A stretch of DNA of 36,436 nucleotides, from positions 1 to 36,436 of the IMG/VR virus record IMGVR_UViG_3300028800_000212. The stretch is one strand, 5' to 3'. The notes under the pieces were generated by a model. That model saw only the letters and a list, made by a program, of their open reading frames with translations, searched no databases and was not told where the DNA came from. Each line of letters starts with the position of its first letter. Position 1 is the first letter of the stretch. A program made the position numbers and the translations under genes. This document shows, piece after piece, positions 1 through 36,436 of the stretch. Source of the DNA: a virus.

Positions 1-165
1 TCCCCAGCTTCGGATTCTCGACCTCTCCTCCCTTCGCTAAAGTATAAGTGGGTTGCGCCGCCGGTGTCGCCGACGCACTGCTCGCTCCAAATGAAGGCAT
101 CGTATAATTGTTCGAGCTCGCCCCGGCCCCTAGTCCGGATGTGTCGGCGTAGTTGGGTCCATTGA
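1..165. repeat. Left copy of the 165-bp terminal direct repeat
   Basis: Bases 1-165 recur at 36272-36436. The copies differ at one position: C at 127 versus A at 36398. This is what an unclosed circular contig, or a circularly permuted genome, looks like. The unit length is about 36,271 bp. The repeat lies inside a coding frame that stays open through both copies, so it is not a gene boundary. A true terminal repeat for packaging is possible but not needed to explain it. Confidence 0.95.
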
Positions 166-1054
166 ATGTAGCCGAAGGTCCGCGAGCCAAGCCCGAAGTG
201 AGTAATCCTCCTGCCCCTTGGATCACGCCTCCAACGAGTTGATTGTTGAATCCTTGAGCTTGAGTATTGAGCGGAGCATTCGCAGCATTTACGCTCCCTT
301 GACCCGATGTCAAAGCGGAATTATATGCCCCTTGAGCTCCAAGAAGCTGACCCTGACCCGTTAAAGTTTGATTCCCGTAGAGACCCAAGCCTTGCTGAAG
401 CTGACCGACTTGTTGTCCGGCAATGGCCGCCTGTGAGTTTAATGCAGACAGTTCTTGTTGCTGTTGCAATTCAGCCGCTTGACCCACAGCGTTTTGCTCA
501 ATTCCTGCCCCTTGCTGAGCCGCTTGCCTTGCTACTAGCCCCGGATTTGCCGAAGCTCCTCGCTGAGAGGCCATCAAAGCAGCTTGATTTGAAACATTCT
601 GACCCGTATTTTGATTCAGGATGGCTTGAGCAAGTTGAGGACCTTTTCCTGCAGCTATATTTCCAAACTGGTTATAAACATCCGACTGATTCTGGACCCC
701 GCCTTGAGCCTGGAGTTGATTATTAAAATTCTGGAGTTGTTGCTGTGAGGCTACAATATTTCCATAAGCATCCGTGATCTGCTCACCCGTAACCGGGTTG
801 GTGATGTTCGGAAGAGCTGCAGCTGGAGCTGGACCATTGGATGATCCAGAACTTGCGAGTAAAGACCCAATCCCACCAATGAGTCCCCCTCCGACTGCTC
901 CAATGGCAGTTCCAATCCCAGGAACTACACTTCCAATCGCTGCTCCTGTACCTGCTCCCGCTAAAGCTGAAGTAGCAGCGCTTCCAACTTGTCCCCCAGA
1001 TAGAAAGTTCTGAGGCTTATCTTCTTTTTTAAATTTAGTCTTTTTCAGTTCCAT
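1..1054 (-). CDS. Internal virion/ejection-type protein, N-terminal part (gene crosses the contig join)
   Basis: The frame opens with ATG at 1054, one base after the stop of the tail gene at 1056, with a GGGGTGAT ribosome site overlapping that stop. It stays open to base 1. Because of the terminal repeat it continues from 36271 to the stop at 35844, giving about 493 residues. The N-terminus is charged (MELKKTKFKKEDK). A long Gly/Ala segment with GxxxG-like spacing follows at about residues 25-75 and looks membrane-active. Then comes a Gln/Asn-rich stretch to about residue 290. Glycine-rich hydrophobic segments are common in phage internal proteins that enter the host envelope during ejection. 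The role is inferred from position and composition. Confidence 0.85.
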   Translation of the reverse strand, partial: MELKKTKFKKEDKPQNFLSGGQVGSAATSALAGAGTGAAIGSVVPGIGTAIGAVGGGLIGGIGSLLASSGSSNGPAPAAALPNITNPVTGEQITDAYGNIVASQQQLQNFNNQLQAQGGVQNQSDVYNQFGNIAAGKGPQLAQAILNQNTGQNVSNQAALMASQRGASANPGLVARQAAQQGAGIEQNAVGQAAELQQQQELSALNSQAAIAGQQVGQLQQGLGLYGNQTLTGQGQLLGAQGAYNSALTSGQGSVNAANAPLNTQAQGFNNQLVGGVIQGAGGLLTSGLARGPSATFNGPNYADTSGLGAGASSNNYTMPSFGASSASATPAAQPTYTLAKGGEVENPKLG

Positions 1055-1055
1055 A

Positions 1056-4000
1056 TCACCCCACAGTTTGATTCGAGCGCATTGGGACGAATCCTTTCTT
1101 GACCCCAACTACGCAGTTTATTCCAGAAAGAGTCAACCCCGCACCTGCAGGAATTCCGAAAAAAGGATCGTATATCTCTTGAAATGAGATTTGAAAGGAC
1201 TGACATCTTTGCCTTTGAAGTGCTACTCTCCATTGCTCCAAATTTTCTGGTCCACCATAAGGAGTACCCGAGCCATAAGTGAGATCAAGTCCATAAGCAG
1301 GAGAAAAATTAGTTGGCATAATCAAGCTTAATTGAGTCGCATTCGGATTGTAATCATACGCAATTGTTAATGCTATTTTATGAGGACTTATATATTTCCC
1401 AAGTAGATAAAAATAATAAGCTCTTTGATATCCTTGAAGACCGGCCAGCTTAATCCAAGCCGTCATAAATTTCATTTGAACTGGATTCGATCCATCTAAA
1501 TAGACCCCTGGAGTTTCCTGGAATACTTGCCCTAGGTTATTGAGATAAGCTTCCACTCCCTGATAAACTGTACTTGAAATAGCTGGGATATTTTCAAATG
1601 TTCCCCACTTGCCGTAGTAGTAATCATACATGATCTTGATTCCGCTACTCATTGTGAATCTGACTTGATTCGTTCCTGGAATATTGACTGCTGATTCTAC
1701 GGTTGCATTTTTGGTCAATCCCTGGACCGAAGCCCCGATGAACTGAGTAGAAAGATCACGACCGAGTAACCAGATCTGATTCCCTGCTTTGGACGCGAAT
1801 TCAAACATAAGACCTTGGGGTTGAAAGATGATCGATTTTTGATTGGAGCAACCCACGGTAGAAGTAATGAATTGGGGTTCAGTATACTGATTATTGGTCC
1901 CCGTGATATTCGGACCGGTGCCCGCGATGTAGTTGATCGCACTATCCTTAAAAAGAATAGCCTTATCATCCATCGCAGCACCGCACCGCAGGACACCCGT
2001 ACTGCCTTGAGCTCCTAAGTTCGGTGCCACGTAGATCGTAAGTAGGTCCGACATTTCAACGGGCGTCGCTTCCAGCACTTGCTTTGAGTACATGAGAAGA
2101 TTCTTGTCTTCTGATTTGATCCCGAAGAGCCGGTCATCAAATAAAAACACACTAGAAAAAGAAGGACCACCGATATTTTCAAGAACTCCTCCTGTTGTAT
2201 AAAGCAGGTTATTCCCCAAAATATCTGCATCAGAAAGCGTATCTACAAAATCAATGGAGTCGATTGTGGGATTATTCATGGTCGGCATAGCAATCGACGT
2301 CACCTGGTAATAACTTTGCTGAGCGAGTGACCATCGATAAACAACCAACTTCACTCCGTTGGTCACTTTATAAGTCAGTCTCAGAGTTGGAATGTGAACC
2401 GTAACAGAACTCGTAGTCCCTGTCGTAATGATAGATACCGGAATAGAAGGGGCGGACCGAAAGGCATTACCCTGATTATCAGTCCACTCATAAGTTACTG
2501 CATAAAAATAGGTGCTGGCAAGCAAATTTCCACCACTTCCAGATCCCGAAAGCTCAATGCTATCGGGATAAAGAAAAAATCCCTGCTCAACCGCTAAGAA
2601 CCCATCATAGGCCCATAAAAATCCGCCCGTGAGATTCAGATTCAGTCCAATCTCTGCATCCAGGATCTGTGTGGTGTCGAACGTGAACGTGGCAAGATTA
2701 ATCCCGAGTTGAGAATAAACTCCTGCTACCTGAGTTCCAGAGGGAACATTCGTATTCTTATTTACGGACTGGATGAGATCTTTGAATAAATAACTGACCT
2801 GTGCGGTATTGCCAATCACACTCACAGACGGAAGCGCAAAGGTGAGGTATCCTCCCGCGTTTTCATAGGCCAGTTCCGCAATGATATTTCCGACCGAACT
2901 CAACAGAAAATAAGTGCTCTGATAAGGAGATTGATACACCGTCAAAAAGTAAATCACTCCATTCATCAAGAATGCTTTCGAAGCAAGTCCCACACTTCTT
3001 TTTAGTACCGTTGATCCACTCAGCGTCCCCGATTGAGTCAAAGTCCTTTTATTAATGAAATTGGTAGGAATTCCTGAATCATACGAATACGCATTTGAGA
3101 CCTCGTAAAAAATATTCAGGATTCCTGCGTTAGCTAATGTTGTTAGATTCAAAATAGTTCCGCTCGCTATGATCTGAGTCGGTGCCAAGATCACATTGAG
3201 CTGTGGATCCCTAGCTAAACTATATCCGGTAGTTGTACCCAGATTATAGTAACTCACCCAGATCGTCGAATTCACCTGATCCGATGAAACACTGAACAGA
3301 GTTCCATGATGGGATGCATCGACCAAAACGGCACTCGATACGCTGAGATGGGAGGTAAGAAACGCCATCGACACTCCACTCGCTGAGTTCCAGGCTAGGT
3401 AGAGTGAATTATTGAAGACCGCTCCATCAAAGGCAAATGTGGTGGAAGGAACGAAATCAATTGAGATATCCGCGATAGCCGAAATATTACTCGGATTGAC
3501 GATACTGATTGCCTGGTATTGAAGGTGATAAACCCCTCCTACAATCCCGGTGAAGACAATAATAAAATAATTGCCTAAGATGAAAACTCTCGGTCCTCCA
3601 AATGAAACAACACCCGTTGCAATGAAAGTGGGCGGAATTACATTTTGTCCGGTCGTTACATCCGCTACGATATATCCATAGATGGGAATAGATAACTGTC
3701 CAGGATTCTGCTCCGTAAAGACCGTGCAGACCAATCCCGACTGACTCACAGCTGTATCACTTTGGGATTGATTGACATTATTTCTCAGTAAAGCCATGAC
3801 ATCAAGTTCAATGGGCTGCAACTCTCCCCGATTAATCCACTGTGAATAACCTTGAGATAAAGCCTGGATTTGAGTACCGACGGCCGTTAAATCTCCATTA
3901 AACGTGGTTAAAAGAGTGGATGAAGTATTCGGCAAGATCGGCAGCTGAACATTCCCATTTCTTTTCTTTAAAGCTCCCCCCTCATCAAAAACAGAATTCA

Positions 4001-4100
4001 CTAAAACTAAGAACTGCTCGACCTGAACCTGAAAGGGATCGGTCTTTGTGTCTACGCCTTGAGTGAAGTTAATATTTAAATTCTGTTTCGTAAGAGCCAT
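1056..4100 (-). CDS. Tail nozzle/stabilisation-like protein (gp10/gp12-type candidate)
   Basis: A 1014-residue protein with ATG at 4100, three bases after the preceding gene stops. The N-terminus (NINFTQGVDTKTDPFQV, then a segment ending ALKKRNG) has the arrangement seen in podovirus nozzle and stabilisation proteins: a short G-D motif followed by a K-R-x-G turn. The rest is rich in beta-prone Ser/Thr/Val/Gly, consistent with a large beta-structured tail protein. It follows the adaptor and fibre-like genes and precedes the internal proteins, the usual place for the distal tail tube. Only family-level features are visible, and a receptor-binding role cannot be excluded. Confidence 0.6.
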   Translation of the reverse strand: MALTKQNLNINFTQGVDTKTDPFQVQVEQFLVLVNSVFDEGGALKKRNGNVQLPILPNTSSTLLTTFNGDLTAVGTQIQALSQGYSQWINRGELQPIELDVMALLRNNVNQSQSDTAVSQSGLVCTVFTEQNPGQLSIPIYGYIVADVTTGQNVIPPTFIATGVVSFGGPRVFILGNYFIIVFTGIVGGVYHLQYQAISIVNPSNISAIADISIDFVPSTTFAFDGAVFNNSLYLAWNSASGVSMAFLTSHLSVSSAVLVDASHHGTLFSVSSDQVNSTIWVSYYNLGTTTGYSLARDPQLNVILAPTQIIASGTILNLTTLANAGILNIFYEVSNAYSYDSGIPTNFINKRTLTQSGTLSGSTVLKRSVGLASKAFLMNGVIYFLTVYQSPYQSTYFLLSSVGNIIAELAYENAGGYLTFALPSVSVIGNTAQVSYLFKDLIQSVNKNTNVPSGTQVAGVYSQLGINLATFTFDTTQILDAEIGLNLNLTGGFLWAYDGFLAVEQGFFLYPDSIELSGSGSGGNLLASTYFYAVTYEWTDNQGNAFRSAPSIPVSIITTGTTSSVTVHIPTLRLTYKVTNGVKLVVYRWSLAQQSYYQVTSIAMPTMNNPTIDSIDFVDTLSDADILGNNLLYTTGGVLENIGGPSFSSVFLFDDRLFGIKSEDKNLLMYSKQVLEATPVEMSDLLTIYVAPNLGAQGSTGVLRCGAAMDDKAILFKDSAINYIAGTGPNITGTNNQYTEPQFITSTVGCSNQKSIIFQPQGLMFEFASKAGNQIWLLGRDLSTQFIGASVQGLTKNATVESAVNIPGTNQVRFTMSSGIKIMYDYYYGKWGTFENIPAISSTVYQGVEAYLNNLGQVFQETPGVYLDGSNPVQMKFMTAWIKLAGLQGYQRAYYFYLLGKYISPHKIALTIAYDYNPNATQLSLIMPTNFSPAYGLDLTYGSGTPYGGPENLEQWRVALQRQRCQSFQISFQEIYDPFFGIPAGAGLTLSGINCVVGVKKGFVPMRSNQTVG

Positions 4101-4103
4101 GAG

Positions 4104-5309
4104 TTAGATTTCATAAACAATCAATGCTAAATCATTGACTGTCACGATCCCTCCTGAAGTGGCAACTTGAAGTGTATAGGTTTGAACTCCCGCACCCGGA
4201 GCATCTAAAAATACGATCGGAGGTGGAAATTCTTGAGGAGCTGTAAACGGTCTATCCACTACCCATTGAGGTGTAGTAAAAGTCGTTCCTAAGATTTGAA
4301 AAACAACAGTCGATGTATCTACTTGAATAAAGGCTTGTGGGGACGGAACCGTAAAGATCATGACGGGTCTACCGGTGGTCGTAATCTGAGCAACGAGGTT
4401 CGTAATCGTGACAAATCCCGATGATCCACTCGTGAAAGTTCCGCAACTGGATGTCACGGCCACATCTCCTGCCGCTACCGGGTTGCCTACTGCCCGGGTT
4501 CTGCTATTGGCTACTGCATTAGCACCAGAAGCGGTCATGGCTATGCCGATTGCATTCGCTCCTGTCGCACCCATGACTGAACCGATATGATTTGCTCCGG
4601 TTGTTCCTATTTTAGTTCCGATTGAATCTGCTCCTGTGGATGTCATATTCACGCCTACCTGATCCCAGGTGACGCTCGAGATGATGCCCGTGGTGCCTAA
4701 AGTCATGACATTCGTCTGAGGCGGTAAGGCAGGTAAGGTGAGGGCATACCCACTCGATAAAGAGCTAGGAGCTTCTAGAATGATGAAATTCCCAGTCGGT
4801 GCAGGATAACTCCCAGGGTACCGTACAATCACAGAGGCGACATCTATATTGGCGCCTGTATTCGTTGCTTGTAAGAATCTAAAAGTCCCTGAGCCTGATT
4901 GATAGCTCGCCGACGCTGTACCGCTCGGTAAACCCGTGATGGTTCCAGCTGATCCCGTGACACTTCCGCTTTGCGTGATTCGAACATTATTCCCAGCGCC
5001 ATCGTTATAGTAAAGATCGACTCCCGATTCATAGAGGCATCCGATATCTGTCGCGAGTGCAAGAACACTCGGATTCGGAAAAAACCTCACGGATCTCAAG
5101 TTTGTGGCGTTATTGAGAGTATTAAACGATAAATCCGCATTAATATTGATCCCGGTAGGAGTAATTTGAACACCTGATCCAGGACTATGGGTATGGCTAT
5201 CGATGATCGTCAAAGAAGCATTGAGGTTCTGAGCCCAATCCGGTCCTGGATCCACTGTCGGGACTGGAATCACTAAGCTCATATTGGTTGAGATAAAGAA
5301 ATTCGCCAT
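4104..5309 (-). CDS. Virion fibre-like protein with 12-residue repeats
   Basis: A 401-residue protein, beta-prone and rich in Gly, Ser, Thr and Ala. An early motif (IDSHTHSPGSG) is typical of the N-terminal virion-binding part of phage fibres. Four consecutive units of about 12 residues occur near residues 220-270, following the pattern xxTGANxIGxxM (TGADSIGTKI, TGANHIGSVM, TGANAIGIAM, SGANAVANS). Short periodic repeats of this kind suggest a trimeric shaft. The C-terminal 120 residues look globular and could be a head domain. It lies between the small tail gene and the nozzle candidate, with two to three bases between genes. A short side fibre or head fibre is the likely role. Confidence 0.55.
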   Translation of the reverse strand: MANFFISTNMSLVIPVPTVDPGPDWAQNLNASLTIIDSHTHSPGSGVQITPTGININADLSFNTLNNATNLRSVRFFPNPSVLALATDIGCLYESGVDLYYNDGAGNNVRITQSGSVTGSAGTITGLPSGTASASYQSGSGTFRFLQATNTGANIDVASVIVRYPGSYPAPTGNFIILEAPSSLSSGYALTLPALPPQTNVMTLGTTGIISSVTWDQVGVNMTSTGADSIGTKIGTTGANHIGSVMGATGANAIGIAMTASGANAVANSRTRAVGNPVAAGDVAVTSSCGTFTSGSSGFVTITNLVAQITTTGRPVMIFTVPSPQAFIQVDTSTVVFQILGTTFTTPQWVVDRPFTAPQEFPPPIVFLDAPGAGVQTYTLQVATSGGIVTVNDLALIVYEI

Positions 5310-5311
5310 AG

Positions 5312-5623
5312 TCAGAACACCTCAAGGTCAATCGTCACGTCCGTATCCGTAACGAGATTTAAAGTCAGATCAGGAGTTTGATTGGAATCCTGAGTGTCAT
5401 AAATAGATGCTTGCCCACGCTTGCGAATGATTCTCCAACCCGTGAGTTTGGCTTCGAGCTTATGACTCACCACATTCGGATTCACAGCTGATAGAAGTCT
5501 GACATTGGGCAAAATGATACTTTGTAATGAAATATTAGATAAAAATGGATTCAAAATTCCAGACCATTTAGTCTGCATCAGAGAAAGGTCCTGAATTCGA
5601 GTAAGAAAAAAAGGCAATTTCAT
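5312..5623 (-). CDS. Small podovirus tail protein of unknown function
   Basis: The preferred start is ATG at 5623, which overlaps the upstream stop as TAATG, giving 103 residues (MKLPFFLTRI...). The frame is open six codons further up, but that would lie inside the adaptor gene. The coupled stop/start is good evidence that the two are co-translated. The protein contains MQTKWSGILNPFL and a C-terminal DxTIDLEVF segment. Genes of this size and pattern often follow the adaptor in environmental podoviruses and are generally unassigned. A tail-knob or connector role is an inference from position only. Confidence 0.7.
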   Translation of the reverse strand: MKLPFFLTRIQDLSLMQTKWSGILNPFLSNISLQSIILPNVRLLSAVNPNVVSHKLEAKLTGWRIIRKRGQASIYDTQDSNQTPDLTLNLVTDTDVTIDLEVF

Positions 5624-6645
5624 TACCAGCCCCCGCTCCATCCCATGCCTTGATAGTCATCACTCCAGGCAAAATTACGGGTCCTCGAATCCGATACACA
5701 TTCAGGCTCACCGACATCCCGATTCTCTGCAGCTTCTTCGATTCGTTTCAAAAGAGCTAGCTTTTGAGCCATGAAAGCAGTCGCGTCTTCCTCAGTTTTC
5801 ACCATGGCTTTAATGCACACATCAGTGACGATGTATTCTTCCCATCCCGAAACAGCATCGACTGTATCTGTGTCATTTAAGAGCTGATTGGGTCTCGGCG
5901 AATACCAAATTCGAATCGTCTGTCCTGCTGATGCAATAGGTACTAATTGTAAATATTTTCCCCAAAGCCTGTATCTTAAATTAGTTATTCCATAAAATGT
6001 ATATATGTTTGGATAATTATATAAGTTTGCTTGTATGGCCTCAAATTTTCTGAGAGTAATCCAGGAATTAGGGTCATTCTTGTTGATAGACACCTCTACT
6101 CGCATCAATTTATAAAAGTCAGGAGGCAATAAAAAAACTTGAGCCTGAACTACCGGATCGATCTGTCCAGTCGTTGTATAAAGAAATGGAATTTGAATGA
6201 AATAGTCATTTCCGAATTTCTGAATCAAGATGTCATAGAGTTCTTTGAAACTCTGGTTGATCATCGAGTTCCATTCTTGAGTAGTGATATTATCGAAATT
6301 GACGCGGTCCACTCTTTGTTGACATTCCAGTCTCAGATTTCCCACCGTAGTCTGACCAGGAGTGAGTGCCTGGCCAGACTGACTTAACGTGGGTAAAGAA
6401 GAATTGATACCGTTGGATGATTGGACGGTATAATAATAAATCACACCGACAAGAGCGGTCGTATCATTGAAACTCGTTGAAATGGTAGTCGCAATGTTCG
6501 TGAACGTAATATTATCAGTCGATCGATTGATATAATAAATAGTCGTGAGCGGTGTCGAATCCCAAGTAAGTTGAATCAGTCCTTGAGCCGAAAGGACTAT
6601 AAACTCGCTCGGAGTAACGATATTTCCAATCGGTGGAACTGGCAT
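5623..6645 (-). CDS. Head-tail adaptor-like protein with an N-terminal fibronectin III-like domain
   Basis: A 340-residue protein. Residues 1-95 have a fibronectin type III signature: a proline-rich start, a conserved Trp (LTWDSTP), alternating strands, and a closing YYYTVQSSNG strand. Residues 100-340 resemble a phage adaptor: a helical start (NLRLECQQRVDRVNF...WNSMINQSFKELYD), a central beta region with LPPDFYKLMRVEV, then a helical end (KALLKRIEEAAENRD). The C-terminus is aromatic and charged. It lies between the decoration-type gene and the small tail gene, as expected for a portal-tail adaptor. The FN3 domain may project outwards and bind carbohydrate. Confidence 0.65.
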   Translation of the reverse strand: MPVPPIGNIVTPSEFIVLSAQGLIQLTWDSTPLTTIYYINRSTDNITFTNIATTISTSFNDTTALVGVIYYYTVQSSNGINSSLPTLSQSGQALTPGQTTVGNLRLECQQRVDRVNFDNITTQEWNSMINQSFKELYDILIQKFGNDYFIQIPFLYTTTGQIDPVVQAQVFLLPPDFYKLMRVEVSINKNDPNSWITLRKFEAIQANLYNYPNIYTFYGITNLRYRLWGKYLQLVPIASAGQTIRIWYSPRPNQLLNDTDTVDAVSGWEEYIVTDVCIKAMVKTEEDATAFMAQKLALLKRIEEAAENRDVGEPECVSDSRTRNFAWSDDYQGMGWSGGW

Positions 6646-6709
6646 TTTAGAAATCCCCCCAAGAACGGGAGGGTAGTTAGGATGAGTGCTACCCTCCCAT
6701 TCCCCACAC

Positions 6710-6985
6710 TTAAGGCTTGTCGACTGACTCGCCCCCCTTATATTGATCTACTCCAGCACGGTGAAGATCAATAAAATTACTTAAAGCTTCTTGAAGTTTA
6801 TGAGGTGAACCTTCTTGATGAGCTGCGAGGATATCCTCTGCGGCCATGTGCTTTACGGAAGGTGCCCCAGTATCGTCCTTATTGATTTCAGGAACCACCA
6901 CGGTCGGATTCATGGTCCGATCCCCTTTTTCGTTTCTCTTGCTCAGAATCGTGGTCGCGTATTTTTTCTTATCGTCAAAAAACAT
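6710..6985 (-). CDS. Small conserved phage virion-region protein
   Basis: ATG at 6985 is preferred: it lies two bases after the upstream stop, with a GGGGGAG ribosome site, and gives 91 residues. An ATG five codons upstream at 7000 lies within the end of the preceding gene and lacks such a site. The N-terminus MFFDDKKKYATTILSKRN is basic. The C-terminal half is helical and polar, with repeated His/Glu/Ala. Proteins starting MFxDxKK...I+ occur in the structural operons of many environmental phages without an assigned function. Nothing catalytic is visible. Confidence 0.7.
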   Translation of the reverse strand: MFFDDKKKYATTILSKRNEKGDRTMNPTVVVPEINKDDTGAPSVKHMAAEDILAAHQEGSPHKLQEALSNFIDLHRAGVDQYKGGESVDKP

Positions 6986-6986
6986 C

Positions 6987-7862
6987 TTAATCTCCCCCAA
7001 CCTGAATGAAGCTATTGCTCATGAAGAAGGAAAGTCCTACCACTGTGCCTGTAGCAGGTGCGGTGACTGCTCCGGAAGCATTTAAAGTCTGTAGAATCAT
7101 ATAAGATCCTGCAGCTCCGCCTAAGATGGAAGCCCCGTTATAATTAGCTCCTAAAGTCTGATTCGGATCCCCTATCACTTCGGTTGCAAATATCCCTGAG
7201 GTGGAAGCTGCTTGAACCACTCCGGTCCCCGTACCACTCCCAGTGACTGAGGCAAAGAAGGTTTCTCCTACTGCAGGAATGACTCCGACTGGCAATCCTA
7301 CCGCATTCCAATTAGCGGTCGTACTGGTTCCTACTGACACAATCACATAGGGTTGCCCGATTGTCAGGACTGAGCTTCCGCTGATACTGATATTAGAACC
7401 TGTGAGAGGAGACACGTATCCTGAAGTTCCAAAATAGTAGAAATTAAAGTTATCCTGAAACTGAACTAAAATGTATCCAGCTGCCGGATTTGGACTTCCC
7501 GCTGCGACAATACTGATTGTGACACCGCTTGCTGTACCGGTTGCCGCAGGAGTGATCGTGATTGAAGTACCTGACACAATGGATGCAATTGTAGTCCCTG
7601 CAGCAATTCCGGAACCTGAAATTTGCTGTCCCACGACTAAGCTTTGAGTGCCTCCTGAGATCCCATCCACAGTAGTTGTAGTATGAGTATTACCCACGAA
7701 TGATGCAGTGGTATGCATGAAAACATTCGCGATTCCAGCACCTTTTAGGGATCTAATTCCTTTTCCATTTTGATTCGCTGGATCGATCACGAAATTGCAA
7801 TCCATCATGACGGGTTTTTTATGCAGGGTCCCGAAAAACTGTGTGTACCATCTATTTCCCAT
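6987..7862 (-). CDS. Head decoration or virion surface protein candidate
   Basis: A 291-residue protein with ATG at 7862 preceded by AAGGAAAG. The N-terminus [13 protein letters not shown] with DCNFVIDP is a pattern seen in podovirus proteins encoded just downstream of the capsid. Residues 55-115 are a Thr/Ser/Gly-rich beta segment with Ig-like or adhesin-like composition ([19 protein letters not shown]). A second such segment spans 165-220. It follows the capsid region and opens the tail block, opposite the collagen-like genes that start about 140 bp away. Decoration is inferred from composition and location. Confidence 0.5.
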
Positions 7863-8004
7863 GACTGACTTTCCTTCTCAGTTAAAAGGGCGTCTCACTT
7901 TTCCGCCTGATTTAGGTTTCTCTTACTTATATGGAAAAACTAGCGTAGGATCGGTATTCACTCCGAGCGAACCTAATTTCATTCCCGTAAAAGGAAATAG
8001 TTCT
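7863..8004. promoter_or_regulatory. Divergent intergenic region between virion and collagen-like genes
   Basis: This 142-bp stretch separates two genes that read away from each other, so it must hold a start signal for at least the plus-strand collagen pair. I could not pick convincing -35/-10 boxes; TATATGG near 7928 is the best -10-like string. A purine-rich AAAAGGA lies 8 bases before the collagen-like start at 8005. Confidence 0.3.
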
Positions 8005-8775
8005 ATGTCTATGAACGATGATCATAAAAATTGTTCTTGTTGTCCAGGTGCCCAAGGTCCGATGGGTTCGCAAGGCGCTCAAGGTGCAGTAGGACCGCTG
8101 GGTCCCCAGGGTCCAATCGGCCCTATGGGTATTCAAGGGCCACAGGGTTCTCAAGGGGTTCCGGGTGCTCAGGGAGCTCAAGGTTTGCAAGGTAATGCCG
8201 GTGCGATGGGTGCAGTTGGCCCAGCGGGAGCTATGGGTCCAGCAGGTCCTGTAGGCCCACAAGGTCCTCAAGGGATTCCTGGCCAAGGATTTGATCCGTC
8301 TTTTTTGAGCCTTTATGCTTCAAATAGTCAAATCATCCAAGCTTTTGGAAATCCTCTTTCGACTGTTCTTTTCAATCAAGTCAGTGCAGTGGTTGCGACT
8401 TCTGATTATGATATTTCTAATGCAGCGAGCCTTGGACAGGTAGTATTTAAAAAGCATGGTTGGTATCGTCTCATGTGGGAACTCCAAGCGAATATCACTC
8501 CTCCGCTTCCATCTCCTGTTCCTTCTTGGAGTTTTGGATTTTTCCTAAACGGAGTTTTAGTACCCGGCACCGTCTATTCCGGGTTCAATGATTCTCCTGA
8601 TAATGATGCGGTCCACTCAGATAGTTCTATTATTATTGAAATCAAAGCCAATGATATTCTGACCCTGAGAAATACTTGCGTCTCATCTGTCAGTCTCAAT
8701 CCAAATGTCGGGGGAAGCGTATTTCCAATTACGATTGCCACCTTGGATGCCGAATTACTTAAATCTCTTCCCTAG
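8005..8775 (+). CDS. Collagen-like fibre protein with a C-terminal globular (C1q/TNF-like) domain
   Basis: A 256-residue protein from ATG 8005, chosen because AAAAGGA sits just upstream. The frame is open 70 codons further up, but that part would cover the divergent region and the opposite gene. The N-terminus carries CSCCPG. About 26 uninterrupted Gly-X-Y triplets follow (residues 15-93), rich in GPQ, GAQ and GPM. The last 155 residues look like a compact beta domain with aromatic-rich strands ([28 protein letters not shown]), similar to the C1q/TNF-like heads of bacterial and phage collagen proteins. A trimeric fibre exposed on the virion is likely. Strand and composition differ from the neighbours, which suggests separate acquisition. 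Confidence 0.8.
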
Positions 8776-8794
8776 TCCATGAAAGGAACTATTT

Positions 8795-9319
8795 ATGGCT
8801 AGCATGAATTGTTGCCCAGGTCCTCAAGGGCCCATGGGATCTCAAGGGCCATTGGGCCCCAGAGGACCGCTAGGTGCCCAAGGTCCTTTGGGCATCCAAG
8901 GGATTCAAGGGCCACCCGGTCCAACAGGGCCTGTGGGACCCCAAGGCGCTCAAGGACTTGCCGGTCCAACGGGTGCTCTGGGTCCTATCGGCTTTACGGG
9001 ACCTCAGGGCCCGCAAGGAGCCCCAGGGATCCAGGGAGATCGAGGTCAGGTGGGACCCCAAGGCGCTCAAGGACCGATCGGTCTGACCGGCTCTGCTGGT
9101 GCAGTCGGTCCCCAAGGTGCCCAGGGAATTACGGGAGTTCAGGGACCTATAGGTCCTATGGGTCCTCAAGGCATTCCTGGTCCTCTGGGAGGGATTCCCA
9201 TCTTCACTCTAGATCCCGCGGATCAAAATATATTGGTCTGGATTTTATTTACGGCACCTTCAAGTGGAGTTCTTAAGTTTAGAAGTCCAATTGATGGTAG
9301 TCTTATCGTCGTCACTTAA
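8795..9319 (+). CDS. Second collagen-like protein, short C-terminal tail
   Basis: A 174-residue protein starting 19 bases after the first collagen-like gene stops, with GAAAGGAAC as ribosome site, so the two form a small operon. The start [18 protein letters not shown] mirrors the CCPG entry of its neighbour. Gly-X-Y triplets run from about residue 8 to 128. The C-terminal 45 residues ([15 protein letters not shown]...[10 protein letters not shown]) are short and beta-prone, much smaller than the head of the first protein. It may be a co-assembling partner chain or a duplicate that lost its head domain. The shared Cys-Cys-Pro-Gly entry could crosslink trimers. Confidence 0.8.
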
Positions 9320-9327
9320 TCGAAACG

Positions 9328-9368
9328 ATAGGTACGTACTTTTTTTATGGTACGTACCTATTTTTTTT
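9328..9368 (+). terminator. Rho-independent terminator of the collagen-like operon
   Basis: A perfect 12-bp stem (ATAGGTACGTAC at 9328-9339, complement at 9350-9361) with a 10-base loop is followed by eight T on the plus strand. The minus strand has no T-run after the stem, so this ends plus-strand transcription. Confidence 0.9.
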
Positions 9369-9519
9369 ACTGCTTCTTTCCAAAGAAATTTAAGATGAAT
9401 TCAATGATGCTATTGGACTTCAAGTTCGGATTTATCCCAATCATAAAATCAACGAGTGCAATGATGAGCGGTGCGATAAGTTCTTTATGGTTCAGGATAA
9501 AGTCAATGAGCTGTTGCAT
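9367..9519 (-). CDS. 50-residue hydrophobic peptide, possible holin-like membrane protein
   Basis: A short frame with ATG at 9519 and stop at 9369-9367. It has a very good ribosome site (AAAGGAG, 7 bases before ATG), which is the main reason to call it. The peptide starts MQQLIDFILNHKELIAP, has a hydrophobic core (LIIALVDFMIGI), then a polar turn and an amphipathic helix ending FFGKKQ. This is one membrane segment or a hairpin with a basic tail, which fits a small holin or another membrane peptide. It lies just downstream of the HNH gene. No family was recognised. Confidence 0.6.
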   Translation of the reverse strand: MQQLIDFILNHKELIAPLIIALVDFMIGINPNLKSNSIIEFILNFFGKKQ

Positions 9520-9571
9520 TTTCTTTCTCCTTTCTTAAAAGTAATCTCATTTCGCAATATTAATTAAACTA

Positions 9572-10051
9572 TCATGATGGAGATAATATTCCAATTAATT
9601 TTATAGCAAATAATTCTTTTCTTTTAGACTGATCTCTTTTTCGTTCTTGTAGGTTTTTGCAAATTCTGCAGCGTCTCGCGCCGTTATATCGATTTTTTGA
9701 GAAAACAAGATTAGCGCCTTTGTATTCATGTCCTTTCGGACAATGAGTTTTAGAGGAATTCTTGTAAGCAATTGTATTTTCGGCTCGGTGAGTATTCATC
9801 CATGTTGTTACTTGTTCCAAATGATCAGGATTCACGCAGGATTTGTTTTTACAGAGATGATCCAGCTCAAATCCTTTTCTGACTCGGCGGGCTTTGATTA
9901 ATTGGTATGAAATCCGATGAGCTTTTTTTGGCCCATCCATTTGAAAGATTCCGTAACCTTTTTGATCTTTGTAAGCTGTCCATAGCCAACAAGTGTCAGT
10001 CTTGTTGACTTTAGCCCAGAATCTATCTTCCATAGATTCTGGGCATAACAT
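9572..10051 (-). CDS. HNH homing endonuclease (free-standing)
   Basis: A 159-residue HNH endonuclease. Residues 8-24 (DRFWAKVNKTDTCWLWT) are the usual entry. The core is DHLCKNKSCVNPDHLE at 64-79: D64-H65 metal/catalytic pair, N75 and H78, with C67 and C72 for zinc. A second zinc pair lies in CPKGH (104-108) and CRIC (128-131), followed by a basic tail. Such enzymes spread by cutting alleles lacking them and often sit beside conserved genes; this one follows the major capsid gene. Two starts are possible: ATG at 10051, or ATG at 10033, nearer the family's usual beginning. Neither has a clear ribosome site, and both lie in or by a perfect RNA hairpin. Confidence 0.9.
   Translation of the reverse strand: MLCPESMEDRFWAKVNKTDTCWLWTAYKDQKGYGIFQMDGPKKAHRISYQLIKARRVRKGFELDHLCKNKSCVNPDHLEQVTTWMNTHRAENTIAYKNSSKTHCPKGHEYKGANLVFSKNRYNGARRCRICKNLQERKRDQSKRKELFAIKLIGILSPS
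10014..10044. other. Perfect 13-bp inverted repeat over the first HNH codons
   Basis: GCCCAGAATCTAT at 10014-10026 and its exact complement at 10032-10044 are separated by only five bases. In the minus-strand mRNA this hairpin covers codons 3 to 13, including the alternative start at 10033. It could hide the start from ribosomes, but it could also be a DNA-binding palindrome. Confidence 0.8.
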
Positions 10052-10055
10052 TAAA

Positions 10056-10073
10056 ATTTGACAGAAGTCAAAT
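10056..10073 (-). terminator. Small hairpin between capsid and HNH genes
   Basis: A 7-bp perfect stem (ATTTGAC/GTCAAAT) with a 4-base loop lies just after the capsid stop on the minus strand, followed by TTTTAAT. It may be a weak, leaky terminator that lowers expression of the HNH gene relative to capsid. The stem is short and AT-rich. Confidence 0.4.
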
Positions 10074-10085
10074 CACAGTCTATAA

Positions 10086-11378
10086 CTAGAATTCCTGCAG
10101 CTGTACCTGAATAACTCCATTGTGCCCCGGTCTGGTGGTATAGAAGTTTCCATAAAATCCGACTCTGAGCTCTGCCTGGTCAGCTCCTGGCACTCGTAAT
10201 ATTTCTATTTCATCCATATATTTCAGGATATGAGGTGCGGGATTCTGGGATCTCAAACACCAGGAATCCATTTCAAGGCAATAGATCAATCCGTCAGGAC
10301 AGCTTCTATCGGGAAATACCGACATCACGGTATTCGCTCCATTGACCTGCACGCCTCTGAATCCAATTTCTCCGATTCTTTCATCGATGTACTGGACTTT
10401 ACTTCCCAAACTTGTAATCAGGGCTGTATAGGTTGCATAAGAACAAATCCCTGTATCTACGCGTCCACCATTCAACGCGATTCTTCCTGTGCCTTGAAGA
10501 AGAGCTTCTTCTAGCGACAAAGCAGATCCGTTGAATGTAACCCCTGCCAAGCGCTGCACATCCAAGTTCCTATTCACTCCAAAAAATGAATCGGATACAG
10601 GAGGGCCGGCAATAGGTAGCCATGCTGCAAATCCGGCTAATTTTAAAAGTGAGTTAGTTCCACTCGATCCTGCAGGTTGGAAGTTGTTATTAGAAGAGTT
10701 TGGCAAATCCCCTTGAACGGCAAGGAAATAGGTAGTTGGCCAATCTGCTACAATGTTAGTAGCCGAAGTGACGGTGAGTACGCCTGTATTTCGATTCACG
10801 GCAGTAATCAATGCAGTATCGGTTGGAGCGGTTCCAGAACCATCTACGAATTGAATCGCTTGAAGAGTTTGTCCGTTTTCAAATTGGACGGCATCATCTG
10901 GATTCGTGAGTAGGATAGTAAAAGTAGTTCCAGACACCAAAGCTACTGTTTGAATCTGACCAATCGTACCCGCACCGTTTCTAAACATGGCAGAAGCCAA
11001 ACGATTGACACCTGTTTGGAAAGCGGCATCGATCATGAGTTCTGCGCCATCAATGAAAGCGCCAGGATCCGTTTGAGCTGCAGCCAAAAGCTGTCCATCA
11101 ATCGTGGCGAGTGAAAAGTCGGATACTCGAGTAATGAGAAATTCTGCCACGTTGGGGGAGGTCTGATTCCCGAATGCATTGGCAAATGTAGCACTTGCGC
11201 CTTGGGAAAGACCAAAGACGACTGGATTGGGATAGTACTTACCAGGGAACTTTTCTTCTTTATGGACCATGGCTACTGTGGGATTGTCTTTATAGGTGAG
11301 CCATTGAACCTTTTGTTGGTCATAGAGTTCTTTTAAAATACCGGCCACGGTGGACTGGGTAATAGGCGATGAAGCCAT
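10086..11378 (-). CDS. Major capsid protein (candidate)
   Basis: A 430-residue protein with ATG at 11378 preceded by CCGAGGTG. It lies two genes after the portal and right after the scaffold-like gene, separated from it only by the plus-strand island. Length and composition fit an HK97-fold capsid: a helical N-terminus (ILKELYDQQKVQWLTYKDNP), an extended arm, an FANAFGNQTSP loop, and a beta-rich middle. The C-terminal half (DERIGEIGFRGVQVNG, SVFPDRSCPDGLIYCLEMD, WCLRSQNPAPH) looks like the A-domain of podovirus capsids. No cleavage site was identified. Order of genes and length are the main arguments. Confidence 0.8.
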   Translation of the reverse strand: MASSPITQSTVAGILKELYDQQKVQWLTYKDNPTVAMVHKEEKFPGKYYPNPVVFGLSQGASATFANAFGNQTSPNVAEFLITRVSDFSLATIDGQLLAAAQTDPGAFIDGAELMIDAAFQTGVNRLASAMFRNGAGTIGQIQTVALVSGTTFTILLTNPDDAVQFENGQTLQAIQFVDGSGTAPTDTALITAVNRNTGVLTVTSATNIVADWPTTYFLAVQGDLPNSSNNNFQPAGSSGTNSLLKLAGFAAWLPIAGPPVSDSFFGVNRNLDVQRLAGVTFNGSALSLEEALLQGTGRIALNGGRVDTGICSYATYTALITSLGSKVQYIDERIGEIGFRGVQVNGANTVMSVFPDRSCPDGLIYCLEMDSWCLRSQNPAPHILKYMDEIEILRVPGADQAELRVGFYGNFYTTRPGHNGVIQVQLQEF

Positions 11379-11382
11379 AGAA

Positions 11383-11439
11383 ACACCTCGGTTTGTTTAG
11401 GAGAGTTAATTAAGAGTCGGTCGCAAGTGCCCGAGGTGT
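11383..11439. promoter_or_regulatory. Capsid leader inverted repeat that could cover the ribosome site
   Basis: ACACCTCGG at 11383-11391 and CCGAGGTGT at 11431-11439 are exact complements, 39 bases apart. In the minus-strand mRNA the second arm contains the GAGGTG ribosome site of the capsid gene, whose ATG is at 11378. A 9-bp stem would hide it until opened. A promoter for the capsid would have to lie upstream of, or in, this region. Confidence 0.6.
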
Positions 11440-11506
11440 GATCGAATTTGGGCGATGTGTCGTAATTAGACTGGCTCTCTTAATAAGGAAAAGTTAAGAT
11501 TCCTCG

Positions 11507-11755
11507 ATGGATAAGATAGAATTAAGCATCCCCATCCCCATAAACAACTCTTCTGCGGGAGCTACTGAGGAGGATATTCAGGAATCCCGATTCATTGCAG
11601 AAGTTTTTCAAGCTACTTTGGAGAGCCTTCAACTCGCTTTTGAATCCGAACTTACCGAGAGAGATCAGTGTATGCTGAGAATGTTTGTTTTGAATTGTGC
11701 ACACGATATTCAATTCTTTATATATAATTATAAGAAATCTTCATCCTCGCATTGA
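11507..11755 (+). CDS. 82-residue protein of unknown function
   Basis: A small acidic protein on the plus strand between the capsid and the lipoprotein gene. ATG at 11507 has only a distant purine-rich stretch (AAGGAAAAG, about 14 bases upstream), so the start is uncertain. Residues 1-20 are extended and polar. Residues 20-75 look helical (EEDIQESRFIAEVFQATLES, ERDQCMLRMFVLN), followed by a Lys/Ser tail. I recognise no family. It stops one base before the -35 box of the lipoprotein promoter, and that tight packing favours a real gene. Confidence 0.5.
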   Translation: MDKIELSIPIPINNSSAGATEEDIQESRFIAEVFQATLESLQLAFESELTERDQCMLRMFVLNCAHDIQFFIYNYKKSSSSH

Positions 11756-11783
11756 TTGACTTTTTCATACAATTTGTCATACT
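11756..11783 (+). promoter_or_regulatory. Promoter of the lipoprotein gene with two TCATAC elements
   Basis: TTGACT (11756-11761), a 16-base spacer and CATACT (11778-11783) form a plausible sigma-70-type promoter. TCATACAA at 11765-11772 and TCATACT at 11777-11783 lie in the spacer and over the -10 box. The same elements with nearly the same spacing occur at 26337-26365. The ATG at 11790 is only 7 bases past the -10 box, so the mRNA may be leaderless. Confidence 0.6.
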
Positions 11784-11789
11784 AGATCT

Positions 11790-12179
11790 ATGACAAAACA
11801 AATATTAGGAATGATGGTGGTTTTAAACTTAGTCGGTTGTGCAAGCCTTCATAGCAGGGTCTTTGAGCAAATTCATGAAGGCGACTCATTGGAAAAGGTA
11901 GTAGGAACTCTAGGACAGCCGGAGCATTTCAAATACATTTCAAAAGTCAATGCGATGCAATACATTTACCTTGAATCACGTGATATGTGTTCCATCGTGG
12001 TGAAGGATGGACGAGTATTTACGACCTATTGTGAAGAAAATCCAGGCTATGTCAGTGCTGGAGCAGGAATCGGGATATTCCTTCAGGGAATGGGACAAGG
12101 GATGCAGCAGAATCAGACACGAATGGTGAATTGCCATAGCTACGCGATTGGCAATACTGTTTCAACCAATTGTTATTAA
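11790..12179 (+). CDS. Outer-membrane-type lipoprotein (moron; possible superinfection exclusion)
   Basis: A 129-residue protein. MTKQILGMMVVLNLVGC is a lipoprotein signal with lipobox LVGC (Cys17). The mature part has a helix-strand pattern (HEGDSLEKVVGTLGQPEHF, then AMQYIYLESRDMCSIVVKDG) that resembles the BamE/SmpA-like fold, where a helix pair packs on a short sheet. The end is Gly/Gln-rich with three Cys. There is no Shine-Dalgarno, and the ATG falls at the expected transcription start. The gene stands alone, reads against the virion operon and shares control elements with the early region. Lipoproteins in such positions can block receptors or act in lysogeny; that role is inference. Confidence 0.7.
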   Translation: MTKQILGMMVVLNLVGCASLHSRVFEQIHEGDSLEKVVGTLGQPEHFKYISKVNAMQYIYLESRDMCSIVVKDGRVFTTYCEENPGYVSAGAGIGIFLQGMGQGMQQNQTRMVNCHSYAIGNTVSTNCY

Positions 12180-12190
12180 AGTTATACACC

Positions 12191-12213
12191 TGATGAATAT
12201 AAAAAATTCATCA
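12191..12213. terminator. Hairpin between the convergent lipoprotein and scaffold genes
   Basis: TGATGAAT at 12191-12198 pairs perfectly with ATTCATCA at 12206-12213, with a 7-base A-rich loop. It lies in the 43-bp gap where two genes converge, as a bidirectional terminator would. There is no long T-run on either strand, so the call is weak. Confidence 0.4.
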
Positions 12214-12222
12214 TTGATAGAC

Positions 12223-13149
12223 TTAACGACCATTCCTGAGAATGTTCATCAACCTTTCTCTTTTTTCTGCAGGTGTTTCATTTCTCATCTGTCGCGTCGA
12301 GGCTACAGTTGCTGTCGACTGCCCGTTGATTGTTCTCGTTCTTTGAATAGCAGGCTTTGGAGCATGCATCGGTTCAGGTGTCGAAATCGTTCTCGTTCTC
12401 ACAGGATCTTTCGATGCAGGAGGAGCGGGAGGCACCTTTGGTTTTCTGATTCGGTCCATATCTTCATCCTTATTTCTGTAATACTCCTCAGCAAGTTCCA
12501 CCGCTTCTTGAGCGCTAATGTAATCCTTTCCTTGGGATTGTAAAACTACTTGCTCAGCAATGGTATAAGCTAGATCAGCAGCTTCACTTCCCCAATAGTT
12601 TGAGTAAGGAAACTTTTCAGCATCTTTCCGAATGACTTGACTGAGATCTGCCTTATACGAATTGATGACGCTCATATCCTGTCGATTCATCTGATCGAGC
12701 TGAGCTTTCTTCTGAGATTCTTCAAAGGCTTTAATCCTTGCTTCTGCCGCTTCGGTAGCTGCTTGAGCGGCTCGCTCTTCCGGAGTAGGTTCTTTCTTTT
12801 CGTTTGCGGCCATGTAGTTAAAGATGTCCGCTTCTGTGAAACCGAGCATCTTGAGAGCCGCTACAGGATCCGTCTTCTTCTGCTCTTCATATTGCTGAAT
12901 AGTAGCCCGGTACTTCTGCACTTCCGCTTTCTCTTTTAAGACTTGTTCTTGTTCTTTCTTAAATGCTTGGGATCTTCTGACAAACTCGGCTTCTTTCCGG
13001 GCAAGCTGAGCAAATTGAGTAGAAGGAAGCTGAGTTTGACTTGCTGATGGATTTGCTGCTCCTTGCTCGGTCGCTTGCCCATGATTCCCTCCCATCTCCA
13101 TCGGACTTGGACTTGCTTGAGCTACTGCCATTGCTGATTCTTTACTCAT
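12223..13149 (-). CDS. Scaffolding protein (candidate)
   Basis: A 308-residue protein whose ATG overlaps the portal stop (ATGA at 13149-13146). Residues 1-45 are disordered and Gln/Ser/Pro-rich. Residues 48-170 form a strong charged coiled coil (QLARKEAEFVRRSQAFKKEQ...), broken by a short turn near KTDPVAALKMLGFTEADIF. Residues 190-235 are acidic. The tail is basic and Pro/Thr-rich, ending in EKRERLMNILRNG. A coiled-coil protein with a basic end between portal and capsid is the standard setting for a scaffold, the basic end contacting capsid subunits. Order and composition support it; no motif was matched. Confidence 0.7.
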   Translation of the reverse strand: MSKESAMAVAQASPSPMEMGGNHGQATEQGAANPSASQTQLPSTQFAQLARKEAEFVRRSQAFKKEQEQVLKEKAEVQKYRATIQQYEEQKKTDPVAALKMLGFTEADIFNYMAANEKKEPTPEERAAQAATEAAEARIKAFEESQKKAQLDQMNRQDMSVINSYKADLSQVIRKDAEKFPYSNYWGSEAADLAYTIAEQVVLQSQGKDYISAQEAVELAEEYYRNKDEDMDRIRKPKVPPAPPASKDPVRTRTISTPEPMHAPKPAIQRTRTINGQSTATVASTRQMRNETPAEKRERLMNILRNGR

Positions 13150-15071
13150 GCTGCTACTCCTGGAACATTTTGAATGAGATTAGATGTAGGAGGGGGGGTC
13201 GGATTCGCTTGAGGCGTTGCGGTTGGACTTTGTCCCCCTCCTCCACCGGATGCAGGTAATTGTGCTTGTGCCATTATCTGCATGTCTTTGATTTGATTAT
13301 TGAACTGCTCAAGAAGTCTCAAGCGATCATTCGGTGCATTCATGTAGTCTGCATAATTATAATATTCGAGTACGAGTTGCTGAGCGAGCTGTAAATCCAT
13401 AAAAGGTTCAGGGGATCTGTATATACCGTCTTCCACTATCTGTTCTAGGATCTTATGGAGAAGATCCTCTGCAGCATTGGAAAGATTGTCATTCATCTCG
13501 ACGTCCGGCATCGCCATGAGCCGCTTAGCTGTTCTCGGACTGATCATTCCTGCTTGAGTCATCTCCTGAACCTCGCTGATTCTTCCGGTCAGATCCTCAC
13601 TCAAGCTTGAAGTAGGATAGGCCTTAAGAACATATTCATCTTCTTCAAGGTCGATATCTTTCCAATCGATCGTCTCTATGAACCGTGCCGATGGAAACAC
13701 CGCTTCATATCTCTTTTTATTTTTATAAATGTCTCGAGCCACTTCAATGCATTGCCGGGTAATCTCTAGATTAAAGTCTTCCATCTCTTGCTGCATAAAA
13801 AGAAAACGGTCATCGCTGTTTTGAATCAGGGTTCTCATCGCCTTCCCGGATTCCACTCCCAAAGGCACTTCTCCGCTTGCTGCAAGCTTACTCATTCCCT
13901 CTTGCTGATATCCCATCTGGATCAGTTCTCTGACCCATTCTAGAACTTCTGGATTCGTTGCAGGTGGGACTACATATTGAGGGGGAGTTCCCGTGTAATG
14001 AATGATCGCTCCAACATCATTATTCAGATGTTGAGTCACTACTTTAGATCCATTTTCCAAAAGAACCTTAAATGATCCTTGCATCCAGATGGATCTTTGT
14101 TTCAACATCATCGTGCGATTAATCTCGCCTTGAATGACTTGAAGCCTTTCGCAAGCGCCCTGACCGTACCACCCAATCTTTCTCTTCGCATATCGAACAT
14201 GGGCAAATGGGAAATAATCCTTTTCATAGGGCTCTGCTGACGCTCCGTCTCCAATCGAGATGACGTGAACTCCATCCTTGGCGTCATCTCCTGATTTCAA
14301 ATGCCAGGATTCTACGACTTTCACCATATCTGACACGGATCCCTGGCCCCCTACATCTTGATAGTTGGCGGGGGAACAGGTTCGAATCGCTTCTTCGAGC
14401 TCTGGCCACATTTCATAACAAATATCCCGATCCATGATTCTGACTCGGTGTAGTTGCCTAGGCGGTCCATTGATCGTCTCAATAGTATCTACGAATATAT
14501 TATGCGGATATTCACGTTGAAGAGCTACTTTCCCTTCATCGTCATAGATATGGATAAACCCATCACCCCAAACCGCTCCGTCTCCCCATGCATCAATCGA
14601 TCTTTTATGTTGATTCAGCTGATGCGCAATCCCTTGAGCAAACTTAGTCAAGAGCTTCGCTCTTTTCTGAACAGTCCAGTCCCCGCCATTGGTGATAAAT
14701 ACTGGCAAGATTTTGTTCTTTGCCATCTTCGATTCAAGTGTATCAATCAGGCTTTCACAGATATTAAAAGAAATCCTCTGAGCCTGTGGATTGGAGTTCA
14801 TCGTACTTGCTCGAGAAAAAGCGGTTCCAATCGTACTAAAGACCGAGTTCAATCCATAGAGCCGAGATGAGACGACCAATTGCTCCATTCGACTTCCTTG
14901 GTGCCTTTGAATGAATACGACCGTCGCTGCAATTGCCGCAGCCATGTCCTTTTCATCTAAAGTCCACCACCTGAAATTGATCGCTTCGCCTGTTGCGTTG
15001 TCTCTGGGCTCTCTTAAGACCCTTCCCTGAGAGTCGGTAAGAGTCATATTCTTTCGCTCTATTTTTGCCAT
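13146..15071 (-). CDS. Portal protein
   Basis: A 641-residue protein encoded after the terminase genes. The length fits podovirus portals, which form the dodecamer where DNA enters. The N-terminal third contains SRMEQLVVSSRLYGLNS and a helical, basic region (VQKRAKLLTKFAQGIAHQLN), the middle a beta wing (YDDEGKVALQREYPHNIFVD). A long helix follows (MGYQQEGMSKLAASGEVPLGVESGKAMRTL), a hallmark of phage portals where the kinked stem helix is rich in Gly and Ser. The C-terminus is helical then Pro/Gly/Gln-rich. It overlaps the scaffold gene by ATGA and follows a small gene after 19 bases. Confidence 0.8.
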   Translation of the reverse strand: MAKIERKNMTLTDSQGRVLREPRDNATGEAINFRWWTLDEKDMAAAIAATVVFIQRHQGSRMEQLVVSSRLYGLNSVFSTIGTAFSRASTMNSNPQAQRISFNICESLIDTLESKMAKNKILPVFITNGGDWTVQKRAKLLTKFAQGIAHQLNQHKRSIDAWGDGAVWGDGFIHIYDDEGKVALQREYPHNIFVDTIETINGPPRQLHRVRIMDRDICYEMWPELEEAIRTCSPANYQDVGGQGSVSDMVKVVESWHLKSGDDAKDGVHVISIGDGASAEPYEKDYFPFAHVRYAKRKIGWYGQGACERLQVIQGEINRTMMLKQRSIWMQGSFKVLLENGSKVVTQHLNNDVGAIIHYTGTPPQYVVPPATNPEVLEWVRELIQMGYQQEGMSKLAASGEVPLGVESGKAMRTLIQNSDDRFLFMQQEMEDFNLEITRQCIEVARDIYKNKKRYEAVFPSARFIETIDWKDIDLEEDEYVLKAYPTSSLSEDLTGRISEVQEMTQAGMISPRTAKRLMAMPDVEMNDNLSNAAEDLLHKILEQIVEDGIYRSPEPFMDLQLAQQLVLEYYNYADYMNAPNDRLRLLEQFNNQIKDMQIMAQAQLPASGGGGGQSPTATPQANPTPPPTSNLIQNVPGVAA

Positions 15072-15090
15072 ATCCCCCCCGGGAACAGTT

Positions 15091-15420
15091 CTATTTATCT
15101 TCTTCTTCTAATTTCTTCTTATGAGCTTCTTTCTGCGCTTGAATCTCGTCGTAATAAGGAGTTGCGTAAAATAGTATTTCTTCTGGACTGAGTTCATCGA
15201 GTGCATGAGGTGGCTTAATCAGATCCTCAGCTTTCATTTCGTGCACTTCTTCTTTTACGACTGCCTTTGCTTTGAGAGGATTTCCCATCTTTTCGATAGG
15301 ATGCCCTTCCATATTAAATTTGAGCATCAATCCATCGAGCTTAATATAAGTTAATCCCGATTCTTTTCCCTGCTTGATGATTTCAATGATTTCTTCAATC
15401 GTCCATTGAGGTGAAGTCAT
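15091..15420 (-). CDS. Small conserved protein upstream of the portal
   Basis: A 109-residue acidic/basic protein. The N-terminus (WTIEEIIEIIKQGKESGLTYIKLDGLMLKF) forms a helix then a strand, a pattern that recurs in small proteins encoded beside portals of environmental phages. The C-terminal 40 residues are charged and helical (ELSPEEILFYATPYYDEIQAQKEAHKKKLEEEDK in part). No function is recognised. Close spacing to the portal suggests a head-assembly accessory. Confidence 0.7.
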   Translation of the reverse strand: MTSPQWTIEEIIEIIKQGKESGLTYIKLDGLMLKFNMEGHPIEKMGNPLKAKAVVKEEVHEMKAEDLIKPPHALDELSPEEILFYATPYYDEIQAQKEAHKKKLEEEDK

Positions 15421-15434
15421 GAGTTATCCTTTTT

Positions 15435-16028
15435 TCAACACGAGTTATCATTTTTAATTTTTTGAATATCAACATAACTCAATCCAAGCTCTTTCATGTT
15501 CTGATCAGATCCTAATTTCTTAATCGGAACTACAGTGGATTGAGTTTCCTCATAAATAATTTCCTCACCCCGGACTTTTCGACAAAATGCTTCTAATAAA
15601 TCCGTAAATTCTCTTCCTTCCATATCCGATTGTTGTTTCAGCATAAAAATAATGTCCGATGCCTCATCGTCGCGACCCGTATAAGTTTTAAGAGTTTTTC
15701 TTAAGTCTTTTAACACTTTCCCTCTGGCTTCATAAATAGGATTGCTCTTAAATCGATGTCCGCCTTCGGAAACATATTGAGCCTCTAACGCGAATTTTTC
15801 ACGATTTCTCTTGAGATTCCTTTCTATGAAAGGTCTAAAAGTTTCTGGGTTTACATTCTCAAATATCCATAAGTTGTAAGGAAGTTTAATATCATCGACC
15901 GGGGCTTCTTGATAGGATTCATCAGATACTTTTTTATTTTCCGGAAATGACTTTAAATACTTTTCATATTCCTTTTTAAGTTTTTTTTCCTTGAATTTCA
16001 TTCTGAGTTTTTCAATGAATCCCATCAT
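15435..16028 (-). CDS. Unknown protein downstream of the large terminase
   Basis: A 197-residue protein whose ATG overlaps the terminase stop (16028-16025), so it is probably translationally coupled. The N-terminal 25 residues are very basic (RMKFKEKKLKKEYEKYLK), followed by an acidic linker and a helical middle with RNLKRNREKFALEAQ and ARGKVLKDLRKTLKT. There is no signal peptide, membrane segment or cysteine cluster apart from the final Cys. I do not recognise a family. Its base use is more AT-rich than the portal and terminase. Confidence 0.7.
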   Translation of the reverse strand: MMGFIEKLRMKFKEKKLKKEYEKYLKSFPENKKVSDESYQEAPVDDIKLPYNLWIFENVNPETFRPFIERNLKRNREKFALEAQYVSEGGHRFKSNPIYEARGKVLKDLRKTLKTYTGRDDEASDIIFMLKQQSDMEGREFTDLLEAFCRKVRGEEIIYEETQSTVVPIKKLGSDQNMKELGLSYVDIQKIKNDNSC

Positions 16029-17515
16029 CTCATCCTGCCTCGTTTATTCACATAATAGTCTACAACGTTCTCTTCTTCCATAAATGACGTATTAAAAAGG
16101 TCATTCCCTTTTTCCTCCGCTAACTGAGCGGCAATTTGATCATCAATTCTTTGATCAAGTATTTTGCCTTGTTGCGTCACCCATTCAGGAGATCCAGGCT
16201 TTACAGAAGTGCGCACAGGATCAGGAAGAAGAGGCCTACTCATCAGTGCATACCTTACCATGTCATAGGGATCATCCCCACTCATGGGATCTCCCTCGAC
16301 TGCATCGACCTTCAATACGTCTTCCACGTGATTCGGGTCATGCTCCATGCGAGACAAGCAATCAAAGGTGATCGGGCAGGTATTGAAGACGAAAAACTTG
16401 GGCTTCTTTCTTCCATCCGCTAGATTCTGATGAGCCATGTAGTTCCTTACCTGATGAGCTCCCTGTACTCGATCAATCTTGGCTCGGGTCAAAACGATTT
16501 CATGCTTAATAAATTCTTCTGCGATGGTGGGCGTACTTCCCGATTGAAGAGTTCCTTTTTTAGTCCAGCAATCCCATCCAGCTACAATGGTTTGAAGTTC
16601 ATGAGTATCCGGGAATTCCTTTACCTTCTTTGCGAATTGATCCACTCGAAGACCTGCTTGAATGAGTTCTCGGTAAAGATAAATATTTCCATCAGAATCT
16701 ATGGCGAACCACCCGAAAGCAGCTGGATGATTGAACCCGTAATCGTAACTAGCGAAGCGATTCCAAGTGCGAGGCAAATGAATCGGAGAAATAAAATGAA
16801 CTTCGCGGGATAGTTCAGAAAAGAACTGACCTGCAAAGATATCCCATGATCCGTATCTAAAAGCTTTTCTAAGCGCTTCGTTAGGTTCTGATTCCAAGCG
16901 AGTGACGTAATCAGGATCGTTAACAATAAGAGCTGGGTTATCATCAACCAGGGCTTGTATGAAATTATAATCTTTCCCATTTTCTCGAGCATTGAATCTT
17001 CTTTCTATAAAGATCCGCTTGAGCCATTTATGACCCGGACCTCCCGGATTTCCCGTGAGGATAGACCTGGCTTTGATTCCGACCTTGGAAGACCGATTGG
17101 ATCCTTGGAGCTTTCTATACATCGCTTCGGTCCATTGTCCGGCCTCATCAATGGCTAGATCATGGAATTCCCTGCCCTGATAGAGGTCCACATCCGTCTC
17201 ATTCTTGCAATGACAAAATTGTAAGGTCGATCCATTGGGAAGTGTTAAGAGTTTTTTACTATCATGCCAGTACTCTCGGAGTACGGGGAACTCCTCGAGA
17301 AGAGGTCTAATATGATTGCCATCGAGTTCGGGATAGGTGCGCCTGAATATAGCTCCGTAACTCCCTGGATATTTAAACCGTCTCAGAAGCAGGATGAGCC
17401 TGAGCCCTTTGGATTTCCCTCCACCTTTCGCACCCCCATAAAAAGTCACGGGATGCTCTTCAATGGATTTCATGAAAAGTTTTTGTTTAGGTTGAAGAGC
17501 TATGGTTAATTTCAT
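16025..17515 (-). CDS. terL: Terminase large subunit (ATPase-nuclease)
   Basis: A 496-residue packaging motor. Walker A is GGAKGGGKS (residues 27-35) and Walker B is DLAIDEA (119-125) with its catalytic Glu. The coupling motif is LTGNPGGPG (153-161). The nuclease domain begins with FASYDYGFNHP (Asp258 likely metal ligand), has a second acidic site at GWDCWTK, and ends with DDPYDMVRYAL. Length and motif order fit the phage terminase family with an N-terminal ATPase and an RNase H-like nuclease. It translocates DNA into the prohead and cuts it, working with the small subunit encoded just upstream (29-bp overlap). Confidence 0.95.
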   Translation of the reverse strand: MKLTIALQPKQKLFMKSIEEHPVTFYGGAKGGGKSKGLRLILLLRRFKYPGSYGAIFRRTYPELDGNHIRPLLEEFPVLREYWHDSKKLLTLPNGSTLQFCHCKNETDVDLYQGREFHDLAIDEAGQWTEAMYRKLQGSNRSSKVGIKARSILTGNPGGPGHKWLKRIFIERRFNARENGKDYNFIQALVDDNPALIVNDPDYVTRLESEPNEALRKAFRYGSWDIFAGQFFSELSREVHFISPIHLPRTWNRFASYDYGFNHPAAFGWFAIDSDGNIYLYRELIQAGLRVDQFAKKVKEFPDTHELQTIVAGWDCWTKKGTLQSGSTPTIAEEFIKHEIVLTRAKIDRVQGAHQVRNYMAHQNLADGRKKPKFFVFNTCPITFDCLSRMEHDPNHVEDVLKVDAVEGDPMSGDDPYDMVRYALMSRPLLPDPVRTSVKPGSPEWVTQQGKILDQRIDDQIAAQLAEEKGNDLFNTSFMEEENVVDYYVNKRGRMR

Positions 17516-17837
17516 CTTTCTTGTAATCGATTACTTCACATTCTATCTTTTCAGGTCCTGAAATTTGAATGGGTTCTTTGCATCCTAAATATTGTTTTGA
17601 GAGCCATATCTGCATAGTTACATTGCCGCCCATAGCAGTGTCCCACATTTTTCTGCGTAGCGACATTTTCCCCCGCTCTTTTCCTTTTGAAATAATATTA
17701 GCATAATGAGGTTTGGATAATAAATAAGACGGGCAATTCAACACTGCAGCTATTTCCATATTAGAACAATGAATCACAGCTAACTTTTCCATGAGTTCTT
17801 CATCTTGTTTTGTTAGATTTCTAGGCCTACCCGCCAT
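17487..17837 (-). CDS. terS: Terminase small subunit (candidate)
   Basis: A 116-residue protein immediately upstream of the large subunit and overlapping it by 29 bases. MAGRPRNLTKQDEELMEKLA is a basic N-terminal arm that precedes a helix-turn-helix (MEKLAVIHCSNMEIAAVLNC). This layout is typical of small terminases that bind the packaging site. The middle has a basic helix (KGKERGKMSLRRKMWDTA), and the end is polar and acidic. The position beside terL is the strongest argument. A plain DNA-binding protein cannot be excluded. Confidence 0.8.
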   Translation of the reverse strand: MAGRPRNLTKQDEELMEKLAVIHCSNMEIAAVLNCPSYLLSKPHYANIISKGKERGKMSLRRKMWDTAMGGNVTMQIWLSKQYLGCKEPIQISGPEKIECEVIDYKKDEINHSSST

Positions 17838-19005
17838 GAATTAATTCCGCTTTTTTATCTGTGTATTTTTCCCAGCGTGCGACAATCCCGTCGCAATAGC
17901 GTGGATCCAATTCGACCAGTGCAGCTCTCCGGCCGCTCTTTTCGCACGCAATCAGTGTCGAACCGCTTCCACCAAATAGGTCGAGTACAAGACCGACTGG
18001 AGCGCACGAGTTCGTCAGGCAATATTCGATCAGTTCGATAGGCTTCATCGTGGGATGTTCGATGTTTTTGTCTGCTCGATTGAATTCCAAAACGGTCGTT
18101 TGCTTTCGATCGGAATACCAGTTGTGGGAAGCTCCCGGTGCCCATCCGTAGAGGATGGGCTCGTGCTTCCTGTGATAGTCTTGGTGACCCACCACGAGTG
18201 ATTGCTTCACCCAGATTAGGCACTGTTTGATCATCCAACCGGAATCGATCATGGCCTTTTGGAAGTTCATAGCTTCCGAGTCGGCGTACGCAACGTAGAT
18301 AGCCCCACCGGGCTTTGTGAACATGAGCATATTGGAATAGGCGTCGTAGAGAAACTGATAGAAGTTCTCGGCACTCATTTCGTCATTTTGAATCTTGAGA
18401 TGGGCCTTGGTTTTGCCTTCATAAGCGACGTTGTAAGGTGGATCTGTCCAGACCATATCGGCTCGGTCTTCGCCCATGAGCTTTTCAACCGAATCGATTG
18501 AAGTAGAATCTGCGCATATGAGCCTATGCTTTCCGAGTTGATAAATATCACCTAGTTTCGTTTTAGGTTCGACATTCTCCGGTACCTCATCCTCATCGCA
18601 TTGGGGCTCAAGCCTATCAGTAGGTTCAATGACAAAGTTTTCTAATCCAAGTAAATTAATATCGAAATCAGGCCCAAGTTCAGGGACAAAAGAATTAATA
18701 GAGGATAGATCGAGTTCTGCCCATGAAGCAATTGCGTTATCGCTCACTAAAAAAGAATATTCTTGTTCTTCGTCATTGAAATCCTGATAACTAACTGGAA
18801 CCTGCTTCAGCTTAATATATTTAGCTGCCTCTAATCTTCCATGTCCTGAGATTATATATCCGGATTTTTTAGAGACTATTATAGGTAGTCTCCATCCTTG
18901 ATATTTGATCAACTCAGACAATCTTTTTATTTGATCCTTGGAATGTTTATTTGGATTTCTAGGATGAGATTTTAATTCATCTATATTTATATATTCAATA
19001 TTCAT
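17827..19005 (-). CDS. ParB-like domain fused to an N4/N6-type DNA methyltransferase
   Basis: A 392-residue fusion. Residues 1-95 match the ParB/sulfiredoxin fold: LKSHPRNPNKHS, then PIIVSKKSGYIISGHGRLEAAK with the GHGR motif at 54-57. Residues 145-390 are a methyltransferase with DPPY (188-191) as catalytic motif IV and DLFGGSGST (342-350) as the AdoMet-binding motif. The order DPPY before FxGxG is that of beta-class amino-methyltransferases, which modify adenine N6 or cytosine N4. Such fusions are common in phages and may protect DNA or mark sites. No restriction enzyme gene is visible here. It overlaps the small terminase by 11 bases. Confidence 0.9.
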   Translation of the reverse strand: MNIEYINIDELKSHPRNPNKHSKDQIKRLSELIKYQGWRLPIIVSKKSGYIISGHGRLEAAKYIKLKQVPVSYQDFNDEEQEYSFLVSDNAIASWAELDLSSINSFVPELGPDFDINLLGLENFVIEPTDRLEPQCDEDEVPENVEPKTKLGDIYQLGKHRLICADSTSIDSVEKLMGEDRADMVWTDPPYNVAYEGKTKAHLKIQNDEMSAENFYQFLYDAYSNMLMFTKPGGAIYVAYADSEAMNFQKAMIDSGWMIKQCLIWVKQSLVVGHQDYHRKHEPILYGWAPGASHNWYSDRKQTTVLEFNRADKNIEHPTMKPIELIEYCLTNSCAPVGLVLDLFGGSGSTLIACEKSGRRAALVELDPRYCDGIVARWEKYTDKKAELIHGG

Positions 19006-19262
19006 TCAGGCAAAAACTCCCCGACCTTCACATTGGTGAGCGGAATGAACATTTTCCTTTTTGTCTTCTTGCTCGTGACAATTACGGCATGAGTAAGCAG
19101 TTCAATCTCGGCTTCTCTGTGATGAATGGTCGTCTTTGATCCCATGAGTTCTGACCCGGAATGGAGATGAATGACCTTGACTAGAACCTTCTTAGGATGG
19201 CTTGTCACGGGTTGGAGATCGGATGTCATATCGTTCGTTATTTTTGCTATTTCTTTTGCCAT
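19002..19262 (-). CDS. 86-residue unknown protein
   Basis: A small basic protein whose stop overlaps the methyltransferase start (ATGA at 19005-19002). Residues 25-80 alternate in a beta pattern: LVKVIHLHSG, TTIHHREAEIELLTHAVIVTSK, RKMFIPLTNVKVGEF. This looks like a small SH3- or Sm-like barrel, but no family was recognised. Overlap and spacing place it in the same mRNA as the methyltransferase. Confidence 0.65.
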   Translation of the reverse strand: MAKEIAKITNDMTSDLQPVTSHPKKVLVKVIHLHSGSELMGSKTTIHHREAEIELLTHAVIVTSKKTKRKMFIPLTNVKVGEFLPE

Positions 19263-19268
19263 TTTGCT

Positions 19269-19730
19269 TTATCCTTCTTGTTCGACCCTTTTGAATAATA
19301 GAAATGGATTATAAACCAGATCAGGTTTCTTTTTTAAAAGATTCTCCAAAGTATGGGTTCTCAGAGTAAAACACTCAGCATCTGTCAGCTCGAAAAGACA
19401 TTTTCCAATTCCCATCATTCGAAAGCCCTCTTTGACATACAGGAAATGACAGATCTTAGGTTCATAGACCACATAACCTAAAATGATTTCTGGATCGTCT
19501 CTTAAGCAGGATAGGAGCGTTTTAGATTGGTTCTGGGACAAGAGTCGGTCTATGATTTGAACCATTCCACCGAAGAAGACCGAGCTCTTGATTTTTCTAC
19601 CGAGCTCTGAGTGATCCTTCATGGTCTTACCCCATGAGTCATAGATAAAAGGTAAATCATTTGGCACAGCGAGTCGGAGTGCCCAATCTGTCTTGTCATT
19701 TGGAATGGGTAAGAGGTCAGTCGTCTGCAT
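19269..19730 (-). CDS. GNAT-like acetyltransferase (candidate)
   Basis: A 153-residue protein. The order of elements fits the GNAT fold: LRLAVPNDLPFIYDSWGKTM (helix 1), a central strand YVVYEPKICHFLYV (beta 4), then EGFRMMGIGKCLFELT, which resembles motif A (R-x-x-G-x-G/A) that binds acetyl-CoA. The match is at fold level; the usual R/Q-x-x-G-x-A is here RMMGIGK. No substrate can be proposed, although small phage GNATs can modify host proteins. It overlaps the upstream gene by 14 bases. Confidence 0.55.
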   Translation of the reverse strand: MQTTDLLPIPNDKTDWALRLAVPNDLPFIYDSWGKTMKDHSELGRKIKSSVFFGGMVQIIDRLLSQNQSKTLLSCLRDDPEIILGYVVYEPKICHFLYVKEGFRMMGIGKCLFELTDAECFTLRTHTLENLLKKKPDLVYNPFLLFKRVEQEG

Positions 19731-20079
19731 CTAAAGAGTTCTCGCATTTCTCGTAAATGATCTTTTTGTATTTCTTGATCACGTTCCAGACATAGACATA
19801 ATGCCTTGAGACATATTCCGCGATTTTTTTCATGTAGATTCCTTGTCCATAGAGGATGAGCGTGATTCGTTCCCGTTCCGGTATCTCGGGATGTTCTTCC
19901 ACGTAGTGTTCCAGCTCGATGAAGAAGCGACTGATGCGTTCTCGGTTCGTGAAGGCGATTGTTCTTCTATCGTAGATTTTAAGATTCTCTTTATCATCCT
20001 CAATATCAACGAAACCCGAATCAGCTAATTTCTGGTACCACTTCGCTTTCAGTGCTAGAAACTCGGGGCTCTTTCTCAA
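19717..20079 (-). CDS. Small helix-turn-helix protein
   Basis: A 120-residue basic protein. The C-terminal half (ERERITLILYGQGIYMKKIAEYVSRHYVYVWNVIKKYKK) reads as a helix-turn-helix like that of sigma region 4 or transposase-type DNA-binding domains. Its second helix would be MKKIAEYVS, and recognition helix YVYVWNVIKK. The N-terminus is helical and charged. It could be a transcription factor for the late genes, since it sits just before the packaging block, but this is inference. It overlaps both neighbours. Confidence 0.55.
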   Translation of the reverse strand: MRKSPEFLALKAKWYQKLADSGFVDIEDDKENLKIYDRRTIAFTNRERISRFFIELEHYVEEHPEIPERERITLILYGQGIYMKKIAEYVSRHYVYVWNVIKKYKKIIYEKCENSLDADD

Positions 20080-20353
20080 GACTTTCCTTTTCTTGCTTAA
20101 TTTTTTCTTCTTGAAGCTTATTCTCGCGGACTTTATTTTCGATCAAAGGTTCAGGTTCTTTTTTAAGTTTGAGACAAACCAGCCAATAATCCAAGAAGAA
20201 TTTTGGAATGTAAGCCCACTTAAGAAAGGACCGATACATCTGCATCATTTGGTGAAGGGATTTGACTTTTGAATCTTTTTTGATATCAAACTCGAGTTTC
20301 ACATCCCAAGCAAGCGTCTGGTAACTATTTTCTATGAACTTAAAGAACTTCAT
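20021..20353 (-). CDS. 110-residue helical protein with charged tail
   Basis: Residues 1-65 are basic and rich in aromatic residues (FFKFIENSYQTLAWDVKLEF, MYRSFLKWAYIPKFFLDYWLVCL). Residues 68-110 are a Lys/Glu coiled coil (KVRENKLQEEKIKQEKESLEK). No membrane signal is convincing, although FFLDYWLVCL is hydrophobic. The stop overlaps the downstream HTH gene by 59 bases. I recognise no family. Confidence 0.55.
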   Translation of the reverse strand: MKFFKFIENSYQTLAWDVKLEFDIKKDSKVKSLHQMMQMYRSFLKWAYIPKFFLDYWLVCLKLKKEPEPLIENKVRENKLQEEKIKQEKESLEKEPRVSSTESEVVPEIS

Positions 20354-20565
20354 GAAGCCGTTCCATCCCGTACCGGATGAAGAGGATCCTCCTCCACTTT
20401 GAGAGCAACTTCTTTGGTCAAATCCATCATTTTTTGGTGAATGGATGCTATTTCCGCTTCTAAGAGGAGTATCCTAAACCTCTTATCGCCCGCATAGGTT
20501 GCGCACTTTGAATACTCTTCGTTAATTTGCTCTTGAGTTCTACTCGGTATCGTCGTCTGTTCCAT
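20350..20565 (-). CDS. 71-residue helical protein
   Basis: A short acidic protein overlapping its neighbours on both sides (4 and 26 bases), as expected in a packed phage operon. Residues 30-60 form a charged helix (RILLLEAEIASIHQKMMDLTKEVALKV). No family was recognised. The tight overlaps and the open frame across an unbiased stretch are the main evidence. Confidence 0.55.
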   Translation of the reverse strand: MEQTTIPSRTQEQINEEYSKCATYAGDKRFRILLLEAEIASIHQKMMDLTKEVALKVEEDPLHPVRDGTAS

Positions 20566-20926
20566 GTACCACTTCCCCCCCGATAGCTTTAGGTCTTATG
20601 ATTTCCTTAAGATAAATTCTACCCTTTTCTTTGACATAGAGGTGAAGTTCGTCTTTGCCATAAGCTCTCCAAAGTCTCTTTTTCAATTTCCAAGTTGCTG
20701 TCTCAAACCCCTTCACTTCAACAAAGTAATGCCCAAATCCCTTGGACTTACATTTGAAATCCGGCTTGTAGAGTATCCTGGCCTCGGTGAGATAGAGTTT
20801 CGGATGAACCTCAAGCACGTCTTCTTTGATGATCTGGTAAACCTCAAGCTCCAGCGCAGAATCAAATCGGATTCCGTCCCTATAACAGATACGATTATTA
20901 TATTTGGATCCCCATTTATTATACAT
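20540..20926 (-). CDS. DUF1064-like PD-(D/E)XK nuclease
   Basis: A 128-residue protein of the DUF1064 type. It starts MYNKWGSKYNN, then FDSALELEVYQII supplies the first acidic helix. YKPDFKCK (Asp56) and YFVEVKG (Glu70-Val-Lys72) form the PD-(D/E)XK core. The end, WKLKKRLWRAYG, gives a basic helix. Proteins of this family are small phage nucleases probably acting on branched DNA or ends during recombination and packaging. It pairs logically with the ERF annealing protein. The ATG overlaps the end of a tiny upstream frame. Confidence 0.75.
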   Translation of the reverse strand: MYNKWGSKYNNRICYRDGIRFDSALELEVYQIIKEDVLEVHPKLYLTEARILYKPDFKCKSKGFGHYFVEVKGFETATWKLKKRLWRAYGKDELHLYVKEKGRIYLKEIIRPKAIGGEVVHGTDDDTE

Positions 20927-20999
20927 GCCGAATGATCAGCAAAATTAAGAATGCGAGGATGATGAAGGCGGGTAAATATTCAAGGATGAAACGCTTCAT
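20919..20999 (-). CDS. 26-residue hydrophobic peptide (single membrane segment)
   Basis: A tiny frame with ATG at 20999, preceded by GAGGGG 9 bases upstream, and stop at 20919, overlapping the start of the nuclease gene by 8 bases. The peptide begins MKRFILEYLPAF, continues as almost pure Ile/Leu/Ala/Phe and ends IIRHV. A longer version from ATG at 21059 (46 residues) lacks a ribosome site. A holin-like, toxin-like or coupling-leader role is possible. Short length makes it the least certain of the tiny genes. Confidence 0.45.
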   Translation of the reverse strand: MKRFILEYLPAFIILAFLILLIIRHV

Positions 21000-21144
21000 A
21001 GGACTTTTCCCCTCGATCGTCCACTTTACATCATCTGATGAAAATTGTCGGTATTCCATAGAATTAAAAAATACGCGTGATGTATGAGTAAATCAAGACG
21101 ATAAAGGTCAAAGGTATGAGGATATAAGAAGTTGAATAAATACA

Positions 21145-21185
21145 AAAAGGGCTCTTTCCCAATTTGACTAGGAAAAAGCCCTTTT
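21145..21185 (-). terminator. Rho-independent terminator after the exported-protein cassette
   Basis: AAAAGGGCTCTTTCCC (21145-21160) pairs with GGAAAAAGCCCTTTT (21171-21185) across a 10-base loop with one bulge. On the minus strand it is followed by TTTTTG, ending the transcript from the endolysin side. It also works on paper in the other direction. The remaining 21000-21242 carries nothing else I can support. Confidence 0.8.
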
Positions 21186-21242
21186 CGCTCTGATTCGGAT
21201 TTTAAGCCGAATGCACACACGAACGACGAGATCTATACACTT

Positions 21243-21614
21243 TTAATGAAAACGCCCTTTCAGAGAGCCGGGTTGAGCTTTCTGTACCTGACCTTGAGCC
21301 CCTTGAAAAGGTAAATTTGAACTTCCACCTTGAGACCATGGCATTCTTACATTTACGCTGGGATTCATCACTGTATCGAGTTGTTCCTGGTCGTTACAGT
21401 TCTTCAGCTCTTCGCTTCGATGTCTTTCCGCAATGGCCATACATTCTTTTCTTGAGTAGTTATCTGTTTCATTTTTGTAACAGAAATCACGATCTTTTTG
21501 ATATCCGTCTCTGACTCCATTTTGACAAGCCGTGAAGTCTTTTAGATCTTCATCGTCTGCATAAACGGTCGCCGACAATACCAGCATCACCCACGCTAAA
21601 TTCATCATTTTCAT
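21243..21614 (-). CDS. Exported Cys-rich protein with signal peptide
   Basis: The start is set at ATG 21614 because AAGGA lies 7 bases upstream and MKMMNLAWVMLVLSATVYA is then a clean Sec signal with cleavage after AYA-like VYA; the frame is open 12 codons further up. The mature part (about 104 residues) has four cysteines in the pattern FTACQNGVRDG, RDFCYKNETD, KECMAIAERH and KNCNDQEQ, suggesting two disulfides in a helical pair. The tail is Gln/Gly/Pro-rich. It is the last gene of the exported cassette. No family was recognised. Confidence 0.6.
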   Translation of the reverse strand: MKMMNLAWVMLVLSATVYADDEDLKDFTACQNGVRDGYQKDRDFCYKNETDNYSRKECMAIAERHRSEELKNCNDQEQLDTVMNPSVNVRMPWSQGGSSNLPFQGAQGQVQKAQPGSLKGRFH

Positions 21615-21650
21615 GATCACGTCCTTATCTTGACTCATCGCGTTATGCAA

Positions 21651-22487
21651 TCAGTCTTTTCCATCTTTTCTAATCCAATCAGTTTTTCCGTTGAACTGCG
21701 GGGATTTAATAATGTCGAGACCATAAACATCATAGACATTCGCCCATCCCGGTTTGAAACACAGAATTTCAGTCGATTGACCCAGGGTCATACGTCCGGT
21801 CGGAAATCCTGAAGGATAGCCTCGCCTCTGACATCGATCATTTGCCGCACGTGCGTTAGCATCCCAGGTCAAATTCAGATCAATCTCAGGACTGACGTTC
21901 AGGATATCTCCTGCTTCGGGCACAACACAAGCTATCCAGGCAGAGGTAGGGGTTCCATATCCGAGGTAATACCCTCCAATCGATCCCATGGCCTGACAGC
22001 GTTGATGAGCTTCATAGCTTGCCCCTAATGGACTTAAGAACTGAATTCTTTGAATGGCGGGCAATGTAATCGTGACAGCACGGTTAAAAAAGCCCAATTT
22101 CATTTGCTTGGGTTGATATTCAGAGGTGAGATCCAATTCTAGTATTTCAACTGCTCCTTGAGCCGGTTGTACAAAGCCGAGTTGATTATTCACGTTCCGC
22201 ACCCAGTTCTGATGCCCATTGAAATAACCTCCCGGGTAAAGAGAGAAATCGACCGCGATTCGGTTGATCTCATGCCAGGTAAATTCCTGCGTCAGAAAAT
22301 AGGGACCTTTCACTAGCCAATCGTTGGCGTCCACCCCTTTTGGAGCTTTTTGGAAATCTGGATCTCCAGGGAACCTAGAGCTTGAGTTGTAGTGTCCTAC
22401 CTTCAACTTTCCGTTTTCCACTGAAATCTCGAAACCCGCTTGGGCGAATACCGGGATTAATAAACATAATAGGAGAGAGAGTTTCAT
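21651..22487 (-). CDS. Exported protein with signal peptide, role unknown
   Basis: A 278-residue protein. MKLSLLLCLLIPVFAQAGFE is a Sec signal cleaved after AQA. The ribosome site GGGGAGAA lies before the ATG at 22487. The mature part is beta-rich with many aromatic residues (WLVKGPYFLTQEFTWHE, YPGGYFNGHQNW) and four cysteines at QRCQAM, WIACVV, NDRCQR and EILCFK. The repeats ARAANDRCQRRGYPSGFP and EAHQRCQAMGSIGGYY look like two copies of a short Cys motif. It overlaps the lipoprotein gene upstream by 113 bases. A periplasmic or cell-surface role near lysis is inferred. Confidence 0.6.
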   Translation of the reverse strand: MKLSLLLCLLIPVFAQAGFEISVENGKLKVGHYNSSSRFPGDPDFQKAPKGVDANDWLVKGPYFLTQEFTWHEINRIAVDFSLYPGGYFNGHQNWVRNVNNQLGFVQPAQGAVEILELDLTSEYQPKQMKLGFFNRAVTITLPAIQRIQFLSPLGASYEAHQRCQAMGSIGGYYLGYGTPTSAWIACVVPEAGDILNVSPEIDLNLTWDANARAANDRCQRRGYPSGFPTGRMTLGQSTEILCFKPGWANVYDVYGLDIIKSPQFNGKTDWIRKDGKD

Positions 22488-22845
22488 CTTTTTCTTTCTC
22501 CCCTAACCCTCTTAATTGTTTTAAAGCTCGAAGTGCGTTCCACCAAAACCCTGACCATGCTCCATCTTCGGGTTGTTTCTCAATCTCAAGGAGATACCTC
22601 TCATGGGTTTCTTTAGTTCGAGGAACCGCTTGATCAATTCGATCATAGTATTCTGAATCGTTATGGGTCCATGCTTTCGCGAATTTCAGCGCCTGAACAG
22701 GGAACGAATCTCCCTCTCTCATGACGGGTTCTGCGGACATAGCATTGGCAGGCTTCTGAATGACGGGAGTAGGAATTCTTTTCGGTAACTCGGATTCAGG
22801 ATTCGGAGCACAAGCAAATAGGATGAGCAGAACAAGGATTTTCAT
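22375..22845 (-). CDS. Lipoprotein encoded between the endolysin and an exported protein
   Basis: A 156-residue protein with start overlapping the endolysin stop as ATGA. The signal is very short (MKILVLLILFAC), ending in a lipobox-like LFAC with Cys12. The mature part has Pro-rich spacer PKRIPTPVIQKP, then a helical region (FPVQALKFAKAWTHNDSEYYDR, HERYLLEIEK, GFWWNALRALKQLRGLGEKEKD). An outer-membrane spanin subunit is one option in this position, but these are usually smaller and paired with an inner-membrane partner, which is absent. The last 37 codons overlap the next gene. Confidence 0.55.
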   Translation of the reverse strand: MKILVLLILFACAPNPESELPKRIPTPVIQKPANAMSAEPVMREGDSFPVQALKFAKAWTHNDSEYYDRIDQAVPRTKETHERYLLEIEKQPEDGAWSGFWWNALRALKQLRGLGEKEKDETLSPIMFINPGIRPSGFRDFSGKRKVEGRTLQLKL

Positions 22846-23318
22846 ATGGGGGGAGTTTTAAAAAGTTCGAGTTCTCGTTTGCGTCTCAATAAGAGACCTG
22901 GACTTTGTTTCCCGTTGACATGGTCCCATCTCAGCCATTCGATTTCTGCTCTATATATATCCGATGCGATGAGACATTTCAAAAGCTTAGATTTCTTGAA
23001 CGCTTCAATACCAATATTAAAAATAAAAATGGCAAGCGCTGCATATTGATTGTCATTCAAACAGATTGATACTTCTTCCTCGATACAAGATAAAACTCTA
23101 CACAAGTCTGAATCTAGGAGTTCCTCAGCTTGTTTTTCTGTAATCTTAGTTTCAATATGAATGGGATTGTAGGCACTTAAATATCCAGTATGACCATAAC
23201 CTATGGTCAACACGCCTCCTTCATCTCGATAAGCTTCTAGTCTCAAACCTTCCAATTCTTTTAATAGGGCTAGACCAGAAGGTGAAACCTTTCTTAAACT
23301 AATATTTATATCTCTCAT
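22842..23318 (-). CDS. Endolysin, T4-type lysozyme (GH24)
   Basis: A muramidase cleaving the glycan backbone of peptidoglycan. The classical E-8aa-D-5aa-T triad is visible: Glu23 (ELEG), Asp32 (YRDEGG) and Thr38 (LTIGYGHT), numbering from ATG 23318. The rest follows family layout, with SCIEEEVSICLNDNQYAALAIFIFNIG and a basic C-terminal RWDHVNGKQSPGLLLRRKREL. From this start the protein is 158 residues, the usual length. The frame is open to a TTG at 23384, but that extension has no resemblance to lysozyme. No signal peptide, so a holin is needed. Confidence 0.9.
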   Translation of the reverse strand: MRDINISLRKVSPSGLALLKELEGLRLEAYRDEGGVLTIGYGHTGYLSAYNPIHIETKITEKQAEELLDSDLCRVLSCIEEEVSICLNDNQYAALAIFIFNIGIEAFKKSKLLKCLIASDIYRAEIEWLRWDHVNGKQSPGLLLRRKRELELFKTPPI

Positions 23319-23387
23319 ATTTATTTTCGCACTTATCCTATCTCGTGTATCATACTTTTTTGCATGAAACTTCCAGATTATCAATAT

Positions 23388-23666
23388 CTATTTTAACGGA
23401 TGGGTACAAAAGGTGAGACCTCCCCATTCGTCTCGGTAAACTTTTTCATCTCTACATTTCAAGCATCGGTAAATCCCGCTCGTGAAAGGCATTTGCTTAT
23501 ATTTCTCTTGTTCCTCGGGAGGTAAACCGTTGAACTTCATCCAGATCTTTTCAATTACGAGGTGACCGTGAACCCGAGTCATGAGCTTAAATGTTTCTCC
23601 TCGAGTTTTATCCTGTGCAATGAGCTTGAAAATAAACACCTCCAAAGAAATGTAGGGTTTCCCCAT
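23388..23666 (-). CDS. 92-residue protein with a Cys pair, upstream of the endolysin
   Basis: ATG at 23666 is preceded by a long G-run that can act as ribosome site. N-terminal half is helical (YISLEVFIFKLIAQDKTRG). The C-terminal half contains YRCLKCRDEK and LTFCTHPLK, giving three cysteines and a His in a zinc-ribbon-like spacing. Nothing catalytic is seen. It precedes the endolysin by a few bases and may be an early or lysis-timed gene. Confidence 0.6.
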   Translation of the reverse strand: MGKPYISLEVFIFKLIAQDKTRGETFKLMTRVHGHLVIEKIWMKFNGLPPEEQEKYKQMPFTSGIYRCLKCRDEKVYRDEWGGLTFCTHPLK

Positions 23667-23786
23667 GATTCCCCCCCCCCTTCACACAGTCTTTCCATTA
23701 AATGAAATGAATCGTTGACGCTAGTGATAAAGATGATTTAGAGATGGAAGTCGGAAAACAAACAGTAAAAATGAGAAGCATAAGAG

Positions 23787-23830
23787 AGCCTTGAAATGGA
23801 CCCCGCCGTCTGATTCAAGGCTTTTTTTTT
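23787..23830 (+). terminator. Plus-strand terminator with no plus-strand gene before it
   Basis: AGCCTTGAA (23787-23795) and TTCAAGGCT (23814-23822) make a 9-bp perfect stem followed by nine T on the plus strand. The U-run overlaps the stop of a minus-strand gene. The 120 bases before it hold no plus-strand gene beyond a 16-codon frame near 23744, but they include TTGACG at about 23713. This suggests a small RNA of about 90 nt, or antisense termination. Confidence 0.65.
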
Positions 23831-24164
23831 AGACCATGAATACGTCAGGCATAGGAATCTTTTCCTTTGCGGGCCTCCAGAGATGAAGTACGTGGGGATG
23901 TGCATTCACATAAGAACTTTTAGGCGGATGATATTGGATGACGCAGTCTTCCTGATCCCAGAATAGATCCTTCACCTCACACATATCATCCCAGGTGGGG
24001 GGCTCATAACGCTTACTGACTGCCACATGCTCCCAACCTAATCCTGATGACGCAATCACTCTGAGTGTGTATTTTTGTTTGATGATCTGAAAGCATCCGT
24101 TTAGTCCGTCGGAGGGACTGAACTGAGTGAGATCTCTGAATTTCTCTGGTACCTTGAAAGCCAT
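23829..24164 (-). CDS. DUF7694-like phage protein
   Basis: A 111-residue protein with the conserved stretch GWEHVAVSKRYEPPTWDD, MCEVKDLFWDQEDCVIQYHP and VNAHPHVLHLWRP. This matches, in order and spacing, the DUF7694 domain found in many phages. Its function is unknown. It stands alone after the 720-bp non-coding region, so it may have its own promoter there. Confidence 0.75.
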   Translation of the reverse strand: MAFKVPEKFRDLTQFSPSDGLNGCFQIIKQKYTLRVIASSGLGWEHVAVSKRYEPPTWDDMCEVKDLFWDQEDCVIQYHPPKSSYVNAHPHVLHLWRPAKEKIPMPDVFMV

Positions 24165-24637
24165 AAATTCGTTATCCTTTTTTTTTAGGCAATACTCTAC
24201 TATCCCCTACCTACCCGATTTGGAGATTGAGTGCATGAATATACATGCTTGGTAGCTATTGCCAGTCCTTGAACCTCGACTAGCCTCGGGGAAGTTGCTA
24301 AACCTTCCAAAAATCCTCCCAAAATATCCAGCGTCCCGGATGCTGTGAGTGGGCTTGTGAAAAGCTTAGTAAGACCCCCGAAGCGACTTTCGCCTCAGTG
24401 GACCCACTTATGCGTTTGATCATCCCAAAAAGCCGCCAGACCATTCTAGCCCCGTGACCACCGCTTGAGCATCCTGCTGGCGTATGACCGGTCGTTTAAG
24501 TGAGAGGAGGCACCTAGCCCGTTCTTCTCCCACAAGCTTGAACACTTTTTAGGTAATCGCGGGCCGTTTCCAGTCCGGTAAATCCTTTTGCCTGGTTTAC
24601 GAGTGAGGCTGAACTATCCTCGGACTAAAACTTTTAT

Positions 24638-24665
24638 TTGACTTGGTGGTGGGGAGTGTTATGCT
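24638..24665 (+). promoter_or_regulatory. Promoter-like boxes inside the long hairpin
   Basis: TTGACT (24638-24643), 16 bases, then TATGCT (24660-24665) preceded by an extended -10 TG. A transcript from here would be about 85 nt and end at the terminator at 24756. The boxes lie in the arms and loop of the two-part hairpin, so this may be coincidence or a second, shorter RNA. Confidence 0.4.
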
Positions 24666-24707
24666 CTGCGTCACCAAGTATATGTTTTAGTCGATGTTAT
24701 ACTTAGC

Positions 24708-24756
24708 ACCCCTGGTCAAGAGAGTTCAACACTCTTTTTACGAGGGGTTTTTTTTT
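24708..24756 (+). terminator. Rho-independent terminator of the structured RNA
   Basis: ACCCCT (24708-24713) pairs with AGGGGT (24743-24748), GT with AC inside it, and AAGAG (24718-24722) with CTCTT (24732-24736). Nine T follow on the plus strand. The minus strand has no T-run here. Confidence 0.9.
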
Positions 24757-24803
24757 ATCCTTTTATCCCTACCCTTATCTGAAATTCCCTATAGAATGGT
24801 AAC

Positions 24804-24872
24804 CTGTTCGCCCAAGGAACAGCACTACTAGGGGATCCTTAGGCTTTCACCTGGAAGAAATCTTAAGGATCC
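24804..24872. other. Two further inverted repeats downstream of the RNA
   Basis: CTGTTC 24804/GAACAG 24817 and GGATCCTTA 24833/TAAGGATCC 24864 (22-base loop) are perfect. Neither has a T-run. They lie between the RNA terminator and the stop of the minus-strand gene at 24885 and may be processing or binding sites, or a leader hairpin for transcripts crossing the gap. Confidence 0.55.
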
Positions 24873-24884
24873 TTTACGAATGAA

Positions 24885-25226
24885 TCAAATTGTTAAAATT
24901 TCTACTAGATGCTGAACTGCCTCGGCATGTTGAATGAGAGCCTCTTTATAAGTGGAGCATCTTTCCTGATACTCATCGTTCTCAATTCCAAAAATCATCG
25001 TTTCAAATAAGAGGGGATCCCCTTTAAGTTCTAATCTATGATCAACACCTAAAAATACGGTGGAAATAAATATTTTCCTGTCATCGTTAAACAGAACCGT
25101 TTTTAATATATCTCTTTTTTCCCATTCCATTTCATGTATATTCTTCACGGAAACTGGATTTTTATTTTCATCCAGTTTATAATATAACTTTAGCTCATAT
25201 ATATTTGGGGATTTTAAATCATCCAT
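24885..25226 (-). CDS. Conserved small phage protein
   Basis: A 113-residue acidic protein. The middle (FISTVFLGVDHRLELKGDPLLFETMIFGIEND, in parts) and the end YKEALIQHAEAVQHL follow a pattern seen in many small phage proteins: TVFLGxDHxF...PxLFETMxFG...EAxxGH. The function is unknown. The 8-base overlap with the gene upstream supports co-translation. Confidence 0.75.
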   Translation of the reverse strand: MDDLKSPNIYELKLYYKLDENKNPVSVKNIHEMEWEKRDILKTVLFNDDRKIFISTVFLGVDHRLELKGDPLLFETMIFGIENDEYQERCSTYKEALIQHAEAVQHLVEILTI

Positions 25227-25401
25227 TCCTAATCCATCCTATCAATGTTCTAATCTTTATTCTCCCCGCAGCCGGGATCTCTTTATATTTGTGATTGATG
25301 AGGCTTAAAATGAATTCCTTTTCCTCATTCGTGAAAATTTCATTGGAGCAATTCTTGATCAAGATCCTGATCTGCTCATCCCCTTCTTGATCACTCTCCA
25401 T
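25219..25401 (-). CDS. 60-residue unknown protein
   Basis: A short acidic-to-basic protein between the ERF gene (2-bp gap) and the conserved phage protein (8-bp overlap). It is mostly helical (EQIRILIKNCSNEIF, EEKEFILSLINHKYKEI) with a basic end RIKIRTLIGWIRN. No family was recognised. Packing within the operon is the main support. Confidence 0.6.
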   Translation of the reverse strand: MESDQEGDEQIRILIKNCSNEIFTNEEKEFILSLINHKYKEIPAAGRIKIRTLIGWIRNG

Positions 25402-25403
25402 GG

Positions 25404-26108
25404 CTACTCCATTTGTTCGAAATCAATCTCTTCTTGCTCAATCCCATCCCTTGCAGCTTTTAAATTTTCCAAACGAATAGTCAACTCTTTTAATTGATCC
25501 AGGGTGAGAAAGTTAATCTCTTCCACCTGAAAGGATGACTTCATGAGACTTTTCACTTCGTCTTGGCTCATATTGAGTTCAGTTCGAAGTTTCGCGATCT
25601 TCTGGCCTTGTTCTTTCCGCCTTAAGATATTACTTGCCTCTGTAACGGGTCTAATAGGGCCCCCATTGCTCAATCGAGGCTCATCTCCTACAATCACCTT
25701 AGAATCTGTTTCTGGCTCTCTCCTGACCCCATTCCCGTCATCGTCATCCTGAGATACTCCCGCTATAGCCGACAATCCATATCGCCTTGCGTAGGTCATT
25801 GCACTTCCTAGTCCCTGCATGTCTCCTTTCGGATTCAGGATCTTAATTTTTCCTAAAATCCATTCATTACTCGAATGCATCAGCATCGTACATAAATAGT
25901 CATCCTCGACGAATTGACTATAGGATAGACCGTTCTTTGAGAACGGTTCCCTCACCGCTTCAATGACCGAGGCAAGATCCGCATATTTACTTTTAAAAAA
26001 TGGATTGACTGAATCCTTTTTCGCGAAACTCATCTCTCCTTGAGCCTTTGCCAAAGCCTCCGCTAATTTTCCAATCGTTTCTGATTTCCTACCTGATTCA
26101 TTTGACAT
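25404..26108 (-). CDS. erf: ERF-family single-strand annealing protein
   Basis: A 234-residue recombinase of the ERF superfamily. Diagnostic features are AKAQGEMSFAKKDSVNPFFK, SKYADLASVIEAVREP, GLSYSQFVED and QGLGSAMTYARRYGLSAIAG, which form the conserved N-terminal domain. The C-terminal half is charged and helical, with a linker DDDDGNG. ERF anneals complementary strands and supports circularisation or recombination-dependent replication, fitting a circularly permuted genome with no polymerase of its own. It overlaps the zinc-ribbon gene by 46 bases; the start is the ATG given, and a later Met is possible. Confidence 0.9.
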   Translation of the reverse strand: MSNESGRKSETIGKLAEALAKAQGEMSFAKKDSVNPFFKSKYADLASVIEAVREPFSKNGLSYSQFVEDDYLCTMLMHSSNEWILGKIKILNPKGDMQGLGSAMTYARRYGLSAIAGVSQDDDDGNGVRREPETDSKVIVGDEPRLSNGGPIRPVTEASNILRRKEQGQKIAKLRTELNMSQDEVKSLMKSSFQVEEINFLTLDQLKELTIRLENLKAARDGIEQEEIDFEQME

Positions 26109-26269
26109 GGTGCGTATATCCTATTCCTTTCTTCATCTTCTTTCAATTCTTTCTCAATTAAATCCATTACATAGCCCGAATGTCCGGTCCCTCCGCAAGC
26201 TAAGCATTCCTCATCCAATCGGGTCCCTTGACCCCCGCATCGCCTACAGGGTCCATAACGTTCTGACAT
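26063..26269 (-). CDS. Small DnaJ-type zinc-ribbon protein, first gene of the minus-strand operon
   Basis: A 68-residue protein with CRRCGGQG (Cys8, Cys11) and CLACGGTG (Cys22, Cys25), two CxxCGxG knuckles like those of DnaJ zinc centres. A basic tail follows. Its ATG lies 8 bases past a -10 box with no ribosome site, so the mRNA may be leaderless. It overlaps the ERF gene by 46 bases. A role in regulating or assisting the ERF protein is an inference. Confidence 0.7.
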   Translation of the reverse strand: MSERYGPCRRCGGQGTRLDEECLACGGTGHSGYVMDLIEKELKEDEERNRIYAPCQMNQVGNQKRLEN

Positions 26270-26276
26270 GACTAGC

Positions 26277-26305
26277 TTTGTATGATTTTCTCATACAATT
26301 GTCAA
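26277..26305 (-). promoter_or_regulatory. Promoter of the minus-strand early operon
   Basis: Read on the minus strand: TTGACA (26305-26300), a 17-base spacer, then TACAAA (26282-26277). The -35 box is a perfect consensus. The ATG at 26269 is 8 bases beyond the -10 box. The promoter overlaps the TTGTATGA/TCATACAA palindrome, so binding there would block transcription. Confidence 0.7.
26278..26298. promoter_or_regulatory. Operator palindrome TTGTATGA-5-TCATACAA
   Basis: Two 8-base half-sites in perfect inverted order, 5 bases apart. Single half-sites recur at 26323-26330, 26346-26353 and 26359-26364, and at 11765 and 11777 by the lipoprotein gene. This pattern is what a dimeric repressor controlling divergent promoters would leave. 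Confidence 0.7.
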
Positions 26306-26336
26306 CATAACTTTATAAACATTCATACAATTATGC

Positions 26337-26365
26337 TTGTCTTTCTCATACAACACAGTCATACT
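26337..26365 (+). promoter_or_regulatory. Promoter of the plus-strand three-gene island
   Basis: TTGTCT (26337-26342), 17 bases, CATACT (26360-26365), with TCATACAA in the spacer and TCATAC over the -10 box. It aligns closely with 11756-11783: TTGnCTTTyTCATACAA, then GTCATACT. Transcription would begin near 26372, and a good ribosome site (AGAGGTG) follows. Confidence 0.55.
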
Positions 26366-26388
26366 TAAATCATAAGAAGAGGTGACCT

Positions 26389-26568
26389 ATGGTAATCAAT
26401 TTCGCAGGAATAGCCCTAGATATCGTAAGCGTAACTTTCATGAGTGACGATCATATTATAGTGGTTTATCGGTCTCATACGGATAAACAAGAACTGAGAT
26501 CCACATCCATTTGTCAGCTCGAATTTGAAATGCTTTGTACCAAAAAGGAGGCAAAACTTCATGTCTAA
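26389..26568 (+). CDS. 59-residue protein, first of the plus-strand island
   Basis: ATG at 26389 follows AGAGGTGA by five bases, and the TAA at 26566-26568 overlaps the next start by 8 bases. The protein begins MVINFAGIALDIVSVTF with a hydrophobic stretch and ends in a basic TKKEAKLHV. It may be a small membrane-associated or regulatory protein. No family was recognised. Confidence 0.65.
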   Translation: MVINFAGIALDIVSVTFMSDDHIIVVYRSHTDKQELRSTSICQLEFEMLCTKKEAKLHV

Positions 26569-26761
26569 GCCAGAAACGTTGAATCAAGCCATTCAGTTAG
26601 GTAAAGAGAACTATAAGAAAGTCCAAGACATTTTTTCTGAGAATGATCATATCCGGTTCGCGGTCGCGGAGTTTATCTGGGATCAATTCTCAGACAAAAG
26701 CTCAGAAGACGAACCCTTTGATATGCGGGTCCTAGAAATATTACAAAAGATCACGCGTTGA
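26561..26761 (+). CDS. 66-residue acidic protein, second of the island
   Basis: ATG at 26561 is chosen because AAGGAGG lies 8 bases upstream. A start 12 codons further up at 26525 lacks a ribosome site and lies in the previous gene. The protein (MSKPETLNQAIQLGKENYKK...) is helical and acidic, with IRFAVAEFIWDQF. No function is recognised. Confidence 0.6.
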   Translation: MSKPETLNQAIQLGKENYKKVQDIFSENDHIRFAVAEFIWDQFSDKSSEDEPFDMRVLEILQKITR

Positions 26762-26797
26762 TTGAGTTTTTCTTACAAATCACATATGGGAGATAGC

Positions 26798-26980
26798 ATG
26801 TCAAAATCGATTCAAGAATTATTGCCCAATAAACCAAGGAAAGTCATGATTGTCCAAGGTCGTGTTTCTAAAGAACTGGTTACAGAAGTAAAGAAAATCA
26901 TGATTAAAAATAGATTCAACTGGAATGATGTTTTAAACGCTTGCTTAAAAAATTTCCTTCAGGAGTTTCAGGAAAAATAA
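26798..26980 (+). CDS. Ribbon-helix-helix-like regulator (candidate repressor)
   Basis: ATG at 26798 is preceded by GGGAG at 5 bases, giving 60 residues; upstream ATG 26785 and TTG 26762 lack ribosome sites. Residues 14-23 (RKVMIVQGRV) would be the DNA-contacting strand, SKELVTEVKKIMIKN (24-38) helix 1, and WNDVLNACLKNFLQEF helix 2, the ribbon-helix-helix pattern. Such proteins bind short palindromes as dimers, and the TCATACAA sites lie about 430 bases upstream. The match is at fold level only. Confidence 0.55.
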   Translation: MSKSIQELLPNKPRKVMIVQGRVSKELVTEVKKIMIKNRFNWNDVLNACLKNFLQEFQEK

Positions 26981-26994
26981 ATGAATAGAAAAAA

Positions 26995-27033
26995 AAAGCC
27001 TGGAGAGGGAGGGCTAATCCTTGTCCAGGCTTT
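26995..27033. terminator. Bidirectional terminator between the late operon and the plus-strand island
   Basis: AAAGCCTGGA (26995-27004) and TCCAGGCTTT (27024-27033) are perfect 10-bp complements with a 19-base loop. On the minus strand a run of nine T follows, ending the late operon. On the plus strand TTTCTCTT follows. Nothing else lies in 27034-27099. Confidence 0.9.
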
Positions 27034-27099
27034 CTCTTATCCGCTATTCAATCCACATGTTTCGCAATTAAGAAATCAAGTCGCGAGAAGAATCCTACC

Positions 27100-27864
27100 T
27101 CACATTTTACTAGGATCATAGGATCCATATCGTCTATTTTTCTTTTTTTCCCGGAGCGCTTCCATCGCTTCCCTACTCAAGCCCGGACCGGAAGGCTCCC
27201 TTTCTTTAGGCTTATATTCAAGACCGTCTGGCTTCATCGGCATTGAACTCATGGGCTCTGCGGTACCGTCATCGATCCAATCCAGTTCCGGACTGGTTCC
27301 ATGCATTCTTTGATCCTCTTCAGGTCCGTCTTGAACTAATCCGCCTTCTGCATAGTTCTCTGGGTTCATCACCATTTTAGCTTGCCGTCTCAGAGCAGCA
27401 GCAAAGCCCCTGGCTTCTTTTTGTTCTTCCGGATTGGCTACTTCGTCAGGATAGTATTCCCCGTCTTCTCTGATCTCGTTTAAAGACCTTTTCTGATCCT
27501 CCGGACCCTTGCGACCCATCTCATCCATGGATTCATCCTTGCCCCCTTTGTATCGGTCCTCACGGACATAAGGGTCTATATCCTCCATCCCTCCGTGCTC
27601 TACATCCTGGTCCTCTTCCACTGCTCCGCCATTGGCATAGGTAGCCATTCCGCCATAGGCCATTTTCGTGGCTTGAGATTCATCGTCCTCATAATCGCTC
27701 TCATAACCTGCGTCCTCGGCCATTCCGCCTTCTGCCATTTTTCGATATTTCCTGGCGTTCGCTAGGCTTGCCGCAATAGCTTGCTTAGGTTTATGACCCG
27801 CTTTAATCATCTCTGAAATGTTCTTTGAAACAACCTGCTTACTGTGACCTTTCATGAGGGGCAT
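27100..27864 (-). CDS. DUF6496-like acidic protein, last gene of the virion operon
   Basis: A 254-residue acidic protein with ATG at 27864 after AGGAGAA. The N-terminus (MPLMKGHSKQVVSKNISEMI, then KQAIAASLANARKYRK) matches the DUF6496 pattern of small phage proteins. The rest is low-complexity with repeated GGM/GGxA units (AYGGMATYANGG, YAEGGLVQDG) and many Asp/Glu, probably disordered. It may be a virion-associated or assembly protein. The role is unknown. Confidence 0.7.
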   Translation of the reverse strand: MPLMKGHSKQVVSKNISEMIKAGHKPKQAIAASLANARKYRKMAEGGMAEDAGYESDYEDDESQATKMAYGGMATYANGGAVEEDQDVEHGGMEDIDPYVREDRYKGGKDESMDEMGRKGPEDQKRSLNEIREDGEYYPDEVANPEEQKEARGFAAALRRQAKMVMNPENYAEGGLVQDGPEEDQRMHGTSPELDWIDDGTAEPMSSMPMKPDGLEYKPKEREPSGPGLSREAMEALREKKKNRRYGSYDPSKM

Positions 27865-27873
27865 TTTTTTCTC

Positions 27874-28377
27874 CTAAAGTTCATACCAACTGATTTGTAA
27901 AGTAGAGGCAACACTCGCCGCTGACGCCTGAATCGTGATGAAGAGTACCTGTCCCTGATCGAGCACCTGCAAAAGATTTGAATTATCAAATCGAGTCTGA
28001 CTCGCGTTCAGTGATGCTACCAGGGTTCCGTTTCCACTCACAGTAGGAGCACTTGCAAGAGTTGCTATCGATGCATAAGTGGATGCGGGTCTCAAGTTCA
28101 CGGCTGTCACCGGAGTTCCTGCCCCTGTCACCGTCGGATTAAAATAAGCTCTCGCAATCACAGTCTGTGACGCTGTTGAGCAGATGAGTTTAAGAGAACT
28201 CACAAATAAGTTCTTACCGCTTTGAAAAGGATTGGTCAGAATCAGTCCAGGTACTTCTGTAGACCCTGCCGATGTACTCACGTAAGAATAGACCATCTGA
28301 GTTCCGAGATAGATCTGCCGATTGAAAGTATCTAAGATCGATTTTTCCGCAATTTCCGTAAATTGAGTCGTACTCAT
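27874..28377 (-). CDS. Virion-associated beta protein downstream of the fibre
   Basis: A 167-residue beta-prone protein encoded just after the fibre gene (ATGA overlap at 28377-28374). Residues 1-30 are helical (EIAEKSILDTFNRQIYLG), the remainder Thr/Ser/Ala-rich strands ending LQISWYEL. It may be a fibre-tip or fibre-assembly partner. No family was recognised. Confidence 0.6.
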   Translation of the reverse strand: MSTTQFTEIAEKSILDTFNRQIYLGTQMVYSYVSTSAGSTEVPGLILTNPFQSGKNLFVSSLKLICSTASQTVIARAYFNPTVTGAGTPVTAVNLRPASTYASIATLASAPTVSGNGTLVASLNASQTRFDNSNLLQVLDQGQVLFITIQASAASVASTLQISWYEL

Positions 28378-31034
28378 CTTCTTCTCCTTGCCGATATTCT
28401 TCCCGAAGCCGTGGGACTACCCGTGGCATAAGTTGCCTGAAATTTCAGATAGATAGTCGTTGTCCCCGAGAGAGAAAATCTCACATCTGGGATGCTACCC
28501 GAGCTATCCGAAGTAGATGTAGCAGTCAGCATATTGAAAGCGTTGTCTCCAAATACCAGTCCGGTCGTGCTGTTACCCGTCGTGGTCGAAATCCCGAAAC
28601 TCCAGTTCGAAGGAGTGGTACCTCTTTGAGACATCGTAGCCGAAACATCCCAATCCCCTGCAGTTAAGGAAATAGAAGCGTAATCACTATACGTGGTAGT
28701 GGCCGGGAAACTGGCGAATACGCCCGATCCGGAGAAAACCACATATTCCCCAACGAATCCTGCCGAAGCATTATTATTCGTATTCGTTCCGTGAACCGCC
28801 ACTCCCGCTGAGGCCGAAAGACTTGTAATGTTTGCTTGTGTGGCCGCTGCGGTGGTAGCCAATGATCCTGCACTAGTCGTGACATCTCCCGTCAAAGCCG
28901 GAAACTGAGCGGCAAGCAATGTCCCGGTGACAGCACTCGAGCTTCCCACGTTCACTTGCCCAAAGGCCGGGTCTGTCGTCGCTCCCGTTGATACGAGCGC
29001 TACTCCCGTCGTAGCCCCCGGTGCCGCAAACGCGACATTCGAAGTCCCTTCCCCAATCATGACATTGTGGGCAGTCAAAGTAGCTAGACCTGTACCTCCA
29101 TTCGATACAACGAGAGTTCCCGTCACTGCACTCGACGACGCCAAATTCAGTTGTCCGAAAGCAGGATCAGAACTCGCTCCAGCTGACACAAGAGCCACGC
29201 CCGTTGTTGCCGTGGGTGCCGCAAATGCGATATTCGAAGTCCCTTCCCCTAGCAAAACATTATGGGCGGTGAGAGTCGCAAGTCCCGTCCCTCCCCCTGC
29301 TACAGTGAGAGTTCCAAAGCTCATGGCAGTCGCCCCACCTCCTCCTGATAGAAGAGCCTGACCACTGCTCCCAGCGGTCGTGGGTAGATTGAAGTTATAC
29401 GTTCCTGCTGCTGCTTGAGGTTGGATCGTAATCGTTCCGGTGCTACTTCCTGATAGTAATAGACTAGTCGACAAAGTCGGGCTCGTTGCAAGTACTACAG
29501 TCGATCCACTGCCTGTGGTAGTGGCTGCACTGATGGCCGTTCCGTTCCCAGATAGGACTGGAGCATTAATCGTCGTAGAAATCGTAATAGCGGGCGTCGT
29601 AGTGGCTGTAGCGACACTCCCGGAAAACCCATTCGCAGAAACGATTGACACGCTCGTGACTGTTCCAATCCCCCCACTCCCAGCGGACGTCCAAGTCATC
29701 GGACTTGATCCACCCGCAGCACTCGTTAAAAATTGACCCGAAGTCCCAGCGGTCGTGGGTAGATTGAAGTTATACGTTCCTGCTGCTGCTTGAGGTTGGA
29801 TCGTCACTGTTCCAGATGAACTTCCCGAGAGATTATGAATTCCGGTACTGCTTCCCGCAACCCCGGTTGAAAGACTACTTGTGGAACTGAGAGTTCCAGT
29901 GACTGATAAAGCAGATGTATTCCAAACGCCATTCGAAGGGATGAAAAAATGCTTGTCCCACACCCCGTTTGGAAATGCGTTCACGAGAAGGATGATCCTT
30001 CCCGCAGCACCTGGAGCAAGGCTCGCGATCGCGTTACTTCCATTGTCGACTACACTTAAAGTTCCGCCCGTTTGATTTGCGTTAAAATCATATGTCGTTC
30101 CCGTAGTTAAAGTGGTCGCGTCGGGTAGCCGATAGGTCTGGTTCCCTGTACCGTTTAATACTTGAAGACGAGTCGAAGCTGCGGTCAGAACCGTAGTCCC
30201 TCCTGCAGCAGATGTAGTCGTAGTTAAGCTCGTGAAATTATTCGCAATCGAATTCCCATTCGTATCTCTTGAAACAATCGTGCTCGCAGTCCCAGCACTC
30301 GTATAGGCCAGCGACGCTAAGTTATTAGAAGCATCCGTCACCACTGCCTGTGAAGCAGTGAGCCCTGCCATGTTGGGATTGGAATTGAATGTCTTCACTC
30401 CAGAAAAGGTCTGAGTTGAATTGTTGACCATTCCCGGAACAGTCGCACTTGCCGATTGAAAGAAAATGCTACTGCCTGAAATTACAGCTCCGTTGGCGTT
30501 GGGCGTCTGAGTATCAAAGGTACCCACCGTGGTGACCGTACCCGTGGCAGGCGTAGTCCAGGTCATGGCAGTCGCCCCACCCCCTTGACTCGTCAATACT
30601 TGTCCAGACGTTCCGGCAGTCGTAGGCATATTAAAATTAAATGTCCCAGCTGCCGCTTGAGGAATGATCGATATCACTCCTGAGGAACTCCCGTTTAAAT
30701 TAATCTGTGTAAATCCTTTGGTTCCTGAAAAGTTCTGGGTCGTATTATTCACCAATCCCGGCACACCTACCGAAGCACTTTGCATGATCAGTGAATTAGC
30801 TGAGATCACAGCACCATTTGCGCTCGGGGAAACTGAATCAATCGTGCCTACCGTAAATACAATGGTCGGTGCACCAATCGGAATCCAAGTGTTGGATCCA
30901 GTATTAAATACGTAAAGTATATCTGTACTCAGATCGAGCGCTAGAGTTCCATTGGGCGCTGTTGCAGGGAAAGCCGCGAAGTTAGGGAAGAGCAAAATTC
31001 CTGTTCCGGTCGGTGGCCACGTAAATGACGCCAT
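28374..31034 (-). CDS. Tail fibre protein with repeated modules
   Basis: An 886-residue fibre. Many modules are duplicated: IQPQAAAGTYNFNLPTTAG recurs three times with variation, TWTSPATG-like turns, and GGTGLATLTAHN units recur twice with GEGTSNIAFAAPTATTGVAL and GEGTSNVAFAAPGATTGVAL. This is a repetitive beta-shaft. The final 130 residues (YSDYASISLTAGDWDVS to the Arg-rich end) look like a compact receptor-binding head. A 61-bp exact repeat lies inside the gene. It lies between internal proteins and small fibre partners. Confidence 0.75.
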   Translation of the reverse strand: MASFTWPPTGTGILLFPNFAAFPATAPNGTLALDLSTDILYVFNTGSNTWIPIGAPTIVFTVGTIDSVSPSANGAVISANSLIMQSASVGVPGLVNNTTQNFSGTKGFTQINLNGSSSGVISIIPQAAAGTFNFNMPTTAGTSGQVLTSQGGGATAMTWTTPATGTVTTVGTFDTQTPNANGAVISGSSIFFQSASATVPGMVNNSTQTFSGVKTFNSNPNMAGLTASQAVVTDASNNLASLAYTSAGTASTIVSRDTNGNSIANNFTSLTTTTSAAGGTTVLTAASTRLQVLNGTGNQTYRLPDATTLTTGTTYDFNANQTGGTLSVVDNGSNAIASLAPGAAGRIILLVNAFPNGVWDKHFFIPSNGVWNTSALSVTGTLSSTSSLSTGVAGSSTGIHNLSGSSSGTVTIQPQAAAGTYNFNLPTTAGTSGQFLTSAAGGSSPMTWTSAGSGGIGTVTSVSIVSANGFSGSVATATTTPAITISTTINAPVLSGNGTAISAATTTGSGSTVVLATSPTLSTSLLLSGSSTGTITIQPQAAAGTYNFNLPTTAGSSGQALLSGGGGATAMSFGTLTVAGGGTGLATLTAHNVLLGEGTSNIAFAAPTATTGVALVSAGASSDPAFGQLNLASSSAVTGTLVVSNGGTGLATLTAHNVMIGEGTSNVAFAAPGATTGVALVSTGATTDPAFGQVNVGSSSAVTGTLLAAQFPALTGDVTTSAGSLATTAAATQANITSLSASAGVAVHGTNTNNNASAGFVGEYVVFSGSGVFASFPATTTYSDYASISLTAGDWDVSATMSQRGTTPSNWSFGISTTTGNSTTGLVFGDNAFNMLTATSTSDSSGSIPDVRFSLSGTTTIYLKFQATYATGSPTASGRISARRRR
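29369..29429. repeat. 61-bp exact direct repeat in the fibre gene, copy 1
   Basis: Identical to 29744-29804, offset 375 bp, which is a multiple of three, so recombination between copies would delete 125 codons in frame. It encodes part of the NFNLPTTAG module. Confidence 0.9.
29744..29804. repeat. 61-bp exact direct repeat in the fibre gene, copy 2
   Basis: Second copy of the repeat at 29369-29429. Such exact DNA identity within otherwise diverged protein modules implies recent duplication or gene conversion. Confidence 0.9.
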
Positions 31035-31381
31035 TAGCTTAAGTCCTTCGATGTCATCACTGAGTTGAGAGTTCCTGATCCTGAACTATTTGTGTAACTC
31101 ACGCGTACATACCAAAAGGGGACTTGATTCAAATCCACCAGATAAGAAAGATTTGTTCCGGTAGGTTGCGTAAGAGGCGGAATAAAAGTCAGAGGCTCAA
31201 AGTTCACATTGTCATTGGAGCATTCCACAATCAGAGTTCCCACCATGGTTCCTATAAACCGAATGTGCAAACCAATATTGTGCTGCTGATTGATATTGGT
31301 CGAATCTGAATGGACGGTATTGGTTCCCGATACTGTTTGACTGACGAATTGATTAAAATGATTAAACCGAGTTGCGCCCAT
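31034..31381 (-). CDS. Small virion protein upstream of the fibre
   Basis: A 115-residue beta-prone protein ending at 31034 where the fibre gene begins, so the two are coupled. It contains IGLHIRFIGTMVGTLIVECSND and VPFWYVRVSYTNSSGSG, alternating strands typical of a jelly-roll-like or Ig-like domain. A fibre base or attachment protein is likely. No family was matched. Confidence 0.6.
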   Translation of the reverse strand: MGATRFNHFNQFVSQTVSGTNTVHSDSTNINQQHNIGLHIRFIGTMVGTLIVECSNDNVNFEPLTFIPPLTQPTGTNLSYLVDLNQVPFWYVRVSYTNSSGSGTLNSVMTSKDLS

Positions 31382-31418
31382 CTCTTCCCCCTTCGTGAGT
31401 TAAGCCCTAGTTTGGAGC

Positions 31419-31436
31419 AAGGGTTTATATACCCTT
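31419..31436. other. Small inverted repeat in the gap after the 937-residue gene
   Basis: AAGGGT (31419-31424) and ACCCTT (31431-31436) are perfect complements around TTATAT. On the minus strand it follows the stop of the internal protein. It may stabilise or partly end transcripts before the fibre genes, or its TATATA may be a -10 box. Confidence 0.4.
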
Positions 31437-31445
31437 AAGGAAATC

Positions 31446-34259
31446 CTAGTCCTTCTCGGGCAATCTTTGAGTTTGAGTTTGAGTCAATGCGTTCAGTTTC
31501 AACTGTTTAAGTCCACCCTCTCCTACTTTTCTGCCTTGCTTCGGCAACGCCTCCTGACTCAGTTGACTATTCAAAGCCATCTGATTGATCTGCATGGCTT
31601 GAGGCGTTAGGTTTTGATCCATCGGTTGACCCATGAACTTGGATAAGGCTACCTTGGTGCTGTAGGGAAGGTTCCTCGCCTGGTCGATCTTCATGTTCTG
31701 CATCACATGAGACCTCATCTCCTGAAGTAAGTCAGGATGCACCGCGTTCAAAGCCTCCATGGTCTGGCTACTCAGAGTTCCATCCTTAATTTCCTGAAGA
31801 GCATTCATCGGTTGATTCACCGCGTTATAATAGTGACTGAATTGATTCTTCTGATACTGCGTGGGTTTCCATTTCTCGGGCGATAATGGAAAAGTTGCCG
31901 GAGGTTGAGGGATTTTACTGTTTAAGAAATTGACACCCTTGACTACACTCGTATGAAGACTTTGAGTGATATTCGGAGCTGCTTGATACATGTGCTCCGT
32001 ATTATCCGCCAGATGATCCATGAGACTTTGAGGATTCGAACTAAACTTTCTTAGGGTATTGACCTGATGATCATATTCCCGGTCAGAAAGCATTGATCCA
32101 CCACTTAAACTAATTCCTCGAATCGTATCTTTGGACTTTTGGGATGAACTGAATATTTGTTTAGATCCACTTTTTAATTGCTGATCTACTTTTCCGATCA
32201 TTCTTTGAATGATCCCTAATTTATTATTCTGATCGGAAATTCCTGATAATTTTGCATTGATTTTAGCATTATTAAGTGCTTCTTCTACTTGCTTCTTTCC
32301 CTGCTCAGCTAAAGTTCCACCCCACTTCACGGGATCAATTCCATTATTGATTAAGTGTTGAAACCAAGTCTTCGCAGTTCCAGAAGGATTAATCGAAGCG
32401 TCATCAGGAAACATTCTCATCAGAGTCGTAGCATCTTTTATTTTTTGATAGATCTCAGGATTGTCCACAAACGCCTGATCTAATGCATATTTTTTAAGAC
32501 CACCATTCATCTGAGAAAAAAACTTATTGGATGAAAAAACTCCCTTATCAGTCACGTCATTTCTTAAGATGGCTAAGTGATCGGACAGTAATTTATTGAA
32601 TTCGTCTTTGGGTAATATATCCTTCACATGAGAGACGATGGCATCATTGGAAAAGATCTTTTTGATGATCGCGCTTTCAGGCTTTCCTTCCGCATAGGAT
32701 CTCCAATTATCCCCGATCTTAGCTCCCACCTGTTTTTCAATGAAGTTGGCATTGTTCTCATTGACTGCATAGCCTCTGAAAATCTCTCTCACATCTGCAT
32801 CAGGAATGTATTTTTGAACTGTGTCCTGGATATAATCCATCATCGCAGCTTTCGCCGAGCTTAACTCTTGGGGAGCAGCTCCCTTTTCCATGAGGTTCAC
32901 TCCGTTTTCAAGAGTATCCCTAATATTGAAAAGTTTCTCAAAGTCCCCTGGATTCTTGTCAATTCCTTGAATAGCACTTTTAATGTTCCGATAAGTTCTT
33001 TTATCAATTCCCATCCCAGCATCATAATCTTTGATCCTAATTTCACTTCCCGTCTTATCAAACATGTCTGCAATCCGAGGATTGGCATATTGAGTCGATT
33101 CCTTGTCAGTCAGATAATCAATGATTCCTGGTAAATGATCCATCTCTGCTACTGGAGTCGATTTGATGGCTTCAATGGCAGGACCCAGCATCTTGCGATT
33201 CGCTTCAATTGCGCTTGTCAGAGATTCCGCAGCTCTTCCACCCGCTTCTGCCGCGTCACTGGTCGGGACATAATCCGGAGCTATGTTCTTAATCGAATTG
33301 TCTAAGATTTCTGTGAGATTTTGTTTTTGATACCTGAGATATTTCCGAAGAGTATCTCCCCCCTTTCCAGGCATCTCTGCCATGGTTTTGAGCTCAAGAG
33401 GATTATCCAAGGATCCCAGTTGTAAATCCGTGATCGGAGCTTTCATGATTGGATTCATTCGTTCAGCTGCAGGAACTGCTTCGGATCTCCCAGGCGCTTC
33501 TATCTTTTCCCCACCATACTTTTCAGCCTGGTTCATGATCTGATTCATTTCATCAATTGACCCAGGCTTTGCGTTAGGAGTACCAGGCGGAGTAGGCTCT
33601 GTTCCACTCTCCGTTATTCTCGCAGCAGGGATTTCTTCCTCTCCCCGTCTCAGAACTGCAGGAATCATCCCGATTCCCTTAGATAGAAGTCCTAACCCGC
33701 CTCCGAGTAAAGCCCCCATCCCTATATTCGTGATCACCTTTTGAGCATTGATATTGGGATCACCCAGAGCCTGATCCGAGACTAAATTCCCTGCTCCAAA
33801 AAGAGCACCTTCTGTTCCATATCCCAGTACTCTGGCCGCTGTAGTTCCACCTAAACCGGCTTCAATGGGACCTGCCAGTCCTCCCGTCAAACCTAAAAGA
33901 GCTCCCCCTCCAATCACATTCCCAGTAGCCGAAGCAATCGGGTTTACTCTTTGACGATTGGCTATTCTTTCAGGAGTACTCAGTCCAGAAGCCGTTTCCG
34001 CAATATCTGAGATACCCAGAGTAGCGCCTCGAGCAACTCCCTCCGCTAACGCCTTTGCTGTCTCGATTGGACCGCCATATTCAGACCGAAGTTTCAGAGC
34101 TTCGTCTGTCTGCTTTTGCATCAGGTATTGATCTGGATTGAACTGACTCTGCTGGACGCTATCCGTAGGAGTTCCTGGAATCTGAGGAATGGAACCCTCC
34201 GATTGCTTGGTCTTCAAATAAGCATCTGGATCAAATTGATCTATTGTGGAGGTGACCAT
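31446..34259 (-). CDS. Large internal virion/ejection protein
   Basis: A 937-residue protein. The N-terminus has two copies of a short motif, FDPDAYLKTK and FNPDQYLMQK, separated by a Pro/Ser linker. A Gly/Ala/Ile-rich hydrophobic stretch follows at about 85-210, suitable for membrane insertion. The rest is helical and polar with ejection-type composition (KYLRYQKQNLTEILDNSIKN, DEFNKLLSDHLAIL). The end is Gln/Lys-rich. It fits internal proteins that form a channel in the host envelope. It overlaps the 533-residue gene by 19 bases. No lytic enzyme motif was seen. Confidence 0.65.
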   Translation of the reverse strand: MVTSTIDQFDPDAYLKTKQSEGSIPQIPGTPTDSVQQSQFNPDQYLMQKQTDEALKLRSEYGGPIETAKALAEGVARGATLGISDIAETASGLSTPERIANRQRVNPIASATGNVIGGGALLGLTGGLAGPIEAGLGGTTAARVLGYGTEGALFGAGNLVSDQALGDPNINAQKVITNIGMGALLGGGLGLLSKGIGMIPAVLRRGEEEIPAARITESGTEPTPPGTPNAKPGSIDEMNQIMNQAEKYGGEKIEAPGRSEAVPAAERMNPIMKAPITDLQLGSLDNPLELKTMAEMPGKGGDTLRKYLRYQKQNLTEILDNSIKNIAPDYVPTSDAAEAGGRAAESLTSAIEANRKMLGPAIEAIKSTPVAEMDHLPGIIDYLTDKESTQYANPRIADMFDKTGSEIRIKDYDAGMGIDKRTYRNIKSAIQGIDKNPGDFEKLFNIRDTLENGVNLMEKGAAPQELSSAKAAMMDYIQDTVQKYIPDADVREIFRGYAVNENNANFIEKQVGAKIGDNWRSYAEGKPESAIIKKIFSNDAIVSHVKDILPKDEFNKLLSDHLAILRNDVTDKGVFSSNKFFSQMNGGLKKYALDQAFVDNPEIYQKIKDATTLMRMFPDDASINPSGTAKTWFQHLINNGIDPVKWGGTLAEQGKKQVEEALNNAKINAKLSGISDQNNKLGIIQRMIGKVDQQLKSGSKQIFSSSQKSKDTIRGISLSGGSMLSDREYDHQVNTLRKFSSNPQSLMDHLADNTEHMYQAAPNITQSLHTSVVKGVNFLNSKIPQPPATFPLSPEKWKPTQYQKNQFSHYYNAVNQPMNALQEIKDGTLSSQTMEALNAVHPDLLQEMRSHVMQNMKIDQARNLPYSTKVALSKFMGQPMDQNLTPQAMQINQMALNSQLSQEALPKQGRKVGEGGLKQLKLNALTQTQTQRLPEKD

Positions 34260-35842
34260 TGTCCTGATCTCGTTCCACTCAGTATAGCCATGGCTCTTGG
34301 ATCATTCGGATTCATCTGAGCCCACTCCATCGCTTGTTGATCATTCGCTGCTTTTTGAAAAGGAACAATTCCCAATCCTTTTCTTAAATTAGATTCATGA
34401 GTTTGAAGTTGTTGTCTTAAATTTTCTAGTTTTGATAGAGATCTTTCCTGGAAAAATGATCCTACATCCGGAACTTGAGAGGTGAAATTATTATATTCAT
34501 GTTCATTCAGTCGATTCAGTCCATAAATTTTATTGAGTTCTACAATCATACTATTTCTAATATTTTGAGCTTCTGCATTGAGTGCGGTTCCTGGAAGAGT
34601 CCCTATTCCCGCTTTTACGGCCTGAAAGTGAGTCGCTTTACTTAAATTATCTTGCAAATTTTTGTAGGATATAAAGTCTTCTTTTTGCTTCTCACTCGGT
34701 TTAATCTGAGCAACCCCTACTCCAGGAATATATTTCTCTTCCATATCTTTTCCATATGCGGGATTGAGCATCTTCATGGCTTGAATCTCACCCTGATGCT
34801 GCTTTTCGGTTCCTGGAGCTCCTCCCGTAAGTCTCGATTGCATCCACGCGTTATTTGATTTTTGAATTTCAAGTTGTCCTATCGTTTGAGATAAAGCTGC
34901 TTGAGCTTGAGCGCTCGGTACTGTTGCCATAGCCTGTTTGGCTTTGACTTCCGCAATAGTTAAAAGTTGATTCTGAGTAGCTAGATCTGCAGCATGTCGA
35001 TTTCCATAAGCCTCCATGTTCATCTTCCAAAGATTCATATTTTTTGATTGATCATTCTTCTGAGCTTCAATGTCTTGATTGATGGCATTTTGGAGTTGTT
35101 GAGAAGCAATATTGGGTTGACCCGTAATTGCAGATCCAATACCCCCTAAAATAAGCCCAAGGCTTGAAGCAATTTTGGATCCCGTACTCATATTTTGGAT
35201 GTATCGATTCGGATCCACATGACCCTTTTCAATGGCGTCCATAAATCTTTGATCATTGGCTTTATATTCATTCCATCTTTGATCAGCGGTAGGAACATTT
35301 TGAATGGCCGTGGCTGCAGTTCCATAAGCTTTGGCGGCCTCTTTTCCAGCTGTTTTCTCAGTCGATAGAGCTTCTTTCACTCCTTTTTCTTCTGTCTGTA
35401 AAGCTTCGCCTGTATTTGGAAAAGACCCTGTCTGAGTTGCTTGGGGTTGCGTCTGGGGTTGCGCTTGGGGAGCATTCTGAAGTTCCGCTTGAGCGATACT
35501 GGAAGCAGGATTAAATCCCAAAGATTCAGGATTTCCTACAGGAATCGCTTGAGTGTTGCTCGCTTCCATGTCTGCATTGGCTACTGGTCCTTCAGCTTCC
35601 ACTTCAAGAGGCTTTTCTCCCTCGGGAAGATTCACGTCTTTCACCTTGTCTTCCACGGGCTCTATTTCGAGAGGGTCATCAGTTCCTTGCGAAAAGTTTT
35701 GATGCTTCTTCAGTTTCTGAATCACTTGATGAGCTTTTTCAGTCAGTCCTGTTTTTGGAACCCGGATGGATCTGCCTTTGGGATGCCCCACGATATAGTG
35801 ATCCTGATCTTCTTTCATGAGTGAAAAATCTTTCAAGTCCAT
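34241..35842 (-). CDS. Internal virion protein with conserved glycine segment
   Basis: A 533-residue protein two bases after the wrap-around gene. Residues 1-60 are basic, 60-160 acidic and Gln/Pro-rich linker, and 200-290 carry the segment HVDPNRYIQNMSTGSKIASS, LGLILGGIGSAITGQPN and AINQDIEAQKNDQ. This order (DPNRY, GLILGGIG, DIxAQ) recurs in podovirus internal proteins. The end is helical with heptads (SLSKLENLRQQLQTHESNLRKG). An ejection-complex role is inferred. Confidence 0.7.
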   Translation of the reverse strand: MDLKDFSLMKEDQDHYIVGHPKGRSIRVPKTGLTEKAHQVIQKLKKHQNFSQGTDDPLEIEPVEDKVKDVNLPEGEKPLEVEAEGPVANADMEASNTQAIPVGNPESLGFNPASSIAQAELQNAPQAQPQTQPQATQTGSFPNTGEALQTEEKGVKEALSTEKTAGKEAAKAYGTAATAIQNVPTADQRWNEYKANDQRFMDAIEKGHVDPNRYIQNMSTGSKIASSLGLILGGIGSAITGQPNIASQQLQNAINQDIEAQKNDQSKNMNLWKMNMEAYGNRHAADLATQNQLLTIAEVKAKQAMATVPSAQAQAALSQTIGQLEIQKSNNAWMQSRLTGGAPGTEKQHQGEIQAMKMLNPAYGKDMEEKYIPGVGVAQIKPSEKQKEDFISYKNLQDNLSKATHFQAVKAGIGTLPGTALNAEAQNIRNSMIVELNKIYGLNRLNEHEYNNFTSQVPDVGSFFQERSLSKLENLRQQLQTHESNLRKGLGIVPFQKAANDQQAMEWAQMNPNDPRAMAILSGTRSGQWSPPQ

Positions 35843-35843
35843 T

Positions 35844-36436
35844 TTATGCAGCCTTCCTTCTACTCTGAGATGCTCTCATGACTGCGTTCTTAAAATCCTT
35901 GAGATCTTTTACCCGGGAATCGCCCTTCTTTTCTAACGCATGCGCCACTTTTCTAGCTGCGCCTTCCACCGGATTATCCGAATTCATGGTCTCTTTATCG
36001 ATCACGAATTCTCCAGGACTGAGCATGGCAGGCACGGTATCATCTTTAACCGTGTTGTGCGCATACTCGGCTTTTCCAGGAATCACACCGCCTTTTTTCA
36101 TGGGAAGCATCGGGTCATCCACATGACCGCCTTCATCAAAATGTCCTCCCCCAAAACTCCTTTGTTCATATGGATGTCCGAAGCTTTTATGAGGATGATA
36201 GATGGAAGCGACTTGATCCATATGAGGAGGCATATAAGTCTTGGATTCAAAGCGATTCTGAGGTGCAACTCTCCCCAGCTTCGGATTCTCGACCTCTCCT
36301 CCCTTCGCTAAAGTATAAGTGGGTTGCGCCGCCGGTGTCGCCGACGCACTGCTCGCTCCAAATGAAGGCATCGTATAATTGTTCGAGCTCGCCCCGGACC
36401 CTAGTCCGGATGTGTCGGCGTAGTTGGGTCCATTGA
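35844..36436 (-). CDS. C-terminal part of the internal protein that crosses the join
   Basis: This frame is open from the window edge to the stop at 35844, and an ATG at 36371 is only internal. It joins the frame opened at 1054. The C-terminus has a glycine-rich domain (FGGGHFDEGGHVDDPML, KKGGVIPGKAEYAHN) and the motif DDTVPAMLSPGEFVIDKETM, which is common at the ends of phage internal and tape-measure-like proteins. It ends in a basic SQSRRKAA. The Ala/Ser variant between the terminal repeat copies falls in this gene. Confidence 0.85.
   Translation of the reverse strand, partial: NGPNYADTSGLGSGASSNNYTMPSFGASSASATPAAQPTYTLAKGGEVENPKLGRVAPQNRFESKTYMPPHMDQVASIYHPHKSFGHPYEQRSFGGGHFDEGGHVDDPMLPMKKGGVIPGKAEYAHNTVKDDTVPAMLSPGEFVIDKETMNSDNPVEGAARKVAHALEKKGDSRVKDLKDFKNAVMRASQSRRKAA
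36272..36436. repeat. Right copy of the 165-bp terminal direct repeat
   Basis: Matches bases 1-165 except A at 36398 against C at 127. The change turns an Ala codon (GCC) into Ser (TCC) on the minus strand. A mixed phage population or a sequencing/assembly error are the two simple explanations. Confidence 0.95.

Follow-up and report, generated by a model that had tools for sequence, protein, structure and literature searches.

A conserved structured RNA, probably noncoding, on the minus strand of a phage early operon, with homologues in two further phage genomes

New large RNA families are rare. Large noncoding RNA families of phages are few, and those described in PMC12286853 have no established function. 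ROOL and GOLLD, phage RNAs without a known function, form RNA-only cages: ROOL assembles into an RNA-only nanocage, and GOLLD is often found near tRNA genes, with members that often exceed 800 nt (PMC12286853). An unrelated further case that pairs a defined core model with strong covariation, and that has a terminator conserved on the antisense strand, would offer an independent handle on the role of such RNAs. In the ColE1 layout, a terminator on the antisense strand sits by the 5′ end of a structured RNA, RNAII, which is about 0.5 kb long.

The window analysed here is the whole 36.4-kb stretch of IMG/VR virus record IMGVR_UViG_3300028800_000212, which encodes a large terminase, a portal protein and an ERF-like gene and carries its genes predominantly on the minus strand. 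Elsewhere in the window, positions 26270–26389 form a divergent regulatory region between the minus-strand early operon and small plus-strand genes, in which several TCATACAA-like repeats resemble operators, and two collagen-like repeat proteins are encoded on the plus strand (7795–9319) among minus-strand structural genes.

The intergenic gap and its homologues

The initial annotation had drawn attention to a 720-bp gap in this genome, and the gap was borne out: positions 24165–24884, flanked by two minus-strand genes, contain no ORF of ≥60 aa on either strand, and stops interrupt all six reading frames. The features of this region are as follows.

24885–25226, minus strand: 113-aa gene that precedes the RNA within the operon
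24188–24643, minus strand: structured noncoding RNA of about 450 nt, supported by homologues and RNAalifold
23829–24164, minus strand: DUF7694 gene (Pfam DUF7694, E 4.7e-27), which immediately follows the RNA in the window

The DUF7694 protein corresponds to PHROG 7839, with relatives in at least 85 viral contigs and in several Pseudomonas aeruginosa phages.

Alignment of the terminase gathered about 40 phage contigs (terminase identity 63–71%), one of which, IMGVR_UViG_3300037316_000083 (hereafter L103), belongs to the same phage family as the window and has a copy of the element, detected by nhmmer at E 1.4e-26 and 70% identical over the best blastn piece. A covariance model, R1, was built from the minus-strand core and applied to 47 contigs sharing the 17-base motif AAGTGTTCAAGCTNGTG; it singled out one of them, IMGVR_UViG_3300034965_000059 (hereafter L261), at 114.6 bits and E 2.6e-29. 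RNA identity among window, L103 and L261 is 64–67%. When the window proteins were compared with the L261 phage by tblastn, the only matches were a methyltransferase and one small early protein, and no similarity to the head genes of the window was found. Sequence comparison indicates that the structured RNA is common to at least three phage genomes.

A close relative whose record is near-complete and whose major capsid protein is 79% identical lacks the element; neither nucleotide search nor covariance model found it in the other same-family phages searched, and phage and plasmid records contained no near copies. Nor was there a copy in 1,516 bacterial genomes sampled from five phyla, in searches whose stricter filters may miss weak copies, or in 14 other bacterial genomes. 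Diverged copies also escape the scans of the viral collection, because those scans required exact short patterns. Two apparent homologues were rejected: a match in Veterinaerplatzvirus, which failed the covariance model, and a pattern match, L238, which was a 21-base match by chance.

Searched against Rfam 15, the gap returned nothing at gathering scores or at E ≤5, and only two weak, unrelated matches at E ≤10. The covariance models of ROOL and GOLLD gave no match in the window at E ≤5–10, nor in L103, which leaves membership of either family—raised as a comparison in the initial annotation—unsupported, and the window holds no tRNA genes. The RNA appears to be previously undescribed and to lie outside the Rfam 15 families; no description of the element was found in the open-access literature.

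Conservation of the element is not that of a coding sequence, because the substitutions in the most conserved 75 bases of L103 are spread over the three codon positions (4, 4 and 6). With this flat pattern, and with no long ORF in the window, a protein-coding explanation of the gap was rejected. L103 does have a 96-aa ORF on the minus strand (2776–3066), with a zinc-finger-like CxxC...CxxxC pattern and weak matches to Pfam NinG (E 0.0039) and to a PHROG HNH family (phrog_1271, E 0.005), which overlaps the RNA core and an insert specific to L103, running from the insert into domain A. It was rejected as a conserved gene, as its aligned bases lack a codon pattern and no long ORF in the window matches it.

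Strand and fold of the RNA

Three tests place a conserved structured RNA with covarying pairs on the minus strand of the gap. Folded as a single sequence, the plus strand reached z −2.17 with the terminator included (20 shuffles) and z −1.63 without it, eight of 120 shuffles being equally good, so the plus-strand fold first proposed is barely above chance. The minus strand reached z −3.21 and −3.74, and three control stretches from neighbouring genes lay between −0.05 and −1.24. For RNAalifold we aligned the three sequences (64–67% identity, excluding an insert of about 170 bases in L103) and obtained −88.3 kcal/mol on the minus strand versus −45.0 for shuffled columns (z −9.2), and z −3.2 on the plus strand; a second shuffle set gave −9.5 and −3.8, respectively. 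As a positive control, nine RNase P RNA triples of similar identity were run the same way: their true strands yielded z −7.7 to −14.3, values comparable to that of the element on the minus strand, and outscored the opposite strands in eight of the nine.

The core alignment contains 41 pairs, standard in 98.4% of cells. Changes on both sides were seen in 14 of these pairs (against a mean of 4.9 after shuffling; none of 500 shuffles reached 14), a count that is biased upward because the alignment was fitted to the structure of the model; when the core partners were slid by 1–3 columns, pairing fell to 36–50%. Sequence-only alignments were used for the RNAalifold test and for a cross-check, in which a structure predicted from one sequence alone was then tested in the other. 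For the core on the minus strand, 62% of changed pairs were kept from window to L103 (p < 0.0002 under null A, 0.007 under null B) and 59% in the reverse direction (p 0.001 under null A, 0.02 under null B). The plus strand was also above chance from window to L103, but at chance from L103 to window. Covariation beyond chance among these homologues, just three sequences in all, supports a conserved structured RNA and bears out the expectation that relatives would show conservation and covariation.

Five G.U pairs are invariant in all three sequences (alignment columns 11–152, 22–140, 47–62, 83–115 and 123–133), and they would be C.A on the plus strand, so they are present on the minus strand only. 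A functional RNA on the plus strand, ending at a plus-strand terminator kept at that end in all three loci, would agree with a right-hand hairpin (24626–24692) that fits the plus strand better. Against it stand the RNAalifold scores, the five G.U pairs and a fold of domains A and B that is about 30 kcal/mol weaker on the plus strand in both window and L103, and we consider it quite improbable. The proposal of a large structured phage RNA, probably of a new class, therefore stands, but its placement on the plus strand gives way to the minus strand. Terminator placement alone can mislead strand calls; here, conserved G.U pairs pointed the opposite way.

On this strand, the 5′ end of the RNA probably lies near 24643, where homology starts in all three loci, and the modelled long-range closing helix would place the 3′ end near 24188. 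The three homologues share a two-domain fold, and L103 has its insert of about 170 nt between the 5′ part and domain A.

24590–24624, minus strand: 5′ hairpin GCCU-CACUCGUAAACC-AGGC (hairpin at 24609–24590), from the three-locus alignment
24401–24565, minus strand: domain A, with 14 both-sided pair changes and 98.4% standard pairs
24565–24544 with 24433–24401, minus strand: P1, closing stem of domain A, from consensus helices
24533–24500, minus strand: P2 hairpin of domain A, from consensus helices
24491–24452, minus strand: P3 hairpin of domain A, from consensus helices
24450–24435, minus strand: P4 hairpin of domain A, from consensus helices
24188–24394, minus strand: domain B, from consensus helices and the alignment
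24394–24385 with 24197–24188, minus strand: long-range closing helix of domain B, from consensus helices
24384–24283, minus strand: P5 hairpin inside the domain B closing helix, from consensus helices

The loop of the 5′ hairpin, CUCG, is nearly invariant across the three loci and may pair with an upstream CGAG as a pseudoknot, the putative pairs of which do not vary among them. Domain A carries an invariant joiner, GUUCAAGCU, and the closing helix of domain B also encloses a conserved GUAGGGGAU(A)GUA tail. Several of the stems listed in the initial annotation are not borne out by this consensus; its three-level domain at 24188–24263, closed by GGCAATA/TATTGCC, is not kept in the homologues, and 24188–24197 pairs with 24385–24394.

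Genomic setting and antisense-strand features

In the window, the RNA reads with the early operon, not against it as had been supposed: it follows the 113-aa gene, and about 24 bases separate its end from the start codon of DUF7694, which shares its strand. In L103 it lies opposite to the operon, upstream of the first early gene and facing away from that gene; it points toward a convergent gene and leads into none. The L261 copy, flanked by HNH-type genes, is co-directional with the operon, has an HNH-like gene on one side and a homologue of the gene at window 20350–20565 on the other, and ends about 66 bases ahead of a co-directional gene. Neither L103 nor L261 has DUF7694 as the gene downstream of the RNA. 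Because flanking genes and orientation to the operon differ across the three loci, the element appears to behave as a transferable RNA gene and not as the leader of one gene.

These settings bear directly on a cis-acting role, in which the RNA would be a long 5′ untranslated region controlling the next gene (DUF7694 in the window). The close, same-strand spacing in window and L261 is what such a leader would have, yet the downstream genes are unrelated, the L103 copy runs toward a convergent gene, and neither blastn nor covariance model found the RNA next to the DUF7694 homologues of about 80 other viral contigs; we regard a leader as improbable. Since no sense-strand terminator was found for the RNA in the window or L261, and the next gene is only about 24 or 66 bases away, the RNA may stay joined to the mRNA unless processed, which counts against an autonomous RNA. 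In L103, a minus-strand T8 terminator at 2452–2485 (G002 coordinates 5537–5582) lies where the RNA would enter the convergent upstream gene and could end the RNA there.

The HNH-type genes around the L261 copy, the overlapping L103 ORF with its weak match to phrog_1271 and the presence of P7-like GAC[C/U]/[G/A]GUC segments among possible helices also bring to mind a degenerate or unusual self-splicing intron, or another mobile ribozyme, moved by HNH endonucleases. Against this, neither group I nor group II introns gave an Rfam match even at E ≤10, and no gene is split at any of the three sites, where the flanking genes are complete and differ between loci; such an origin seems very improbable indeed. 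A group I intron in particular was rejected: P7-like segments are present, yet there is no model match and there are no exons.

Three features are placed on the plus strand, at the 5′ side of the element.

24705–24756, plus strand (antisense): intrinsic terminator, hairpin and T9, just upstream of the RNA 5′ end
24626–24692, plus strand: hairpin present in window and L103 and missing from L261, whose pairing favours the plus strand
24638–24665, plus strand: weak promoter-like site TTGACT-16-TATGCT with extended TG, a possible antisense start

The strong terminator ending at 24756 is real—its stem of −22.0 kcal/mol, followed by T9, is the strongest in the window—but it does not close the RNA at its 3′ end, as first proposed. 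L103 and L261 have counterparts in the equivalent position; in every case the terminator is antisense to the RNA and just upstream of its 5′ end, and the pairs fit the antisense strand in all three loci (stem energies on the antisense and sense strands, in kcal/mol: window −22.0 and −17.5; L103 −20.0 and −9.9; L261 −16.8 and −7.6). Immediately beyond the 3′ end of the DUF7694 gene is a second strong plus-strand terminator (23784–23830; −19.2 kcal/mol, T9); plus-strand terminators thereby bracket this gene and the RNA within a minus-strand operon. The hairpin, originally placed at 24623–24692, recurs in L103 with paired changes and is missing from L261; with a local z of −4.0 and a p of about 0.04 in the L103-to-window test, both on the plus strand, it is the exception among the strand tests.

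No antisense-reading gene lies beside the element in the window or L261, and because of this a transcript starting inside the element would be the simplest reason for the conservation of the terminator. Such a transcript is central to an antisense-controlled RNA like ColE1 RNAII/RNAI or CopT/CopA, in which the minus-strand RNA would serve as target or primer and be controlled by a short plus-strand RNA that ends at 24756 and pairs with the 5′ part of the minus-strand RNA. The case rests on the conserved terminator beside the RNA 5′ end, joined by the weak promoter-like site of the window and its L103 counterpart (TTGACT...TATCCT); it is weakened by L261, where no such site was found, by promoter scans in which the number of these sites is near chance, and by an origin or primer role that is putative. 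We treat it as a tentative possibility.

Interpretation and comparison with known systems

The reading we prefer, by analogy and with moderate confidence, is an autonomous minus-strand phage noncoding-RNA gene of about 450 nt, carried as accessory cargo and acting in trans as a structural RNA. It occurs in different phages, at varied places in the early or recombination region, and runs with the operon or against it. The RNA would be produced early in infection, fold into two multi-helix domains and serve as a stable structural RNA, either as a self-assembled particle or as a scaffold for phage or host proteins, as for ROOL and GOLLD, and the conserved terminator at its 5′ flank would stop opposite-direction transcription from crossing the element. 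We infer that the RNA is transcribed, with the ends given above, that it acts in trans and that its role is structural. A trans-acting structural RNA is favoured because three different downstream situations make a leader of one gene unlikely; the conserved antisense terminator, which an autonomous trans-acting RNA does not require, counts against the model, as the plus-leaning hairpin at 24626–24692 counts against a minus-strand RNA. More speculatively, and in our view rather unlikely, this may be a new large phage RNA class built as a sense/antisense unit, a self-contained cassette moving between phage lineages, in which the level or folding of the RNA of roughly 450 nt would be set by a short antisense transcript whose end lies at the conserved terminator of that strand.

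Like ROOL, which is roughly 0.5–0.65 kb long (PMC12286853), the RNA is phage-encoded, elaborately folded and noncoding; unlike ROOL, which often lies near tRNA islands, it has no tRNA genes nearby and no Rfam model match. With GOLLD it shares a phage-encoded large RNA in which a better conserved part is accompanied by a variable linker (the insert in L103), but it is shorter and again has neither an Rfam model match nor a tRNA gene in the window. The analogy to both covers setting and elaborateness only. ColE1 RNAII/RNAI differs in having no sequence match to the element, whose antisense RNA, primer and origin are putative; the likeness lies in the layout, in which the 5′ end of a structured RNA about 0.5 kb long has a terminator beside it on the antisense strand.
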